NCBI RefSeq assembly: GCF_009906795.1
Contig: NZ_JAAALN010000003.1
Span: 1 to 64,000 of the forward strand
Direction of reading: 5' to 3'
Origin: Kineococcus siccus
Lineage (GTDB): Bacteria > Actinomycetota > Actinomycetes > Actinomycetales > Kineococcaceae
Length of the DNA stretch: 64,000 nucleotides
Below are positions 1 through 64,000 of the stretch, in pieces. The stretch's first letter is position 1. Each line of letters starts with the position of its first letter. The notes under the pieces are model-generated. The model was given only the letters and a program-made list of their open reading frames with translations, made no database searches and was not told the origin of the DNA. Made by a program: the position numbers and the translations under genes.

Positions 1-69
1 CGCCCGGACCGTTCCCGCCCGAGCCGACCACCCGTCTGACCCGACCACCCCCGACCGGAGCCGATCGCC

Positions 70-1998
70 ATGAGCGTCACCCCGACCCCCCGCGAGACCG
101 TCCGCCTCACCGTGGCCCAGGCCGTGGTCCGGTTCCTGGCCGCGCAGTTCTCCGAGCGCGACGGGGAGCGCCGGCAGTTCTTCGGCGGGGTGTTCGGCAT
201 CTTCGGCCACGGCAACGTCGCGGGCGTGGGGCAGGCGCTGCTGGAGGCCGAGCTGGCCGTCGACGCGGGTGACGGCTGGAAGCCGCCGGCCCACGTGCCC
301 TACGTGACGGGGCGCAACGAGCAGGCCATGGTGCACGCGGCGGTCGGCTACGCGCGCCAGCAGGACCGCCTGCAGACCCTCGCGGTGACGGCCTCGGTCG
401 GCCCCGGGGCGACGAACATGCTGACGGGCGCCGCGCTCGCGACCATCAACCGCCTCCCCGTGCTGCTGCTGCCCAGCGACGTGTTCGCCACCCGGGTGTC
501 CTCACCCGTGCTGCAGGAGCTGGAGCTGCCGTCCGGGTACGACGTCTCGGTCAACGACGCCTTCCGTCCCCTGTCGCGGTTCTTCGACCGCGTGTGGCGC
601 CCCGAGCAGCTGCCCGCCGCCCTGCTCGGCGCGATGCGCGTGCTCACCGACCCCGCCGAGACCGGCGCCGCCACGATCGCGCTGCCGCAGGACGTGCAGG
701 CCGAGGCGTTCGACTGGCCCGTCGAGCTGTTCCGCGAGCGCACGTGGCACGTCGCCCGGCCGGTGCCGGAGACCGCGCTCCTCGCCCGCGCGGCCGACCT
801 CGTCCGCGGCGCCCGGACTCCGCTCGTCGTGGCCGGGGGCGGCGTCACCTACTCGGGCGCGACGGACGCGCTGCGGGCCTTCGCCGAGGCGACCGGCATC
901 CCCGTCGCGCAGTCGCAGGCGGGCAAGGGGACGCTGCCCTACGACCACCCGCTGTGCCTGGGGGCGATCGGCGCCACGGGCACGACGGGAGCCAACGAGA
1001 TCGCCGCCGAGGCGGACCTCGTGATCGGCATCGGCACCCGGTACTCCGACTTCACCACCGCCTCCCGCTCGGCGTTCCAGAACCCCGGCGTGCGGTTCGT
1101 CAACATCAACGTGGCCTCCCTCGACGCCGTCAAGCACGCAGGGCTCGCGGTGCAGGCGGACGCGCGCGAGGCGCTGGTGGCGCTGACGGCTGCGCTGCAG
1201 GGGTTCTCGGTGCCGGACGCCTACCGGGAGCGGACGGCGCGGCTGAACGCGGAGTGGGACGCCGTCGTCGAGGGGTTCTACCGCTCGGGGATCGGGGAGC
1301 GCACGGGCGTGCTCGCGCAGGCGGAGGTCCTCGGGGCCCTGGACGAGGTGGCCGGCCCGCGCGACGTCGTGGTGTGCGCCGCCGGGTCGCTGCCCGGGGA
1401 CCTGCACTGCATGTGGCGGGCGCGCGACCCGAAGGGGTACCACGTCGAGTACGGCTACTCCTGCATGGGTTACGAGATCCCCGGCGGGATCGGCGTGAAG
1501 ATGGCGGCACCCGACCGCGACGTCTTCATCACGGTGGGGGACGGCTCGTACCTCATGATGCCGACGGAGCTCGTGACGGCGGTGCAGGAGGACGTCAAGG
1601 TCATCGTCGTCCTGCTGCAGAACCACGGGTTCGCCTCGATCGGCGCGCTGAGCGAGTCCCTGGGCTCGCAGCGCTACGGCACCCGCTACCGCAGGCGCTC
1701 GGCCTCGGGCCGCCTCGACGGCGACAAGCTCCCCGTCGACCTCGCGGCCAACGCCGAGAGCCTCGGGGTGCGGGTCCTGCGGGCAGGCACCCGCGAGGAG
1801 CTCGTGGAGGCGCTGCGGGACGCCAAGGCGTCCACGGAGTCGACCCTCGTGCACGTCGAGACCGACCTGCACTCGGAGGCCCCCGACGGTGGCGGCTGGT
1901 GGGACGTCCCCGTCTCCGAGGTCTCCCACGTCGACTCCACGCGCACGGCGCGCGTCGCCTACGAGGCGCACAAGGCGCGGCAGCGACCGCTCGTCTGA
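70..1998 (+). CDS. iolD: 3D-trihydroxycyclohexane-1,2-dione acylhydrolase IolD
   Basis: This thiamine-diphosphate enzyme opens the ring of 3D-(3,5/4)-trihydroxycyclohexane-1,2-dione to 5-deoxyglucuronate, the third step of myo-inositol breakdown in the cytosol. The protein has 642 residues, the usual IolD length. It shows the three-domain ThDP fold: the activating Glu lies in GRNEQAMVHAA near residue 83, and the cofactor motif GDG near 489 is followed by N near 516 (LLQNHGF). A GGAG sequence precedes the ATG. It is the first gene in the window and heads a same-strand run with iolE, an ABC transporter and iolG, which fixes the pathway. Upstream iol genes (iolC, iolB) may lie beyond the left edge. 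Confidence 0.95.
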   Translation: MSVTPTPRETVRLTVAQAVVRFLAAQFSERDGERRQFFGGVFGIFGHGNVAGVGQALLEAELAVDAGDGWKPPAHVPYVTGRNEQAMVHAAVGYARQQDRLQTLAVTASVGPGATNMLTGAALATINRLPVLLLPSDVFATRVSSPVLQELELPSGYDVSVNDAFRPLSRFFDRVWRPEQLPAALLGAMRVLTDPAETGAATIALPQDVQAEAFDWPVELFRERTWHVARPVPETALLARAADLVRGARTPLVVAGGGVTYSGATDALRAFAEATGIPVAQSQAGKGTLPYDHPLCLGAIGATGTTGANEIAAEADLVIGIGTRYSDFTTASRSAFQNPGVRFVNINVASLDAVKHAGLAVQADAREALVALTAALQGFSVPDAYRERTARLNAEWDAVVEGFYRSGIGERTGVLAQAEVLGALDEVAGPRDVVVCAAGSLPGDLHCMWRARDPKGYHVEYGYSCMGYEIPGGIGVKMAAPDRDVFITVGDGSYLMMPTELVTAVQEDVKVIVVLLQNHGFASIGALSESLGSQRYGTRYRRRSASGRLDGDKLPVDLAANAESLGVRVLRAGTREELVEALRDAKASTESTLVHVETDLHSEAPDGGGWWDVPVSEVSHVDSTRTARVAYEAHKARQRPLV

Positions 1999-2008
1999 CA
2001 CCCCTCGG

Positions 2009-2033
2009 CCGGGGGCCCTCGGGAGGCCCCCGG
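2009..2033 (+). terminator. GC-rich hairpin between iolD and iolE
   Basis: A 9-bp stem, CCGGGGGCC / GGCCCCCGG, with a 7-nt loop starts 11 bases after the iolD stop. No U-tract follows. It may be a partial terminator or an RNA-processing stem that lowers expression of the downstream genes relative to iolD. Confidence 0.4.
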
Positions 2034-2044
2034 AGAGGTGAGCA

Positions 2045-2088
2045 TGTCCGGACAAACTCTTGACACCGTCCGGGCCGCGCAGCAGAGT
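2045..2088 (+). promoter_or_regulatory. Candidate internal iol operator and promoter
   Basis: The perfect palindrome TGTCCGGACA (2045-2054) is followed at 2060-2065 by a consensus-like -35 TTGACA. A weak -10 (CAGAGT, 2083-2088) stands 17 nt further on. From memory, the palindrome fits 9 of 10 positions of the KGWCHTRACA motif reported for the GntR-type inositol regulator IolR of Corynebacterium. This would let iolE and the transporter genes be transcribed and repressed separately from iolD. Confidence 0.4.
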
Positions 2089-2141
2089 TCCAGGAGCCCG
2101 CACGAGGCGCAGGCGCACGACGACGTGGAGGACACCGCGAC

Positions 2142-3041
2142 ATGGGCCGCACCATCACCATCGGCTCCGCCCCCGACTCCTGGGGCGTGTGGTTCGCCGA
2201 CGACCCGCGCCAGGTCCCGTACGGGCGGTTCCTCGACGAGGTCCGCGCGGCGGGCTACGAGTGGATCGAGCTGGGACCGTACGGCTACCTGCCGGCCGAC
2301 CCGGGACGCCTCACCGAGGAGCTCGGCCGCCGCGGCCTGAAGGTGTCGGCCGGGACGATCTTCGCGGCCCTGCACCGGCCCGACCACTACGACGAGGCGT
2401 GGGCCCAGGTCGAGCTCGTCGCCTCGCTCACGCAGGCCGTCGGGGGCACGCACCTCGTGGTCATCCCCGGGCAGTGGCGCAGCGACACGACGGGGGAGGC
2501 GCTGGAGGACCGCACCCTCACCGACGAGGGCTGGCAGCGGCTGGCCTCGGGCACGGACCGCCTCGCGCGCGACGTGCGGGACCGCTACGGCCTGCAGCTG
2601 GCCTTCCACTCCCACGCCGACACCCACGTGGACACGCACGAGCAGATCGACCGGTTCCTCGAGATGACCGACCCCGAGGTCGTGAAGCTCTGCCTGGACA
2701 CCGGGCACGTCAGCTACTCGGGCGGGGACAACCTCAGGATCATCGCCGAGCACCCCGACCGGATCGCCTACGTCCACCTCAAGCAGGTCTCGCCCGAGGT
2801 GGTCGCGAAGGTCAAGGCCGAGGACCTCGGCTTCGGCGAGGCGGTGGCGATGGGTGCGATGGTCGAGCCGCCCACGGGCGTCCCGGACATGCCCTCGATC
2901 CTCGCCGCGCTGGAGGGGCTCGACCGCGACCTGTTCGCCATCGTGGAGCAGGACCTCTACCCGGTCGCCCCCGACGTCCCCCTGCCGATCGCCCGCCGGA
3001 CCTTCTCCTACCTGACGTCCTGCCGGACGCCCGGCGCCTGA
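2142..3041 (+). CDS. iolE: Inosose dehydratase IolE
   Basis: IolE dehydrates 2-keto-myo-inositol (inosose) to 3D-(3,5/4)-trihydroxycyclohexane-1,2-dione, the substrate of IolD. The 299-residue product is a xylose-isomerase/AP-endonuclease-2-type TIM barrel. It opens with the IolE-like GSAPDSWGVWF and carries metal-binding acidic and histidine positions, for example in LAFHSHADTHVDT, LCLDTGHVSYSGGD and YVHLKQVS. A GGAGG-containing ribosome site precedes the ATG. It sits directly after iolD, in the order seen in many actinobacterial iol operons. Confidence 0.93.
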   Translation: MGRTITIGSAPDSWGVWFADDPRQVPYGRFLDEVRAAGYEWIELGPYGYLPADPGRLTEELGRRGLKVSAGTIFAALHRPDHYDEAWAQVELVASLTQAVGGTHLVVIPGQWRSDTTGEALEDRTLTDEGWQRLASGTDRLARDVRDRYGLQLAFHSHADTHVDTHEQIDRFLEMTDPEVVKLCLDTGHVSYSGGDNLRIIAEHPDRIAYVHLKQVSPEVVAKVKAEDLGFGEAVAMGAMVEPPTGVPDMPSILAALEGLDRDLFAIVEQDLYPVAPDVPLPIARRTFSYLTSCRTPGA

Positions 3042-3190
3042 CCGGGACCGGGGCCGGGCGCCCGTCGTCGGGCCCGGGTACCGTCCGGACGGCACCGCAC
3101 CGCCGCAACACCGCACCCCCGCACACCGGATCGGGCCCGCAGCCCCAGGACCGGGCCGCTCCCCGCGGCCCGACAGGAAGGACCGGATCG

Positions 3191-4186
3191 ATGAGGATTC
3201 GCTCGCGCAAGGCCGCCGTCATCGCCCTCGCCGCCACCGCGGCGCTCACCCTGGGCAGCTGCAGCAGCAGCGGCGGCCGGGAGGACACCGACACCGGAGG
3301 GGCGGCGGCCGGGGTCGCGGACACGCCCCGCATCAAGATCGCCATGGTGACCCACGCGGCGCCGGGCGACACGTTCTGGGACATCGTCCGCTCCGGCGCG
3401 GAGGCGGCCGCGAAGAAGGACAACGTCGACCTGAACTACCAGGGCGCACCCGAGGCGGCGGACCAGGCCAACCTCGTGCAGAGCGCCATCGACGCCAAGG
3501 CCGACGGGATCGCCGTCACGATGGCCAAGCCGGACGCCATGGCCCCGACCGTCAAGGCCGCGGTCGACGCCGGCATCCCCGTCACCGTCCTCAACGGCGG
3601 CATCGACGCGTGGCAGGCCACCGGCGCGATCGGCTACTTCGGCTCCAACGAAACCGTCGCGGGCGAGGCCGTCGGCACGCGGCTCAGCACCGAGGGCGCG
3701 AAGAAGGTCCTCTGCGTGATCCAGGAGCAGGGCAACGTCAGCCTCGACGCCCGCTGCGCCGGGGTCAAGAACACGTTCACGGGCACGACCGAGAACATCT
3801 TCGTCACCGGCACCGACATGCCGTCGGTCCAGCAGTCGATCACCTCCAAGCTCCAGCAGGACCCGGCCATCGACCGGGTGGTCGCCCTGGGCGCGCCGTA
3901 CGCCCTCACGGCCGTCAAGGCCATCGCCGACGCGGGCAGCCAGGCGAAGGTGGGAACGTTCGACACCAACGAGGAGCTCGTCAAGGCCATCCAGGGCGGC
4001 ACCGTGGAGTGGGCCGTCGACCAGCAGCCCTACCTGCAGGGCTACCTCGCGGTCGACGCGCTGTGGCTGTACAAGACCAACGGCAACTCGATCGGCGGGG
4101 GCCAGGCCACGCTGACCGGGCCCGCGTTCATCGACTCCACCAACGTCGACCGCGTCGCCGACTTCGCCGCCAAGGGAACCCGGTGA
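3191..4186 (+). CDS. Sugar ABC transporter substrate-binding lipoprotein
   Basis: This is the extracellular solute-binding component of a ribose/inositol-type importer. The 331-residue protein has a basic n-region, a hydrophobic core and a lipobox ending LGSC with the lipidated Cys at residue 24. A Ser/Gly-rich linker and a type-1 periplasmic-binding fold (Peripla_BP_4) follow. An AGGAAGGA ribosome site supports the start at 3191; the reading frame stays open far upstream but without coding sense. It is followed by a permease and an ATPase and sits inside the iol operon, so myo-inositol is the likely ligand. That is inference from context. Confidence 0.9.
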   Translation: MRIRSRKAAVIALAATAALTLGSCSSSGGREDTDTGGAAAGVADTPRIKIAMVTHAAPGDTFWDIVRSGAEAAAKKDNVDLNYQGAPEAADQANLVQSAIDAKADGIAVTMAKPDAMAPTVKAAVDAGIPVTVLNGGIDAWQATGAIGYFGSNETVAGEAVGTRLSTEGAKKVLCVIQEQGNVSLDARCAGVKNTFTGTTENIFVTGTDMPSVQQSITSKLQQDPAIDRVVALGAPYALTAVKAIADAGSQAKVGTFDTNEELVKAIQGGTVEWAVDQQPYLQGYLAVDALWLYKTNGNSIGGGQATLTGPAFIDSTNVDRVADFAAKGTR

Positions 4187-4193
4187 GGCTCGC

Positions 4194-5251
4194 GTGAGCA
4201 CCTCGGTGAGCAGCCCCAGCGCCTCCGCGGCGCTGCAGGGCAAGGACGACCGCGTCAAGACGCGCTCGGTGACCTCGCGGCTGCTGTCGCGTCCCGAGAT
4301 CGGCTCCCTCATCGGTGCGGTCGCGGTCTTCGTGCTCTTCTGCGTCGTCGCCCCGACGTTCCGCACGGCCCCCTCGCTGGCCACCGTCGCCTACTCGGCG
4401 TCCACGATCGGCATCATGGCCGTCGCGGTCGCCCTGCTCATGATCGGCGGGGAGTTCGACCTGTCGGCGGGCGTCGTCGTCACCACGTCGGCGCTGGCGG
4501 CGTCGACGTTCGCCTTCCAGCTGCGGCTGAACCTGTGGGTCGGCATCGTCGTGGCCCTCCTGCTCGCGCTGGCCGTCGGGGCGTTCAACGGCTGGCTCCT
4601 GATGCGCACGGGGCTGCCCAGCTTCCTCATCACGCTGGGCACGTTCTTCATGCTGCAGGGCCTGAACCTCGGGGTGACGAAGCTGCTGACGGGCGGCGTC
4701 TCGTCGGACTCGGTGGCGGACATGGACGGCTTCTCCGCCGCCCAGGCGGTGTTCGCCTCGACCGTCCAGGTCGGCGGGGTCGGCGTCAAGATCACCGTGT
4801 TCTGGTGGATCCTCTTCGTCGCCATCGCCACCTGGACGCTGCTGCGCACGCGAGTCGGGAACTGGATCTTCGCGGCCGGCGGGGACGCCGCGGCGGCCCG
4901 TGCGGTCGGCGTCCCCGTGCGGCGCACGAAGATCGGCCTGTTCATGGCGGTCGGGTTCTGCGGCTGGTTCGTGGGGATGCACCAGCTGTTCAGCTTCGAC
5001 TCGATCCAGTCCGGCGGCGGCGTCGGGCAGGAGTTCATCTACATCATCGCCGCGGTCGTCGGCGGCTGCCTGCTGACCGGCGGGTACGGCTCCGCGATCG
5101 GGTCGGCCATCGGTGCGCTGATCTTCGGCATGACGAGCCTCGGCATCGTGTACGCGGGCTGGGACGCCAACTGGTTCAAGCTGTTCCTCGGCGTCATGCT
5201 CCTGCTCGCGACGATCGTGAACCTCGTCGTGAAGAACCAGGCGTCCAAGCG

Positions 5252-5255
<4 letters not shown>
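4194..5255 (+). CDS. Sugar ABC transporter permease (RbsC/AraH type)
   Basis: A 353-residue integral membrane protein of the BPD_transp_2 family with about eight to ten hydrophobic segments and a soluble N-terminus of some 35 residues. The family hallmark [12 protein letters not shown] lies near residue 83. It would form the channel for the solute delivered by the upstream lipoprotein. The start GTG lies 7 nt after the previous stop, and its own stop overlaps the next start (GTGA), so translation of the two is probably coupled. Confidence 0.92.
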
Positions 5256-6082
<827 letters not shown>

Positions 6083-6089
6083 TCCCCGC

Positions 6090-7139
6090 GTGAGCACGGC
6101 GACGGCCCCCCGGGCCCCCCGTCCGGGGGGCGACCGGGACCTCCGCGTCGCCGTGCTCGGCGTCGGGGCGATGGGCCAGGACCACGCCCGGCGGCTCGCG
6201 CGGCTGACGAGGGGGACGCAGCTCGTCGTCGTCAGCGACGTCGACGCGGCCCGGACCGACGCCGTGGCCGCCGAGTTCGGGGTCCGCGCGGTGCACGACC
6301 CGGTGGCGGCGGTCCACGACCCGGACGTCGACGCCGTGGTGATCGCCACGCCCGGTTCCACGCACGAGGGCCTGGTGCTGGAGGCGCTCGCGGCGGGCAA
6401 GCCGACGCTGTGCGAGAAGCCGCTGACCACGTCCCCAGCGACGGCCCGCAGGATCGTCGACGCCGAGCACGCGCTGGGGCGCCCGCTCGTGCAGGTCGGG
6501 TTCATGCGCCGCTTCGACGCCGAGTACGAACGGCTGCGCGCTCTCGTCGCCTCCCGCGAGCTGGGCCGGCCGCTGTTCCTGCACTGCGTGCACCGCAACG
6601 CGAGCACGCCGCCGAACTTCTCCTCCGAGATGCTCGTCCTCGACTCGGTGGTCCACGAGGTCGACGTCACCCGGTTCCTGCTGGACGAGGAGGTCACGGC
6701 CGTCACCGTGCTCACGCCCCGGCGCAGCGCCACGGCCCCCGAGGGGCTGCAGGACCCGCAGTTCGTGCTGCTGGAGACCGAGAGCGGCACGCTCGTGGAC
6801 GTCGAGGTCTTCGTCAACACCACCACCGGCTACGTCGTGCGCACCGAGCTCGTGGCCGAGCGCGGCAGCGCGCAGATCGGCCTCGGTGTCGGCCTGGTGC
6901 AGCAGTCGGGGACCGGTTGGGGCGGCGCGGTGGCCCCGGGGTTCAAGGAGCGCTTCGGCGCGGCCTACGACACCCAGGTCCAGCGCTGGGCCGACGCCGT
7001 GCGCAGCGGGGCGGGCGTCGACGGGCCCGGGGTGTGGGACGGCTACGCCGCGGCCGCCGTCTGCGCGGCCGGGGTCGAGTCGCTGCGCACGGGCCGCCGC
7101 GTGGAGGTCGACCTGGGCGCCCGTCCCGGCGGCGCCTGA
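6090..7139 (+). CDS. iolG: Inositol 2-dehydrogenase (Gfo/Idh/MocA family)
   Basis: The enzyme oxidises myo-inositol to 2-keto-myo-inositol with NAD+, the first catabolic step. The 349-residue protein has an N-terminal Rossmann fold ([15 protein letters not shown] near residue 21), the CEKPLTT motif near 109 with the conserved Lys, and a C-terminal GFO_IDH_MocA domain containing the catalytic-type [12 protein letters not shown] segment. It follows the ABC ATPase by 7 nt. Related sugar dehydrogenases share this fold; placement beside iolD and iolE decides the call. Confidence 0.88.
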
Positions 7140-7245
7140 GGCAGGTGGTGCTCGACGCGGCGCGCCCTCGACGCCACCACGGAGCGCGGGGGCCCGTCGT
7201 GCCGGCCGCTGGTGACCCGACGGTGTCCTCCGGCACAGTGGGCCC

Positions 7246-7539
7246 GTGATCGAGCACACCGTCTGCTTCACCCTCGTCCACCCCGAGGGCTCCCCGGCCG
7301 AGCGGGACTTCCTCACCGAGGGCCGCGACGTCCTCACCGCCGTCCCGGGGGTGGAGGACTTCACCGTCAGCCGCCAGGTCAGCCCGAAGAGCCCGTTCCG
7401 CTTCCGGTTCTCCATGCGCTTCGCCGACGAGGCCGCCTACCGCGCCTACGACGAGCACCCCGCGCACCGCGGCTTCGTCGAGCAGCGCTGGGCCGTCGAG
7501 GTCGCCGACTTCCAGGAGTTCGACTTCACCGCCTGGTGA
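7246..7539 (+). CDS. Dabb-domain (stress-responsive alpha/beta barrel) protein
   Basis: A 97-residue protein made of one Dabb dimeric alpha/beta-barrel domain (MIEHTVCFTLVHP, then a C-terminal HRGFVEQRWAVEVADFQEFDF). Such small proteins act as homodimers; some are enzymes or stress proteins, and many accompany sugar or inositol catabolic genes without assigned function. It lies 106 nt after iolG on the same strand, so it may be the last gene of the iol unit or have its own promoter. The GTG start has only a weak ribosome site. Confidence 0.75.
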   Translation: MIEHTVCFTLVHPEGSPAERDFLTEGRDVLTAVPGVEDFTVSRQVSPKSPFRFRFSMRFADEAAYRAYDEHPAHRGFVEQRWAVEVADFQEFDFTAW

Positions 7540-7573
7540 CGAGGTCGGCGCTCCTCGAGCTGGGTCCTCAGTC

Positions 7574-7631
7574 GAAGTGGCCGACTTCATCGACATAGGA
7601 TAAAGCCAGGCAAAGCTCCTAAGGTGAGGCC
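7574..7631 (+). promoter_or_regulatory. Promoter and small dyad before the AAA ATPase gene
   Basis: An inverted repeat GAAGT-N5-ACTTC (7574-7588) is followed by an AT-rich patch with a -10-like TAGGAT (7596-7601) and an AAGGTGAGG ribosome site just before the GTG at 7632. The patch stands out against the surrounding GC-rich DNA. Confidence 0.4.
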
Positions 7632-8858
7632 GTGCGCGCTCTCACCAACCCGTACACGCCCAACGCGGGTGCAGAGCCCGAGGCCGTCGTCGGTCGCGAC
7701 GACCAGCTGGAGTCGTTCGACCTCCTCCTCGCCCGTCTCGCTCGCGGCCGCACCGAGCAGTCCATGATCGTCACGGGACTGCGCGGAGTGGGCAAGACCG
7801 TCCTCCTGGGCCAGTTCCGCTCCAAGGCGCTGGCGCAGGAGTGGGTCGTCATCGAGCAGGAGGTCAGCAAGCACGACGAGGCCGACTTCCGCCGGGACAT
7901 GTCGAGCCGGCTGCGAGCCGGCCTGCTGGAGCTGTCACCACGTGCACGGTGGAGCGACCGCTTCCAGCACGCTGCGGCAGTCCTCCAGTCCTTCGCGCTC
8001 AGCGTGGACCCGTCCGGCGGCTGGTCCGCCGGCCTGGACGTCCAGGCGGCCGAGGGCTTCGCCGACCACGGCAACCTCGCCATGGACCTGACGGACGTGC
8101 TCCTCGCCCTGGGAGAGGCGGCGAGGGAACGGGAGCGCGGGGTGGTCCTCCTCCTGGACGAGGTCCAGTTCCTCAGCAAGCAGCAGCTCGAGGCGCTGAT
8201 CCAGGCGCTGCACAAGATGGTGCAGCGCAAGCTGCCCATCACCATGGTCGGTGCCGGTCTGCCGCAGATCGCCGAACTGGCTGGTGACGCCAAGTCCTAC
8301 GCCGAGCGGTTGTTCAAGTTCCCCGAGATCGGCGACCTCTCGGACGCTGACGCGAGGGCTGCGCTGGCGCGACCGGCTCGGGAGGAAGGTGTCACCTACA
8401 CCGCGAGCGCGCTCGATCGAGCGGTTGACATCACCGGTGGCTACCCCTGCTTCGTCCAGGAACTGGGGTACGCGGTGTGGACGGTGGCCGTGGGTCCCGA
8501 GGTGATCGAGGAGGACGTCGAGGCGGCTGTCCCCGCCTACGAGGCGAAGCTGGACGCGTCCTTCTTCCGAATCCGCCTCGACCGTGCGACGGACCTGCAG
8601 CGCGCCTACCTGCGGGCCATGGCCCAACTCGGGCCTGCCGCGCAGAAGGCGTCCGATGTCGCCGACGTGATGGGGCGTGCCTCGACCAACCTGGGCCCGA
8701 CGCGAGCCGAGCTGATCAACATGGGACTGCTCTGGACGCCTCAGCACGGCTACGCCGCCTTCACCGTTCCCCACTTCGACCGCTTCCTCCTGCGGGCGAT
8801 CCCCAGGCTCGACGTACCGGCACACCGTCCCCGCGGCCGGCGCTCCTCGAGCGAGTAG
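7632..8858 (+). CDS. AAA-family ATPase, standalone
   Basis: A 408-residue P-loop ATPase of the AAA_16/archaeal-ATPase-like type. After an N-terminal VVGRDDQL box it has Walker A GLRGVGKTVLLG near residue 49, Walker B VVLLLDEVQFLSKQQ near 172, a sensor-like MVGAGLPQI near 199, and a C-terminal winged-helix-like region after residue 300. No partner gene (transposase, nuclease, toxin) is adjacent. Its role is unknown; relatives are found near mobile DNA and defence genes. Codon use is slightly less GC-biased than its neighbours, which would fit later acquisition, but this is an impression only. Confidence 0.8.
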   Translation: MRALTNPYTPNAGAEPEAVVGRDDQLESFDLLLARLARGRTEQSMIVTGLRGVGKTVLLGQFRSKALAQEWVVIEQEVSKHDEADFRRDMSSRLRAGLLELSPRARWSDRFQHAAAVLQSFALSVDPSGGWSAGLDVQAAEGFADHGNLAMDLTDVLLALGEAARERERGVVLLLDEVQFLSKQQLEALIQALHKMVQRKLPITMVGAGLPQIAELAGDAKSYAERLFKFPEIGDLSDADARAALARPAREEGVTYTASALDRAVDITGGYPCFVQELGYAVWTVAVGPEVIEEDVEAAVPAYEAKLDASFFRIRLDRATDLQRAYLRAMAQLGPAAQKASDVADVMGRASTNLGPTRAELINMGLLWTPQHGYAAFTVPHFDRFLLRAIPRLDVPAHRPRGRRSSSE

Positions 8859-8930
8859 CCCAGGCCGTCGCCGTTGTGCGACGCTCGGCCTGCACGCACA
8901 ACAGAACAGCACCACCAGGCCGCATCCCCC

Positions 8931-9040
8931 GGGCGGGAGAGCCCTGCCGCGCCAGCGGTGGGCACCGAAGGAGCAACCACCCCGGAACCTCTCAGGTCCA
9001 CGGACCGCCACGGGCAGGCCGCTCTGGAGAGCCGGGCCAC
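8931..9040 (+). ncRNA. Glycine riboswitch upstream of gcvT
   Basis: The leader contains the glycine-aptamer core in order: GCGGGAGAGCCCTGCCG (P1/P2 region), GCACCGAAGGAGCAA (the invariant CCGAAGGAGCAA), CCGGAACCTCTCAGG, and after it CGGGCAGG. The piece CTCTGGAGAG near 9020-9030 resembles the ghost-aptamer tail of single-aptamer glycine riboswitches. It precedes gcvT and sdaA, both of which consume glycine-derived carbon, so it most likely switches the operon on at high glycine. The following 110 nt would hold the expression platform. Confidence 0.88.
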
Positions 9041-9149
9041 GTCGTGGTCCCCGTCGACGGACCCGCTGCGGCGCCGCGGCCCGACGGCTCGACAGAGGGG
9101 GTCCCCGTGCGGTCGCACCCGGCGACGGCACGCTTCGAGAGGAGCCCCG

Positions 9150-10256
9150 ATGAGCCGCCCGTCCCCCCTGCACGAGGTCCACGCCGCCCTCGGCGCCACG
9201 TTCACCGACTTCGCGGGCTGGTCGATGCCCGTGCGCTACGCCTCCGACCTCGCCGAGCACCGGGCCGTGCGCGAGACGGCCGGCGTGTTCGACCTGTCCC
9301 ACATGGGCGAGATCCGGGTCACCGGGCCCGCCGCGGGCGCCGCGCTCGACGCGGCCCTCGTGGGGACGCCGTCGGCCATGCCGCTGGGCCGGGCCGCCTA
9401 CGGGATGCTCGTCGACACCGACGGCGGGATCCTCGACGACCTCGTGACGTACCGCCTCGGCGAGCAGGAGTTCCTCGTCATCGCCAACGCCTCCAACGTC
9501 GAGGTCGTGGCGACGGCGCTGACCGAGCGCGCCGCGGGCTTCGACGCCGTCGTGGCCGACGAGTCCGAGCAGCACGCCCTCGTCGCCGTGCAGGGCCCGG
9601 CGTCCGCGGCGATCCTCGCGCCGCTCGTCGACGTCGACCTCGCCGTCGTCCGCTACTACCGCTCGCAGCCCGCGACCCTGCGCACCGCAGGCGGTCCCGT
9701 CGACGTGCTGCTCGCCCGCACCGGGTACACGGGGGAGGACGGCTTCGAGGTGTTCACCGCGACCGGCGACGCCGTGGCCGCCTGGGAGGCCCTGCTCGGC
9801 GCCGGCCGCGAGCACGGCGCCGTCCCCGCCGGCCTGGCCTGCCGCGACACGCTGCGCCTGGAGGCCGGCATGCCGCTGTACGGCCACGAGCTGACCCGGG
9901 ACCGGAACCCCTACGAGGCGCGGCTGGGCCGCGTCGTGAAGCTCGACGCGCCGGGCGACTTCACGGGCCGCGCGGCGCTGGAGGCGGCCGCCGCCGCCGA
10001 GCCCGCCGAGCTGCTCGTGGGTCTGCGGGGCAGCGGCCGGCGCGCGGGCCGCGAGGGGTACGCGGTGCTGTCGGGCGACGACGTCGTCGGCCGCGTCACC
10101 AGCGGCGCGCTCTCCCCGACGCTCGGGTACCCGGTCGCGATGGCCTACGTGCGGGCGGACCTCGCGGCCGTCGGGACCGCCCTGGCCGTCGACGTGCGCG
10201 GCAGCGCGCAGCCCGTCGAGGTCGTCGAGCTGCCCTTCTACCGCCGGGTGCGCTGA
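9150..10256 (+). CDS. gcvT: Glycine cleavage system T protein
   Basis: GcvT is the aminomethyltransferase that releases ammonia from the H-protein-bound aminomethyl group and makes 5,10-methylene-tetrahydrofolate. The 368-residue protein has the full GCV_T domain plus the C-terminal barrel. It opens with SPLHEVHAALGATFTDFAGWSMPV and shows FDLSHMGEI near residue 48 and CRDTLRLEAGMPLYGHEL near 231. A GAGAGGAG ribosome site fixes the ATG at 9150. No gcvH or gcvP is next to it. It follows a glycine riboswitch and is 1 nt from sdaA. Confidence 0.95.
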   Translation: MSRPSPLHEVHAALGATFTDFAGWSMPVRYASDLAEHRAVRETAGVFDLSHMGEIRVTGPAAGAALDAALVGTPSAMPLGRAAYGMLVDTDGGILDDLVTYRLGEQEFLVIANASNVEVVATALTERAAGFDAVVADESEQHALVAVQGPASAAILAPLVDVDLAVVRYYRSQPATLRTAGGPVDVLLARTGYTGEDGFEVFTATGDAVAAWEALLGAGREHGAVPAGLACRDTLRLEAGMPLYGHELTRDRNPYEARLGRVVKLDAPGDFTGRAALEAAAAAEPAELLVGLRGSGRRAGREGYAVLSGDDVVGRVTSGALSPTLGYPVAMAYVRADLAAVGTALAVDVRGSAQPVEVVELPFYRRVR

Positions 10257-10257
10257 C

Positions 10258-11658
10258 GTGGCCGTCAGCGTGTTCGACATGTTCTCGATCGGCATCGGCC
10301 CGTCGAGCTCGCACACCGTGGGGCCGCTGCGCGCCGCCTGCGCCTTCGCCGAGGCGCTCGAGACCGACGGGCACCTGCCCCGGACCGCCCGCGTGAGCGT
10401 GGAGCTGTGGGGCTCGCTCGGCGCCACGGGACGCGGGCACGGCAGCGACCGGGCCGTGCTGCTGGGCCTGCTGGGCCAGCACGCCGAGACGGTGGACATC
10501 GAGATCGTCCCGACGCTGCTGGAGTCGGTGCGCGAGCGCGGCACCCTCGACCTCCTGGGCCGGCACCGCATCGCCTTCGACGTCGACGCCGACCTGGTGC
10601 TCGTCGGGAACCGGGCGCTGCCGGACCACCCGAACGGGATGGTGTTCCGCGCGTTCGCCGCGGACGGTGCGCTGCTCGCCGAGCGGACCTCCTACTCGGT
10701 CGGCGGCGGGTTCGTCCGCGACCACCCGCTGGACGCGACCGCCCCCGTCGCCGAGGTGGGCGCGGAGCTGCCGCACCCCTTCCGCACGGGCGCGGAGCTG
10801 CTCGACGCGTGCCGCGCCACGGGGCTGAGGGTCGCGGACCTGGTGCGCCGCAACGAGGAGCACGTGCGGACGTCCGCGGAGGTCGACGCGGGCCTGCTGC
10901 GCATCTTCGCGGCCATGGCGGCCTGCGTGGACCGCGGCCTGGTCTCGGGCGGCACCCTGCCCGGCGGCCTCGGCGTGCGCCGCCGCGCTCCCGGGCTGCA
11001 CGCGCAGCTGCTCGCCGAGGACGCCGATGCGGACTCACCCGTCGACGCCCTGCGCGCCATGGACTGGGTGAGCCTGTTCGCGCTCGCCGTCAACGAGGAG
11101 AACGCGGCGGGCGGACGGGTCGTGACGGCGCCCACCAACGGCGCCGCGGGCATCGTCCCCGCCGTCCTGCACTTCTACCGCCGCTTCGTGCCCGGCGCCG
11201 ACGACGCCGGCACCGTCCGCTTCCTGCTCGCCGCGGGGGGCCTCGGGATCGTCCTGAAGGAGACGGGGTCCATCTCGGGCGCGGAGGTCGGCTGCCAGGG
11301 CGAGGTCGGGTCCGCGAGCGCCATGGCCGCGGCCGGTCTCGCGGAGGTGCTGGGGGGGACCCCGGAGCAGGTCGAGAACGCCGCCGAGATCGCGATCGAG
11401 CACCACCTCGGCCTGACGTGCGACCCCGTCGGCGGGCTCGTGCAGATCCCCTGCATCGAGCGCAACGCGGTGGGCGCCACGACCGCGATCCACGCGGCGC
11501 GCACCGCGATGCGTGGCGACGGGGTGCACGTCGTCAGCCTCGACACCGTGATCCGCACGATGCGCCAGACCGGGGCGCACATGCGCTCGGAGTACAAGGA
11601 GACCTCCCGGGGCGGGCTCGCGCTCACGGTCGTGGGGGTCAACGTCCCCGAGTGCTGA
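10258..11658 (+). CDS. sdaA: L-serine ammonia-lyase, iron-sulfur type
   Basis: SdaA deaminates L-serine to pyruvate and ammonia. The 466-residue protein is the single-chain form, with the beta (regulatory) domain first and the alpha (catalytic) domain second. Candidate [4Fe-4S] ligands are the Cys residues in GCQGEVGSASAM, TCDPVGG and IPCIERN. It begins 1 nt after gcvT and shares its glycine riboswitch. Glycine could therefore pass through one-carbon metabolism and serine to pyruvate, which makes the gcvT-sdaA pairing metabolically coherent. Confidence 0.94.
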   Translation: MAVSVFDMFSIGIGPSSSHTVGPLRAACAFAEALETDGHLPRTARVSVELWGSLGATGRGHGSDRAVLLGLLGQHAETVDIEIVPTLLESVRERGTLDLLGRHRIAFDVDADLVLVGNRALPDHPNGMVFRAFAADGALLAERTSYSVGGGFVRDHPLDATAPVAEVGAELPHPFRTGAELLDACRATGLRVADLVRRNEEHVRTSAEVDAGLLRIFAAMAACVDRGLVSGGTLPGGLGVRRRAPGLHAQLLAEDADADSPVDALRAMDWVSLFALAVNEENAAGGRVVTAPTNGAAGIVPAVLHFYRRFVPGADDAGTVRFLLAAGGLGIVLKETGSISGAEVGCQGEVGSASAMAAAGLAEVLGGTPEQVENAAEIAIEHHLGLTCDPVGGLVQIPCIERNAVGATTAIHAARTAMRGDGVHVVSLDTVIRTMRQTGAHMRSEYKETSRGGLALTVVGVNVPEC

Positions 11659-11694
11659 GGGCCGGGTGCTGAGGGCCGGGTGCTGAGGCGGGCC
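11651..11694 (+). repeat. Short tandem repeat after sdaA
   Basis: The 15-nt unit GTGCTGAGGGCCGGG occurs almost three times in a row across the sdaA stop codon region, each unit containing TGA. It looks like local slippage; no function is evident. Confidence 0.6.
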
Positions 11695-11720
11695 GCCGCC
11701 GCGTGCCGGACGATGGGAGC

Positions 11721-12125
11721 ATGCCCGCACGTCGTCGCACCGATCCCGTCGAGGGGCTCGCGGCCGCCCGGGCCGCTCTGAGCACCATCGCCGAGGGCGG
11801 CCAGCCCCCGCGCTCGGTGCTCGCCACCGGCGTCCGCTACGCCCTCGAGGAGCTCGCCGCGCGCTACCCCGGCGGCAGCGTCGAGGTGCGCGTCCCGCCC
11901 TTCGGTGCGGTGCAGGTCATCGAGGGCCCGCGGCACACGCGCGGCACGCCTCCCGCGGTCGTGGAGATGGACGCCGTCACGTGGCTCGAGCTGGCGGGCG
12001 GGCGGGTGCCCTTCGAGGTCGCGCGCACCGCCGGACGGGTCCTCGCCAGCGGCAACCGCGCCGACCTGAGCGACCTGCTGCCGGTGCTCGAGCCGGACGC
12101 GGCAGGACGTACGGTCGCAGGGTGA
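11721..12125 (+). CDS. Sterol-carrier-family (SCP2-like) protein
   Basis: A 134-residue protein (from ATG 11721) of the small actinobacterial sterol carrier family that commonly precedes purF. It has an N-terminal helical part and an SCP2-like core ([29 protein letters not shown] then [13 protein letters not shown]). Ligand and role are unknown. A GTG at 11703 in the same frame is an alternative start. A -10-like GACGAT closely precedes the ATG, so translation might be leaderless. Its stop overlaps the next start (GTGA). Confidence 0.75.
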
Positions 12126-12529
12126 CCGACGCCGAGCACCGCCCCGCTCTCGACGAGCCGGCCGGGGACCCCGACGCCGCCGCCCGGCCCGCGGCGGCGC
12201 CCGAGCCCGTGGCGTCGCCCGAGCCCGTGGCGTCGCCCGAGCCCGTGGCGTCGCCCGCGCCGGGGAGCGAGCCCTCCGACGCCGCCGCGGAGGCGGCCGA
12301 CGGGACGGCCTTCGTGCAGGTCACCCGCCGGCGGGCGCCGCGGTACAAGGCCTTCGTGCTCACGGGGATCGGCGTCGCGGTCCTCGTCGCGTTCGTCACG
12401 GCCCTCGTGAGCACCCCGAACGGGGGGTACTCGCAGCGCCAGCTGTTCGGCTTCCTGCTCGTGTCCCTCGGCATGGTGGGGGCCATCGTCGGCGGCCTCG
12501 TCGCGGTCCTGGTGGAACGCCGGCGCTGA
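12122..12529 (+). CDS. Small two-helix membrane protein
   Basis: A 135-residue protein with a Pro/Ala/Glu-rich disordered N-terminus of about 60 residues. That region includes three exact PEPVAS repeats encoded by an 18-nt tandem repeat (about 12198-12257). Two transmembrane segments follow near residues 78-98 and 107-130, and it ends in VERRR. It is translationally coupled to the preceding gene and sits before purF. No known domain is recognised; similar proteins occur at this place in related genomes, but I cannot assign a function. Confidence 0.7.
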
Positions 12530-12586
12530 GCCGGGGCCGCACCCACGCGGTCGGCCCGGGCGGGCCCGGTGTGCCACACTCGGATC

Positions 12587-14107
12587 GTGGCCCGCGGTGA
12601 CGGACGTCTCAACCACGACCTGCTTCCCGGAGAGAAGGGACCTCAAGACGCGTGCGGCGTCTTCGGGGTCTGGGCTCCCGGTGAGGAAGTCTCCAAGCTC
12701 ACCTTCTACGGTCTGTACGCCCTGCAGCACCGGGGGCAGGAGGCCGCCGGCATCGCCGTGAGCAACGGCGAGCAGATCCTCGTGTTCAAGGACACCGGGC
12801 TCGTGTCCCAGGTCTTCGACGAGTCGGCGCTGGAGTCCCTGCAGGGGCACATCGCGGTCGGGCACACCCGCTACTCCACGACCGGTGGGGGTGGCTGGGA
12901 GAACGCGCAGCCGACGCTCGGCGCGACGGCCGGTGGCACGGTCGCCCTGGCCCACAACGGCAACCTCACCAACTCCTTCGCCCTGCGGGAGCTGCTCGCG
13001 GAGCGCTACCCCGACCAGCCGGGGCCGGCGGGCCGCGCGTCCTCCGTCGGGGAGATCGCCCGCGGCAACACGACCGACACGGCGATCATCACGGCCCTCT
13101 TCGCGGGCGACCCCGACCACACGCTCGAGGCCACCGCGACCGAGGTCCTGCCGCACGTGGAGGGCGCGTTCAGCCTCGTGTTCATGGACGAGCACACGCT
13201 CTACGCCGCGCGCGACCGCCACGGCATCCGTCCCCTCGTGCTCGGCCGCCTCGACCGCGGCTGGGTCGTGGCCAGCGAGACCGCCGCGCTCGACATCGTG
13301 GGCGCCAGCCAGGTCCGGGAGATCGAGCCGGGCGAGCTCATCGCGATCGACGCCGACGGCCTGCGCTCGTCGCGGTTCGCGGAACCCAAGCCCAAGGGCT
13401 GCGTCTTCGAGTACGTCTACCTCGCGCGCCCCGACACGACCATCAGCGGCCGCGTCGTGCACGAGGCCCGCGTCGAGATGGGCCGCACGCTGGCCCGCGA
13501 GCACCCCGTCGAGGCGGACCTCGTCATCCCGACGCCGGAGTCGGGCACGCCCGCCGCGATCGGCTACGCCGAGGCGTCCGGGATCCCCTACGGCCAGGGC
13601 CTGGTGAAGAACGCCTACGTCGGGCGCACGTTCATCCAGCCGAGCCAGACGATCCGGCAGCTGGGCATCCGGCTGAAGCTGAACCCACTCAAGAACGTGG
13701 TGCACGGCAAGAAGCTGATCGTGGTCGACGACTCGATCGTCCGCGGCAACACCCAGCGGGCGCTCATCCGGATGCTGCGGGAGGCGGGCGCCAAGGAGGT
13801 CCACGTGCGGATCTCCTCGCCCCCGGTGACCTGGCCGTGCTTCTACGGCATCGACTTCGCGACGCGTGCCGAGCTCATCGCGACGGGCCTGGGCGTCGAG
13901 GACGTGCGCACGAGCATCGGGGCGGACTCGCTCGGCTACATCTCTCCCGAGGGGATGATCGAGGCGACCGAGCAGCCCGTCGAGAAGCTGTGCACGGCCT
14001 GCTTCAGCGGGACCTACCCCGTGCCGCTGCCCGACGTGGAGCGGCTCGGCCGGCACTCCCTCGACGCGCGGCGCATCCCGATCACGCCCGTCGCCGCCAC
14101 CCGGTGA
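12587..14107 (+). CDS. purF: Amidophosphoribosyltransferase
   Basis: PurF transfers the glutamine amide to PRPP, the committed step of purine synthesis. The 506-residue product begins MARGDGRL; a GTG at 12569 is possible but less family-like. A 22-residue propeptide precedes the catalytic Cys23 (DACGVFG) of the Ntn glutaminase domain. The phosphoribosyl domain has VVDDSIVRGNT. Cys residues in KLCTACFSG near the C-terminus match the Bacillus-type iron-sulfur form. The stop overlaps the purM start (GTGA), so the two are coupled. Confidence 0.95.
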   Translation: MARGDGRLNHDLLPGEKGPQDACGVFGVWAPGEEVSKLTFYGLYALQHRGQEAAGIAVSNGEQILVFKDTGLVSQVFDESALESLQGHIAVGHTRYSTTGGGGWENAQPTLGATAGGTVALAHNGNLTNSFALRELLAERYPDQPGPAGRASSVGEIARGNTTDTAIITALFAGDPDHTLEATATEVLPHVEGAFSLVFMDEHTLYAARDRHGIRPLVLGRLDRGWVVASETAALDIVGASQVREIEPGELIAIDADGLRSSRFAEPKPKGCVFEYVYLARPDTTISGRVVHEARVEMGRTLAREHPVEADLVIPTPESGTPAAIGYAEASGIPYGQGLVKNAYVGRTFIQPSQTIRQLGIRLKLNPLKNVVHGKKLIVVDDSIVRGNTQRALIRMLREAGAKEVHVRISSPPVTWPCFYGIDFATRAELIATGLGVEDVRTSIGADSLGYISPEGMIEATEQPVEKLCTACFSGTYPVPLPDVERLGRHSLDARRIPITPVAATR

Positions 14108-15219
14108 CGGCCTCCGGCAGCGGGCGGCCCACGGGCGGCACGACGTACGCGGACGCGGGCGTCGACGTCGTCGCGGGGGACCGCGCCGTCGAGCTCATGA
14201 AGGCGTCCGTCGCCCGGACGCACGGCCCGCAGGTCGTCGGCGGCTTCGGCGGCTTCGCGGGGCTGTACGACGTCAGCGCGCTCAAGGCGTACCGTCGCCC
14301 CCTCCTGGCGACGAGCACCGACGGCGTCGGGACCAAGGTCGCCGTGGCGCAGGCCCTCGACGTGCACGACACGATCGGCGCCGACCTCGTCGGCATGGTC
14401 GTCGACGACGTCGTGGTGTGCGGCGCGACGCCGCTGTTCATGACCGACTACGTGGCCTGCGGCCGGGTCGTGCCCGAGCGGATGGCGGCGATCGTCGCGG
14501 GCATCGCCCGCGCGTGCGAGGAGGCGGGCGTCGCGCTCGTCGGCGGCGAGACCGCGGAGCACCCGGGGCTGCTGGGCCCCGACGAGTACGACGTCGCGGG
14601 TGCCGTGACGGGAGCCGTCGAGGCCGACGAGCTGCTCGGCGCCGAGCGGGTGCGCGCCGGCGACGTCCTCGTGGCGATGGCGTCCTCGGGCCTGCACTCC
14701 AACGGGTACTCGCTCGTGCGCCGGGTCGTCGCGGACGCGGGCTGGGGCTACGAGCGCCACGTGGAGGAGTTCGGTCGCACGCTGGGCGAGGAACTGCTCG
14801 AACCCACCCGCATCTACGCCCGGCCGGCGCTGGCGACGCTGGCCACCGGCGGGGTGCACGCCATGAGCCACGTGACCGGCGGGGGGCTCGCGGCGAACCT
14901 GGCGCGCTGCCTGCCGGCCGACGTCACGGCGGAGGTCGACCGCTCGACCTGGACCCCGGGGGCCGTGTTCTCCACGGTCCGCGACCTGGGGGGCGTCCCC
15001 GCGGCGGACCTCGAGCGGACCCTCAACCTGGGGGTGGGGATGGTGGCCGTCGTCACGGCCGGATCGGTGGAGGCCGTCGTCGGCAGCCTCGAGGGCGCGG
15101 GCGTCCCGGCGTGGGTGTGCGGTGAGGTCCGGCCCCGCACCGCGGCGGACGGCGAGAGCAACGGCAAGGGAGTGTCAGGCGGCGTGACGCTCCTCCGTGG
15201 CCGGCACCCGGGCTGGTGA
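14104..15219 (+). CDS. purM: Phosphoribosylformylglycinamidine cyclo-ligase
   Basis: PurM closes the imidazole ring to give aminoimidazole ribotide in purine synthesis. The 371-residue protein has the AIRS N-domain (GGFGGFAGLYDV near residue 43, STDGVGTKV near 76, VCGATPLFMTDY near 107, VGGETAEHPG near 158) and the C-terminal AIRS_C domain (SGLHSNGYSLVRR near 199). Its GTG start overlaps the purF stop. The convergent DUF3073 gene downstream is the usual actinobacterial arrangement. Confidence 0.95.
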   Translation: MTASGSGRPTGGTTYADAGVDVVAGDRAVELMKASVARTHGPQVVGGFGGFAGLYDVSALKAYRRPLLATSTDGVGTKVAVAQALDVHDTIGADLVGMVVDDVVVCGATPLFMTDYVACGRVVPERMAAIVAGIARACEEAGVALVGGETAEHPGLLGPDEYDVAGAVTGAVEADELLGAERVRAGDVLVAMASSGLHSNGYSLVRRVVADAGWGYERHVEEFGRTLGEELLEPTRIYARPALATLATGGVHAMSHVTGGGLAANLARCLPADVTAEVDRSTWTPGAVFSTVRDLGGVPAADLERTLNLGVGMVAVVTAGSVEAVVGSLEGAGVPAWVCGEVRPRTAADGESNGKGVSGGVTLLRGRHPGW

Positions 15220-15280
15220 CGGTGGTGGCAGCGGCACGCCGACCGGCATGCGTGACTTCAGGACTGGGACGGACGCTGCG

Positions 15281-15526
15281 TCAGGCGCGGCGCTTGGTCG
15301 CCCAGTCCTCGTAGTCGTCCTCCGGGGGCTGGTACGAGTCCACGTACGGCTCGTCCTCCTCGGCTTCCGGCTCCGGAACGACGGGGGCTGTGTTGCGCCC
15401 CGCCGGACTGAAGCGGTCGGGCCCGTGCAGCTCGCGTTGCAACGCGTTGTAGTCGGTCTCGGGACTGAAGTACTTCAGCTCCCGAGCGACCTTCGTCTGC
15501 TTGGCCTTCTGACGGCCGCGCCCCAT
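15281..15526 (-). CDS. DUF3073 family protein
   Basis: An 81-residue protein of the actinobacterial DUF3073 family. It begins [19 protein letters not shown], a strongly basic stretch, and ends in a very acidic, tyrosine-rich tail ([19 protein letters not shown]). The charge split suggests nucleic-acid binding, but no function is established. It is convergent with purM, its usual neighbour. Confidence 0.9.
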
Positions 15527-15550
15527 GGCGTCGACCCCCTCGCGCGTCGG

Positions 15551-15608
15551 CCGGGGCAGGCTGAGCGTGCCCCGGAGCAGCTGTCATCTCTCCGTGGTCC
15601 CAAAGGTA
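15551..15608 (-). promoter_or_regulatory. DUF3073 leader: -10 element and hairpin
   Basis: On the minus strand a -10-like TACCTT (15608-15603) precedes a perfect hairpin CCGGGGCA-N9-TGCCCCGG (15551-15575) that ends 25 nt before the start codon. The stem lies in the presumed 5' leader and could affect RNA stability or translation. Confidence 0.35.
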
Positions 15609-15725
15609 CATGCCCGCGGGAGCTTCCGGCATCCCGGTCGCGCGCGTCGGCCCCGCACGGTCCCCGGGGTGCCTGCGGAGTCACCCGTGCGGCGCAGCGC
15701 ACGGCCGACCGTGTTAGCTGTGCGC

Positions 15726-17138
15726 ATGCCGAAGGTGGCGGGGATCGACTCCTCGACCCAGTCCTGCAAGGTCGTCGTGCGCGACGCCGAGACGGGGGAG
15801 CTGCTCCGCGCGGGGCGCGCCGGGCACCCCGACGCGACGGAGGTCGACCCCGCGCACTGGTGGCGCGCGCTGACGGAGGCGGTGGCGGACGCGGGCGGCC
15901 TGGACGACGTCGACTCCCTCGCCGTGGGGGCGCAGCAGCACGGGTCCGTGCTGCTCGACGACGCCGGTGAGGTGGTCCGGCCGGTGCTGCTGTGGAACGA
16001 CGGCCGGTCCGCGGCCGCCGCGGCGGACCTCACGGCAGAGCTCGGCGGCCCCGGCGCCTGGGCCCGCGAGGTCGGCAGCGAGCTCGTGGCCTCCTTCACG
16101 GTCACGAAGCTGCGCTGGCTCGCCGAGCACGAGCCGGAGTCGGTGGCCCGGACCCGGTCGGTGTGCCTGCCCCACGACTGGCTGACCCACCGCCTCGCCG
16201 GCGGGACCGCGGCCGGGGCCGGGCTCGCGACCGACCGCGGCGACGCGAGCGGCACGGGCTACTTCTCACCCGCCTCCGGCGAGTACCGCCACGACCTGCT
16301 GCGCCGCGCGTTCGGCGCCGACGCGGAGCTGCCGGTCGTCCTCGACGCGGCCGGCTCCGCCGGGACCAGCGCGAGCGACCTCTCGCGCGGCGCCGTGCTC
16401 GCCGCCGGCACGGGCGACAACATGGCCGCCGCCCTCGGGGTCGGGGCCCGGCTGGGCGACGTCGTGGTCTCCATCGGGACGTCGGGCGTGGTCAGCGTCG
16501 TCAGCGACGTGGCGACGGCCGACCCGAGCGGTCTGGTGGCCGGGTTCGCCGACGCCACCGGGCACTACCTGCCCCTGGTCTGCACGCTCAACGCGGCCCG
16601 CGTCCTGGACTCCGCCGCGACCCTGCTGGGCGTCGACCACGCCGAGCTGTCGCGGCTGGCCCTCTCGGCGCCCGCGGGCTCGGGCGGCCTCGTCCTGGTT
16701 CCCTACCTGGAGGGCGAGCGCACGCCCGTGCGCCCGGACAGCACGGGCGCCCTGCACGGGCTGACCCTGGCGACGGGCACACCCGCGCACCTGGCGCGCG
16801 CCACCGTCGAGGGCCTGCTGTGCGGGCTCGCGGACGGCCTCGACGCCCTCGCCGCCCAGGGCGTGCGCGTCGGCCGGGTCGTCCTCGTGGGCGGCGGCGC
16901 CCGGTCCGAGGCGGTCCGGCGGCTGGCGCCGGCCGTGCTCGGCCACCCCGTCGTGGTGCCCCCGCCCGGTGAGTACGTGGCCGACGGCGCGGCGCGCCAG
17001 GCCGCGTGGGCGCTCGCCGGCAGCGACGCGCCGCCGACGTGGGTGCTCGGCGAGAGCGCCACGTTCGAGGCGGACCCGACGCCCGCCGTCCGCGAGCGGT
17101 ACGCCGCGGTGCGCGAGCTGACGGCGCCCCGGACCTGA
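15726..17138 (+). CDS. xylB: Xylulokinase (FGGY carbohydrate kinase)
   Basis: The enzyme phosphorylates D-xylulose to xylulose 5-phosphate. The 470-residue protein has the FGGY_N domain with [15 protein letters not shown] at the start, [12 protein letters not shown] near residue 70, [10 protein letters not shown] near 91, and the FGGY_C ATPase half ([13 protein letters not shown] near 387). Xylulokinase fits best from these motifs, but other FGGY sugar kinases cannot be excluded. No xylA or xylose transporter is adjacent. A GTG two codons upstream is an alternative start. Confidence 0.85.
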
Positions 17139-17164
17139 CGTCCGGAGCCGGCGGGTCCAGCACC

Positions 17165-18025
17165 TCAGCGCGGCGTCGGGCGGGCCCCGCGCTTGTCCTC
17201 GTACATCCGGGCGTCCGCCTCCGCCAGCACGGCCTCCTCGGGCCGGCCGAGGTCGTCGGCGGCCCAGCCGACGCTGAGCCGGACGGGCCGACCGGGGGCT
17301 CCGCCGGCCGGGAGGACGTTGCGGCGCAAGCGGTCGCAGAGCCTCGCGACGTGGTCGGCCGGCACGTTCTCGACGAGGAGGACGAACTCGTCACCGCCCA
17401 GGCGGGCGACCGTGTCGCTGGGGCGGACCTCGCGCGTGAGCGCCTTCGCGGCCTGCACCAGCACGTCGTCGCCCGCCCCGTGGCCGCGCAGGTCGTTGAC
17501 GTCCTTGAGCCCGTCCACGTCGCACACCAGCAGGAACGACGTCCCGCCCGTCTGCCGCGCCCGCTCCCGGGCGCTCTGCCAGCGGTCGGCCAGCAGCGCG
17601 CGGTTGGGCAGCCCCGTGAGGCCGTCGTGGGTGGCGCGGTGGGTGAGGGCCCGCTCCCGCGCGAGGCGCTCGGTCACGTCCCAGGCCGCGACGGCGACCT
17701 CCCCCGTGCGCGTGGCGGAGAGCGCCACCTCCAGGCGCAGCGCCGGGGCGGCGCGCAGCCGGACGACGGCGGTCTCGACGCGTTCGGTGCGGGCCCGGTC
17801 CAGGGCCCGGCGGGCGCGGTCCCGGTCGGCCGGGACGAGCAGGCCGGGGGCGTCGGCGCCGCACAGCTCCCCCGAACCGCCGCAGCCCGCGAGAGCCGCG
17901 GCGCGCGCCGAGGCCCACAGCACACGGGTGCCGTCGATCAGGGCCGTGGCCGCGGGGCCGCGCACCGCGAGGGCGCGCCAGTCGACGCCTGCCGCGCGGT
18001 CCGGGCCCTCGACCGGGTCGGTCAC
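17165..18025 (-). CDS. Diguanylate cyclase with PAS-like sensor
   Basis: A 286-residue GGDEF protein that should make cyclic di-GMP. An N-terminal PAS-like domain (about residues 15-120) precedes the cyclase domain. The active-site loop is an intact GGDEF near residue 209, with DVDGLKDVNDLRGHGAGD upstream. The inhibitory I-site RxxD (RPSD) sits exactly five residues before GGDEF, so product inhibition is expected. No EAL domain is present. Its GTG start overlaps the stop of the upstream small membrane protein gene. It is convergent with xylB. Confidence 0.88.
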   Translation of the reverse strand: MTDPVEGPDRAAGVDWRALAVRGPAATALIDGTRVLWASARAAALAGCGGSGELCGADAPGLLVPADRDRARRALDRARTERVETAVVRLRAAPALRLEVALSATRTGEVAVAAWDVTERLARERALTHRATHDGLTGLPNRALLADRWQSARERARQTGGTSFLLVCDVDGLKDVNDLRGHGAGDDVLVQAAKALTREVRPSDTVARLGGDEFVLLVENVPADHVARLCDRLRRNVLPAGGAPGRPVRLSVGWAADDLGRPEEAVLAEADARMYEDKRGARPTPR

Positions 18026-18330
18026 GGCCTGCCGCGGCCTCCGTCGGCCCACGCGGACACGACACCGGTCGCGGCGCCCGTCGCGAGGACGGCCGGCCAG
18101 GTGCCGAGGCGGCGCGAGAGCGGGTGCGAGGCGCCGACGAGGGCGACGGTCACGGCGGCGGCCGCCGCGGCGGTGAGGGGGGAGCGGTGGGTGGCCCAGC
18201 GGGGCGCGGCGGCCGCGAGACCCGCCGCGAGGGCGACCCCCGCGAGGGCGCGGCGCCCCGTGCGGCGGCCGACGGCGAACCCGGCGACGACGCTCGAGGG
18301 GACCAGGAGGGCGGACGGGATCCGGGGCAC
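18022..18330 (-). CDS. Small membrane protein upstream of the diguanylate cyclase
   Basis: A 102-residue hydrophobic protein with about three predicted membrane segments separated by short basic loops (GRRTGRRALAG, SHPLSRRLGTW). No domain is recognised. Its stop overlaps the cyclase start (GTGA), so the two are probably co-translated. It may anchor or sense for the cyclase; that is inference from gene arrangement only. Confidence 0.65.
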   Translation of the reverse strand: MPRIPSALLVPSSVVAGFAVGRRTGRRALAGVALAAGLAAAAPRWATHRSPLTAAAAAAVTVALVGASHPLSRRLGTWPAVLATGAATGVVSAWADGGRGRP

Positions 18331-18375
18331 GACGGCAGGGTAGCGACGCAGGGGCGCGACCCGACGACCGCCCGG

Positions 18376-19038
18376 TCAGGGCCCCCCGAGCCAGTGGTCG
18401 ATGCGGCGGTGGTCGGGCGTGAAGCCGTGGGCGACGCCCCACAGCACCGCCCGGGTCCGGCTGTCCACGTCGATCTTGCGGTAGATCGAGCGGATGTAGG
18501 ACTTCACGGTGTTGGGGCTCAGGTACGTGAGCCGGGCGATGTCGGCGTTGTTCTTGCCCTGGGTGATGAGGGCGAGGATCTCCGACTCCCGGTCGGTGAT
18601 CCCCTCGGTGCGCCCCGGCCAGTCGAGGCCGAGCGCGCTGGAGGCGCGGCGCGGCGGCGTGCTGAACACCCGCTCGCCGGCGTGCACGGCCTCGATCGCC
18701 GCGACGAGGTCGCGCGCGGGCAGGGTCTTCGAGAGGTAGCCGTGCACCCCCAGCTCGCGGGCCGTCTCGACCAGCGTGGGCTGGAAGTTCCAGGTGTAGA
18801 CCACGACGCGGTGGACCCGCGGGTTGCGGACGAGGGCCGCCACCTCCTCCTCGTCGGACTCCGGCTGGGCGAAGGAGTCGTACAGCACGACGTCGACGTC
18901 GTCGTGCAGGGAGGCGTTGGCGTCGATCTCCGCCACGACGACGCGGTCGCGGTAGGCGTCGAAGAGGTGCGCGAGCCCCACGAGCACGACGTCGTAGTCG
19001 TCGACCAGGGCGACGGTGATGGGGCGGGTCCTCGTCAC
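18376..19038 (-). CDS. LuxR/NarL-family response regulator
   Basis: A 220-residue DNA-binding response regulator. The receiver domain has the acidic pair LVDDYD near residue 10, the phosphorylatable Asp in VVLYDSF near 55 and the Lys of GYLSKTL near 100. The C-terminal GerE helix-turn-helix (ITDRESEILALITQGKNNADIARL) follows. No histidine kinase is adjacent, so it is an orphan regulator here. The GTG at 19038 is chosen because it directly precedes the receiver fold. A perfect palindrome lies 24 nt upstream. Confidence 0.85.
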   Translation of the reverse strand: MTRTRPITVALVDDYDVVLVGLAHLFDAYRDRVVVAEIDANASLHDDVDVVLYDSFAQPESDEEEVAALVRNPRVHRVVVYTWNFQPTLVETARELGVHGYLSKTLPARDLVAAIEAVHAGERVFSTPPRRASSALGLDWPGRTEGITDRESEILALITQGKNNADIARLTYLSPNTVKSYIRSIYRKIDVDSRTRAVLWGVAHGFTPDHRRIDHWLGGP

Positions 19039-19061
19039 GGTGCTGATGCCGGGCAAGCTAC

Positions 19062-19075
19062 CACCCCTAGGGGTG
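19062..19075. promoter_or_regulatory. Perfect 14-bp palindrome between response regulator and glsB-like gene
   Basis: CACCCCTAGGGGTG is a perfect palindrome in the divergent intergenic region, 24 nt from the response regulator start and about 100 nt from the start of the GlsB-type gene. LuxR-type dimers bind such dyads, so autoregulation or shared control is plausible. Confidence 0.45.
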
Positions 19076-19175
19076 TGCCGACCCTGCCCCGCCGGGTGGT
19101 CGAGTGGGACCACGGCCCGGCACCGGGCACCGTCACCCCGCGCGGACCACCGCGCCACACCACCAGGAGAACGCC

Positions 19176-19460
19176 ATGGGCATCATCGGCACCGTCGTCA
19201 CCGTGATCGTCGTCGGCCTCATCGCCGGCGCCCTCGCCCGCCTGCTCGTCCCCGGCCGTCAGTCGATGTCGGTCGGCACGACGATCCTGCTCGGCATCGT
19301 CGGCTCGTTCGTCGGCGGCTTCCTCGGCTACCTGATCTTCCGCCAGGACGCGGCCGACGGCTTCCTGCAGCCCGCCGGCATCATCGGCGCGGTCATCGGC
19401 TCCGTCATCGTGCTCCTGCTCGTCGGCGCCCGCGGTGGCCGCCGCAACGCCGTCCGCTGA
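19176..19460 (+). CDS. GlsB/YeaQ/YmgE-type stress membrane protein
   Basis: A 94-residue membrane protein of the transglycosylase-associated (Transgly_assoc) family. Three hydrophobic segments span about residues 3-22, 30-50 and 60-85. They contain the Gly-rich helices VGLIAGALARLLVPGRQ and ILLGIVGSFVGGFLGY. Members are often induced by general or acid stress. A strong AGGAGA ribosome site precedes the ATG. A terminator-like hairpin follows. Confidence 0.88.
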   Translation: MGIIGTVVTVIVVGLIAGALARLLVPGRQSMSVGTTILLGIVGSFVGGFLGYLIFRQDAADGFLQPAGIIGAVIGSVIVLLLVGARGGRRNAVR

Positions 19461-19468
19461 CCCTGCCG

Positions 19469-19505
19469 CGGCCGGTCGGGAGGCACGCGCCTGCTCCCGC
19501 CCGGC
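19469..19505 (+). terminator. Terminator-like hairpin after the GlsB-type gene
   Basis: The arms GGCCGGTCGGGAG and CTCCCGCCCGGCC pair at 12 of 13 positions around an 11-nt loop, starting 9 nt after the stop. No U-run follows, as is usual in very GC-rich actinobacteria. Confidence 0.5.
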
Positions 19506-19594
19506 CGGCGTCGTCCGCCACGAGGTGACACGCCGCGACCGGGTCCAGCAGGATGGGCAGCACCGGACGTTGCCGCGACTCGGAGGACACCCGC

Positions 19595-21004
19595 ATGGAG
19601 ATCGCCGCCGACACGCTGCAGAAGGCTCTTCGGGTCAACCTCGACCCCCGCTGGTACGGGACGATCGCCGAGATCGGCGCCGGGCAGGAGGTGGCCCGCT
19701 GGTTCTTCCGGGCCGGCGGCGCCGCAGGGACCGTGGCCAAGTCGATGTCCGCCTACGACATGGCGGTCAGCGACGCCGTCTACGGCAAGAGCGACCGCTA
19801 CGTGTCCCTGGGCCGGCTGCAGGCGATGCTGCAGCACGAGCTGTCCCTCAACGTCGAGCGCCTCAGCGAGGCGCGGGGCGACGACACCTGCTTCTTCGCC
19901 TTCGCCGACACCGTCGTGGCCCGCAGCTACCGCGGCGGGAACGAGTGCCACGGGTGGATGGGTGTGCGGTTCCAGGCCCACCCGCACGACGAGCCCAGCC
20001 AGATCGTCCTGCACGTCCGCATGCTCGACGACGACGCCGGCCTGCAGCAGGAGGCCCTCGGCATCGTCGGGGTCAACCTGCTGCACGCGGCGTTCTTCGA
20101 GCGCCACGAACCGGACCAGGTCGTGGCCAGCCTGCTGGACCGGCTGTCCACCGGGCGCATCGAGATCGACGTCATCCAGTTCCGCGGGATCGAGTTCCGC
20201 AGCGTCGACAACCGGCTGATGGCGCTGCAGCTGGTGCAGCTGGGCCTGTCGGGCGTCGCGATGTTCGGCCCGGACGGCGAGGTCCTGCAGCCGTCCGAGG
20301 CGCTGCGCAAGCACGCGGTCCTGGTCGAGCGCGGCAGCTTCCGCCCCCCCACGGTGGTCAACATCGACATGCTCTCCTGCGCGGAGGAGAAGTTCGCGCA
20401 GGAGGACGCCGTGGGCGGCGCCCCGGTGCTCGCGCTGACGGAACTCACCATGCGGAACCTCCGCGCGGCCGGCGACAAGGTCGACCGGCGCGACTTCCTG
20501 GCCCGCGCCGACCTGCTCGGCGCGTGCGGCATGACCACCGTCATCACGGACTACTACGAGTACAACCGCCTCGCCGAGTACCTGCAGCGCCGCACCAAGG
20601 AGCGCATCGGCATCGTCATGGGGGTGCCGAGCCTGGTCAACCTCTTCGACGAGGAGAACCACGCGCACATGCAGGGCGGGATCCTGGAGAGCTTCGGCCG
20701 GCTCTTCAAGAACGACCTGAAGCTGTTCGTCTACCCCATGCAGGACCAGGAGACGGGCGCGACGGTCACCGTGGAGGACATGCAGGTCGCCCCCGACCTC
20801 CAGCCGCTCTTCGACTTCCTCGCCCGTCGCGGCAGTTTCGTGCACCTGGACAACTACCGGCCCGAGTACCTGCCGATCCTGAGCCGGGACGTGCTGCGGC
20901 GCATCGCGGCCGGCGACGACACGTGGGAGTCCATGGTCCCCGAGGAGGTCGCCGCGACGATCGTCAAGCGCAACTTCTTCGGGTACAAGCGTCCCAGCGA
21001 CTGA
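19595..21004 (+). CDS. Conserved protein of unknown function (469 residues)
   Basis: A soluble 469-residue protein with no catalytic motif I can name. The opening (TLQKALRVNLDPRWYGTIAEIGAGQEVARWFF) and segments such as GTVAKSMSAYDM, NVERLSEARG, NECHGWMGVRF, NIDMLSCAEEK and TVITDYYEYNRL are familiar from a family shared with cyanobacteria and some actinobacteria. I recall conflicting automatic names for that family (including TonB receptor and nucleotidyltransferase names), neither supported by anything visible here. A GGAGGA ribosome site supports the ATG. There is no signal peptide or membrane span. Confidence 0.75.
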   Translation: MEIAADTLQKALRVNLDPRWYGTIAEIGAGQEVARWFFRAGGAAGTVAKSMSAYDMAVSDAVYGKSDRYVSLGRLQAMLQHELSLNVERLSEARGDDTCFFAFADTVVARSYRGGNECHGWMGVRFQAHPHDEPSQIVLHVRMLDDDAGLQQEALGIVGVNLLHAAFFERHEPDQVVASLLDRLSTGRIEIDVIQFRGIEFRSVDNRLMALQLVQLGLSGVAMFGPDGEVLQPSEALRKHAVLVERGSFRPPTVVNIDMLSCAEEKFAQEDAVGGAPVLALTELTMRNLRAAGDKVDRRDFLARADLLGACGMTTVITDYYEYNRLAEYLQRRTKERIGIVMGVPSLVNLFDEENHAHMQGGILESFGRLFKNDLKLFVYPMQDQETGATVTVEDMQVAPDLQPLFDFLARRGSFVHLDNYRPEYLPILSRDVLRRIAAGDDTWESMVPEEVAATIVKRNFFGYKRPSD

Positions 21005-21130
21005 GGGGTCCCGGACGGCCGACGACGCCACGGTCGGTCGGGCGGGAGCCCGCGAGCTCGGTGCCCGGTGGACCGGTGGTCGCGCGGCCACCGACTGGCG
21101 TGCGGCGGCTGCGGCGCCGAAGGTGGCCTG

Positions 21131-22348
21131 GTGCCCCCTCCCCTCCGCGCTCCCCGCGCCGGCGCGTCGGTCACCCACGCTGAGGTCCTCATCGTCGGTG
21201 GCGGCAACGCCGGCATCTCCCTCGCCGCCAAGCTCCTGCGGGACGGGGCCCACGACGTCGTGCTCGTCGAGCCGTCCCCGGTGCACCGCTACCGACCGCT
21301 GCTGAACTACGTCGGCAGCGGGGAGGCCCGACCGGCCGCGGAGGAACGGCCCACGAGCTCGGTCGTCCCGGCCGGGTGCCGGTGGGTCCGGGACGCCGTC
21401 GCGGCCGTGGATCCCGTGAGCCGCACCGTGCGGACGCGCCGCGGGACGAGCCTCCGCTACACCACGCTGGTGCTCTGCCCCGGGATGCGCGAGGACTGGG
21501 CGGCCACTCCGGGCCTGCAGGACGCCTACAGCGCCGGCTGGGCGGGGTCGACGTACGTGCCGAGTTCCGCGCCGTTGGTGTGGCCGGCGCTCCGGGCGGT
21601 CCGGGAGGGCGCGGTGCTGTTCACCGTCCCGCCGGAGCCGGCGCCGTGCGGGCCCACCGCGCTGAAGCCGGCCCTCATGGCGTGCGACCACTGGAACCGC
21701 CGCGGGGTGCTGGGCGACCTCGACGTCACCGTGGTCCTCCCCGAGGCCCGACCGCTCGACGTCGCCGGGGCCGACGAGCACCTGGAGGCGGTCTTCGCCT
21801 CCTACGGCGTCACCGTGGTGCGCCGGTCCCGCGTGGCGAGCGTGGACCCGGTCCTGCGCTCGGTGGACGTCGCCACCCCCACCGGTACCCGCCGCCTCGA
21901 CGACGTCGCGTACGCGCACGTGGTGCCGCACTACCGGGCCCCCGAGTGGATCAGCGAGAGCGGGCTGGGCGGGGCGTCGCCCGCCGGGCTCGTCGACATC
22001 GACCCGACCACGCTGCGGTCCACGCGCCACGACGACGTCTGGGCGATCGGTGACGCGGCCGCGATCGGCACCCGGTCCTCCGGTGGAGCGCTGCGCAAGC
22101 AGGTCGCGGTCCTCGCGCACAACATCGCCGCCGCCGCGTCGAACCGCCGACTGCGTGCGTACGACGGCTACACCGTCATGCCCGTGACCACCAGCCGTCA
22201 CCAGCTCATGCTGGTGCAGGCCGACCGGGAGGGGCCCCGCCCGCTGCCGCTGCCGCACCCGTTCGCGCCGCGCCGTTCCGCGTGGTGGTTCGACCGGTAC
22301 GTCCTGCCGCAGATCTACTACCGCCGCCTGCTGCGCGGCAAGGTGTGA
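21131..22348 (+). CDS. FAD-dependent oxidoreductase, type II sulfide:quinone reductase-like
   Basis: A 405-residue flavoprotein (from GTG 21131) of the pyridine-nucleotide-disulphide oxidoreductase fold. The FAD-binding VLIVGGGNAGISLAAKL follows an extra N-terminal stretch of about 15 residues, and the second FAD motif is DDVWAIGDAAA. The segment PAPCGPTALKPALMACDHW aligns with the Cys-containing region of type II SQR. Sulfide oxidation to polysulfide with quinone as acceptor is therefore the leading idea; other quinone reductases remain possible. No persulfide dioxygenase or rhodanese is adjacent. Confidence 0.75.
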   Translation: MPPPLRAPRAGASVTHAEVLIVGGGNAGISLAAKLLRDGAHDVVLVEPSPVHRYRPLLNYVGSGEARPAAEERPTSSVVPAGCRWVRDAVAAVDPVSRTVRTRRGTSLRYTTLVLCPGMREDWAATPGLQDAYSAGWAGSTYVPSSAPLVWPALRAVREGAVLFTVPPEPAPCGPTALKPALMACDHWNRRGVLGDLDVTVVLPEARPLDVAGADEHLEAVFASYGVTVVRRSRVASVDPVLRSVDVATPTGTRRLDDVAYAHVVPHYRAPEWISESGLGGASPAGLVDIDPTTLRSTRHDDVWAIGDAAAIGTRSSGGALRKQVAVLAHNIAAAASNRRLRAYDGYTVMPVTTSRHQLMLVQADREGPRPLPLPHPFAPRRSAWWFDRYVLPQIYYRRLLRGKV

Positions 22349-22393
22349 GCAGCGCCGCGGGGGCCGACCGGCGACCGTCCCCCTCAGCAGGGG

Positions 22394-23716
22394 TCACCGG
22401 ACACTGCGGATCCTGCCGACGCTCACGACGCTGACGAGGGCGAAGACGGCGCTGCCGGCGAAGAGCGTCGTGTAGTTCTGGCCGGGGGCCTCGCCGACGA
22501 CCGAGAACAACCCGATGGACAGCAGGACCGGCGCGAAGGCCGGCGCGAGGGTGTTCGGGAGGGTGTTGGCGATGTTCATGACACCCAGGTCCTTGCCCGC
22601 GCCCGCGACGTCGTCCGGCAGCACGGCGGTCATGAGGGCGATGTCGACCGAGTTGTAGACGCCGGTACCGAGGCCGATCAGGAGCATGCCGACGAGGTAC
22701 GCGGGAACGGCGGGGGCCAGGGCGAGGAGGACCAGCCCGAGCAGGCACGCGGCGGCGGCCGCGGCGACGAACGGCTTGCGACGCCCGATCCGGTCCGACA
22801 GCGGCCCACCGACCGCGGCGCCGAGAACGGTGGTCAGCACCTGCGCCGCGGTACCGAGCGGGACGTACACGGCGTTCGCCCGGTCCTCGGCGATGCCGAG
22901 GTGGTTGGTCAGGTAGTAGAGCTGGTACGTCACGACGCTGGCCTGGGCCAGGTAGAACGTGAAGCGGCTCAGCCAGCCCCAGGCGAAGTCGGAGTGGCGG
23001 CGGGGGCTGAGGTAGAACGCACGGGCGAGGCTCGGCAGGTCCAGCGGGGCGCGCCGCACCCCGAACGCCGTGGCGGGGTTGTCCGGGAGGACGGCGACCA
23101 GGACGACGACGCCGACGACGCCGACCACGGCCACGGACAGGAACGCGAGCGGCAGCCGGCCGGAGCCGGCGAACGTCCCCGTCAGCACGACCCCGATGAT
23201 GGTCGCCACCGCCGTCGTCACCCCGAGCGCGCCGCCCACCGTTCCCCGGCGACCCGGCGGGACGTGCTCGGGCAGCAGCGCCAGCAGGACGGCCGTCGTG
23301 CCCCCGAGGCCGATCTGCGACAGCACGGCCCCGGCGAGGAACACCGGGACGCCGGGCGCGAAGGCCAGGGCGACGACACCGACCAGTCCGATGCCCATCG
23401 ACCCGAGCAGCCACGGCCGCCGCCGCCCGAACCGCGAGGTCGAGCGGTCGGACAGGTGCCCGACGACCGGTCCCGCGAGGAACCCCACGCAGGTCGCGAC
23501 GGCGAGGGTGAGGGAGAGGTACCACGTGTAGTGGTCGGGGGACAGCAGCCGGATCTTGGCCGGGACCGCCGTCAGCACGGGCGTGAAGTACGTCATCCAC
23601 ACACCGCCCTGCGCGAGCAGGAGCGCGGCGAGGAGCGCCGGGCGGACACCGAGCCGGTGTGCGGGCGCGGCCGGGGCCGTCCGGGTGGGCGAGTCGGGCC
23701 GGGGTTCGGTGGGCAT
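22394..23716 (-). CDS. MFS transporter
   Basis: A 440-residue major facilitator with about 12 membrane segments. The inter-helix motif GHLSDRSTSRFGRRRPWL near residue 84 and its second-half counterpart GGPLSDRIGRRKPF are clear. It is the last gene of a minus-strand unit with an LLM monooxygenase, a TetR regulator and an ACMSD-type amidohydrolase. Uptake of the pathway substrate or export of an intermediate is likely, but the substrate is unknown. The MPTEPRPD start at 23716 directly precedes the first membrane span. Confidence 0.87.
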   Translation of the reverse strand: MPTEPRPDSPTRTAPAAPAHRLGVRPALLAALLLAQGGVWMTYFTPVLTAVPAKIRLLSPDHYTWYLSLTLAVATCVGFLAGPVVGHLSDRSTSRFGRRRPWLLGSMGIGLVGVVALAFAPGVPVFLAGAVLSQIGLGGTTAVLLALLPEHVPPGRRGTVGGALGVTTAVATIIGVVLTGTFAGSGRLPLAFLSVAVVGVVGVVVLVAVLPDNPATAFGVRRAPLDLPSLARAFYLSPRRHSDFAWGWLSRFTFYLAQASVVTYQLYYLTNHLGIAEDRANAVYVPLGTAAQVLTTVLGAAVGGPLSDRIGRRKPFVAAAAAACLLGLVLLALAPAVPAYLVGMLLIGLGTGVYNSVDIALMTAVLPDDVAGAGKDLGVMNIANTLPNTLAPAFAPVLLSIGLFSVVGEAPGQNYTTLFAGSAVFALVSVVSVGRIRSVR

Positions 23717-23814
23717 GGACGGCTCCAGGGCCTGGGCGACGTCGGTGTCGCCGGGTCGGGACTGCGGAGGGGATCCGCTTCCGGCGCAGCCGGTTTCCCC
23801 GGCGGCGGAGCGGG

Positions 23815-24822
23815 TCAGCGGACGACGGCGGCGGTGGCGCGGTCGGGCAGGTGCAGCAGGCTCTGGGCGTTGGTGTCGAGGATCGCCGTCTTCTCGGCGT
23901 CGGTGAGGTGCGGGGAGTCCCGGACGTAGGCGACCGCCTCGACCAGGGAGGCGTGGGTCTCGTCGCTGCCGAGCAGCAGGCGGTCGGCTCCGTAGCTCTC
24001 CTTGGCGGCCAGCAGGGCCAGGGGGACGTCCTGGGTGCTGCAGTCGAACCAGAACTGCTTCACCCCCGCGAGGGGGGCGTCGGGATCCATGGGCACCCCC
24101 TGGTAGGGCGAGGGGCGGTTCGCGCCGGGGCCGCGGTGCGCCGCCAGGGTGCGCTTCACGGCGCGCTCCTGCCGGTGGTAGAGGAAGGGCAGGTTCCCGC
24201 CGCAGAGCGCGAACACGAACTGCAGGTCCGGGTACCGGGTGCTGAGCCCGGAGAACCAGATGCGCAGCGGCGCGACAGCGATCTGCAGCGGGCTGCCGTG
24301 GGCCATGCCGAGGTTCCACTCGCCGAGGCCCGGGTGGACCGCCGAGTCGGAACCGACCGGGTGGACGTACACCACGGTCCGCCCGTGCCGCGCCAGGTTG
24401 GCCCAGAACGGTTCGAAGTCGGGGTGGTCGATGGCCTTGCCGGCCACGACGCAGGGCAGGGCGACGCCCTTGACGGCCTCGAGGGCCAGGGCCCGCTCCG
24501 TCTCAGCGATGGCTTCGTCGAGGTGTGGCAGCGGGACGGACGCGAAACCCAGGAACCGGCCGTCGAAGCGCCGGTGGGCGTCGACGTAGAGGTCGTTGAC
24601 GTGCCGCGCAGCGCGCGCCGCACCCGCGGGTTCGGCGACCTCGGTGTTCAGGCCGATGGCCGAGAACACCTGGTAGTCGACCCCGACGGAGTCCATCACG
24701 GCCAGGCGGTCCGCCAGGTCGTCCGGCTGGCGCGCCATCGGGGGGAGGTCGGTGCGGCCCAGTTCGGCCAGCAGGTCCAGGTAGCTGGCGGCCCAGTAGT
24801 GCGCGTGGACGTCGATCCGCAT
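23815..24822 (-). CDS. ACMSD-type amidohydrolase / decarboxylase
   Basis: A 335-residue metal-dependent hydrolase of the Amidohydro_2 family. It begins MRIDVHAHYW with the HxH zinc motif and shows VVYVHPVGS near residue 155 and LLLGSDETHA near 290, where the last metal Asp is expected. Relatives include ACMS decarboxylase, gamma-resorcylate decarboxylase and other non-oxidative decarboxylases of aromatic acids. In this operon it could decarboxylate a ring-cleavage product or aromatic acid made by the upstream LLM monooxygenase. That is inference. Confidence 0.82.
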   Translation of the reverse strand: MRIDVHAHYWAASYLDLLAELGRTDLPPMARQPDDLADRLAVMDSVGVDYQVFSAIGLNTEVAEPAGAARAARHVNDLYVDAHRRFDGRFLGFASVPLPHLDEAIAETERALALEAVKGVALPCVVAGKAIDHPDFEPFWANLARHGRTVVYVHPVGSDSAVHPGLGEWNLGMAHGSPLQIAVAPLRIWFSGLSTRYPDLQFVFALCGGNLPFLYHRQERAVKRTLAAHRGPGANRPSPYQGVPMDPDAPLAGVKQFWFDCSTQDVPLALLAAKESYGADRLLLGSDETHASLVEAVAYVRDSPHLTDAEKTAILDTNAQSLLHLPDRATAAVVR

Positions 24823-24844
24823 GGTTCTGCCTCTCGAGAACGGG

Positions 24845-25549
24845 TCAGGAGTTCGCGGCGGGCGGCCCGTCGGGCACCGCGGTCGCGCTGAGGGTGGTGA
24901 CGAGCGTCTCGAAGGCCGCGGCCGTGTCGACCTGGTCGTCGAGGAGCCACTGGGCCTGGAGGCCGTTGATGGCAGAGGACACGAGCGTCGCCAGGGCGTC
25001 GAGGTCCAGGTCGCGGCGCAGTTCCCCGGCCTCGGCCGCCTGGTGCAGCCGGGCTCGCACCTGCCGACGCACGTTGGACAGGCGCTGGCGGGCGAACCGC
25101 TGGGCGGCGGGGTGCCCGCTGACGGCCTCCCCCTGGAGCATCTGCACCATCTGCAGCCGCACGCGGGAGTCGTCGTCGCGGCCGATGAAGGGGACCAGGG
25201 AGCGCAGGGTGGCCAGCGGGTCGTCCGCCACCGGCGCGTCGTCACCCAGGTAGCGCCGGCGAGCCCACTCCTCCTGGTCGGCGATGACGGCCTCGAAGAG
25301 GGCGTCCTTGGAGGGGAAGTGGTGGAGAACCCCGGGCCGGGTCAGCCCGACGAGCTTCGCGATCGTCTCCAGGGTCGTCCCCGCGAACCCCTTCTCGGCG
25401 AACACCCGGAGGGCCGCCTGCACGATCTCCGCGCGGTTGCGGGCGTTCTCCTCCAGCTGGCGCGGGCTGCGGGCCCGCGGCGAGCGGGAGCGCCGCACGG
25501 ACGCCGGCGCCGCGGGCTCGCTCGTCCGGGTGCTGCGGTCGGTCGCCAC
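24845..25549 (-). CDS. TetR-family transcriptional regulator
   Basis: A 234-residue regulator with a basic, disordered N-terminus of about 35 residues. It has a TetR_N helix-turn-helix (ALRVFAEKGFAGTTLETIAKLVGLTRPGVLHHFPSK, about residues 48-85) and a C-terminal ligand domain. It lies between the LLM and amidohydrolase genes of the same unit. It probably represses that unit through the 14-bp dyad upstream of the LLM gene. Confidence 0.88.
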   Translation of the reverse strand: MATDRSTRTSEPAAPASVRRSRSPRARSPRQLEENARNRAEIVQAALRVFAEKGFAGTTLETIAKLVGLTRPGVLHHFPSKDALFEAVIADQEEWARRRYLGDDAPVADDPLATLRSLVPFIGRDDDSRVRLQMVQMLQGEAVSGHPAAQRFARQRLSNVRRQVRARLHQAAEAGELRRDLDLDALATLVSSAINGLQAQWLLDDQVDTAAAFETLVTTLSATAVPDGPPAANS

Positions 25550-25554
25550 GGCGT

Positions 25555-26715
25555 CTACCTCGCCCCCGGTCCGCCGGCGTCGCGGACCTCCTCGGGGGCG
25601 AGCGCGGGGAAGGGCCGGGCGTCGACCCGGGGCAGCACCTCGTCCAGCAGGAGCCGGTGCATGCGGGTCATGAGCTCGTCGTCGTAGGCGCCCACGGTGG
25701 TGCGGACGTTGAGGTGCCCGATGCCGAGCGACTCGTACTCCTTCACCTGGCGGGCGACGGTGTCGGGGGAGCCGACCAGGAGCCACGACTGGGCGAACAC
25801 CGAGTTCGCCACGACGGGGTTGGCCTTCGGCCCGGGCACCGGCCCGCCGAGGAGCGCCGGGTCCTCGCCCGAGAGGTCGGCCTCGGCCATCTCCCGCATG
25901 GACCGCGGGTCCGAGCGGCGGTCCATCCAGAAGGTCCGCCCCATGACCTGCTCGGCCAGCGCCCAGGCCTCCTCGTCCGTCTCGGCCACCACGAGGTTGC
26001 GCGTGACCAGCGACAGGGCAGAGACGCGCCGCACGTGGGCCTCGCTGAAACCGGCGCTCGCCACGGCCCGGCGGTGGGCGGTGAACTTCGCCGCCGCGTC
26101 CGTCGGCAGGCACGGGCCCAGGAACACGGGCCAGCCGCGCGCCGCCGCACGGGCGAGCGTCGCGTCGGTGTTGCTGCCGATCGCGATCTGGGGGCCACCG
26201 GCGCGCCACGACCGGGGCACCAGGCGCCCGTCGAGGACGCCCGTGTCGAACGGCGTGTCCACCACGAGGGGCGGGTCGCCGGGACGGTGGGCGAAGGCGC
26301 TCGTCAGGACGTCGAGCTTGCTCTCGAACGCGGCCCCGCGCTGGGCGGGGTGCAGGCCGAAGTTCGCCCAGTCCGGCACCGGCCCGCCGCGCCCCATGGA
26401 CGTGCCCAGCACGAACCTGCCGCGCAGCAGGAGGTCCGTCACGCTGGCGTCCTCGGCCAGGCGCAGGGGCTGGTGGAAGGGCAGGGGCACGATCGTCGTG
26501 CCGAACCAGGTGTCCCCGAGGTCACCGGCCAGGCGCGCCGCCATGAGGAACGGGTTGCAGTAGGGCTCGTAGCCGGAGTAGTGCTGCTCGCCGAACGTCA
26601 CCATGGCGATGCCCGCCCGGGCGGCCTCCACGGCCTGCGCGAGGCAGAGGTCGATCACCGGGGCGTCGTCCTGCGGCGTCCGGGAGAACGGCCCCAGGAA
26701 CAGGGACAGGTGCAC
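25555..26715 (-). CDS. LLM-class flavin-dependent monooxygenase
   Basis: A 386-residue bacterial-luciferase-like TIM-barrel protein that would use reduced flavin and O2 to oxidise an organic substrate. Typical segments are MVTFGEQHYSGYEPYCNP near residue 38, LAEDASVTDLLLRGRFVLGTSMG near 85 and WLLVGSPDTVARQVKEY near 310. The GTG at 26715 is chosen because GAGGAG lies 6 nt upstream; a GTG at 26742 lacks this. It is first in the unit LLM-TetR-amidohydrolase-MFS. The substrate is unknown. Confidence 0.85.
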   Translation of the reverse strand: MHLSLFLGPFSRTPQDDAPVIDLCLAQAVEAARAGIAMVTFGEQHYSGYEPYCNPFLMAARLAGDLGDTWFGTTIVPLPFHQPLRLAEDASVTDLLLRGRFVLGTSMGRGGPVPDWANFGLHPAQRGAAFESKLDVLTSAFAHRPGDPPLVVDTPFDTGVLDGRLVPRSWRAGGPQIAIGSNTDATLARAAARGWPVFLGPCLPTDAAAKFTAHRRAVASAGFSEAHVRRVSALSLVTRNLVVAETDEEAWALAEQVMGRTFWMDRRSDPRSMREMAEADLSGEDPALLGGPVPGPKANPVVANSVFAQSWLLVGSPDTVARQVKEYESLGIGHLNVRTTVGAYDDELMTRMHRLLLDEVLPRVDARPFPALAPEEVRDAGGPGAR

Positions 26716-26788
26716 GGCGCTCCTCGAGGGTCCGCGCCGCACTGCCGGCGGCGCTGCTCACCGGAGAGCGGTGCCTCCCCGTGCCGAC

Positions 26789-26818
26789 AAGCTACCGACT
26801 GACTCGTCAGTAAGTCTA
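26789..26818 (-). promoter_or_regulatory. LLM operon promoter with TetR-type operator in its spacer
   Basis: Reading the minus strand, TAGACT (26818-26813) and TAGCTT (26794-26789) form a -35/-10 pair with an 18-nt spacer. The perfect dyad ACTGAC-GA-GTCAGT (26798-26811) sits within that spacer, which is a classic TetR operator position. The transcription start would be about 65 nt before the LLM start codon. A second small dyad ACAGG-N6-CCTGT lies just beyond, at 26818-26833. Confidence 0.6.
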
Positions 26819-26992
26819 CAGGTCGACCCCTGTGCGTTCCTGTGACCCTCGATAGGGAGAACCCTTCTCGGCCCCCGGGACCGGCGTACCCGCGTCAGGA
26901 ACCGGCTCATTGCCGGCCGAGACGGCCGTTCGTACGGTCGAGGCGTCGAGTTCGGCGGACCGTCGGACGTGGACCCACCCGCTGGAGGACCC

Positions 26993-27472
26993 GTGGACGT
27001 CGCCACCACCGTGGAGCGCTCACTGCTCACCTACCTCCAGCTGTGCGACGTCCCCGCGGGGCACGCACCGGGGGTCGGCCTGCGCGAGCTGTTCACACCC
27101 GACGCCGTCTGGGAGGGCGTGGGGGCCGACTACGGCCAGGAGTTCGGCCGGCACGAGGGCCGCGAGGCGGTGCTGCGCGTGCTGGCCCGGTACCTCCCGC
27201 CCTCTCCGCACTTCCGGGCCAACGTCCACCTCCTGTCGCCGGGACTCGTCGAGGTGACCGGTCCGGACACCGCTCGCGGCAGCTGGACGATGCAGCAGTT
27301 CGCGCGGTACGACGACGGTTCGGCTGACGTGCGCCTCGCTCGGCTCGACGTCGGCTTCGTCCTGCCCGCCGGTGGCGAGCCGGCGCGCATCTCCTCCTTC
27401 CGCACCCGCGGGATGTTCGCCCACCCCCTCGCGGCGGAGAGCACGGCCGTCGGGGGTGACCGTGTCCGCTGA
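26993..27472 (+). CDS. iacI: SnoaL/NTF2-like protein, probable IacI
   Basis: A 159-residue NTF2-fold (SnoaL-like) protein: LLTYLQLCDV at the start, then LFTPDAVWEGVG, GREAVLRVLARYL and SSFRTRGMFAHP. IacI of the Pseudomonas indole-3-acetate cluster is, as I recall, a protein of this type, and the gene opens the same-strand run leading to iacA. The assignment rests on synteny. Its exact step in indole-acetate degradation is not settled. GGAGGAC precedes the GTG at 26993. Confidence 0.65.
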   Translation: MDVATTVERSLLTYLQLCDVPAGHAPGVGLRELFTPDAVWEGVGADYGQEFGRHEGREAVLRVLARYLPPSPHFRANVHLLSPGLVEVTGPDTARGSWTMQQFARYDDGSADVRLARLDVGFVLPAGGEPARISSFRTRGMFAHPLAAESTAVGGDRVR

Positions 27473-27791
27473 GGGACGGCACACCTTCCTGACCTGCTAC
27501 GCCGACACCCACGGCTACGGCTGGCACCACGTCGACCTGTTCGTGCACGACGCGCAGGGCAACGAGCTCAACTGGGTGCACTGGCAGACGGAGCAGGACG
27601 GTCCCGACGGCGCCGACGCCGCGACGGCCAGGGTCGAGCCGACCCTGCGCCGGACGACGGAGTGGGAGCGCGGGGTGAGCGCGGACGGCAGCGAGTACTG
27701 GCTCGCCGACGCGGCCTGGGCCGACGGCGCGGACAGCGCGACCGCTGGGGCGCAACACCTCCCCGGGCCAGCCCCCAGCGGCACCGGCTGA
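27456..27791 (+). CDS. Hypothetical protein between iacI and iacA
   Basis: A 111-residue protein with no recognised domain. Its middle is rich in aromatic and acidic residues (TCYADTHGYGWHHVDLFVHD, NELNWVHWQTEQD), and it ends in a low-complexity tail. It overlaps the end of the SnoaL-like gene by 17 nt, which suggests coupled translation and a role in the same process. A GTG at 27462 is an equally possible start. Confidence 0.5.
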   Translation: MTVSAEGRHTFLTCYADTHGYGWHHVDLFVHDAQGNELNWVHWQTEQDGPDGADAATARVEPTLRRTTEWERGVSADGSEYWLADAAWADGADSATAGAQHLPGPAPSGTG

Positions 27792-27832
27792 GGTGAACCC
27801 CTACGGCGGCAGGGGGGAACCCCGGTGCGCTC

Positions 27833-27877
27833 GGCGACAGTCCTCATTGTCGCCCCGCAGGTGCGCTCCTAGCGTCG
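27833..27877 (+). promoter_or_regulatory. iacA promoter with dyad over the -35
   Basis: TTGTCG (27847-27852) and TAGCGT (27870-27875) form a -35/-10 pair with 17-nt spacing, about 60 nt before the iacA ATG. A perfect inverted repeat GGCGACA-N8-TGTCGCC (27833-27854) overlaps the -35. The location suits an activator or repressor controlling the whole iac-cat run, for example the response regulator or AraC protein encoded downstream. Confidence 0.55.
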
Positions 27878-27933
27878 ACAGCAGTTCGCGACCTCCCGGT
27901 CCTGCGAACGCCCCCGTGATCGAGGAGGATCCC

Positions 27934-29124
27934 ATGACCCAGCTCTCCGACGGAGTGGCCGTCGACCTCACCGTGCCGGACGCGCCGGCCGGTCCTCCGC
28001 CGGCGGCCGGTACCGGTCTGGCGGCGGTCGTCGCCCGCGTGGCGGACCAGCGCAGTCGCTTCGAGGACCTCCGCCACGTGCCCCGCGACGTCGTCGCCGA
28101 CTTCAAGGCGGCCGGGATCTACCGGGCGGCGACGCCGCGCCGCTTCGGCGGGGACGCGCTGGCTCCCGCCGAGTTCCTGCGCATGGTGGAGGCGATCTCC
28201 GTGGCCGACGGCTCCGCAGGCTGGGTCGCCAGCTTCGGGCAGGCGACGACGTACCTGGCGGCCCTGCCCCTGTCGACGCAGGCGGAGATCTACGCCGACG
28301 GCCCCGACCTCGCGTTCTCCGCCGGCATCTTCCCCGTGCAGCCCGCCGAGGTGGTGCCCGACGGCTACCTGGTGCGGGGCCGGTGGTCCTTCGCCAGCGG
28401 GTGCGTGGGCGCGGACCTGCTGGGGGTGGGCATCTCGAGCAGCGTGCAGGGCATCGCCGGCAAGCCGATGGTCGCCGTGCTCCCGCCCTCCCGGGTGGAG
28501 ATCGTCGACAACTGGGACGTCGTGGGGATGCGGGGCACCGGCAGCCACGACCTGCGCGTCGACGGGGTGGTCGTCGACCCGGACTGGACGTTCGTGCGGG
28601 GCGGCGCGCCGACGGTCGACGAACCGCTCTACCGCTACCCGGCCGTCCCGTACGCGGCGCAGGTCCTCGCCGTGGTGGGCCTGGGGGTCGCGCGGGCCGC
28701 GCTCGACCACGCCGCCGGGCACGGGGGGCAGCGGCGGAGCCTGACGGCCGGCAGCAAGGCGGCCGAGCGTCCCACCTACCGCATCTCCCTCGCGCGGGCG
28801 GAGGCGGATCTCCGCTCGGCCCGGGCCTGGTTCTTCGAGGCGGCCGAGAGCGTCTACGACACCGTCCTGCGCGGAGACGACGTCTCACGCGAGGAGAACA
28901 GCGTGCTCCGGCTCTCCGCGGCGCACGCCGCCCGGGTCGCCTTCTCGGTGACGCAGGCCGCTTACACCCTCGGCGGCATCGGGGCGATCCAGAGCGCCGG
29001 GCCGATGCAGCGCCTGCTGCGCGACGCCTCGGTGGTCCCGCAGCACGCCTTCCTGTCCGAGAGCGTCTACGACGGCGCGGGTTCGGTCTTCCTGGGAGCA
29101 GAACCGTTCCCGGGCTACGTCTGA
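27934..29124 (+). CDS. iacA: Flavin-dependent indole-acetate monooxygenase IacA
   Basis: A 396-residue acyl-CoA-dehydrogenase-fold monooxygenase of the HsaA/IacA group, which uses reduced flavin from a separate reductase. IacA is reported to start auxin degradation by oxidising the indole ring of indole-3-acetate. Visible family segments include RFGGDALAPAEFLRMVEAIS near residue 69, GSAGWVASFGQA near 92 and YTLGGIGAIQSAGPMQRLLRDA near 345. GAGGAGGA precedes the ATG. The order iacA-iacB-Rieske alpha-beta-SDR-reductase-flavin reductase-amidase supports the specific name over a steroid monooxygenase. Confidence 0.85.
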   Translation: MTQLSDGVAVDLTVPDAPAGPPPAAGTGLAAVVARVADQRSRFEDLRHVPRDVVADFKAAGIYRAATPRRFGGDALAPAEFLRMVEAISVADGSAGWVASFGQATTYLAALPLSTQAEIYADGPDLAFSAGIFPVQPAEVVPDGYLVRGRWSFASGCVGADLLGVGISSSVQGIAGKPMVAVLPPSRVEIVDNWDVVGMRGTGSHDLRVDGVVVDPDWTFVRGGAPTVDEPLYRYPAVPYAAQVLAVVGLGVARAALDHAAGHGGQRRSLTAGSKAAERPTYRISLARAEADLRSARAWFFEAAESVYDTVLRGDDVSREENSVLRLSAAHAARVAFSVTQAAYTLGGIGAIQSAGPMQRLLRDASVVPQHAFLSESVYDGAGSVFLGAEPFPGYV

Positions 29125-29183
29125 GCCGCTCCGGCGACTCCCGCCCGGCCCCGAACACCCGCCCTGCGACCACGAGGAGTCTC

Positions 29184-29588
29184 GTGCCCGAACCCACCGC
29201 CGCCCTGCGGACGCTGTTCTGCATCGGCATCAACCAGAACTTCTTCGACCTGCCGGCCGACGGCAAGAAGCACGTCTTCGAGGCGTTCGGCACGATGCTG
29301 GCCGACCTGGCGGCGCTGCCGGGGATCGAGGTGATCGCCGACCTCGACGACGACCAGAGCATGGTGGGCCCCTCGGCCACCTACCCGTGGACGTCGTACG
29401 TCCTCGCCGACGCCGACGACCTGGCCGCCGTGGCCGCGGCCTGCTCGCTGTTCCGCACCACCGGCGTGGGCCCTCCCGGCGACGACACCGCGCTCTGGCG
29501 CTACGCGAAGGTCGAGGCGCGCGTGGGCCGTCCGCTCACGTCGGCGGGCAGCACCACCCTCTCCGTCGCCGAGGAGGCCGGGCGGTGA
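29184..29588 (+). CDS. iacB: IacB-like protein
   Basis: A 134-residue protein with segments RTLFCIGINQNFFDLP, DDDQSMVGPSATYPWTSYVLAD and CSLFRTTGVG, which I recognise as IacB-like. IacB is found only with iac genes as far as I know, and its biochemical role is unclear. The stop overlaps the start of the Rieske subunit gene (GTGA). GAGGAGT precedes the GTG at 29184. Confidence 0.75.
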   Translation: MPEPTAALRTLFCIGINQNFFDLPADGKKHVFEAFGTMLADLAALPGIEVIADLDDDQSMVGPSATYPWTSYVLADADDLAAVAAACSLFRTTGVGPPGDDTALWRYAKVEARVGRPLTSAGSTTLSVAEEAGR

Positions 29589-30907
29589 CCACCCTGTCGA
29601 ACCGAGCGGGTCTGGTGGACCGCGTCGTCGCCGGCGTCACGGGACGCGCACCGCATGCCGAGGGTTTCGGGCACCTCGTCCAGGGTGACCGGGTCGCGGC
29701 CGCCCTGTACACCGACCCCGCGCTGTACCAGGAGGAGCTGCAGAAGATCTGGTACAGGACCTGGGTCTGGGTCGCGCACGAGAGCCAGCTGCGCAAGGCC
29801 GGCGACTTCGTCACGTCCCACGTCGCGGACCAGCCGGTGATCGTGTCGCGCGACCGCAAGGGCAACCTCAACGTCCTGGTCAACCGCTGCCGGCACCGCG
29901 GCGCCAGCGTCTGCGAGACCCCCCGGGGCAACGGCAACGGGTTCACCTGCCCCTACCACGCCTGGTCGTACGGCCTGGACGGCAAGCTGCGGGGCATCCC
30001 CTACCCCGAGGGCTACGAGGACGTCACGGACAAGAAGGACCTGCCGCTGCAGCGCCTGCAGGTGGCCTCGTACCACGGCATGGTCTTCGCCAGCTTCAAC
30101 GCCGACGTCGAGCCGCTGGAGGAGTTCCTCGGCGGTGCCCGGCTGTGGATCGACCGCTTCATGAAGCAGGGTGCCGGTTTCCCGGTGATGATCCAGGGCG
30201 AGCACAGGTTCCGGTTCCAGGGGAACTGGAAGATCCAGCTGGAGAACACCACCGACGGCTACCACTTCCCGATCGTGCACCGCTCCTGGATGTCCTCGGT
30301 GGACGCCGAGACCGCCAGCATGCTTTCCTTCATGACCGACGAGCTGGCGGTCACGCACGCCCTGGGCAACGGGCACAGCGCCGCGGTGATGGTGCCCGAG
30401 CACGTCGACCTCGACGACGACGACGGCACCGAGCAGGTGCAGGCGCGCTTCGAGCACGTGGTCCAGGTCCTGTCCAGGGACTTCGAGCCGGCCAAGGTGC
30501 GCCGCATCATGCGCTCGATGCACGGCGCGGGGTTCAACCTCAACCTCTTCCCGAACGTCGCCTGTTCCATGTCGTTCTTCCGGGTCCTGCGGCCCATCGG
30601 CCCCACCGAGACCGAGATCCGGCACTGCGCGCTGGGGATGGAGGGCGGCCCCGACATCGTCAACCGGGAACGCCTGCGCATCCACGAGCACTTCCAGGGG
30701 CCGTTCGGCTTCGGCACCCCCGACGACTCCGAGGCCTGGGACCGCGTGCAGCGCGGCGCCGTGGGCGGGACGGACCTGCCCATCCTCGTCAACCGCGGGC
30801 TCGCCCGGGAGCAGGTCGCCGACAACGGCGACAAGGTGTCGCACGTGACCGACGAGACCGGCATGCGCGAGGCGTACCGGAAGTGGCAGGAGCTGATGTC
30901 GGCATGA
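29585..30907 (+). CDS. iacC: Rieske non-haem iron dioxygenase alpha subunit IacC
   Basis: The catalytic subunit of a ring-hydroxylating dioxygenase, 440 residues. The Rieske [2Fe-2S] ligands are C102-x-H104 and C122-x2-H125. The mononuclear iron site is NTTDGYHFPIVH, with bridging D224 and ligands H227 and H232. In the indole-acetate pathway IacCD is thought to act late, giving catechol. Its start overlaps iacB and its stop overlaps iacD, and the matching reductase gene (iacF) is two genes on. Confidence 0.9.
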   Translation: MTTLSNRAGLVDRVVAGVTGRAPHAEGFGHLVQGDRVAAALYTDPALYQEELQKIWYRTWVWVAHESQLRKAGDFVTSHVADQPVIVSRDRKGNLNVLVNRCRHRGASVCETPRGNGNGFTCPYHAWSYGLDGKLRGIPYPEGYEDVTDKKDLPLQRLQVASYHGMVFASFNADVEPLEEFLGGARLWIDRFMKQGAGFPVMIQGEHRFRFQGNWKIQLENTTDGYHFPIVHRSWMSSVDAETASMLSFMTDELAVTHALGNGHSAAVMVPEHVDLDDDDGTEQVQARFEHVVQVLSRDFEPAKVRRIMRSMHGAGFNLNLFPNVACSMSFFRVLRPIGPTETEIRHCALGMEGGPDIVNRERLRIHEHFQGPFGFGTPDDSEAWDRVQRGAVGGTDLPILVNRGLAREQVADNGDKVSHVTDETGMREAYRKWQELMSA

Positions 30908-31428
30908 CCGCGCTGGACTCCCTCGGACCCCTGACCGCCGACGGGTCGCACCTGTTCGACGGCCGCGTCGCCGCGGCGATCGAGCTGGTGTGGCGCGAGG
31001 CGACGCTGCTCGACGCGCCGGACTACGAGACGTGGGACGGGTTGTTCACCGCCGACGCCCGCTACGTCATCCCCATCGACCCGACGGCGACCGACTTCGA
31101 GGCGTCGCTGAACATGGTCTACGACGACGAGCGCATGCGGAGGATGCGCGTCGAGCGCCTCGTCGGCGGGTTCTCCATGTCCGCCGTGTCGGCGGCGCGG
31201 ACCGTGCGGACGCTGTCGCGCTTCGTCGTGCGGGAGCAGACCGAGGACGAGCTGGAGCTGACGTCTGCGCAGGTGCTCGTCGGGCACAAGCGCGAGCGCA
31301 CGTTCGTGCTGGGGGCGGACGTCACCCACCGGATCCGGTTCGTGGACGGGCGCCCGGCGATCGCGCTGAAGGTGGTCCGCCTGGTCAACTCCGACGAGTC
31401 GGTCAGCGCCTCGGGGTTCCTGCTGTGA
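30904..31428 (+). CDS. iacD: Ring-hydroxylating dioxygenase beta subunit IacD
   Basis: A 174-residue NTF2-fold small subunit that builds the alpha3-beta3 hexamer with IacC. The family pattern is AAIELVWREATLLDAPDYETW then LFTADARYVIPID and YDDERMRRMRVERL. The ATG overlaps the alpha-subunit stop (ATGA), as is typical for dioxygenase subunit pairs, and its own stop overlaps the next gene. Confidence 0.9.
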   Translation: MTALDSLGPLTADGSHLFDGRVAAAIELVWREATLLDAPDYETWDGLFTADARYVIPIDPTATDFEASLNMVYDDERMRRMRVERLVGGFSMSAVSAARTVRTLSRFVVREQTEDELELTSAQVLVGHKRERTFVLGADVTHRIRFVDGRPAIALKVVRLVNSDESVSASGFLL

Positions 31429-32195
31429 GCACCCGAGGCCCCGGGGCCGCGGCCGAGCGGCGGGTGGCGGTCGTGACCGGCGCCGGGCGCGGGCTGGGCC
31501 GGACGATCGCGCAGGTCCTGCACCGCGAGGGTTACGCGGTGGTCGTCACCGGCCTGAAGCAGGAGGCCGTCGAGCAGGTCGCGGCGGACCTGGACCCGAG
31601 CGGGGCCACGGCGTGGGGGGTGTCGCTCGACGTCCGCGAGAAGGACGAGTTCGAGAGGGTCCTGGCGGGCTCGGTGCAGCGGTTCGGTGGGGTGCACGTC
31701 CTCGTGAACAACGCCGGGACCGCGCGCGCGGAGAAGCTGCTCGACATCTCCCCGGACAGCTTCCGCGACGTGCTGGCCACCAACATCAGCGGCGCCTTCT
31801 TCGGGGGCCAGGTGTTCGGCCGGTACTTCGCGGAGCGGGGTCACGGGCGCATCGTCAACATGGCCTCCCTCGCCGGGCAGAACGGCGGGACCTCGACGGG
31901 CAGCCACTACGCAGCGGCCAAGGGCGGGGTGCTCACGCTGACGAAGGTCTTCGCCCGCGACCTCGCTGCGCAGGGCGTCACCGTCAACGCCGTCTCGCCC
32001 GGTCCGGTGGAGTCGCGCGCCGTGGAGGAGATCGTCGGGCCGGAGGGCGTCGACGCCCTCACCCGGAGCATCCCGGTCGGTGCCCTGGGCTCCCAGGAGT
32101 TCATCGCCAAGGCGGTGGTGCTGCTCGCGGGGGTCGATGCGGGCGGCGTGACGGGGGCCTGCTGGGACGTCAACGGCGGGCTCTACCTGCGCTGA
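31425..32195 (+). CDS. iacE: Short-chain dehydrogenase/reductase IacE
   Basis: A 256-residue classical SDR with cofactor motif VTGAGRGLG near residue 18, NNAG near 95, and the catalytic Ser-Tyr-x3-Lys (MASLAGQ near 146, Y162-AAA-K166). In the published indole-acetate scheme IacE takes part in forming 3-hydroxy-2-oxindole-acetate. Coupled to iacD by a GTGA overlap. The name follows from gene order. Confidence 0.85.
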   Translation: MSTRGPGAAAERRVAVVTGAGRGLGRTIAQVLHREGYAVVVTGLKQEAVEQVAADLDPSGATAWGVSLDVREKDEFERVLAGSVQRFGGVHVLVNNAGTARAEKLLDISPDSFRDVLATNISGAFFGGQVFGRYFAERGHGRIVNMASLAGQNGGTSTGSHYAAAKGGVLTLTKVFARDLAAQGVTVNAVSPGPVESRAVEEIVGPEGVDALTRSIPVGALGSQEFIAKAVVLLAGVDAGGVTGACWDVNGGLYLR

Positions 32196-32258
32196 GCGGC
32201 GCCAGGACGGACGGCCCCGGAGGGCCGGAGGCTCGAGCGAGGGGACGGTGGTGGCGCG

Positions 32259-33209
32259 GTGACGAGGGTGACCGTGGTGGAGGTCCGCGACGAGGGGCAG
32301 GGGGTCAAGCTCTTCCGCGTCCAGCGCACGGACCGGAGGGCGTTCGAGGAGTTCACGGCCGGTGCGCACGTGGACGTCACGGGGCCGACGGGGGTCACCC
32401 GGCAGTACTCGCTGTGCGGACCACCCAAGGACCGGACGCGGATGACGTTCGCCGTCAAGCGCGAGGCCTCCTCGCGCGGCGGGTCGGTGGCGCTGCACGA
32501 CCGGGTCGTCGCGGGGGACGAGCTGACGCTCAGCGCGCCGCGCAACCTCTTCCCGCTGCAGCTGCGCGCCGCGCACCACGTGCTGGTGGGTGCCGGCATC
32601 GGGATCACGCCCCTGCTCAGCATGGCGCACGAGCTGCACCGGCTCGGCCGGGCGTTCGCCCTGCACTACTTCGTGCGCGACGCGTCGACGGCGGCCTTCC
32701 TGCCACAGCTGAGGGCCGCCCCGTTCGCCGCCGCGGTGACCGTCCACGACGGGCTGGCCCGCGCGGCGCAGGGGGAGGTGCTCGAGGGCGTCCTGGGGCG
32801 CCTCGGGGAGGACGAGCACGTCTACACGTGCGGACCCGGGGGCTTCATGGACCGGGTCGTCGAGATCGGCGCCCGGACCCTGCCCGCGGACAACCTGCAC
32901 CGGGAGCACTTCACCGCCCGCGACGTCAGCGGCCTGGCGTCCGACGCCTTCGAGGTCGAGCTCGACACCGGCGAGGTGTTCGAGGTGCCGGCCGACCGGA
33001 GCATCGTCGAGGTGCTGGCCGCCCACGGGATCGACGTCGACACGTCGTGCCGCGAGGGCATCTGCGGGACGTGCGTCCTGCCGGTCCTGTCCGGCGTGCC
33101 GGACCACCGCGACCACTGCCTGACCGCCCGGGAGAAGGCGGCCAACGACCAGATGGCGACGTGCGTCTCGCGGTCGCGCTCCGCGCGGCTCGTCCTCGAG
33201 CTCGAGTAG
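32259..33209 (+). CDS. iacF: Dioxygenase reductase IacF (PDR/VanB type)
   Basis: A 316-residue electron-transfer protein with an FMN/NAD(P)H reductase module (RQYSLCGPP near residue 48, GAGIGITPLLSM near 112, YTCGPGGFMDRV near 188). It ends in a plant-type ferredoxin whose cluster ligands are C264-x4-C269-x2-C272-x29-C302. It would deliver electrons from NAD(P)H to the IacCD dioxygenase without a separate ferredoxin. A 63-nt gap separates it from iacE. Confidence 0.88.
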   Translation: MTRVTVVEVRDEGQGVKLFRVQRTDRRAFEEFTAGAHVDVTGPTGVTRQYSLCGPPKDRTRMTFAVKREASSRGGSVALHDRVVAGDELTLSAPRNLFPLQLRAAHHVLVGAGIGITPLLSMAHELHRLGRAFALHYFVRDASTAAFLPQLRAAPFAAAVTVHDGLARAAQGEVLEGVLGRLGEDEHVYTCGPGGFMDRVVEIGARTLPADNLHREHFTARDVSGLASDAFEVELDTGEVFEVPADRSIVEVLAAHGIDVDTSCREGICGTCVLPVLSGVPDHRDHCLTAREKAANDQMATCVSRSRSARLVLELE

Positions 33210-33306
33210 CGGGGAAAGCTTCAGCGGCGCAGGCCGTCTCCCCAGCGGAGCGCGGATGTTGCCGATGGTGCCGGGCCCCTCCGGGCGAGCACCGTGGGAA
33301 GGGCCA

Positions 33307-33320
33307 CCGGAGCACTCCGG
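33307..33320. promoter_or_regulatory. Perfect dyad before iacG
   Basis: CCGGAG-CA-CTCCGG is a perfect 14-bp inverted repeat in the 141-nt iacF-iacG gap, about 30 nt before the iacG start. It may be an operator or an RNA stem; no matching copy was found in the iacA promoter. Confidence 0.25.
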
Positions 33321-33350
33321 TCGCAGGGTCCGATGTTCGAGGAGGAACAG

Positions 33351-33884
33351 ATGAGCACGGTGACGACGGAAGCGGCGGGCGACACGCAGCGTGGGTTCCG
33401 CCACGCCATGGCGCACCTCTCGGCCGCGGTGAACGTCCTGACCACCGAGGGCGAGGACGGACCACGGGGCATCACGGTCAGCGCCGTCTGCTCGGTCACC
33501 GACTCACCGCCGACGGTGCTGGTGTGCGTCAACCAGAGCAGTTCCTCGCACGAGGCCTTCCGCAGCAGCGAGCGCGTCGGCATCAACGTCCTCGGCGGCA
33601 CGCAGACGGAGGTGGCGCGGGACTTCGCCGGGATGACCCGGCTGCCGATGGCCGACCGGTTCGCGGCGCACGACTGGACCCACGAGCACGGTGCCCCTCT
33701 GCTCGACGACGCCGTGGTCGCCGTCACGGGCACCGTGCGCGACACCGTGCAGCGCGGGACCCACACCGTCTTCTTCGTCGAGGTCGACCACGTCGAGGTC
33801 CGCCCCGAGGCGGACGGCCTGGTCTACTTCGGCCGGCAGTTCCACCGCCTCGGCACCGCGGAGCAGCTGCAGGTGGCCACGTGA
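33351..33884 (+). CDS. iacG: Flavin reductase IacG
   Basis: A 177-residue flavin_reduct family protein (FRHAMAHLSAAVNVLTTEG then GITVSAVCSVTDSPPTVLVCVNQSS) that supplies reduced flavin to a two-component monooxygenase, here most likely IacA. GAGGAGGAACAG before the ATG at 33351 decides the start. The stop overlaps the amidase start (GTGA). Confidence 0.88.
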   Translation: MSTVTTEAAGDTQRGFRHAMAHLSAAVNVLTTEGEDGPRGITVSAVCSVTDSPPTVLVCVNQSSSSHEAFRSSERVGINVLGGTQTEVARDFAGMTRLPMADRFAAHDWTHEHGAPLLDDAVVAVTGTVRDTVQRGTHTVFFVEVDHVEVRPEADGLVYFGRQFHRLGTAEQLQVAT

Positions 33885-35146
33885 GCACCGCGACTCCGGT
33901 TCACCGCCCCGACGCCGGACCGGGACGCGCGACGGGTGCCGTCGCCGCGGTCCGCGCGTCGTTGCAGGCGATCGAGGCGACCGAGGGCGACGTCCGCGCC
34001 TGGGTGTCCGTCGACGGTGAGGGTGCGCTGGGCGCCGCGGTGGCGCTCGACCGGATCGAGGCGTCGGCGCGGGGCCCCCTGCACGGGGTGCCGTTCGGGG
34101 TCAAGGACGTCATCGACCTCGCGGGGTCCGCCACGGGGTGCGGTTCGGTCCTGCGCCGCGGCCGGGTCGCCGAGCGCGACGCCTGGATCGTCTCCCGCCT
34201 GCGAGGGCTGGGCGCCGTGCCGCTCGGCAAGACCGTCACCACGGAGTTCGCGTACTTCTCGCCCGGACCCACGCGCAACCCCCGCGCCCTGGACCGCACG
34301 CCGGGCGGCTCCTCGAGCGGGTCCGCCGCCGCCGTGGCCGCGGGCCACGTCCCGCTGGCCCTGGGAAGCCAGACCGCGGGGTCGCTGACCCGGCCCGCCG
34401 CCTACTGCGGCGTCACGGGTTTCGTCACCCCGGTCGGGCGGGTCCCCACCGCCGGCGTCGTGGGGCTCAGTCCCACCCTGGACGCGCTGGGGGTGCTGAC
34501 CCGCACCGTCACCGACCTCGTCCCGGTGCTCCAGGCGCTGGGACTCCTCGGCGAGGTCCCCGGGCCCGCGCGACCGGCCGCGGTGGCGCTCTGGAGCGGT
34601 GCGCCGGTGGCGGCGGTGGAACCCGGCATGGCCGCGGCCCTCGACCGTGCGGCGTCGGCGGTCGTCGACGGCGGCGGGCGCACCCGGCCGTTCCTGCCGG
34701 AGTCCGTGGTGGAGCGGGCGACCGAGCTGCACGAGGTCGTGATGGCCTTCGAGGCCGTGCGCCTGCGGGCGGCGGAGGCGGCGAGACCGGAGGCGCTCAG
34801 CGACGCGCTCAACGCGCTGTTCGAGCGGGGCCGGCGGATCACCGCGCAGCAGCACGCCGCGGCCCTCGCCGAGCGCGCCTCCCTCCGGGCCCGCGCCCTG
34901 GCCGGTCTGGGAACCTCCGACGCCGTCCTGGGGCCGGCCGCGACGGGGGTCGCGCCGGAGGGGACGTCGGCGACGGGGTCACCGGTGCTCAGCCGGGCCT
35001 GGCAGTACCTCGGGCTCCCCACCGTCACCGTCGCCGGGCTGCGCGACGCCGCGGGGTTGCCGCTCGGGGTGCAGCTCGTCGGGCACCCGTCGCGCGTCGG
35101 GCCGCTGCTGCAGGCGGCCGCCTGGCTGGAGGCCCGGCTCCCGTGA
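33881..35146 (+). CDS. iacH: Amidase-signature hydrolase IacH
   Basis: A 421-residue amidase-signature enzyme. The Lys of the triad is in GVKDVID near residue 75, the Gly/Ser signature GGSSSGSAAAVAAG lies near 144, and the nucleophile region is SQTAGSLTRPAAYCG with Ser near 168. In the iac pathway IacH is placed at an amide-hydrolysis step on the opened oxindole ring; that role is literature-based inference. It overlaps both neighbours, iacG and the muconate cycloisomerase gene, by 4 nt. Confidence 0.87.
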   Translation: MSTATPVHRPDAGPGRATGAVAAVRASLQAIEATEGDVRAWVSVDGEGALGAAVALDRIEASARGPLHGVPFGVKDVIDLAGSATGCGSVLRRGRVAERDAWIVSRLRGLGAVPLGKTVTTEFAYFSPGPTRNPRALDRTPGGSSSGSAAAVAAGHVPLALGSQTAGSLTRPAAYCGVTGFVTPVGRVPTAGVVGLSPTLDALGVLTRTVTDLVPVLQALGLLGEVPGPARPAAVALWSGAPVAAVEPGMAAALDRAASAVVDGGGRTRPFLPESVVERATELHEVVMAFEAVRLRAAEAARPEALSDALNALFERGRRITAQQHAAALAERASLRARALAGLGTSDAVLGPAATGVAPEGTSATGSPVLSRAWQYLGLPTVTVAGLRDAAGLPLGVQLVGHPSRVGPLLQAAAWLEARLP

Positions 35147-36312
35147 CGCCGCCCACCGGGTCCCTCCCCACCGCGTCCACCGCCGGGAGCGGGCTGCGCA
35201 CGGACGTCCGCGTGACGCGCGTCGACGCCGTCCCCTTCTCCATCCCGTACCGCAAGCCGCTGCGCTTCGCGAGCGGTGAGGTGCACGCCGCCGACCACGT
35301 CCTCGTCCGGGTGCACACCGACGCGGGGGTCGTCGGGATCGCCGAGGCCCCGCCGCGCCCGTTCACCTACGGCGAGACGCAGGCGTCGATCGTCGCGGTG
35401 GTCGACCAGCTCCTCGGACCCGCCCTCGTGGGGCGGTCGCTGCACGACCGCAACGCGCTCCGCGCCGCGATGCACCGCACCGTGGGCAACCCCACGGCCA
35501 AGGCGGCCGTCGACATGGCGGTGTGGGACGCGCTGGGCCGCTGCCTGGGGCTCACGGTCACGGCGATGCTCGGCGGGGGAGCCGGACGACCGCTGCGCGT
35601 GTGCCACATGCTCGGTTTCGACGACCCCGCGGTGATGGTGGCCGAGGCGGGCCGCATGCTCGCCGACCACGGCGTCGACACGTTCAAGGTCAAGGTGGGG
35701 CGTCGCCCGCTCGAGCTCGACGTCGCGGTGGTGCGCGCCCTGCGGGCCGAGTTCGGGCCGGGCATCGACCTCTACGTCGACGGCAACCGGGGATGGACCG
35801 CCTCGGAGTCCCTGCGCGCCCTGCGCCTCATGGAGGACCTCGACCTCTCCTTCGCGGAGGAGCTGTGCCCTGCCGACGACGTCCTGGACCGCCGGCGCCT
35901 GGTGCGCCGCAGCACGATCCCGGTGCTGGCCGACGAGAGCGCGACGACGCCCGCGGAGGTGACGCGGGAACTGCTGTCCGGGGCGGCCGACGCCGTCAGC
36001 ATCAAGACGGCGCGCACGGGTTTCACGGTCTCGCGGGTGGTGCTCGACCTGTGCGACGGGCTGGGCGTCGAGGTGGTCGTCGGGAACCAGGTCGACGGCC
36101 AGCTGGGGACCAGCTGCTCCGCCGCCTTCGCCGCCGCCCATCCGCTGACGGCGGCCCGCGCCGCGGAACTCTCCAACTTCCTCGACATGTCCGACGACCT
36201 GCTCACGGAGTCGTTGCGCATCGAACAGGGGCACCTGGTCCTCCCCGTCGGACCAGGAGTCGGTGTGGTCGTCGACGAGGAGAAGCTGGAGCACTACCGA
36301 CGAGACCGCTGA
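35143..36312 (+). CDS. catB: Muconate cycloisomerase (enolase superfamily)
   Basis: CatB turns cis,cis-muconate into muconolactone. The 389-residue protein has the MR_MLE N-domain and barrel. The base motif is K182-x-K184 (TFKVKVG), the metal ligands are Asp in YVDGNRGW near 213, Glu in FAEELCP near 240 and Asp in VLADESAT near 265, and a second Lys is in SIKTARTGF near 289. Another enolase-superfamily activity is possible on sequence alone, but placement before catA and catC decides it. The 4-nt overlap with iacH physically links the two pathways. Confidence 0.85.
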   Translation: MTPPTGSLPTASTAGSGLRTDVRVTRVDAVPFSIPYRKPLRFASGEVHAADHVLVRVHTDAGVVGIAEAPPRPFTYGETQASIVAVVDQLLGPALVGRSLHDRNALRAAMHRTVGNPTAKAAVDMAVWDALGRCLGLTVTAMLGGGAGRPLRVCHMLGFDDPAVMVAEAGRMLADHGVDTFKVKVGRRPLELDVAVVRALRAEFGPGIDLYVDGNRGWTASESLRALRLMEDLDLSFAEELCPADDVLDRRRLVRRSTIPVLADESATTPAEVTRELLSGAADAVSIKTARTGFTVSRVVLDLCDGLGVEVVVGNQVDGQLGTSCSAAFAAAHPLTAARAAELSNFLDMSDDLLTESLRIEQGHLVLPVGPGVGVVVDEEKLEHYRRDR

Positions 36313-36326
36313 GACCCGACCGGGTC
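36313..36326. promoter_or_regulatory. Perfect dyad at the catB-catA junction
   Basis: GACCCG-AC-CGGGTC directly follows the catB stop in the 56-nt gap before catA. It could be an operator for the cat genes or a weak transcriptional pause stem. Confidence 0.25.
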
Positions 36327-36368
36327 CGGTGAGGCAGAGGACGACGACGTCGAGAAGGGCACGAGACC

Positions 36369-37229
36369 ATGACCAGCACGAGCACGGAGGCCACCGCGGA
36401 GGCCACGGCCGCCGCATCCGGGGCGAGCGCGACCGAGCGGTTCCAGCGCGACAAGCAGATCACGGCGACGGTGTCGCAGGAGCGGGTCAGCACCCTGGCC
36501 ACCGACCTCCTGACGGCGGTGCACGACGTCGTCCGCCGGCACCGGGCGACCTACGAGGAGTACAACGCCCTGAAGGCGTGGCTCATCCGGGTGGGTGAGG
36601 ACGGTGAGTGGCCGCTGTTCCTCGACGTGTGGGTCGAGCACGTCCTCGAGGAGGTCGTGAACAGCTCGCGCGAGGGGACCAAGGGCACGATCGAGGGTCC
36701 CTACTACGTCCCCCGCGCGCCGAGCCTCCCCGCCGACGCGGACCTGCCGCACCGCGAGGGCGAGCGCGGCACGCCCCTGCTGTTCCAGGGGCAGGTCCGC
36801 GACCTCGACGGACGGCCGGTCCCCGCCGCGACGATCGAGGTGTGGCACGCGGACGACGAGGGCTACTACTCGCAGTTCGCGCCCGGGATCCCCGAGTGGA
36901 ACCTGCGCGCCTCGGTGGTCGCGGACGGCGACGGGACCTTCCGCATCCGCACCATCCAGCCGGCCCCGTACCAGATCCCCACCGACGGTGCGTGCGGCGC
37001 GCTGATCACGGCTGCCGGCTGGCACGCCTGGCGCCCCGCGCACCTGCACCTCAAGGTCTCCGCCCCCGGCTCCAGGACCATCACGACGCAGCTCTACTTC
37101 GCGGGCGGGCAGCACGTGGACGACGACATCGCTCAGGCGGTCAAGCCGGAACTCGTGCTCACACCGCAACCGGCCGCGGACGGCTCCGGCCACGAGGTCA
37201 CCTACGACTTCGTCCTCGACCCGGCCTGA
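36369..37229 (+). CDS. catA: Catechol 1,2-dioxygenase
   Basis: CatA is the intradiol ring-cleaving enzyme that turns catechol into cis,cis-muconate. The 286-residue protein has an N-terminal helical dimerisation part and a catalytic beta-sandwich. Ferric ligands are visible as Tyr in GPYYVPRAP near 112, Tyr in EGYYSQFAPG near 166, and the two His in RPAHLHLKV near 226-228. It follows catB and precedes catC, so catechol from the iac genes can be used at once. Confidence 0.93.
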   Translation: MTSTSTEATAEATAAASGASATERFQRDKQITATVSQERVSTLATDLLTAVHDVVRRHRATYEEYNALKAWLIRVGEDGEWPLFLDVWVEHVLEEVVNSSREGTKGTIEGPYYVPRAPSLPADADLPHREGERGTPLLFQGQVRDLDGRPVPAATIEVWHADDEGYYSQFAPGIPEWNLRASVVADGDGTFRIRTIQPAPYQIPTDGACGALITAAGWHAWRPAHLHLKVSAPGSRTITTQLYFAGGQHVDDDIAQAVKPELVLTPQPAADGSGHEVTYDFVLDPA

Positions 37230-37236
37230 GGCCCAG

Positions 37237-37542
37237 GTGCTCGTCGCCGTCACCATGGACGTCTCGCTGCCGGCGGACCTCCCGGAGCCCGTCCGCAGCG
37301 AGCTCCTCGCGCGGGAGAAGGCCTACTCCCAGGAGCTGCAGCGGGCCGGCGTCTGGCTGCACCTGTGGCGCTGCGCCGGTCGGTACGCCAACCTCAGCGT
37401 CTTCGACGTGCGCGACAACGACCACCTGCACGAGGTGCTCTGGGGGCTCCCGCTGTTCGCGCACCTGACGATCTCGGTGACTCCGCTGGCCCGGCACCCG
37501 TCCGCGATCGGTTCGGAGGCATCGGTTCCGCGCCCCACCTGA
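37237..37542 (+). CDS. catC: Muconolactone delta-isomerase
   Basis: CatC moves the double bond of muconolactone to give beta-ketoadipate enol-lactone. The 101-residue protein matches the small ferredoxin-like MIase fold (MLVAVTMDVSLPADLP, LHLWRCAGRYANLSVFDVRDNDHLHEVLWGLPLF). It starts 7 nt after catA. No enol-lactone hydrolase (pcaD) gene follows. Confidence 0.93.
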   Translation: MLVAVTMDVSLPADLPEPVRSELLAREKAYSQELQRAGVWLHLWRCAGRYANLSVFDVRDNDHLHEVLWGLPLFAHLTISVTPLARHPSAIGSEASVPRPT

Positions 37543-37545
37543 CCG

Positions 37546-37606
37546 GGGTCGCGGTGGGCCGGGGCGACCCGCGTGGCCCCTGCCCCTCTCCCGGGGAGAG
37601 GGGCAG
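37546..37606. terminator. Tandem hairpins between catC and the aldehyde dehydrogenase gene
   Basis: Two strong stems lie between these convergent genes: GGGTCGC-N11-GCGACCC (37546-37570), then a perfect 13-bp stem CTGCCCCTCTCCC / GGGAGAGGGGCAG with a minimal loop (37580-37606). They can act in both directions and close the iac-cat unit. Confidence 0.7.
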
Positions 37607-37616
37607 CGGCCGCACG

Positions 37617-39038
37617 TCAGCCGACGGGAGTGGTGATCGCCTTCGGTGCCGCGACCGACTTCAGCCCCTCGACGCCGAACTCGAGGCCGTACCCGGAGGC
37701 CTTGACCCCGCCGAAGGGCGCGAACGGGTGCACCATCCCGTGCTGGTTGACCCACACGGTGCCGGCGTCCAGGCGGTCGACGACGGCGCGGGCTCCGGCC
37801 ACGTCGGAGGTCCACACCGACGCACCGAGGCCGGCGTCGAGGCGGTTCGCGCTGGCGATGGCCTCCTCCACGTCGGAGTACCTGATGATGGGCAGCGCCG
37901 GGCCGAACTGCTCCTCGTCCACGAGCGCGGCCCCGTCCGCGATGTCCGCGACGAGGGTGATCGGGTAGAAGAGGTCCCCCAGCTCGGTCGCGGGTCGGCC
38001 GCCGGTGACGATGCGGGCGCCACGAGCCTTGGCGTCCTCGACGAGACGTTCCACGACCTCGAACTGCGCCCGGTTCTGCACCGGGCCGAGCAGGCTGTCC
38101 TCGTCGAGGCTCCTGCCCATCGGGACCTTCTCGGCGTAGGCGGCGAGGCCGTCGACGACGCGGTCGTACAGGGACTCGTGCACGTAGAGGCGCTTGAGCG
38201 CGGCGCAGGTCATCCCCGTGTTGAGGAAGGCTCCCCAGAAGAGACCCTCGACGATGCCGTCGGGTTCGGCGTCGGGGAGGACGATGCCGGCGTCGTTCCC
38301 GCCGAGCTCGAGGGTGAGCCGGGCGAGGTTCTTCGCCGAGCTCTCGACGATCCTGCGCCCCGTGGCGGTCGAGCCGGTGAACATGATCTTCGCGATGCCG
38401 GGGTGCGCGGTCAGCCGGGCCCCCACGTCCGGGCCACCCGCCACGGCCTGCAGCACGTCGGGAGGCAGGACGTCGTTCACCAGGGAGACCAGGGCCAGCA
38501 CGCTGAGCGGGACGTACTCGGAGGGTTTCACCACGACGGCGTTGCCCATGCGCAGGGACGGCGCGATCTGCCACATGCCGATCATCAGCGGCCAGTTCCA
38601 CGGGCCGATCGCGGCGACGACGCCGAGCGGCCGGTACACGAGTTCGGTCCGCTGGGACTCGTCCTCCACCACGACCTCGGGCTCGAGCGGGGTGGCCGCG
38701 GTCGCACGGAGCCAGGCGATGGTCCCGCCGACCTCGAAGCGCGCGCCCTGCCCGTTGAGGGGTTTGCCCTGTTCGCGCGCGAGCAGCTGTGCGAGGGCTT
38801 CGGCGTTGTCCTGCAGGTGGTCGGCCACCTGGTTCAGGACGCGGATGCGGCCCTCGTGGCCGAGGGCGTCCCAGGCCGGCTGTGCGGCGCGGGCCGTGCG
38901 CACGGCCGTCTCCAGGTCGTCCACCCCGTGCTCCGGCGCCTCGGCCAGCGCGTCGCCGGTGGCGGGTTCCCGCACCGGGCGCCCCGTCCCTCGGGGCGCG
39001 GCCACCCGGGCCAGGAGTTCCTCGTAGCTGAGCACCAT
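37617..39038 (-). CDS. NAD(P)-dependent aldehyde dehydrogenase
   Basis: A 473-residue aldehyde dehydrogenase. The coenzyme segment is PWNWPLMIGMWQIAPSLRMGNAVVVKPSEY, the general-base Glu is in LTLELGGNDAG near residue 243 and the catalytic Cys is in NTGMTCAALKRLYV near 277. It is convergent with catC and divergent from the response regulator. Indole-3-acetaldehyde to indole-3-acetate would be an attractive role beside iac genes, but substrate identity is not visible from sequence. Confidence 0.85.
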   Translation of the reverse strand: MVLSYEELLARVAAPRGTGRPVREPATGDALAEAPEHGVDDLETAVRTARAAQPAWDALGHEGRIRVLNQVADHLQDNAEALAQLLAREQGKPLNGQGARFEVGGTIAWLRATAATPLEPEVVVEDESQRTELVYRPLGVVAAIGPWNWPLMIGMWQIAPSLRMGNAVVVKPSEYVPLSVLALVSLVNDVLPPDVLQAVAGGPDVGARLTAHPGIAKIMFTGSTATGRRIVESSAKNLARLTLELGGNDAGIVLPDAEPDGIVEGLFWGAFLNTGMTCAALKRLYVHESLYDRVVDGLAAYAEKVPMGRSLDEDSLLGPVQNRAQFEVVERLVEDAKARGARIVTGGRPATELGDLFYPITLVADIADGAALVDEEQFGPALPIIRYSDVEEAIASANRLDAGLGASVWTSDVAGARAVVDRLDAGTVWVNQHGMVHPFAPFGGVKASGYGLEFGVEGLKSVAAPKAITTPVG

Positions 39039-39175
39039 CGTCTCCTCCGTCGTGCGGCCTCGGGGGCCGGTCCGATGAGTTCTACCTCCGCCGCCTCGGC
39101 CGTCGGCGCACACCTCTCGGCCGCGGGCGCACGTCCGGCGTCCGGCGGTCCGTGGGCGCGGCGTTCCGCGGCGAG

Positions 39176-39203
39176 GACGGAACACGGCTGGTTAGAGTCC
39201 GTC
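39176..39203 (+). promoter_or_regulatory. Response-regulator promoter with flanking inverted repeat
   Basis: A -10-like TAGAGT (39193-39198) is straddled by GACGGA-N16-TCCGTC (39176-39203). It lies about 65 nt before the regulator start and may be an autoregulatory site. Confidence 0.35.
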
Positions 39204-39266
39204 CCGTGGTGGAGGGACCGGGACTTCCGGGCCCCTCCCGAACCACGCCCGGCGACGGGAGCACTC

Positions 39267-39944
39267 ATGGCAGCGGACGGACGGTTCCACGGGGTCACCG
39301 GCGCGGCGGGCCAGGACGAGCCCGTCGTCTACGTCGTGGACGACGACCGGGAACTGAGCGACTCGGTCGCGTGGCTGCTCGGTTCGCTGGACATCGACTC
39401 GCGCTGCTTCGGTGACCCGGAGGAGTTCCTGGGGGCGGTGCAGCCGCAGCAGTGGGGCTGTGTCGTCCTCGACGTCCGCATGCCGCGGATGAGCGGGTTC
39501 GACGTCCAGGAACGACTCGCCGAGCTGGACTCGTGCCTCTCGGTCGTCTTCGTCTCCGCGCACGGCGACATCCCGATGTCGGTGCGCGCTCTGCGGGCCG
39601 GGGCCGTGGAGTTCCTCGAGAAGCCCTACGACCCGCAGCACCTGCTGGACAGCATCCAGGTGGCGCTGCGGACCTCCCGCACCCGCCTCGAGCGGGCCAC
39701 CGCGTCCGCACGGCTGCGGCACCGGCTCGCCCAGCTGAGCGAGCGGGAGATCGAGGTGCTCGACCTCGTCGTCGAGGGGCTGCCCAGCAAGAACGTCGCC
39801 ACCCGGCTGGGGATCAGCGTCAAGACGGTCGACGTCCACCGCACGCGGATCCGCGAGAAGACGGGTGCGGTGAGCATCCCCGTCCTCGTCCGCGACATCC
39901 TCCTCAGCGGGGCACGCACCGTCGCCGAGCTGACGGGGAGGTGA
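39267..39944 (+). CDS. FixJ/StyR-type response regulator
   Basis: A 225-residue two-component regulator: the receiver domain has YVVDDDRELSD, phospho-acceptor D69 in VVLDVRMPRMSG and Lys in FLEKPYD, and a linker leads to a LuxR-type helix-turn-helix (LSEREIEVLDLVVEGLPSKNVATRLGIS, about residues 158-215). FixJ-like regulators such as StyR and TodT control aromatic catabolism. The kinase gene follows by 7 nt, so this pair is a good candidate for sensing indole-acetate or catechol. The target is inferred from position. Confidence 0.88.
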   Translation: MAADGRFHGVTGAAGQDEPVVYVVDDDRELSDSVAWLLGSLDIDSRCFGDPEEFLGAVQPQQWGCVVLDVRMPRMSGFDVQERLAELDSCLSVVFVSAHGDIPMSVRALRAGAVEFLEKPYDPQHLLDSIQVALRTSRTRLERATASARLRHRLAQLSEREIEVLDLVVEGLPSKNVATRLGISVKTVDVHRTRIREKTGAVSIPVLVRDILLSGARTVAELTGR

Positions 39945-39951
39945 GGGGCCG

Positions 39952-41433
39952 GTGACGGACCGCCGGCTGGGCGACGACGACCTGGCCCGCCTGGTGGGGG
40001 CGCTGCGCTACTGCGTCCTCGTCCACGACGCGCACACGAAGGACATCCTCTGGGCCAACGACGCCGCGTGCGATCTCCTCGGCTTCACCGTGGACGAGCT
40101 CCGGCCGCTGAAGGCCAACCACATGAGCTCCAACGCCAGGGAGTACCGCCGCGAGCTCGGCGTGGCGTGGCTGCAGCACGCCGTCGAGCGCGGCACGAGC
40201 TCGATCGAGTGGTGCTACCGCGCGAAGTCGGGCGTCGAGGTCCTCACCGAGGCCGTCGCCGTCCGGGTGGACCTGGCCGGCGGGCCCGTGGTCATGGTGC
40301 AGTTCCGGGACATCGCGGCGGAGAAGGCGGTGCAGGCCGACCTGACGCGCACGTCGTCACGCCTGGAGGTGTTCCTGCGCCACCTCGGCGAGGGGATCGT
40401 CGTCGTCGACGCCGACGCCACCGTGCTGTTCAGCAGCCAGTCCGCGACCCGGTTGCTGGGCGAGGAGGACCTCGTCGGTCGCCGGTTCACCGACTCCTGC
40501 GACGGACCGTCGGGTGAGCGGCTCCTGGACGCGCTGTCGCAGACCACGCCGGGCCAGCCGCTGCGTGCGGCGCGCTACCGCTGGCGGCGCGGTGACGGTC
40601 GATGGCGGTGGCTCGCCGGCACCTGTCAGTACATCGACCTCGAGGAGGACCTCCGCGGACACCTGCTGCTGCTGCACGACATCACCGACCGCGTCGAGAC
40701 CGAGGACCGGCACTGGCGCGACACCCAGTACCTGCAGCACCTGGCCCGGTACACCGCGATGGGTGACATGGCCATGGCGATCGCCCACGAGGTGAGCCAG
40801 CCGATCACCGCGGCGGGCAACTTCGTGAGCGGGGTCCGCAGCCGGCTCCAGGACGTCGACGGCGGCACCGCCGACGTCGTCTTCGGCCTCGAGCACGCCG
40901 CACGGCAGATCGACCGGGCCAGCCGGATCCTCACGGCGCTGCGGCAGTACGTCGTCCGTCTCGAGCAGGCCGAGCGCGTCAACGACCTCAACGACATCGT
41001 GGCCGACGTCGAGTACTTCGTCAGCCTGCGAGCAGCCCAGCAGTCGGTCCACGTGGGCTGGGACCTCGCCGCCGACGCCCTGCCGGTGCTGTGCGAGAGC
41101 GTGCTGATCGGCCAGGTCATCACGAACCTCGCGTTCAACGCCATCGAGGAGCTGGCGCGGTGGGACGACCGCGAGCGGCGCCTCGACGTCTCGACCCGCC
41201 GCCGCGACGGTGTGGTGCAGGTGGTCGTCGCCGACAACGGCGGGGGCATCGCGCACCTCGACCCGGCCGGCCTGTTCGACGGCGCGTTCACGTCCAAGGA
41301 GAACGGTCACGGCATCGGTCTCGCGCTCACCCACCGGATCGTCACCCGGCACGGCGGCCGCATCGACGCGACGTCCAACGTGCCGCAGGGCACCGTGTTC
41401 GTCGTGGAGCTGCCCGCGGTCACCGGGGGGTGA
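39952..41433 (+). CDS. PAS-domain sensor histidine kinase
   Basis: A 493-residue cytosolic kinase without membrane spans. Two PAS domains (about residues 10-125 and 135-255) precede the H-box AIAHEVSQPITAAGNF with H279 and an ATPase domain with NAIEELARWDD (N-box), DNGGGIAHL (G1) and GHGIGLALTHRIV (G2). The H-box type is that of FixL/TodS/StyS kinases, which sense soluble ligands such as aromatics or O2 through PAS domains. Its 3' end overlaps the convergent AraC gene by 14 nt. Confidence 0.88.
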   Translation: MTDRRLGDDDLARLVGALRYCVLVHDAHTKDILWANDAACDLLGFTVDELRPLKANHMSSNAREYRRELGVAWLQHAVERGTSSIEWCYRAKSGVEVLTEAVAVRVDLAGGPVVMVQFRDIAAEKAVQADLTRTSSRLEVFLRHLGEGIVVVDADATVLFSSQSATRLLGEEDLVGRRFTDSCDGPSGERLLDALSQTTPGQPLRAARYRWRRGDGRWRWLAGTCQYIDLEEDLRGHLLLLHDITDRVETEDRHWRDTQYLQHLARYTAMGDMAMAIAHEVSQPITAAGNFVSGVRSRLQDVDGGTADVVFGLEHAARQIDRASRILTALRQYVVRLEQAERVNDLNDIVADVEYFVSLRAAQQSVHVGWDLAADALPVLCESVLIGQVITNLAFNAIEELARWDDRERRLDVSTRRRDGVVQVVVADNGGGIAHLDPAGLFDGAFTSKENGHGIGLALTHRIVTRHGGRIDATSNVPQGTVFVVELPAVTGG

Positions 41434-42391
41434 CGGGCGCGGCACCGCGGCCCGGGCCCGTGAGGCGGTACTCGCTGGGGGTGGTGCCGAAGGAGCGGTG
41501 GAACAGCCGCGTGAAGTGGGTCGGGTCGTTGAAGCCCCAGCGCCGCGCCACGGTGGCGATGCTCACCCCGCTCATCCGGCCGTCGGCCAGGTCCCGGCGG
41601 CAGGCCTCCAGGCGCCGCTCGCGGACCCAGGCCGAGACGCTCGTCCCCTCCGCGGCGAACAGGCCCTGGAGCTTCCGCGGTGACATGTAGTGGGCGGCGG
41701 CGATTCGGCCGGGGGAGAGGTCGGCGTCGCCCAGGTGCTGCTCCAGCCACCGCCGGACCTCAGCGGTGGGCGGTGCCCCCCGGCGGTCGTCCCCCGTCGC
41801 CTCGAGCAGGCAGGTCGCGATCAGGTCCAGCACCATCTGGTGCGTCCGCGACCCCACGGTCCCCCGCAGGTGCGCCGGCTCCTCCGCGACCCGGCGGAGG
41901 AACGGGACCGCGAGGCGACCGGAACCCACCTCGGACGTCAGGCGCGTCCCCGCGATCCGGGAGACCTGCGTCCCGGTCACGCCGAGCGCGGCGAGGGGGA
42001 ACATCACGACGATGCTCCGGAAGCCGGCCCCGTTGTGCAGCTCGTACGGCTCGTCGACGTCGTAGACGCTGAACTGGCCGGCCTCGAGGACGGTCTCCTC
42101 GCCGGCCCGGCGCAGGACGCTGCGCCCCTCCACCTGCAGGGAGAGCTTGTGCAGCTGCGCCGCCGGGTCCCGCACGGCGTGGCGGCGGTGCACGACGTGC
42201 GAGGTGTCGGCGGTCAGGTCGCTCACGACGATGCCCCGGGCGCGCTGCACCCGGGCCCAGGCGTGGAAGGCGGAACCGGGGCCCGACACGTCGACGGGGA
42301 CGAAGGCGTCCGAGGCCAGCCGCGACCACTGGTCGAGCGAGTCGACCCGCCCCTCGGACGTGCTCGCGTGCCCGACTCCCGTCGTCGTCAT
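41420..42391 (-). CDS. AraC-family regulator (NphR/AlkR-like)
   Basis: A 323-residue regulator with an AraC_binding_2 sensor half (HKLSLQVEGRSVLRRAGEETVLEAGQFSVYDVDEPYEL, about residues 80-120) and a C-terminal HTH_18 domain (SVSAWVRERRLEACRRDL then ATVARRWGFNDPTHFTRLFHRSFGTTPSEYR). Relatives activate catabolic operons for phenols, amides and alkanes. It is divergent from the GMC oxidoreductase gene with 178 nt between. It could control that gene, the iac-cat genes, or both. Confidence 0.88.
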   Translation of the reverse strand: MTTTGVGHASTSEGRVDSLDQWSRLASDAFVPVDVSGPGSAFHAWARVQRARGIVVSDLTADTSHVVHRRHAVRDPAAQLHKLSLQVEGRSVLRRAGEETVLEAGQFSVYDVDEPYELHNGAGFRSIVVMFPLAALGVTGTQVSRIAGTRLTSEVGSGRLAVPFLRRVAEEPAHLRGTVGSRTHQMVLDLIATCLLEATGDDRRGAPPTAEVRRWLEQHLGDADLSPGRIAAAHYMSPRKLQGLFAAEGTSVSAWVRERRLEACRRDLADGRMSGVSIATVARRWGFNDPTHFTRLFHRSFGTTPSEYRLTGPGRGAAPVTPR

Positions 42392-42569
42392 GCGGCCTCC
42401 ATCGTGGTCTCCCGCTCATGGTGCCCGATGCGTCCGCGGACCGACAGCAGTTCCGTCCCCTCGCGTGCGCCGAACTGGTGCGTGCCCCGCCGAGTCGCCT
42501 GCGCGCCCGTCCTACCGGGTGGTGGTCCCCGGCTCCGAGGATGGGCCCGAGACTCGAGGAGGAGGCGAC

Positions 42570-44087
42570 GTGGTGATGACGTTCGACGTGATCGTGGTGG
42601 GTGCCGGTTCCGCCGGTGCGGTGGTGGCGCGCCGGGTGCTGGACGCGGGGTTGAGCGTGCTCGTGCTGGAGGCCGGCGGCCGGGACGCGAACCCGGCGAT
42701 CCACGACCCGGCGAGGGTGTTCGAGCTGTGGCACACCGACGAGGACTGGGACTACCGCACCGTGCCCCAGGCGGGCGCCGCGGGCCGTTCCCTGCACCTG
42801 CCCCGGGGGCGGGTGCTCGGGGGTTCCCACGCCCTGAACGGGATGATCAACGTCCGCGGGACGCGCCACGACTACGACCGCTGGGCCGCCGAGGGAGCTG
42901 CCGGCTGGTCCTGGGACGACGTGCTCCCCTTCTTCCGCAGGCTCGAGACGCACGACCGCGGGGCCAGCGAGGTGCACGGCGGCGAGGGGCCGGTGCACGT
43001 CTCGACCGGGTACCCGTTGTCCCCGGTCCACGCCGCCATCATCGACGGGGCGCAGGAGTGCGGCATCAAGCTGAACTCCGACCCCAACGGCGGGGACAAC
43101 GAGGGCGTCTCGAAGATGGAGCTGACGCTGCGCGACGGTGCGCGGCTGACGTCCTGGACCGCCTACGTCGGCCCGGTGCTGGGGAACCGGCGACTGTCCG
43201 TCGCGACCGGTGCGCAGGTGCACCGGCTGGTGCTGGAGGGGGACCGCGTGGTCGGCGTGGACTACGTCGACGCGGGGGGAGTGGCCCGCCGGGCACGCGC
43301 GGAGCGGCAGGTCGTCCTCAGCGCCGGCGCGCTCGGCACCCCGGCCCTGCTGCTGCGCTCGGGCATCGGCCCGGCGCAGCAGCTGCGGGCGGCGGGTGTC
43401 GACGTGCGCCTCGACCTGCCCGGGGTCGGTGCGAACCTGCAGGACCACCTCCTGTGCCCCGTTCCCTACGGCGCCGACCGGGACGTGCCGCCGCCGGCCC
43501 CGGGCGTGCCCTGGGCGCAGTCGCACTGGTTCGCGAAGTCGGACCCGTCGCTGCCCGTGTGCGACACCCAGCCCATCAACTGGAACCTGCCGCTGTACCC
43601 GGAGGGGACCAGCGGGCCGGCGAACGGCTTCACGCTGATGGGTGGCCTGATCCAGCCCTTCTCCCGGGGTTCTCTCTCGCTCGCGCCGGACGGCGACGTC
43701 CTCGTGGACGTCGGCGCCCTGTCCGACGACCGCGACCTGCTCGCGCTGGAGTTCTCCGTGCGACAGGTCCGCGAGGTGGGCCGGTCGGCCGCCCTGGCGG
43801 CGTTCGGCGCCCGCGAGGTGCAGCCCGGCCCCCGAGGGGACGATCCCGCCGCGCTCCGCGAGCACGTGCGGCGCACGGTCGGCAGCTACCACCACCAGGT
43901 CGGCACCGCGAAGATGGGGGTCGACGCGGCGTCGGTCGTCGACCCCCGGCTGGCGCTGCACGGACTGTCGGGGCTGCGGGTCGTCGACGCGTCGGTCATG
44001 CCGACGATCCCGGCCGGCAACACCAACACGCCCACCATCATGATCGGGGAGCGGGGTGCCCACTTCCTGCTCCAGGAGGTGGGCTGA
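42570..44087 (+). CDS. GMC-family FAD oxidoreductase
   Basis: A 505-residue glucose-methanol-choline oxidoreductase. It has the FAD-binding VIVVGAGSAGAVVARRV at the start, the GMC signature GRVLGGSHALNGMINVRG near residue 80, and the C-terminal catalytic YHHQVGTAKMG with His near 442 plus AGNTNTPTIMIGERGA. It would oxidise an alcohol to an aldehyde. Start candidates GTG-GTG-ATG sit together; the GTG at 42570 has the best spacing from GAGGAGGAGG. Substrate unknown. Confidence 0.88.
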   Translation: MVMTFDVIVVGAGSAGAVVARRVLDAGLSVLVLEAGGRDANPAIHDPARVFELWHTDEDWDYRTVPQAGAAGRSLHLPRGRVLGGSHALNGMINVRGTRHDYDRWAAEGAAGWSWDDVLPFFRRLETHDRGASEVHGGEGPVHVSTGYPLSPVHAAIIDGAQECGIKLNSDPNGGDNEGVSKMELTLRDGARLTSWTAYVGPVLGNRRLSVATGAQVHRLVLEGDRVVGVDYVDAGGVARRARAERQVVLSAGALGTPALLLRSGIGPAQQLRAAGVDVRLDLPGVGANLQDHLLCPVPYGADRDVPPPAPGVPWAQSHWFAKSDPSLPVCDTQPINWNLPLYPEGTSGPANGFTLMGGLIQPFSRGSLSLAPDGDVLVDVGALSDDRDLLALEFSVRQVREVGRSAALAAFGAREVQPGPRGDDPAALREHVRRTVGSYHHQVGTAKMGVDAASVVDPRLALHGLSGLRVVDASVMPTIPAGNTNTPTIMIGERGAHFLLQEVG

Positions 44088-44113
44088 GGCCCCGAGCCGG
44101 GGGCACACCGGGG

Positions 44114-45361
44114 TCACCGGCCGACGGTCTCCTCCAGCCAGGTGAGCAGCGCCCGGCCGATGCCGTGGGGGTCGTCCTCCGAGGGCCAGTGGACGCCCCG
44201 CACGGCCACCTCCTGCTGGTTCCGCCAGGTCCGCAGGAGGTCGAGCCGGCGGCCGGCCGTCAGCGCACCCGGTTCGGCGCGCAGCAGCAGCTTGGGGACG
44301 TCGCTGTCGGCCATCCACCGGCTGTGCGCCTGCACGAGGGCGGCCGTCTCGGGCCTGCGCCCTCCCAGCGGGACCTCCCGCGCCCAGTCCAGCGGCGGAC
44401 GGCGGTCCTCGCCCGGCCGGCGGTACGGCGCCCGGTAGACGTCCAGCTCCGTCTCGGACAGGCTGCGCAGCACGCCCATCCGGATGTTCTCCACGAACTG
44501 GTTGTCGCCGAGCTGGAACGCCTCACCCTCGTCCGAGTGCATGGTCCGGAACATCGGCCGGATCATCGGCGGCGTCCAGTCGTCCCACTCGAACGGGGGT
44601 GTCACCGCCTCGGTGTGGGCCACGCCCGCCACGGCCCCGGGGTGGTCCTTGGCCCACTCGAAGGCGAGGTTGGCCCCCCAGTCGTGTCCGACGAGGACGA
44701 CGTCGCGCGTGACGCCGAGCGCGTCCAGCAACCGGCTCAGGTAGTCGTACTGCGTGCGGAACGAGTAGGCGCCGTCGAAGGAGTGCGGCAGCTTGTCGGA
44801 CTCGCCGCTGCCGAGGAGGTCCACGGCGATCGCCCGCCCGGCCTGCGCGGCGTAGGGCAGCACGTTGCGCCAGAGGTAGGCCTGACCGACGTCGCCGTGC
44901 AGGAAGACGATCGGGCGGCCCTCGCCGAGGGTGACCGTGCTCATGCCGAGACCGTCGACCGTGGTCGTGCGACGCTCACCGGTCATGACCGGCGAGATGT
45001 CCTCGGGGGAGGGGCGCGGCGGGGCCAGGGCGATGTTGTCCCCCAGGACCGCGGGCGGGCTCATGGCGGTTCCGCCGGCGTTGACGTGCTCGAAGTAGTC
45101 GTACCAGCCGGACGCCGCGATCCCCGCCTGCAACCGCTCGAACAGCTCACGGTTCGGCAGGCGGTAGACCCCGAAGAAGTCGAAGTCCGCCCGCAGGTCG
45201 ACGCTCGGGTCGTTGGGCCCCCACGCGATGACCTCGACCCCCGCGGCCGTCATGCTCGCGACCATGGGCGCGAGCCGCTCCGCGTACTCCTGCCGGGCGT
45301 CGACACCGGCGTCGCGCCAGGCGTCCTTGTACTTCCAGAGCTCGATGAAGATGTGCTGCAC
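44114..45361 (-). CDS. DUF6616-like domain fused to a haloalkane-dehalogenase-like hydrolase
   Basis: A 415-residue fusion. Residues 1-100 resemble the small DUF6616-type alpha/beta-barrel domain (HIFIELWKYKDAW, GVEVIAWGPNDPS, FFGVYRLPNRELFERL). From about residue 125 it is an alpha/beta hydrolase: HGDVGQAYLWRNVLPY (oxyanion region), nucleophile D227 in GHDWGANL, acid Glu in AEPGAL near 348 and base His in GVHWPSED. The order matches class II haloalkane dehalogenases, but the halide-stabilising Asn after HG is Asp, so dehalogenase activity is uncertain. GAGGACG precedes the GTG at 45361. Confidence 0.78.
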   Translation of the reverse strand: MQHIFIELWKYKDAWRDAGVDARQEYAERLAPMVASMTAAGVEVIAWGPNDPSVDLRADFDFFGVYRLPNRELFERLQAGIAASGWYDYFEHVNAGGTAMSPPAVLGDNIALAPPRPSPEDISPVMTGERRTTTVDGLGMSTVTLGEGRPIVFLHGDVGQAYLWRNVLPYAAQAGRAIAVDLLGSGESDKLPHSFDGAYSFRTQYDYLSRLLDALGVTRDVVLVGHDWGANLAFEWAKDHPGAVAGVAHTEAVTPPFEWDDWTPPMIRPMFRTMHSDEGEAFQLGDNQFVENIRMGVLRSLSETELDVYRAPYRRPGEDRRPPLDWAREVPLGGRRPETAALVQAHSRWMADSDVPKLLLRAEPGALTAGRRLDLLRTWRNQQEVAVRGVHWPSEDDPHGIGRALLTWLEETVGR

Positions 45362-45409
45362 GGCTCGTCCTCGGGGTCGTCGGGGTGGTGGGCGGGAAGA
45401 CCTCCGGCC

Positions 45410-45443
45410 GGTGGCCGGTCCGCGGTGGCCGGTCCGCGGTGGC
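45410..45443 (+). repeat. Tandem 14-bp repeat before the GlxA-type regulator gene
   Basis: GGTGGCCGGTCCGC occurs twice in direct tandem, followed by a six-base start of a third copy. It lies in the 246-nt divergent region between the fused hydrolase and the regulator. It could be paired operator half-sites or simple slippage. Nothing else is evident in this gap except three TGTTCC words. Confidence 0.5.
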
Positions 45444-45607
45444 TGTGTTCCAGCTCGCGGTCCGGCTGTTCCGGGCCCGCAGCCAGTGTTCCCCGGCGGC
45501 CGGGCCGGCCACCAGGTCGGGTCGTTGTCAGATCCGGACACCGCCGTGGGGCCCTCGCGCGTCGGCGGCCCTTGCCCCCCGCGTCGACGCGAGGCACCCT
45601 GACCCGC

Positions 45608-46621
45608 GTGGAACCTCCCGCGGCGAGCCCGCACGTGGTGGCCGTCGTCCTCTTCCAGGGCGTCGACGCCGTCGACGTGACCGGTCCCGCGGAGGTGTTC
45701 AGCACCGCCAACTGGCTGCTGCGGCAGCGTGGCCGGGAGCCGCGGTACGAGGTGCACCACCTCGCCGATCGAGCCGGGCCCGTCCGGACCGTCTCCGGGG
45801 TCCGCCTGTACGCCGACGAGACCTTCGACGGCTGGCGCCTCACCCCCGACACGCTCCTGGTCCCCGGGGGGATCCAGCTCACGGACGACGGCCCCGTGCC
45901 GGTGATCGACGCCACCGCCGTCGAGTGGATCCGCGAGGCGGGACGCGAGGCGCGCCGCATCGTCTCCATCTGCGCGGGAACGCACCTGACCGCGGCGGCG
46001 GGTCTGCTGCGCGGGCACCGCGCCACGACGCACTGGTCGACGGTCGACCGCCTGGCGGCGGAACAGCCGCTCGTCCAGGTGGAACGCGACCCGATCTTCG
46101 TCCGGTCGGGTCACGTGTGGACGAGTGCCGGCATGACCGCCTCGCTCGACCTGGCCCTCGCCCTCGTCGCCGAGGACCACGGGGCCGAGCTGTCCCTCGA
46201 GGTGGCGCGCATCATGGTGATGTACCTGCAGCGACCGGGTGGTCAGAGCCAGCTCAGCGTCCCCCTCGCGCGCAGCGGTGGCGGCCGGCGCGACCTGCGT
46301 GACCTGCGGAGCTGGATGGGGGAGAACCTCGACGGTGACCTGTCGGTGCCGGCCCTGGCGTCGCGGATGTCCTTGAGCGAGCGGCACTTCGCCCGGTTGT
46401 TCCTCGCCGACACGGGGATCACGCCGGCCGTGTTCGTGGAGCAGCTGCGGATCGAGGGAGCCCGGCGCATGGTCGAGCAGACGGACCTCCTGCCCCGCCA
46501 GATCGCGAGGTTCTGCGGCCTGGGGTCGGTCGAGACCCTGCACCGGGTCTTCCGCACCCACCTGGGCACGACGCCGGGGGAGTACCGACGGCGGTTCCGC
46601 CCCGCGCAGCAACGCCTCTGA
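45608..46621 (+). CDS. GlxA-type AraC regulator with DJ-1/PfpI domain
   Basis: A 337-residue regulator. The N-terminal DJ-1/PfpI (amidase-like) domain spans about residues 8-190, including LVPGGIQL and the nucleophile-elbow-type Cys in SICAGTHLTAAAG near 122 and RATTHW. A C-terminal AraC domain (ASRMSLSERHFARLFLADTG then FCGLGSVETLHRVFRTHLGTTPGEYR) follows. The N-domain is related to isonitrile hydratase. Such proteins usually regulate adjacent catabolic genes, here possibly the divergent hydrolase or the HD/amidohydrolase pair downstream. Confidence 0.87.
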   Translation: MEPPAASPHVVAVVLFQGVDAVDVTGPAEVFSTANWLLRQRGREPRYEVHHLADRAGPVRTVSGVRLYADETFDGWRLTPDTLLVPGGIQLTDDGPVPVIDATAVEWIREAGREARRIVSICAGTHLTAAAGLLRGHRATTHWSTVDRLAAEQPLVQVERDPIFVRSGHVWTSAGMTASLDLALALVAEDHGAELSLEVARIMVMYLQRPGGQSQLSVPLARSGGGRRDLRDLRSWMGENLDGDLSVPALASRMSLSERHFARLFLADTGITPAVFVEQLRIEGARRMVEQTDLLPRQIARFCGLGSVETLHRVFRTHLGTTPGEYRRRFRPAQQRL

Positions 46622-46671
46622 GCCGCTGGGCGGGCGACGGTCGGCTGCGCCGTCGCGGACCGCCCGTCACC

Positions 46672-46710
46672 GTGACCCACGTCACCGCGATGGTTCCTTG
46701 CGGGGAACCA
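46672..46710 (+). promoter_or_regulatory. Composite element upstream of the HD-domain gene (copy 1)
   Basis: GTGA-N6-TCAC (46672-46685) is followed after 8 nt by TTCCTTGCGGGGAACCA, in which TGGTTCC-N6-GGAACCA (46691-46710) is a perfect dyad. A sequence with the same spacing lies at 57947-57985 before another gene. The first part resembles a CRP/GlxR site. GGAACC could also serve as an ECF-type -35. Confidence 0.45.
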
Positions 46711-46824
46711 CGGACGTGGTGGGACGGTGGCGCGAAACCGCCGCACACCGGGAGTCACGATGACGACGAGCACCTGCCCACCGATGAGCCCGATCGCCGC
46801 CACCGGCCGCGTGTCGGTGTGACC

Positions 46825-47466
46825 GTGACGGACGTGAGCGAGTTCCCCGAGACGCCCCTGGCGCGCACGGCCCACGAGTTCCTCGTGGGGGGCTCGGCGC
46901 AGACGCTGGTCAACCACAGCCTGCGCAGCTACCTGTTCGCGCGCCGCGTGGCCGACCTCCGCGGCCTGCGCCCGGACGTCGACTTCGACGACGAGGTGGT
47001 CTTCGTCAGCTGTGCGCTGCACGACGTCGGCCTGACCGAGGCCGGGAACGGTGATCAGCGGTTCGAGGTCGACGGAGCGGACCTCGCCGTGCGGGTGCTG
47101 CGCGACGCCGGCATGGCCGCCGACCGCACCTCGCTGGTGTGGGACGCGATCGCCCTGCACACGTCGGCCGGCATCGCGGACCGCAAGGCGCCGGAGATCG
47201 CCCTGTCGTTCTACGGCATCGCCCTGGACGTCTTCGGCCTCGGCGCCGAGCAGTTCCCCGGCGAGGTCCTCGCGGGTGTCCACGCGGGTCGCCCGCGCCT
47301 GCAGCTGGCGGACGAGCTGGCCCGGATGGTGGTCGACCAGACCGTGGACAAGCCGGCGAAGGCCCCGCCCCTGAGCTTCCCCTCCCTCCTCGTCGGCGAG
47401 GTGAGGGGCGCCGGGAGCGTGCCGGACTTCCGGGGGCTCGTCGCCGCCGGCCCGTGGGGTTCCTGA
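46825..47466 (+). CDS. HD-domain protein, cyanamide-hydratase-like
   Basis: A 213-residue HD-superfamily hydrolase. NHSLRSYLFARRVA near residue 31, LHDVGLTEAG near 68 (the HD pair), FEVDGADLAVRVLRDAG near 83 and AIALHTSAGIADRK near 108 match the family that includes fungal cyanamide hydratase, which adds water to cyanamide to give urea. The bacterial members are mostly uncharacterised. GTG 46825 (alternative 46819) is preferred over upstream starts because the preceding codons are untypical. The amidohydrolase gene follows. Confidence 0.78.
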   Translation: MTDVSEFPETPLARTAHEFLVGGSAQTLVNHSLRSYLFARRVADLRGLRPDVDFDDEVVFVSCALHDVGLTEAGNGDQRFEVDGADLAVRVLRDAGMAADRTSLVWDAIALHTSAGIADRKAPEIALSFYGIALDVFGLGAEQFPGEVLAGVHAGRPRLQLADELARMVVDQTVDKPAKAPPLSFPSLLVGEVRGAGSVPDFRGLVAAGPWGS

Positions 47467-47562
47467 CGAACCACGATACGGGCGTGGCCGGTGCCCCCCG
47501 CCGCTGAAGGCTTCACCAGCGCCCGTGCGGGAAACCCTCATGGCCGCAGACCGTTCCGCCCC

Positions 47563-47572
47563 CCTAGCGTCG
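47563..47572 (+). promoter_or_regulatory. Promoter -10 element before the YtcJ-type amidohydrolase gene
   Basis: CCTAGCGTCG contains a TAGCGT -10 hexamer, 72 nt before the start codon. The identical ten bases occur in three other promoter positions of the window (27868 and 56099 on plus, 51112 on minus). GGGAAAC (47529-47535) with CGTT 16 nt later is an alternative ECF-like pair. Confidence 0.35.
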
Positions 47573-47643
47573 AGCCAGCCGGTCGCGCCCGGTCCGTCCG
47601 TCGGACCGCACCGTCGGCGCCGACGACGAGGAGAGGACCAGCG

Positions 47644-49302
47644 ATGGTCGAAGGACACGCCCAGGCCGACCTGGTCGTCACCGGCGCGGTCGTGCGCACG
47701 CTCGACGCGGACAACCCCTCGGCGCAGGCGTTCGCCGTCGCGGGCGGCGTGGTCCTCGCCGTCGGCGACGACCACGCCGTCCGCGCGCTGACCGGTCCGG
47801 GCACGCAGACCGTCGACCTGGGGGGCGCGGTCGTCCTGCCCGGCCTCGTCGACGTCCACAACCACCACGCCATCGCGGGCGAAGTGGACCTGCACCAGCT
47901 GAAGGTGTCCTCGACGGCGTCGGTCGAGGACGTCATCGCCGCCGTCGCCCGTCGTGCGGCTGACCTGCCGGACGGCGACTGGGTGGTCGGCGAGTCCTGG
48001 GGCGTGGCGATGATCGACCAGCTCTCCGACCGGACCGTGCTGGCCGCCCTGGACGAGGCTGCGGCGGGACACCCGGTGGTGCTGACCGACGACAGCCACC
48101 ACAACAGGTGGGCGAACACCGCCGCGATGCGAGCGGGCGGTGTCCTGGACCTGACGGGTGACCCGCCGGGTGGGCACGTGGTCCGCGACGCCACCGGGGC
48201 GCCGACCGGTGTGCTGGTGGAGTCGGCGGGGGCGATGGTCTCCCGCGCCCACCGGTCCACCACGCACCGGAACACCGAGTACCACGCCCGGAACTCCGAA
48301 CGCGGCATCGAGCTGTTGCACCGGTTCGGCATCGTCGCGTTCCAGGAGGCGGCGGCCTCGCTCGACACCATGGCCGGGCTGCACGCGCTCGACACCGAGG
48401 GGCGCCTCGCGGCGTGGGTGGTGAGTTCGATGCTCGTCAACGACCTGATCTTCGGCACCGAGGTCGTCGGGGAGCCGCTCATCTCGGCGGGCGAGCAGTT
48501 CCGCAGCGCGCACCACCGACCCGACTTCATCAAGATCTTCCTCGACGGCATCCCGCCCTCGCGGACCTCCGCGTTCCTGCAGCCCTACCTGCCCGACGAG
48601 GCCCACGGCGCCTGCTTCCACGGGGCCACCACGATGGACGCGGACGCGCTCGAGGCCTGGATCCGCCGCGCCGTCGAGCTGGGTCTCGGGGTCAAGGTGC
48701 ACGGCATCGGCGACGCGTCGGTCCGCATGGTCCTGGACACGGCCGAACGCGTGCGCGCCGACCTCGGCGCCCTCCCGCCGATGCACGTCGCGCACGGCCA
48801 GTACGTGCACCCCGACGACGTCCCGCGCTTCGGGCAGCTGGGCGTGCACGCCGACATCTCCCCGCCGCTGTGGTTCCCCACCCCCCTCCTGCAGGCCCTG
48901 CGGGCGGTCCTGCCCCGGCCTGCCGCCGACCGCGTGCACCCCAACCGCGACCTGCTGGACTCCGGGGCGGTGCTGGCCGCCGGGTCCGACTGGCCCGTGA
49001 CGGGAACTCCCGACCCGTGGCTCGGCATCGCCGGCCTGGTGACGCGGTCGGACCCGACCGGCCGGTTCCCGGGCGAGCTGTGGCCGGAGCAGGCCATCAC
49101 CGTGAGCGAGGCGATCGCCGCCTACACGACGGGTGCGGCCACCGCCATGGGCCTGGCCGACGTCACCGGTCGCCTCACGCCGGGGATGTCCGCGGACTTC
49201 GTGGTGCTGGACCGGGACCCCTTCGCCGTACCGGCGCAGGAGCTGGGTTCCGTCACCACTCGGGAGACCTGGTTCGCCGGCACGAAGGTCTTCGAGGCCT
49301 GA
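47644..49302 (+). CDS. YtcJ-type amidohydrolase (N-substituted formamide deformylase-like)
   Basis: A 552-residue Amidohydro_3 protein. Metal ligands are visible as H71-x-H73 (DVHNHH), the carboxylated-Lys region FIKIFLDGIPPS near 300, VHGIGDAS near 352, HVAHGQYV near 382 and AAGSDWPVTG near 445. The family includes N-substituted formamide deformylase (NfdA), which hydrolyses formamides formed from isonitriles, but substrates vary widely. GAGGAGAGG precedes the ATG. It follows the cyanamide-hydratase-like gene on the same strand after 177 nt. Confidence 0.82.
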   Translation: MVEGHAQADLVVTGAVVRTLDADNPSAQAFAVAGGVVLAVGDDHAVRALTGPGTQTVDLGGAVVLPGLVDVHNHHAIAGEVDLHQLKVSSTASVEDVIAAVARRAADLPDGDWVVGESWGVAMIDQLSDRTVLAALDEAAAGHPVVLTDDSHHNRWANTAAMRAGGVLDLTGDPPGGHVVRDATGAPTGVLVESAGAMVSRAHRSTTHRNTEYHARNSERGIELLHRFGIVAFQEAAASLDTMAGLHALDTEGRLAAWVVSSMLVNDLIFGTEVVGEPLISAGEQFRSAHHRPDFIKIFLDGIPPSRTSAFLQPYLPDEAHGACFHGATTMDADALEAWIRRAVELGLGVKVHGIGDASVRMVLDTAERVRADLGALPPMHVAHGQYVHPDDVPRFGQLGVHADISPPLWFPTPLLQALRAVLPRPAADRVHPNRDLLDSGAVLAAGSDWPVTGTPDPWLGIAGLVTRSDPTGRFPGELWPEQAITVSEAIAAYTTGAATAMGLADVTGRLTPGMSADFVVLDRDPFAVPAQELGSVTTRETWFAGTKVFEA

Positions 49303-49353
49303 CCGTCCGGCCGCGAGGGCGGGCCGAGGAACTGCGGACCGGCCCGATCGGCC

Positions 49354-50568
49354 TCACGGACGGAGCACCGCGCTGCCCGCGGGGGAGGTGTCGAGGTTCT
49401 CCACCACGACGGCCAGGCCCTGCCCGACACCGATGCAGACCGCGGCCAGGCCCCAGCGCTGCCCCGTCGCCCGCAGCACCGCGGCGAGCGTCCCGAGCAC
49501 CCGTCCACCCGAGGCCCCGAGCGGGTGCCCCAGCGCGATCGCCCCACCCCACTGGTTGACGATCCCCGGGTCGACCTCCCACGCGTCCAGGCACGCCAGC
49601 GACTGCACCGCGAACGCCTCGTTCAGCTCCACCGCGCCCACGTCGGACCAGCCGATCCCCGCCCGCACGAGGGCTCGTCGGGCGGCCTCCACGGGGGCGT
49701 AGCCGAAGAACTGCGGTTCCAGCGCCGAGAGTCCCCGCCCGGCGATCCGCGCCACCGGCGAGCGCCCGATCCGCCCGGCGGCCTCCGCCGAACCCAGCAG
49801 CAGTGCGGACGCCCCGTCCGACAGCGGGGAGGCGTTCCCGGCGGTGATGCTGCCCGCGGGGCGGAACGCCGGGATCAGCTGCGCCAGGAGCTCCGGCGTG
49901 GTGGTCGCCCGGATGCTCTCGTCGCGCAGCAGTTCCGTGCCGGGGACCACGGTGACCTGGTCGTCGTAGTGGCCTGCGGCCCAGGCGGCGTCGGCGCGCT
50001 GGTGCGAGAGCGCGGCGAAGACGTCCTGGCGTTCCCGGGTGATGCCGGAGCGCTCGGCGAGCTGCTCGTTGCCCTCGCCCAGCGAGACGGTCCACTCCGC
50101 GGGCATGCGGGGGTTCACCAGCCGCCAGCCCAGGGTGGTGGAGACGGCGGTCGTGTCCGCGGGCGGGAAGGCCCGCTCCGGCTTGGGCAGCACCCAGGGG
50201 GCCCGGCTCATGGACTCCACGCCCCCGGCGACCACCACGTCGCCGTCGCCGGTCTCGACGGCTCGCGCGGCGTCGACGACGGCCTGCAGGCCGGAACCGC
50301 ACAGCCGGTTCACCGTGACGCCGGGCACCGTGACGGGGAACCCGGCCAGCAGGGCGGCCATCCGGGCGACGTCCCGGTTGTCCTCCCCGGCGCCGTTGGC
50401 GTTGCCGAGCACGACGTCGTCCACGGCCGCGGGGTCCAGGTCCGGTGACCGTTCCCGCAGCGTGGTCAGGACGTGCGCGGCCAGGTCGTCGGGCCGCACG
50501 CCGGAGAGTCCTCCGCCGTAGCGGCCGAACGGGGTTCGGACGAAGTCGTAGAGGTAGGCGGACGTCAT
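49354..50568 (-). CDS. pcaF: Acetyl-CoA acyltransferase, probable beta-ketoadipyl-CoA thiolase
   Basis: A 404-residue thiolase with the acyl-enzyme Cys in NRLCGSGLQAV near residue 90, NEAFAVQSL near 322, GHPLGASGGRVL near 354 with catalytic His, and the second Cys in VCIGVGQG near 386. In the last motif Val replaces one Gly of the usual CIGGGQG. The overall sequence and the beta-ketoadipate genes nearby suggest PcaF, which cleaves beta-ketoadipyl-CoA to succinyl-CoA and acetyl-CoA. A fatty-acid thiolase cannot be ruled out; pcaIJ are not adjacent. Confidence 0.8.
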   Translation of the reverse strand: MTSAYLYDFVRTPFGRYGGGLSGVRPDDLAAHVLTTLRERSPDLDPAAVDDVVLGNANGAGEDNRDVARMAALLAGFPVTVPGVTVNRLCGSGLQAVVDAARAVETGDGDVVVAGGVESMSRAPWVLPKPERAFPPADTTAVSTTLGWRLVNPRMPAEWTVSLGEGNEQLAERSGITRERQDVFAALSHQRADAAWAAGHYDDQVTVVPGTELLRDESIRATTTPELLAQLIPAFRPAGSITAGNASPLSDGASALLLGSAEAAGRIGRSPVARIAGRGLSALEPQFFGYAPVEAARRALVRAGIGWSDVGAVELNEAFAVQSLACLDAWEVDPGIVNQWGGAIALGHPLGASGGRVLGTLAAVLRATGQRWGLAAVCIGVGQGLAVVVENLDTSPAGSAVLRP

Positions 50569-50641
50569 GGAGTTCTCCCGTTCGCTGCGCCGGCGTGGGC
50601 CCTCCCGGGCACGTCGGGGTCCTGCTCCCGCGACGGCCGGC

Positions 50642-51037
50642 TCAGGCGCTGAAGAACGGGTCGTCGACCTCGAAGCGCCACCGGCCGTCGGTCCCGCGCC
50701 GGAGCACCTCGGTCGACGTCGTCACGACCGGGCTCCCGTCGGGCGTCATGCCGGTGAACGTGATGACGAAGGACGTCACGGCGAGGTCGCCGGCGATGTG
50801 GAAGGCCCGGGGTTCCATCGTGAGTCCGGCTCCTCGGGCGTGGGCCGCCTCGAAGGCGGCGCGGATCGCCGCACGGCCCTCGGCCCGCTCCCCCGGGGCC
50901 CAGACGAGGACGGCGTCCGGCCCGTACTGCTCGGCGATCGCGTCGAAGTCGCCGGCGGCGAAGTGACGCTCGAAGCTGCGGAACGCGTCCGCGAGGTCGT
51001 CGGGCCAGGTGGTCGTGGTGGTCGTGGTCACCGTCAT
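50642..51037 (-). CDS. NTF2-like (SgcJ/DUF4440-type) protein
   Basis: A 131-residue NTF2-fold protein (SFERHFAAGDFDAIAEQYGPDAVLVWAPGERAEGRAAIRAAF, then VTSFVITFTG and RWRFEVDDPFFSA). Members are small enzymes or ligand-binding proteins without common function. The N-terminus has a run of seven Thr encoded by a near-perfect repeat. It is 73 nt upstream of the thiolase gene on the same strand and may be co-transcribed. Confidence 0.78.
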   Translation of the reverse strand: MTVTTTTTTTWPDDLADAFRSFERHFAAGDFDAIAEQYGPDAVLVWAPGERAEGRAAIRAAFEAAHARGAGLTMEPRAFHIAGDLAVTSFVITFTGMTPDGSPVVTTSTEVLRRGTDGRWRFEVDDPFFSA

Positions 51038-51102
51038 GCACTCCTCGTCGGCACTGCAGGGTCCGGGTGGCGCGGCCTCGCGGCGGAGCGCCCTGACGCC
51101 GA

Positions 51103-51112
51103 CGACGCTAGG
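51103..51112 (-). promoter_or_regulatory. Promoter -10 element before the NTF2-like gene
   Basis: On the minus strand this reads CCTAGCGTCG with -10 TAGCGT, about 66 nt before the start codon at 51037. It is one of four identical copies in the window. Confidence 0.35.
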
Positions 51113-51247
51113 TCCGGCCGGCGGGTGGGTTCCATGCGAGGTTCCCGAGCGCGCCTAGGGGAGTTCCTCAGGGAGCTCCCCGGCGATCCGCACCGCCACG
51201 CGGTCCGCGCGTGGCGCCGAGCGCCGGACCAGGACGCACGGACGACG

Positions 51248-54109
51248 TCAGCGGGCCGTCCCCGGTTCCGGCGGGACGTGGGGCGGCACCCGCCGCGGGC
51301 CGGCCGCGGCCGGGCGGGGACGGTCCTGGCGGTGCAGCCGGACGGCGATGACGGCGACGTCGTCCTCCGGGCGCTCCGGCAGCATCCGCTCGAGCAGGTC
51401 GTCGACGAGGGCGTCCAGGGTGCCGTCGCGCGCGGCCAGCTCCTCCAGGACGGCCTGCAACGTCGCCAGCCCCTCCGCCAGCGGCTGGTCGCGCCGCTCG
51501 ACGAGGCCGTCGGTGTAGAGGACCACGGTGGACCCGCGGTCGACGACGACCTCGGCGTCCTTGCGCGCAGTGTCGGGCAGGACGCCGAGCAGGAGGTCGG
51601 CGTGCAGTCCGAGCAGGGGAGTCACGGCGCCGTCGGTGGCGATCACCATCGCCGGTGGGTGCCCGGCGTTCGACCAGCGCAGGCGCGTGACCCCGCGCGA
51701 GCGCTCGTCGAGGGTCTGCTCGAGGCGGGCGACGATGGCGGTGGCGGTGGTGTCGACCTGCAGGTTGGCCAGGGCCCGGTCGGTGTTGGCGAGGATCCGG
51801 GCGGGCGACGCGTCACCCAGGGCGCCCATGGAGCGCACGACGGTGCGGACCTGGCTCATCGCCGCGGCGGCCTGGTTGTCGTGACCGATGACGTCGCCGA
51901 TCACGAGGACCGTCGCGCCGTCGGGCTGCATGAACGCGTCGTACCAGTCGCCCCCGACCTGCGCGGCCTCGGCAGCGGGGGCGTAGCGGACGACGATCTC
52001 GCCGTGGTCGGGTTCGGGCGGGGCGCTCAGCAGGGAGCGCTGCAGGGCGGCGGCCAGGTCGCGCTGCTGCCGGTAGAGCCGGGCCGAGTCGAGCGCGAGA
52101 CCGGCGCGGTCGGCGACCTCGGCCGCGGTGGCCAGCTCCTGGGGGCTCAGCGGCGGCCGGTCGGGGCCGGTGAACAGGCTCATGAGCCCCACGGTGCGCC
52201 CGCGGCCGAGCAGCGGCAGGACGGCCGCCGAACCCGGCGCCAGCCGGGCGAGGGCCTCGTGTGCCCGCCCGCCCGGGGTCAGGGCCGCGGTGATGGCCCG
52301 GGTGGCGTCCGGGACGACGACCGGGCCCGGCTCGCGCAGCGCCCGCCAGAGGTCGGCGGTGCCGGTCAGCTCGCGCAGGCGGTGCTCCGCGTAGTCCGCC
52401 ACCAGCGGGCGCAGCGCCGCGTCGCGGTGCCAGCTGCCCACGTCGCGCAGTCCGCGGCGCAGCAGGCCGGGCTGGTCCGCCGCGGTGCGGGCCCCGCCGC
52501 CGGCCCGCGCGGACACCGGGGCGCTGGCCAGCGCGTCGTCCTCGACCAGCGTGATGACGCACCAGTCCCCCAGGGCGGGGACGACCAGTTCGGCCAGCCG
52601 CGCCACGGCCTGCTCGGCGTCGAAGGTCTCGGCCATCTGCCGCGACGTGGAGGCCAGCAGCGCCAGGCGGGCGCTGGCGTCCTCGGCCGCCCGCTGGTCC
52701 GCCTTGCGCGCGCTGATGTCCAGGAAGTAGACCGACAGCCCGTCGGGCGAGGGCCAGGCCCGCACCTCGTACCAGCTGTCGAGCGGCGGGGGGTAGTAGG
52801 CCTCGAACGTCACGGCCCGGCCCGTGTCGACCGCCCGGTGGTACTCGGTGCCGAAGGTGGCCCCCACGGTGCCCGGGAAGACCGCCCAGAGGTTCTCGCC
52901 CAGCAGGGCGTCCCGGGGCTGCTGCAGCAGCCGTTCGGCCTCGGCGTTCACGTAGGTGAAGCGCCACCGGGTGTCCAGGGCGTAGAACGCGCTCGGCATC
53001 GACTCCAGCACCCGCGCGACGCGCACGTCGGCCTCGCGCTGGGCGGTGGTGTCGTAGGCCGCGCCCAGCAGGCGCACGGCGGCGCCGTCCTCACCCGCCA
53101 GCGTCTTGCCGCGTGCCTGCACCCAGCGGGTGGAGCCGTCCGGTCGCACGACCCGGTACTCGGCCTCGAAGTCACCGCAGGCGGCGATGCACTCGGCGAT
53201 GACCTGACCGACCCGGGGGAGGTCCTCGGGGTGCAGGCGGGCGTTGAACGCCTCGATCGACCGGTCGAACGCCTCCGCGCCGGTCGCGCCGTCCGCGTCG
53301 CCGTCGCTGTAGCCGAAGAGCTCGATCAGGCGCTCGTCCCAGACCAGCTCACCCGTCACGAGGTCCCAGTCGAAGCTGCCGATGCCGCCCGCGGTGATCG
53401 ACAGCTGCCAGCGCAGGCGTGCCGCCTCGTAGTCGACGTTCAGCGCCGACAGCTCCAGCTCGCTGACCGCGGCAGCAGCCAGGTCACCCAGCAGGGCGAT
53501 GTCGGAGACGGACCACGTGCGCGGCGACGGGTCGAAGACGCACAGCGCCCCGACCACCTGCCCGTCCAGCCCGCTGAGCGGGACGCCCAGGTAGGAGGCG
53601 ACCAGGCCGGACGCCACCGGCGCCAGGTCGGCCACGCGCGCGTCGGCGCTGGTGTCGGCGATGGCCAGCGGGGCGCCGGCCGCGGCGGTCTGCGTGCACA
53701 GCCACTGCGCCAGCGGCCCACCGTCCCGCTCGAGCGCGTCGGGCTGCCGCCCCGCGGCCCCGACCACGGTCTGCACGTCGCTCAGCAGCACGACCCGCCC
53801 GGACGAGGCGTTCAGCAGCCGGGCCGCCAGCGCGGCCAGGCGGTCCAGGCCGGGCACGGCCCCGCTCCCGGTGACCGGGACGGACCCTCGGGCGGTCCCG
53901 GCGAGGCCGGTGGACGGCTGCAGGCGGCGTGCCGCGGCCACCCGGGCCGGGTCCGCGGACAGGGACCGCGCGGCGATCGCCCCTGCCGTCTGGGGTGCGG
54001 CCGTCTGGGGTGCGGCGGTCACGGGTGTGGCCGTCTCGGGCCCGGTCGCCGCGCCGGCGTCGGACGCCGGGGAGTCGGCGGGTGGTGGGGACGAGCGGTC
54101 CAGCGGCAC
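51248..54109 (-). CDS. PAS/GAF-controlled SpoIIE-type protein phosphatase
   Basis: A 953-residue PP2C-like serine phosphatase of the RsbU/SpoIIE kind. In order: a low-complexity Pro/Ala start, GAF (about 75-210), PAS (about 225-340), PAS (about 345-465), GAF (about 480-690) and SpoIIE (about 715-935). Metal-site motifs are GGDWYDAF, VIGDVIGHD, WSNAGHPP, LYTDGLVERRD and EDDVAVIAV. It should dephosphorylate an anti-anti-sigma factor and so free a sigma factor. GTG 54109 is chosen because AGGAG lies 7 nt upstream. The RsbW-like sensor gene lies just upstream. Confidence 0.9.
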   Translation of the reverse strand: MPLDRSSPPPADSPASDAGAATGPETATPVTAAPQTAAPQTAGAIAARSLSADPARVAAARRLQPSTGLAGTARGSVPVTGSGAVPGLDRLAALAARLLNASSGRVVLLSDVQTVVGAAGRQPDALERDGGPLAQWLCTQTAAAGAPLAIADTSADARVADLAPVASGLVASYLGVPLSGLDGQVVGALCVFDPSPRTWSVSDIALLGDLAAAAVSELELSALNVDYEAARLRWQLSITAGGIGSFDWDLVTGELVWDERLIELFGYSDGDADGATGAEAFDRSIEAFNARLHPEDLPRVGQVIAECIAACGDFEAEYRVVRPDGSTRWVQARGKTLAGEDGAAVRLLGAAYDTTAQREADVRVARVLESMPSAFYALDTRWRFTYVNAEAERLLQQPRDALLGENLWAVFPGTVGATFGTEYHRAVDTGRAVTFEAYYPPPLDSWYEVRAWPSPDGLSVYFLDISARKADQRAAEDASARLALLASTSRQMAETFDAEQAVARLAELVVPALGDWCVITLVEDDALASAPVSARAGGGARTAADQPGLLRRGLRDVGSWHRDAALRPLVADYAEHRLRELTGTADLWRALREPGPVVVPDATRAITAALTPGGRAHEALARLAPGSAAVLPLLGRGRTVGLMSLFTGPDRPPLSPQELATAAEVADRAGLALDSARLYRQQRDLAAALQRSLLSAPPEPDHGEIVVRYAPAAEAAQVGGDWYDAFMQPDGATVLVIGDVIGHDNQAAAAMSQVRTVVRSMGALGDASPARILANTDRALANLQVDTTATAIVARLEQTLDERSRGVTRLRWSNAGHPPAMVIATDGAVTPLLGLHADLLLGVLPDTARKDAEVVVDRGSTVVLYTDGLVERRDQPLAEGLATLQAVLEELAARDGTLDALVDDLLERMLPERPEDDVAVIAVRLHRQDRPRPAAAGPRRVPPHVPPEPGTAR

Positions 54110-54174
54110 GTGCACTCTCCTGACGCCGTGATCGCCTGGCGTCCTGCCAGCGCCCTGGTGGGCGGTCCAGTATC

Positions 54175-54208
<34 letters not shown>

Positions 54209-54216
54209 TCGCGACG

Positions 54217-55806
54217 TCACCCCGTGGCGCTGAGCTCGACCCACACGGTCTTGCCCACGTCCTCCTCGCGGACGCCCCACGCGCTCGCGAGCCGGTCGAC
54301 CACGGCGAGGCCGCGCCCCCCGAGGGCCTGCGGATCCGTGGCCGCGAGCACGGGCAGCCGCGAGTCGTCGTCGCGGACCTCCAGACGGACCCCCGTCGGG
54401 GTGGACGTCACCTCCAGCCGGGTCTGGCTGCGCCCGTGGGAGATGGCGTTGGTGACGACCTCGCTCACCAGGAGCGCGAGGGTGTCGCAGGCGTCGTCGC
54501 AGTGCGCCAGCCGGCAGCACGACTCGTGGACGAAGACGCGGGCCTCGCGGACGGCGGCGGGGTCGGCGTCCAGGACCAGGACCCTGCTCACGAGTCCGTC
54601 CTCGCCCCGGCCGGCGGGGTCCCGGACGTCCACGACGGTGACCACCTCCGCCTCCGCACCCGGCCCGAGCTCGGGCTGCGTGCCGCCGGGCACCGGTTCC
54701 CGCCACGGGTCGTGGTCGGCGCCGGCGGAGACGGCTGCGGCGGCGCGGGGGTCGAGCCGTTCCAGCGCCGGCGTGATCAGCGCGGCGACGGCGTCGAGCA
54801 GGTCCCGGTCCTGCCGGGTCCAGGCGCGGGGCCGGGCGCACGCCATCGACAGCGACCCGAGCAGGCGCCCGTGCGCCCGCAGCGGCACGGTGGCCGAGGC
54901 GTGCGCGTCGGCGGCGACCCGGAGCGCCTCGGCCGCGGGGACGCGGGCCACGGCGGCGAGGCCGTCGTCGAAGTGCGCCTCACCGGTGACGGCGGTGTGC
55001 ACGAGCGGCGAGGGGACGTCCAGCGGCACGGTGCGCGCCACCTCGCGCACCGCGTCGGTGTCGGTGTCGGTGTCGCTGTCGGTGACGAGGAGGCGGACGT
55101 GGCGCCCGTCGGGTTCGCGCAGGCACAGGCCCGACCCCGAGGCGCCCAGCAGGCGAGCGCCCTGCCGGGCGACGGCGCGCAGGACGGCGCCCTCGTCCCG
55201 CGCCCGACCCGCGGAGCGCGCGAGCTCGACCAGGCCGGCCTGCTGGTCGGCCCAGCGCCGGGTGGCCTCCCGTGCCGCCTCGAGCTCGCGCCCGAGCGCG
55301 TGCAGCTCGTCCTCGGCCTGCCGCAGGTGGGCGCGGGCGTCGCGCAGGGCCGACGCGGGCCCCGGCTCGCCGGCGCTCGCGGTGGCGGGCTGCGGCTCCG
55401 GGTCGACGCGGCCGAGGACCTCGTCGGCCCGGTGCAGCACCCACGCGACCTGACCGGTCTCGTCGAGCAGGGGCAGGTGGACCGGGAGCCGCCACCGCCG
55501 CCGGTCCCCGCTGCCACCGGTCGCGACGGCGTACGACCGCAGCGGGAGCGCGTCCGGTCGGCCCGTCCGCCGCACCTTCCGCAGCGAGGCGTCGAGCTCG
55601 GCCGCTCCCGAGGCGCCGGGGTCGACGGGCACGACGTCGGCGAGGGGCCGCCCGACCAGGTCGGCGCGGTCGCGGTGGACCTCGCGCAGGTACGCGCGGT
55701 TGACGGCCACGACGACCCCGTCGAGGTCCAGCACCAGGGACGGCGTGCTGGTGATCTCGAAGACGCCCGCGACGTCGACGTCTGCACGTGCCACCGAGTC
55801 CTGCAC
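54217..55806 (-). CDS. PAS-GAF sensor with RsbW-type ATPase domain
   Basis: A 529-residue protein with PAS (about residues 12-125), a coiled linker (about 140-190), GAF (about 195-330) and a C-terminal HATPase_c_2 domain (about 400-525: LLVSEVVTNAISHGRSQ as N-box, GGRGLAVVDRLASAWG as G2). No histidine-phosphorylation domain is present, so it fits an anti-sigma-type Ser kinase rather than a histidine kinase. A TCGGTG-type repeat near 55050-55083 encodes an Asp-Thr run. GAGGAG precedes the GTG at 55806. Likely partner of the neighbouring SpoIIE phosphatase. Confidence 0.85.
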   Translation of the reverse strand: MQDSVARADVDVAGVFEITSTPSLVLDLDGVVVAVNRAYLREVHRDRADLVGRPLADVVPVDPGASGAAELDASLRKVRRTGRPDALPLRSYAVATGGSGDRRRWRLPVHLPLLDETGQVAWVLHRADEVLGRVDPEPQPATASAGEPGPASALRDARAHLRQAEDELHALGRELEAAREATRRWADQQAGLVELARSAGRARDEGAVLRAVARQGARLLGASGSGLCLREPDGRHVRLLVTDSDTDTDTDAVREVARTVPLDVPSPLVHTAVTGEAHFDDGLAAVARVPAAEALRVAADAHASATVPLRAHGRLLGSLSMACARPRAWTRQDRDLLDAVAALITPALERLDPRAAAAVSAGADHDPWREPVPGGTQPELGPGAEAEVVTVVDVRDPAGRGEDGLVSRVLVLDADPAAVREARVFVHESCCRLAHCDDACDTLALLVSEVVTNAISHGRSQTRLEVTSTPTGVRLEVRDDDSRLPVLAATDPQALGGRGLAVVDRLASAWGVREEDVGKTVWVELSATG

Positions 55807-56098
55807 CGGTCTCCTCGTCCTTGAGCCGTCCGAGATGTGCCCCCGGGTCCGTCGAGGAGTCGTCGCCGGGACGAGCACCTGCAGACACGAGAGCACACGG
55901 GGAGGTGGGTGTCGCGCCGGCGGATGGCGTCACCCCGGTCCCGTGCCGGAGCCCGGAGGTGCGCAGGGCTGACGGACTCCCGCGATGGCCGTCCACGCTT
56001 CCGCGAGAGGACTCCTCGGCGGGCACCGCTGCTCGGTGGACATCCGGCGGAGCGGTGGTGGTGGCTAGGGGACGATCCCGCTCGCGCGGGTGCGCTGA

Positions 56099-56113
56099 CC
56101 TAGCGTCGCGGGC
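56099..56113 (+). promoter_or_regulatory. Leaderless promoter of the DUF4184 gene
   Basis: CCTAGCGTCG (56099-56108) places its -10 TAGCGT (56101-56106) only 7 nt before the GTG start. The transcript should therefore begin at or next to the start codon, giving leaderless translation. Confidence 0.45.
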
Positions 56114-56848
56114 GTGCCCTTCACCCCGAGCCACGCGGCCGCGGTCCTGCCCCTGCTGCGGACGCCGCTGCCGGCGTCCGCGCTGGTCATCGGCAGCGTG
56201 AGCCCCGACCTGCCGTACTACCTGCCCGGTGCACCGGCGTGGCCGACCCACTCCGCGGTGGCGGTCGTGACCACGGACCTGGCGCTGGGCGTGCTGGCGT
56301 GGGTCCTGTGGCACGCGCTGGTCAGCGCAGCGGTCCTGCACCTCGCGCCGCGGCCGCTGCGCGCGCGCCTCGCGGGACGGGTCCGGGTCGGCCTGCGGTG
56401 CCGGGCCGGTGGGCTGTCGGCGCTCGCCCTGGTCGTCGTGGCGCTCGTGGTGGGCGCGGCGACCCACGTGGGGTGGGACGAGTTCACCCACGCGGGCCGC
56501 TGGGGGACCGGGAACGCCCCGGCGCTGAGCCGGACGTGGTTCGGGCTGGAGGGTTTCCGCTGGGCCCAGTACGGCAGCGGGGTGGGGGGCCTGGTGGTGC
56601 TGTCGGTCTGGTGCCGGCGGTGGTGGCACCGGGCCCCGGTCGTCCCGGTGCCCGGACGTCGCGGCGCAGCGGCCGTCTGGGGCGTCCTGGTCGGCGCGTC
56701 GACGGTGGCCGGACTCCTCGCGGCCGGGCAGACGAGCGGCGCCCGGGCCTGGGCCTTCGCCGGCGCGACCACCGGTGGGGCGGTGCTGCTGCTGGGGTTG
56801 ACGTCGGTCGCGCTGGTGCTGCGGTTCACGGCGTCGGAGCGGCGCTGA
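56114..56848 (+). CDS. DUF4184 family membrane protein
   Basis: A 244-residue integral membrane protein of the DUF4184 family, starting MPFTPSHAAAVLPLLR, with SVSPDLPYY near residue 29 and a THVGWDEFTHAGRWG loop near 118 that carries conserved polar residues. About six membrane segments are predicted. The His/Asp content of the loops recalls membrane-bound metal hydrolases, but function is unknown. Confidence 0.85.
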   Translation: MPFTPSHAAAVLPLLRTPLPASALVIGSVSPDLPYYLPGAPAWPTHSAVAVVTTDLALGVLAWVLWHALVSAAVLHLAPRPLRARLAGRVRVGLRCRAGGLSALALVVVALVVGAATHVGWDEFTHAGRWGTGNAPALSRTWFGLEGFRWAQYGSGVGGLVVLSVWCRRWWHRAPVVPVPGRRGAAAVWGVLVGASTVAGLLAAGQTSGARAWAFAGATTGGAVLLLGLTSVALVLRFTASERR

Positions 56849-56875
56849 CGACCCGTGGTTCCACGGGGCGCATCG

Positions 56876-57379
56876 TCAGCCCCCGTCGTCGCTGCGGCCT
56901 CGGGCGAGGTCGGTGGGCCGGACCCGGAGCTTGGCGGCGACGCGGGCCAGGGCCCGGCCGTCGGCGGCGCTCACGTGGTCGAGCACGACGTCGCGGACGG
57001 CGCGCACGTGGGTCGGGGCCGCAGCCACGACCGTCGCGTACCCGGCCTCGGTCAGGGACGCCACGGTGAAGCGTCCGTCCTCGGGGTCGGGGGCTCGCGT
57101 CAGCCAGCCGCGCTGCTCGAAGCGCTTGGCCACGTTGGACAGCCGTGACAGCGATCCGTTGGCCAGGTAGGCGAGTTCGCTCATGCGGATGCGGTGGCCC
57201 GGCGCCTCGGACAGCTGGCTGAGCACGAGGTACTCGAACAGCGTCAGGCCCGCGTCCGCCTGCAGCGGTGCCTCGAGGCGGCCGGGCAGCAGCAGGATCA
57301 GCGAGACCAGTCCGGTCCACGCCTCCTTCTCCTCCGGCGTGAGCCACGGCGGCCCGTCCGCACCGGCACCCGACGTCAT
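56876..57379 (-). CDS. MarR-family regulator
   Basis: A 167-residue winged-helix regulator (LTLFEYLVLSQLSEAPGHRIRMSELAYLANGSLSRLSNVAKRFEQRGWL then DPEDGRFTVASLTEAG as the wing). It is divergent from the ridA-like gene, and two matching dyads lie in the shared promoter region. A -10-like TACGAT on the minus strand ends 6 nt before the ATG, so the mRNA is probably leaderless. Confidence 0.88.
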   Translation of the reverse strand: MTSGAGADGPPWLTPEEKEAWTGLVSLILLLPGRLEAPLQADAGLTLFEYLVLSQLSEAPGHRIRMSELAYLANGSLSRLSNVAKRFEQRGWLTRAPDPEDGRFTVASLTEAGYATVVAAAPTHVRAVRDVVLDHVSAADGRALARVAAKLRVRPTDLARGRSDDGG

Positions 57380-57405
57380 GGCGGCATCGTAGCGAGGGCG
57401 TGACC

Positions 57406-57456
57406 ACTTCACGGTTGAAGTAGACCGTGCTAGGTTGAGTTCACGCATGAAGTCAA
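57406..57456. promoter_or_regulatory. Twin operators in the marR-ridA promoter region
   Basis: Site 1 is ACTTCA-CGGT-TGAAGT (57406-57421, perfect). Site 2 is TTGAGTTCA-CGCA-TGAAGTCAA (57435-57456, one mismatch pair). Both share the core TTCA-CGnn-TGAA, and their centres are 32 bp apart, three helical turns. TTCACG (57408-57413) and TAGGTT (57431-57436) make a 17-nt-spaced ridA promoter, so site 1 covers the -35 and site 2 the transcription start. Confidence 0.65.
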
Positions 57457-57472
57457 CCAGAGGAGCGCGACC

Positions 57473-57907
57473 ATGAGCAGGGCCACCTTCACCACCACGC
57501 CGGGCTACGGCCAGACCCTGTTCGACGCTCTCCACTACCGGCAGGCGGTCCGCGTCGGCGACCGGGTCGAGATCTCGGGGCAAGGCGGCTGGAGCAGCGA
57601 GCTGACCTTCCCGGTGCGGTTCCCGGCGTCCCTCGCAGACGAGATCGTGCAGGCGTTCGACAACGTCGAGCGGACCCTGGCGACCGCGGGGGCGAGCTGG
57701 ACCGACGTCATCGCCGTCGACACGTTCCACGTGCCGACGGCCCGGGACACCATCGGCGACGACCACACCCGGGTCGTGGTGGAGCAGCTGCGCGAGCGGA
57801 TGGGTGACCGCGCATCCGTCTGGACGCAGATCGGCGTAGCCGCGCTCGGTGCGCCCGGCATGCGCGTGGAGATCCGCGTGACCGCCCTGGTCGGCCAGGA
57901 GGACTGA
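57473..57907 (+). CDS. RidA-family protein
   Basis: A 144-residue YjgF/YER057c/UK114 family protein. RidA proper hydrolyses reactive enamines/imines from amino-acid metabolism; other subgroups differ. Core segments are DRVEISGQGGWS, QAFDNVERTLATAGASWTDVIAVDTFHV and GAPGMRVEIRVTALV, which places the conserved Arg near residue 134. GAGGAGCG precedes the ATG. Control by the divergent MarR protein is likely. Confidence 0.87.
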   Translation: MSRATFTTTPGYGQTLFDALHYRQAVRVGDRVEISGQGGWSSELTFPVRFPASLADEIVQAFDNVERTLATAGASWTDVIAVDTFHVPTARDTIGDDHTRVVVEQLRERMGDRASVWTQIGVAALGAPGMRVEIRVTALVGQED

Positions 57908-57945
57908 GCCGGTCGCCCCGCCGGTCCAGGGGGAGACCCGGCAGG

Positions 57946-57985
57946 TGTGACGTGGATCACTCTCACAGTACCTTGTGGGAAACTA
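57946..57985 (+). promoter_or_regulatory. Composite element upstream of the SnoaL-like gene (copy 2)
   Basis: TGTGA-N6-TCACT (57946-57961) matches 9 of 10 positions of a CRP/GlxR site. Eight bases later comes TACCTTGTGGGAAACTA, matching copy 1 at 46694-46710 in 13 of 17 positions with the same spacing. GGAAAC with CGTA 17 nt on could be an ECF-type promoter. It is clearly less GC-rich than the surroundings. Confidence 0.5.
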
Positions 57986-58033
57986 GGCCCCATAGGGAAC
58001 CGTAGGGGCACCACCTCACCTCCAGGAGACATC

Positions 58034-58444
58034 GTGACCTCGAGTTCCAGCCCCCGCGCCATCGCCACCTCGCTGTACGTCGCCCTCGACGCCAACGACG
58101 TGGACACGCTCGACCAGCTCTTCGCGCCGAGCGTGGTCGACCACCAGCCCACCCCGGGAGCCGCCTCCGCCGTCGAGGGTCTCAAGGGCCTCGCCACGGC
58201 GCTCGCGGCCGGTTTCACCACCCCGGTCCACCACATCGACTACCAGGCCGAGACCGACGACGGCTGGGTCGTCACCCAGTGGACGATGACGGGGACCCAC
58301 ACCGGGCCGTGGTTCGGCACGCCGGCCAGTGGCCGCGACGTCTCGTTCGCCGGCACGGACATCGTCCGCATCGTCGACGGCCAGGTCACCGAGATCCGGC
58401 ACGTCGAGCAGCTGCTGCAGCTCCAGGCGCAGATTTCGAGCTGA
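58034..58444 (+). CDS. SnoaL-like ester-cyclase-family protein
   Basis: A 136-residue NTF2-fold protein of the SnoaL type (LYVALDANDVDTLDQLFAPSVVDHQP, WTMTGTHTGPWFGTPASGRDVSFAGTDIVRIVDGQVTEIRHVEQ). Family members include polyketide cyclases and many unassigned stress proteins. CCAGGAGACATC before the GTG at 58034 fixes the start. Confidence 0.83.
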   Translation: MTSSSSPRAIATSLYVALDANDVDTLDQLFAPSVVDHQPTPGAASAVEGLKGLATALAAGFTTPVHHIDYQAETDDGWVVTQWTMTGTHTGPWFGTPASGRDVSFAGTDIVRIVDGQVTEIRHVEQLLQLQAQISS

Positions 58445-58680
58445 CGCCGACGGGCCGACGGCCTGGGCCGGCGGTCGACCGGGCGCGGACGGTTTCCGGG
58501 GGACCCACCGGGAACTCCGCCTCAACCGTTGCACAAGGGCACCTGAGCCGGGGTGCGGACCTGACAGTCGTCGGGTCCGCGTCCCGGCTCTTCTGCGTCC
58601 AGCTCGTGCACGCCGGACCACCGCGCTGGCCGAGGGCTCCCCGCCCAGAGTTCCCCCGCGAGCCCGTCGTGACGACGGAC

Positions 58681-58724
58681 GAGCGGGGTGGGACGCCGCT
58701 GCTGCGGACCGTCCCACCCCGCTC
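58681..58724. terminator. Perfect 15-bp hairpin, bidirectional terminator
   Basis: GAGCGGGGTGGGACG and CGTCCCACCCCGCTC pair perfectly around a 14-nt loop that can itself fold (CCG...CGG). It lies between the convergent SnoaL-like and NmrA-type genes. The rest of the 297-nt gap (58445-58741) shows no gene. Confidence 0.8.
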
Positions 58725-58741
58725 ACCCGCACGTCGGGAGC

Positions 58742-59587
58742 TCAGACACCCATGGCGTGCAACCACTCCTGGACGGTGCGCGGGGAGATCCCCAGCAGTC
58801 GCTGCGCGGAGGAGTCCTCGCCGATGACGTCGCCGCTGCTGGTCTGACGGCTCGCGTAGAACTGCACGACCCCGGCCGCCGCCTGCTCGCCGAACAGGGG
58901 GGTGATCGACCGGCCGAACTCGTCGGGCGTCAGGCCCTCGTAGCGGACCTCACGACCCAGGTGCCGGGAGAACCCCGCGGCGAGGTCGTCGCCGAGCAGG
59001 GCCGGGAGGGCCCCGACGGCCACGACGCCCGTGACGGCGTGGTCGGTGAGCAGCGCGCGCACCACGTCGGCGACGTCCAGGTGCGAACTCCACGAGGCAG
59101 GGAAGTCCGCGCGCAGGGGGTACCGCAGCACGCCCTCCTCGCGGGCCGGGCCGACCACGACGGGCAGCAGCAGGTTCTCCAGGTACAGGCGCGGTTCGAC
59201 GACGGCGAAGGACACCCCGCTGCGGTCCAGCGCCTGGACGAGCACGTCCGCCGCACCCCCCTCGCTGCCCGCGACGCCGGTCTGGGCGCCACTGGTGGAG
59301 AAGACCACGCGAGCGGGTTGCGCGGCGGCGATCGCCTCGCCGATGGTCCGGGCGAACCCGGCCACCTGCTGCGGCGCACCGAGAGGCAGGTGGACGAACA
59401 CACCCTCCGCCCCCCGGTACGCGGCGACGAGGGAGTCCACGCTGTCGTAGTCGACGGCCACGGCCGGGGTTCCGCGGACCTGGGAGACGTCGCGGACCGC
59501 GGCCGTGGCGACGTGGCCGGCGGCGGTGAGGGCCGCCAGGACGGGGGCGCCCTGGGCGCCCGTTGCTCCGTGCACGATGAAGGTCAT
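58742..59587 (-). CDS. NmrA-type NAD(P)-binding reductase (QorB-like)
   Basis: A 281-residue atypical SDR (NAD(P)-binding_10/NmrA): TFIVHGATGAQGAPVLAALTAAGH at the start, VFSTSGAQTG near 95, PRLYLENLLLPV near 132 and DVADVVRALL near 172. It resembles E. coli QorB (YtfG), a quinone reductase whose gene is also divergent from an HxlR regulator gene. The same layout here supports a redox-stress role. Confidence 0.82.
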   Translation of the reverse strand: MTFIVHGATGAQGAPVLAALTAAGHVATAAVRDVSQVRGTPAVAVDYDSVDSLVAAYRGAEGVFVHLPLGAPQQVAGFARTIGEAIAAAQPARVVFSTSGAQTGVAGSEGGAADVLVQALDRSGVSFAVVEPRLYLENLLLPVVVGPAREEGVLRYPLRADFPASWSSHLDVADVVRALLTDHAVTGVVAVGALPALLGDDLAAGFSRHLGREVRYEGLTPDEFGRSITPLFGEQAAAGVVQFYASRQTSSGDVIGEDSSAQRLLGISPRTVQEWLHAMGV

Positions 59588-59611
59588 GCCTCATTAGTGC
59601 ACGCGCTGCAT

Positions 59612-59643
59612 CAGTTACGTCAACTGCACCAATGGCGTACGCT
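59612..59643. promoter_or_regulatory. HxlR-NmrA intergenic dyad and leaderless promoter
   Basis: CAGTT-ACGTC-AACTG (59612-59626) is centred in the 63-nt divergent gap. TACGCT (59638-59643) is a -10 only 7 nt before the regulator GTG, suggesting leaderless translation. The dyad is the obvious HxlR target. Confidence 0.5.
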
Positions 59644-59650
59644 GCGCCGG

Positions 59651-60010
59651 GTGAGTCAGAACTCGGCGAGCCACAACTCCGCACCGCTGCCCGACTGCGG
59701 CGTCGCACGGTTCCTGCTGCTGCTCGACGGCCCGTGGGCGACCCTCATCGTCCGGGAGTTGCTGCACGGCCCCCACCGCTTCACCGAGCTCATGGACGCG
59801 CTCCCGGGCATCAGCGCCCACACCCTCACCAACCGCCTGCGCAAGTTCGTGCGCCACGGGCTGGTGACCCGCACCGCCTACCCGGAGATCCCGCCCCGGG
59901 TCGTGTACGAGCTCACTCCGCTGGGGCACCAGCTGCGGGCCGTCCTGACCGCCATGGACGACTGGGCCCTCACCGTGCCGACCAGCGCCTTCACGCCGAC
60001 GGGAGGGTGA
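59651..60010 (+). CDS. HxlR-family regulator
   Basis: A 119-residue winged-helix protein: LPDCGVARFLLLLDGPWATLIVRELLHGPHRFTEL, then PGISAHTLTNRLRKFVRHGLVTR and PRVVYELTPLGHQL. The single Cys in DCGVARF near residue 14 is at the position of the redox-sensing Cys of HypR/QorR-type members. It is divergent from the NmrA-type reductase gene it probably controls. Confidence 0.87.
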   Translation: MSQNSASHNSAPLPDCGVARFLLLLDGPWATLIVRELLHGPHRFTELMDALPGISAHTLTNRLRKFVRHGLVTRTAYPEIPPRVVYELTPLGHQLRAVLTAMDDWALTVPTSAFTPTGG

Positions 60011-60015
60011 GCCGC

Positions 60016-60033
60016 GCTCCCGGAGCCGGGAGC
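60016..60033 (+). terminator. Hairpin after the hxlR-type gene
   Basis: GCTCCCGG-AG-CCGGGAGC, an 8-bp perfect stem, begins 6 nt after the stop. The following 275 nt up to 60308 contain no convincing gene. Confidence 0.45.
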
Positions 60034-60308
60034 CTGCCAGGGCTGCCGCCCCCGACGACCCGGCGCGGGAGGCGACCGCCCCGGGCCGGCCCGGCGGTTC
60101 GGAGACCGAGGGTCGCGGAACCGCGTCGGGGGTTCGTCGGGGAGCACCCGACCGGAAGGGATGCTCTGCAGGTGGTCGACGCGGGGAACGAGGCGTCGCA
60201 CCCCTAGGCGCAGGCGGTGGTGAGTGCCAGGATGAGCGAGCGGTCGGCCGGACCACGCGTCTCGGCTGTTCGGTCAGCACCTCGTCACGCGATCCCGGGA
60301 GCCTGCAC

Positions 60309-60497
60309 ATGCCGCCACCTGCCCGCATCGGCGCCATCCTCTGCTTCGCCGCGTTCGTCGTCCTCCTGGTCACCGACACGTCGAGCGTCCTCGCCTGGGT
60401 GGCGTTCGGGATCGGTTTCATCCTCCTGGCCGTGGGCCGTCGTCGGCACGCGGTGACCAACGGCCGCAGCCGGAACCGCCCCCGCAACCGCGTCTGA
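60309..60497 (+). CDS. Small two-span membrane protein
   Basis: A 62-residue protein with two hydrophobic segments (about residues 6-22 and 28-44) and a very basic C-terminus (GRRRHAVTNGRSRNRPRNR). GGGAGCC precedes the ATG. No family recognised. It is short, so it could be a chance frame, but the hydrophobic pattern and start context argue for a gene. Confidence 0.5.
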   Translation: MPPPARIGAILCFAAFVVLLVTDTSSVLAWVAFGIGFILLAVGRRRHAVTNGRSRNRPRNRV

Positions 60498-60575
60498 CGC
60501 AGCGCTTCGGCCGCGGGGCCGACGACACCGCGCGCACGGCAGCCGCACGCTCCTGCGACGTTGCGCCGCAGGGCG

Positions 60576-62717
60576 TCAGTCCGCGACCCGTCCGGCGCCG
60601 GAGGTCTGCGGATCACCCGACCCGCTGCGGCTCGGTTGTTCGTCCCGCACCAGGAGCAGGCGGGCCACCGGCGCCGGCAGCACCCAGTTCGCGCGCCCCA
60701 GCACCGCGACGAGCGCGGGAGCCAGCAGGCCGCGCACGACGACCGCGTCGATGAGGATCCCGAGCGCCAGCGCCGTCGCGAGGATCTTCACCTCGGTGCT
60801 CGGCACCGTGGACAGGGCGATGAAGGCCAGGAACAGGATGAGCGCGGCCGACGTCACCAGTCGGCCCGTGCGGGCGATGCCCTCGACCACGGCGCGCGGG
60901 GTGTCCCCGTGCTCGTCGTAGGCCTCGCGCATGCGCGACAGGATGAACACCTCGTAGTCCATCGAGAGCCCGAAGAGGAACGCGAACACGGCCACCGGCA
61001 CCCACGTCGTGATGGACCCGGCGGCCCGGACGTCGAACAGCAGCTCCGTGCCGATCCCGCACTGCCACACGACGATGGTGAGTCCGTAGGCCGCCCCGAT
61101 GGACAGCACGTTGAGCACCAGCGCCTTCACCGGCAGCCACACCGACCGCAGGCTGCGGGCGAGCAGCACGAACGTCACGACGACGATGACGATCAGCACG
61201 AGCGGAGCGTCGCCGTAGACGGCGCTGACGAAGTCCGCGTCCTCCGCCGGCGTCCCACCCACCTGAGCGCCCGCGGCCGCGGCTGTGGCCCGGACGTCCT
61301 CGAGCGCCGCGGACCCCGCGTCGCTCGCCGGGTCGGCAGCGGTCCAGACCTGCAGGAGAGAGCTGCCGCCCGCCGTCCACCCCGGGTCGGTGGCGGCGGC
61401 GACACCGGGGACGGCGGCGAGCGCGTCCGCCACCCCCGGGAGCGACCCCCGGGGCACGAGCACCTCGGTCGGACGGAGGACGCCGGGCGCGATGCCGGCC
61501 GCCACGACGTCCGCCGCGGCCCGCGCCGGCGGCGAGGAGGTGCCGTAGGCGTCGATCGAGGGTGACCCCAGCCTCAGGGTCAGCAGCGGGGCCGCGAGCG
61601 CCAGGAGGAACAGGCTGGTGACCACGACCACGGGCCACTTCCGGCGGACGGTGAAGCGCGCGATCGAGGCCCAGCGGCGGCTCGTCGGGTCGCGGAAGCT
61701 GCGCCGCGGCCACTGGAGCCGGGGCCCGGCCACGTGCAGCAGAACGGGGACCAGCGTCAGCGACGTGGCGACGCTCAGCAGCGGGATGAGCATGCCGCCC
61801 AGACCGATGCTGCGCAGGAACGGCAGCGGCACCGCGATGAGGGCGGCGAGCGAGACCGCCACGGTGACCCCGCTGAAGAGCACCGAGCGCCCCGCCGTGG
61901 CCAGGGCCGTGCGCACCGCGGTGTCGTTGTCCGCACCCGCGGCCCGTTCCTCGCGCCACCGCATGACGATGAGCAGCGAGTAGTCGATCGCGACGCCGAG
62001 CCCGATGAGGGCGATGAGGTACTGCACGACGAAGGACACGTCGGTGACGGCCGTCAGGCCGAGCAGGGCGAGGAATGTGGCGAGGATGGAGACCGCCGCG
62101 ACCACGAGCGGCACGGCGGCGAGCAGCGAGGTGAAGACGAGCACGAGGACGACCAGGGCGCCGGCGCCGCCCAGGACGACCTCCGCGAGCACCCCGCGGT
62201 CACCGCCCCCACCGTCCTGCGTGAGCAGCACCGTCCCCGTCAGCTGCAGCGGGCTCCCCACCGCTCGCACGCCGTCCGCCGCGGCCTGCAGCGCCGGCAG
62301 CGCCGCCGCGTACGGGTCGGGCCCGGGCACGACGCGGGGGTAGAGCAGCGCGACCGCCCGGCGGCCGTCCGGGGAGACCAGCGCCGGGGCGTCGGCCGGG
62401 CTCACCACCCGGGTGCCGGGCGCGGCGCCGGCGACCCGTTGCACGGAGGCGGTGAAGTCGCGCACGGCGGCCGCGTCGGCGTACGTCCCCGCCGGTCCGC
62501 CGGCGGTGACGACCACCGGGTCGACGAGGCCGCCGCCACCGAACTCGGCCTGGATGCGGGTGTTCGTCTCGTAGGCCGCGGCCCCGGGGAGGCCGAACTC
62601 GTAGCTGAGGCGGTCGACGGTGCGGGCGGCGGTCAGCCCGCCGGCGACGGCGACGCCCACCCACAGGAGCACCACCAGGAGCCGGTGGCGCAGCACGAAC
62701 GTCGCGAGGCGTGCCAT
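60576..62717 (-). CDS. MMPL/RND-family exporter
   Basis: A 713-residue MMPL-type transporter with two repeats of one N-terminal span, a large external domain and five further spans. Each half carries the typical segment (GLGVAIDYSLLIVMRWREE and LFGLSMDYEVFILSRMREAYDEHG) whose Asp-Tyr pair drives proton coupling. Substrates may be lipids or drugs. It is divergent from a MarR gene with a dyad between, so drug- or ligand-induced export is likely. Confidence 0.9.
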   Translation of the reverse strand: MARLATFVLRHRLLVVLLWVGVAVAGGLTAARTVDRLSYEFGLPGAAAYETNTRIQAEFGGGGLVDPVVVTAGGPAGTYADAAAVRDFTASVQRVAGAAPGTRVVSPADAPALVSPDGRRAVALLYPRVVPGPDPYAAALPALQAAADGVRAVGSPLQLTGTVLLTQDGGGGDRGVLAEVVLGGAGALVVLVLVFTSLLAAVPLVVAAVSILATFLALLGLTAVTDVSFVVQYLIALIGLGVAIDYSLLIVMRWREERAAGADNDTAVRTALATAGRSVLFSGVTVAVSLAALIAVPLPFLRSIGLGGMLIPLLSVATSLTLVPVLLHVAGPRLQWPRRSFRDPTSRRWASIARFTVRRKWPVVVVTSLFLLALAAPLLTLRLGSPSIDAYGTSSPPARAAADVVAAGIAPGVLRPTEVLVPRGSLPGVADALAAVPGVAAATDPGWTAGGSSLLQVWTAADPASDAGSAALEDVRATAAAAGAQVGGTPAEDADFVSAVYGDAPLVLIVIVVVTFVLLARSLRSVWLPVKALVLNVLSIGAAYGLTIVVWQCGIGTELLFDVRAAGSITTWVPVAVFAFLFGLSMDYEVFILSRMREAYDEHGDTPRAVVEGIARTGRLVTSAALILFLAFIALSTVPSTEVKILATALALGILIDAVVVRGLLAPALVAVLGRANWVLPAPVARLLLVRDEQPSRSGSGDPQTSGAGRVAD

Positions 62718-62732
62718 GACGAGATCCCCCCA

Positions 62733-62767
62733 TAAGGAAACTGATGGTCTGTCAGCCACCTTAGGGT
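62733..62767. promoter_or_regulatory. Interrupted dyad and promoter between MMPL and MarR genes
   Basis: TAAGG-N3-CTGA-N7-TCAG-N3-CCTTA (62733-62763) is perfectly symmetric at all 18 named positions. TAGGGT (62762-62767) is a -10 for the MarR gene 6 nt before its GTG. A bound regulator would block this promoter and probably the MMPL one. Confidence 0.6.
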
Positions 62768-62773
62768 GTTCCG

Positions 62774-63247
62774 GTGGAGAGCACCACCGCCGACTCGACC
62801 AGCCCCCTGCCGGAGCACCCGTCGCCGCACGACCTGCCCGCGTGGACGCTGGTGCAGGCCGGGCACCACGTGGCGCGCCGCTTCCGGCAGGAGTTCGCGC
62901 GGCAGGGGCTGACGGCGCACCAGTTCGGGGTGCTCGTCCAGCTCAGCGTCGAGCCGGGCGTCAGCCAGGCGGCGCTCGCCCGCCGCATCCTCATCACGCC
63001 GCAGAGCATGGGCGAGCTGATCCTGCAGATGGTCGAGCTCGGGCTCGTGGAGCGGCACCCGGCCCCGCGCCCCGGCGCGGCGAGCCGCGTCGAACTGACG
63101 GCCGCAGGCCGCGAGAAGCTGGCCGCGACCTACCCCGGCGTGGCCGCCGTCAACGCGCCCTCGGCCCTCGGCCTCACGGCCGAGGAGTCCGCGGTGCTCA
63201 ACGACCTGCTCCACCGGGTGCTGGCCCACGAACCGCCTCCCGGCTGA
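62774..63247 (+). CDS. MarR-family regulator
   Basis: A 157-residue MarR protein (GLTAHQFGVLVQLSVEPGVSQAALARRILITPQSMGELILQMVELGLVER, then the wing PRPGAASRVELTAAG). It is divergent from the MMPL exporter gene and presumably represses it. The mRNA is probably leaderless (-10 TAGGGT 6 nt upstream). Confidence 0.88.
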   Translation: MESTTADSTSPLPEHPSPHDLPAWTLVQAGHHVARRFRQEFARQGLTAHQFGVLVQLSVEPGVSQAALARRILITPQSMGELILQMVELGLVERHPAPRPGAASRVELTAAGREKLAATYPGVAAVNAPSALGLTAEESAVLNDLLHRVLAHEPPPG

Positions 63248-63330
63248 CGCGGCGGCCGACGCCGGACGCCAGGCTGCGGGAGCCGAGGTCAGGCCCTCCT
63301 CGCCCGTCGAGCACTCGACGGCTCCCGTCG

Positions 63331-63990
63331 CAGGCGGAGTTTGCGCGGGTCGGTGAGGACCACCGGTGCGTCGCGCTCGACCTCGTGGGCACGGGTGGGT
63401 CGGACCAGCTGCCCGGCACCGGTGACGACCGGTACCGCTTCGTCGAGCACCGGCGGTTCCTCGACGCGGCGCTGACCGCCCTCGATCTCGACGGGCCCTG
63501 CGTGTTCGTGGGCCACGACTGGCGTGGGGTCCTGGCCGTGGACCGTGCGCGCCGCCGCCCGGACACCGCGCGGGGTGTCGCCTACCTCGAAGCGGGTGTC
63601 GTGCCCGTCTCGTGGCACGACGGCACGGGCCCGGACCGGGAGTTGTCCGGCGCCCTGCGTTCGCCGGCGGGTGAGCAGTTGGCCCTACGCCGGCCCGGGT
63701 GAGGAGCGAGGGCGATGCTCACCTGGGCGCGGGAGATCCCCGTCGACGGGGAACCCGCCGACGTGCACGAGGCCGTCGCCGCCGGTGCGGCGTGGATGTC
63801 CACCAGCACGGTGCCGAAACTCCTGGTGCGCGGAGATCCCGGCGCCGTGATCACCGGACGCGTGCTGGAGAAGTGCCGACGCTGGCCGCACCAGTCCGAG
63901 GTCACCGTCGCCGGGACGCACTTCCTCCCGCACGACTCCTCACCCCAGATCGCGGCCGCGTTGCGGACCTGGCTCGCCACCCTGACGTAG
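63331..63990 (+). pseudogene. Decayed haloalkane dehalogenase gene
   Basis: Two pieces in different frames read as a class II haloalkane dehalogenase. Frame 1 (63331-63702) gives HRCVALDLVGTGGSDQLPG, RYRFVEHRRFLDA, the nucleophile region GHDWRGVLAV and ARGVAYLEAGVVPVSW. Frame 2 (63715-63990) gives LTWAREIPVDGEPADV, STVPKLLVRGDPGA and VTVAGTHFLPHDS with the base His. The first 50 or so residues (HGNPTS region) and about 30 cap-domain residues between the pieces are missing, and a frame change joins them. A functional product is unlikely. Confidence 0.75.
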
Positions 63991-64000
63991 CACCGTCCGC

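Follow-up and report, generated by a model that had tools for sequence, protein, structure and literature searches.

The window, a stretch of 64,000 nucleotides from Kineococcus siccus, carries on its minus strand a gene that joins a DUF6616 domain to a haloalkane dehalogenase (HLD)-like hydrolase. See Table 1 for the features of this gene and of the neighbouring regulator. No internal stop interrupts the reading frame between GTG 45361 and the stop at 44114, in agreement with the continuous frame that the original prediction had described. Upstream of the GTG the frame remains open a long way, and we took this codon as the start because the homologues and a ribosome site (GAGGA, 6 bases 5' of it) point there. 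The claim that this is the only good ribosome site, located before the small N-terminal domain, was too strong, as an internal ATG at 45064 is also preceded, at 5 bases, by GGCGGAA. Residues 1–111 match PF20321 (DUF6616) with 124.7 bits against a Pfam gathering cut-off of 27, and residues 127–413 match the NCBIfam haloalkane dehalogenase equivalog NF002938 with 304.3 bits against a cut-off of 241. Both matches lie in one frame, which bears out the proposed fusion. The Pfam alpha/beta hydrolase match begins at residue 150, and haloalkane dehalogenases, including LinB, are the best sequence matches among solved structures.

Table 1. Positions in the window of the fusion gene, its domains and predicted active-site codons, and the adjacent regulator gene
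Feature	Position	Strand	Evidence or remark
DUF6616–haloalkane-dehalogenase-like fusion gene	44114..45361	-	415 aa, GTG start; open frame, domain matches, homologous starts
DUF6616 domain (PF20321), residues 1-111	45029..45361	-	Pfam match; predicted ferredoxin-like alpha/beta barrel (model pLDDT 76.5, fold matches)
Linker, residues 112-126	44984..45028	-	Gap between Pfam and NCBIfam matched stretches
HLD-II-like alpha/beta hydrolase domain, residues 127-413	44123..44983	-	NCBIfam and solved-structure sequence matches
Asp157 codon (GAC), at position of HLD-II halide-stabilising Asn	44891..44893	-	Alignment
Asp227, predicted nucleophile	44681..44683	-	Alignment
Trp228, halide-stabilising Trp kept	44678..44680	-	Alignment
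Asn231, nucleophile-elbow residue common to the three fusions, 0/70 other rows	44669..44671	-	Residue comparison
Glu251, predicted catalytic acid	44609..44611	-	Alignment
His391, predicted base, followed by clade-specific Trp392	44189..44191	-	Alignment
DJ-1/PfpI + AraC (GlxA-type) regulator	45608..46621	+	Divergent from fusion; 60-66% identical to regulators at the other two fusion loci

The same architecture was found in two further genomes. A scan of genome contigs identified a full-length relative in Pseudonocardia spinosispora (47% identity over residues 1–409), and a second full-length fusion, 45% identical, came from a search across 62 genomes of the same genus, in the one labelled G820. 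Both proteins have the DUF6616 and hydrolase domains in a single frame, with PF20321 scores of 119.7 and 114.1 bits. A sequencing frame error, which the original prediction had named as one way to be wrong, is excluded because two other genomes carry the same fusion and because third-position G+C is even across the gene (0.973 and 0.961 in its two halves). A sequencing or assembly artefact is thus already refuted. The internal ATG is not conserved, the other fusions having TTG and CTG at its position. We give almost no weight to artefact or to initiation at ATG 45064 that would yield two proteins, the GGCGGAA stretch ahead of that codon being the one point in their favour. It is very likely that the fused hydrolase is produced as a protein and folded.

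Counts of the domain and of the fusion were taken from genome samples that overlap and are partial. In the class to which the window belongs, the only one of 394 genomes with DUF6616 above the Pfam cut-off was that of the window itself, one further genome giving a weak match. The domain also passed the cut-off in 8 of 346 genomes of the P. spinosispora family (one further weak match) and 3 of 65 genomes of the Burkholderia genus; with an alignment of six DUF6616 rows as the query, it was found in 2 of 200 genomes of the Burkholderia family. Among 12 genomes of the window's family, a full-length match to the fusion occurred solely in the window's own, and among 62 genomes of the P. spinosispora genus it occurred in two. 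When four candidates were scored per genome, there was one in 397 genomes of the P. spinosispora order (P. spinosispora itself) and one in 396 genomes of the phylum (the window's own). One genome place is labelled both as P. spinosispora's order (G862) and as the window's "same class" (G049); therefore, the fusion hosts share a class, whereas these labels assign them to separate orders.

No relative turned up in viral contigs scanned with the fusion, with its hydrolase half or with DUF6616, and phage records gave three weak matches, to annotated esterase or hydrolase genes. No full-length fusion was present in plasmid records, among 40 listed of the 487 that match the window protein and 12 listed of the 196 that match the G820 fusion. 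None of those 12 covers 80% of the query. Among the listed matches to the window protein, one covers at least 80%, a Nostoc record that aligns from residue 70 on; we rejected it as a fusion, as it is an ordinary HLD gene whose match extends back into the preceding oxidoreductase gene. Plasmid records matching the DUF6616 queries numbered 9 and 10, all short and domain-sized.

Alignment of the hydrolase half identifies the HLD-II triad, with Asp227 as nucleophile, Glu251 as acid and His391 as base, and Trp228 next to the nucleophile, all as originally predicted. HLDs are defined by two halide-stabilising residues, an Asn plus a Trp or Tyr (PMC6920932, in the part available). Here, the Trp is present and the Asn is replaced by Asp157. 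By sequence model and triad, the domain would belong to HLD-II, from which it departs at the Asn. It resembles HLD-II enzymes of the LinB type (NF002938) in its fold as judged by sequence, the Asp-His-Glu triad, the Trp after the nucleophile, and ~44% identity over the domain, but differs in having HGDV for HGNP, Asn231, Trp392, and the N-terminal DUF6616.

We compared 73 hydrolase rows from fetched loci (BLAST E ≤ 1e-20, at least 200 aligned residues, identical stretches dropped). The rows were picked by similarity to the fusion and are a limited sample, with loci from 30 of 99 places in the order search, 22 of 22 in the genus and 22 of 22 in the phylum. GNP is found in 69 rows and GDV in three, which are the three fusions, and one row has no letters at the site. 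The longer motif is HGNP in 69/69 informative homologues without DUF6616 and HGDV in 3/3 fusions, so the predicted Asp in place of the first halide-stabilising Asn is present and marks the whole clade. At E 1e-4, a DUF6616 match is absent from the fetched locus of all other 70 rows, each locus including at least 350 bases before the frame. We called a residue clade-specific if it was in all three fusions, in at most 10% of the others, and contrasted with a majority residue. Nine such residues were found, a signature that depends on the three known fusions, with the following counts in the others: L112 3/33, D157 and V158 0/69, V180 1/69, A230 2/70, N231 0/70, W392 0/67, D397 1/67 and G400 0/67. 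Five of the nine are at most 4 residues from D157, D227 or H391, and another two follow the base at distances of 6 and 9 residues. This clustering points to a changed pocket and argues against a single chance substitution; the active site seems to have been altered jointly at several points, namely A230 and N231 by the nucleophile, W392 by the base, and the HGDV loop.

In a tree of the 73 rows, a branch supported at 100/99 separates the three fused hydrolase domains from all others. The fused hydrolase clade is real and rare, and is probably of single origin. The topology fits acquisition by transfer rather than from a resident HLD, as the HLDs encoded by the window's genome and its genus are placed elsewhere in the tree. 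Separately, one HLD homologue (L127:242-1141, minus strand) aligns with Gly where the nucleophile Asp is expected and with Asp at the position of the catalytic Glu, and is possibly an inactive or re-purposed relative. The window also contains, at 63355-63978 on the plus strand, a degraded, incomplete copy of C470, the HLD that this genome encodes without DUF6616, identical to it in 205 of 271 aligned columns. Its N-terminus is replaced, ~30 residues are missing, and it has an in-frame TGA and an Arg in the nucleophile elbow.

Each of the three fusions has a DJ-1/PfpI–AraC regulator within 0.8 kb. In P. spinosispora, the regulator is also divergent from the fusion, and in G820 it lies ~0.8 kb downstream and is convergent. 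The three regulators are 60–66% identical to each other and 35–39% identical to those of Burkholderia and Cupriavidus. In a control of 62 Pseudonocardia genomes, four had a regulator copy of at least 58% by the search table, the next being 47%. Two of the four are the fusion genomes, and the other two have their copy (57–58%) beside an isochorismatase-family gene. The fusion–regulator pairing is therefore conserved, though not exclusive, as relatives of the regulator are also found next to different genes.

We tested six further neighbours of the fusion gene in the window; none is present at both of the remaining fusion loci, and one, an HD-domain gene, is present at one of them. This gene (46672-47466, plus strand) lies directly downstream of the regulator and encodes a cyanamide-hydratase-like protein that scores under the NCBIfam cut-off. 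A gene of this kind is near two of the three fusion loci (32% identity over 173 residues) and not at the third, a recurrence that is probably due to chance. We also considered a shared operon and dropped the idea: at E 1e-5, the sequence fetched around the other two fusions contains nothing matching the GMC oxidoreductase, amidohydrolase, thiolase or kinase that lie beside the fusion gene in the window. A second AraC regulator of the window (41420-42391) matches the other fusion loci only in the helix-turn-helix of their GlxA-type regulator.

A model of the DUF6616 domain (pLDDT 76.5; one model, from a six-row alignment) shows a ferredoxin-like beta-alpha-beta-beta-alpha-beta arrangement, the unit of an alpha/beta barrel. 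Foldseek gave no match at E 0.001 (best E 1.4e-3). On a second look, the best fold matches were coproheme decarboxylase and chlorite dismutase, with Z scores up to 10.8 (against VIA, Z 10.8, rmsd 3.8, 102 residues aligned), followed by small dimeric barrels including hydroxynitrile lyase and polyketide cyclase (Z about 7–9). The model would place DUF6616 in the dimeric alpha/beta barrel superfamily. Nine residues (E7, W15, R23, G41, E43, G85, Y89, F90 and N94) are conserved in 22–23 of 23 DUF6616 sequences and kept in all three fusions. The full-length structure prediction had a pLDDT of 51 and was used for no claim about geometry, either at the Asp157 site or at the contact between DUF6616 and the hydrolase.

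Unfused DUF6616 proteins share the whole domain and its conserved residues with the fusion. The closest relatives seen, at 63% and 67% identity, are from Burkholderia and a Cupriavidus plasmid, where the unfused gene is flanked by a GlxA-type regulator on one side and a DJ-1/PfpI gene on the other. Other proteobacterial members, in contrast, follow MarR genes: among 15 such loci, at least two pairs of which are near copies, MarR is upstream in 13, only a matching fragment is present in one (L047), and one has none (L182). A HEAT-repeat gene lies between MarR and DUF6616 in 10 of the 15 (L012, L014, L077, L078, L079, L134, L137, L138, L183 and L184), some of these groups being on plasmids and adjoining transposases. 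The 12 of the 15 loci that were in the DUF6616 tree form one clade. We did not rely on the NCBI name "DNA alkylation repair protein" of the intervening gene to link DUF6616 to alkylation damage; of two such genes tested, one scored 20.8 against a Pfam cut-off of 21 and the other had no match, and HEAT repeats were the better match. Six Pseudonocardiaceae loci with unfused DUF6616 were read, and these have neither the MarR/HEAT nor the GlxA/PfpI setting, save L045, with a 36% relative of the regulator ~1 kb away. In L182, from a Serratia proteamaculans plasmid, an unannotated two-piece DUF6616 match lies near 4001-4302, between urea carboxylase and nifH.

The two halves of the window fusion appear to have partly different histories, because its DUF6616 domain is closer to the Burkholderia and Cupriavidus domains than to the other fused ones, both by identity (63–67% against only 38–45%) and by tree. 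In the DUF6616 tree, where support is moderate and the domain short, the window domain groups with Burkholderia and Cupriavidus (91/88), and this group is nested among fused and GlxA-linked domains in a larger clade (91/92). Two histories would account for this: descent of the unfused Burkholderia form from a fused ancestor, or exchange of the small domain in the window fusion. The fused type of HLD is absent from the Burkholderia genome and the Cupriavidus plasmid, where hydrolase matches are 28–42% (best E 2.9e-14).

The best explanation as a whole is a regulated, single-chain hydrolase with an Asp nucleophile and an altered leaving-group preference, to which we assign a probability of roughly 0.5. 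Covalent hydrolysis through the Asp nucleophile is a likely part of it, and we lean slightly toward a main natural substrate other than a simple haloalkane. HLDs act in two steps, SN2 attack and then ester hydrolysis (PMC10503415, in the part available). Since the triad is intact, the established mechanism would have Asp227 attack an electrophilic carbon to give an ester intermediate, and His391 and Glu251 activate water so that the ester on Asp227 is hydrolysed. Asp157, probably protonatable beside Trp228, may stabilise or protonate the leaving group in the Asn's stead. Next to Trp228, a charged acid would push a halide away, and a neutral one could supply a proton; simple haloalkanes would accordingly be less favoured than compounds with an oxygen leaving group (an epoxide, a lactone or an activated ester) or an unusual halide substrate. 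The DUF6616 domain may make a dimer and hold or deliver a small ligand, and the regulator would turn the gene on in response to that ligand.

Against this explanation stand the NCBIfam haloalkane dehalogenase cut-off, which the protein passes, and DmxA, an HLD-II enzyme that naturally has Gln for the halide-stabilising Asn and dehalogenates nonetheless (PMC6920932, available part). Both suit a haloalkane dehalogenase of slightly shifted specificity, with triad and Trp in place, a protonated Asp157 that still hydrogen-bonds the halide, and a DUF6616 domain that adds only dimerisation or stability. The Gln-to-Asn form of DmxA is likewise active with shifted specificity, its kcat being 12-fold up on 1,3-dibromopropane and 3- and 2-fold down on two other substrates (PMC6920932). 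DmxA has Gln rather than Asp, and the available part of that paper describes no fused domain for it. Among the 69 informative homologues without DUF6616, none differs at the Asn, and in the fusions the nucleophile elbow and the His loop are altered as well. A slightly shifted dehalogenase is possible but somewhat doubtful. It had been proposed that the Asp should weaken halide binding and make a different reaction possible; the change itself is real and clade-wide, whereas its effect is what we infer, with DmxA as the counterexample. The adjacent regulator, the orthologous fusions and the signature common to the clade go beyond what the original prediction had described.

Another alternative is that the protein carries out successive steps, DUF6616 itself being a small enzyme, or a unit that delivers substrate, as is the case for some other alpha/beta barrels of this fold, and passing its product to the hydrolase. 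Matches to its barrel fold do include enzymes, for instance hydroxynitrile lyase and olivetolic acid cyclase, and the nine conserved residues are retained in the fusions. In two Burkholderia genomes, moreover, an alpha/beta hydrolase gene lies 502 (L046:8782-9633) and 185 (L047:8820-9671) bases downstream of a separate DUF6616, but the similarity of this hydrolase to the HLD half is only ~31%, across 112 residues. We found no DUF6616 member whose function is known, and of the seven Pseudonocardiaceae loci where an unfused DUF6616 scores above the cut-off, six have no HLD match (the seventh, G630, scores as G612 and is outside the six). We consider successive steps unlikely.

OleB enzymes are beta-lactone decarboxylases and, with HLD-III, provide a precedent for a dehalogenase-like enzyme with another reaction. 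XcOleB is named among HLD-III relatives (PMC10503415, available part); unlike the fusion, which has Glu as its acid and Asp for Asn, HLD-III enzymes have Asp as the acid and keep the Asn (PMC6920932, available part). Literature searches, in which subscription journals were thinly covered, found no mention of DUF6616, no haloalkane dehalogenase with N38D or an Asn replacement by that wording, and, by titles and abstracts, no such dehalogenase fusion among the matches listed. LinB mutants at the halide-stabilising Asn position have reportedly been studied. Going further than the altered leaving-group preference, we tentatively propose a new dehalogenase-like branch, which would have recruited a barrel domain, re-tooled its halide pocket with an acid for a non-halide reaction (e.g., on an epoxide or lactone), and spread between bacterial orders as one gene with one sensor-regulator.

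Haloalkane dehalogenases serve as a model for the way in which a single fold changes its reaction, with luciferases and beta-lactone decarboxylases as examples. A natural clade with Asn replaced by Asp, plus neighbouring active-site changes, would allow the role of that residue to be tested cleanly, and the fusion would give a functional handle on DUF6616. Because its active site carries a shared set of changes, this two-part enzyme may act on a substrate or catalyse a reaction not yet described for the dehalogenase family.
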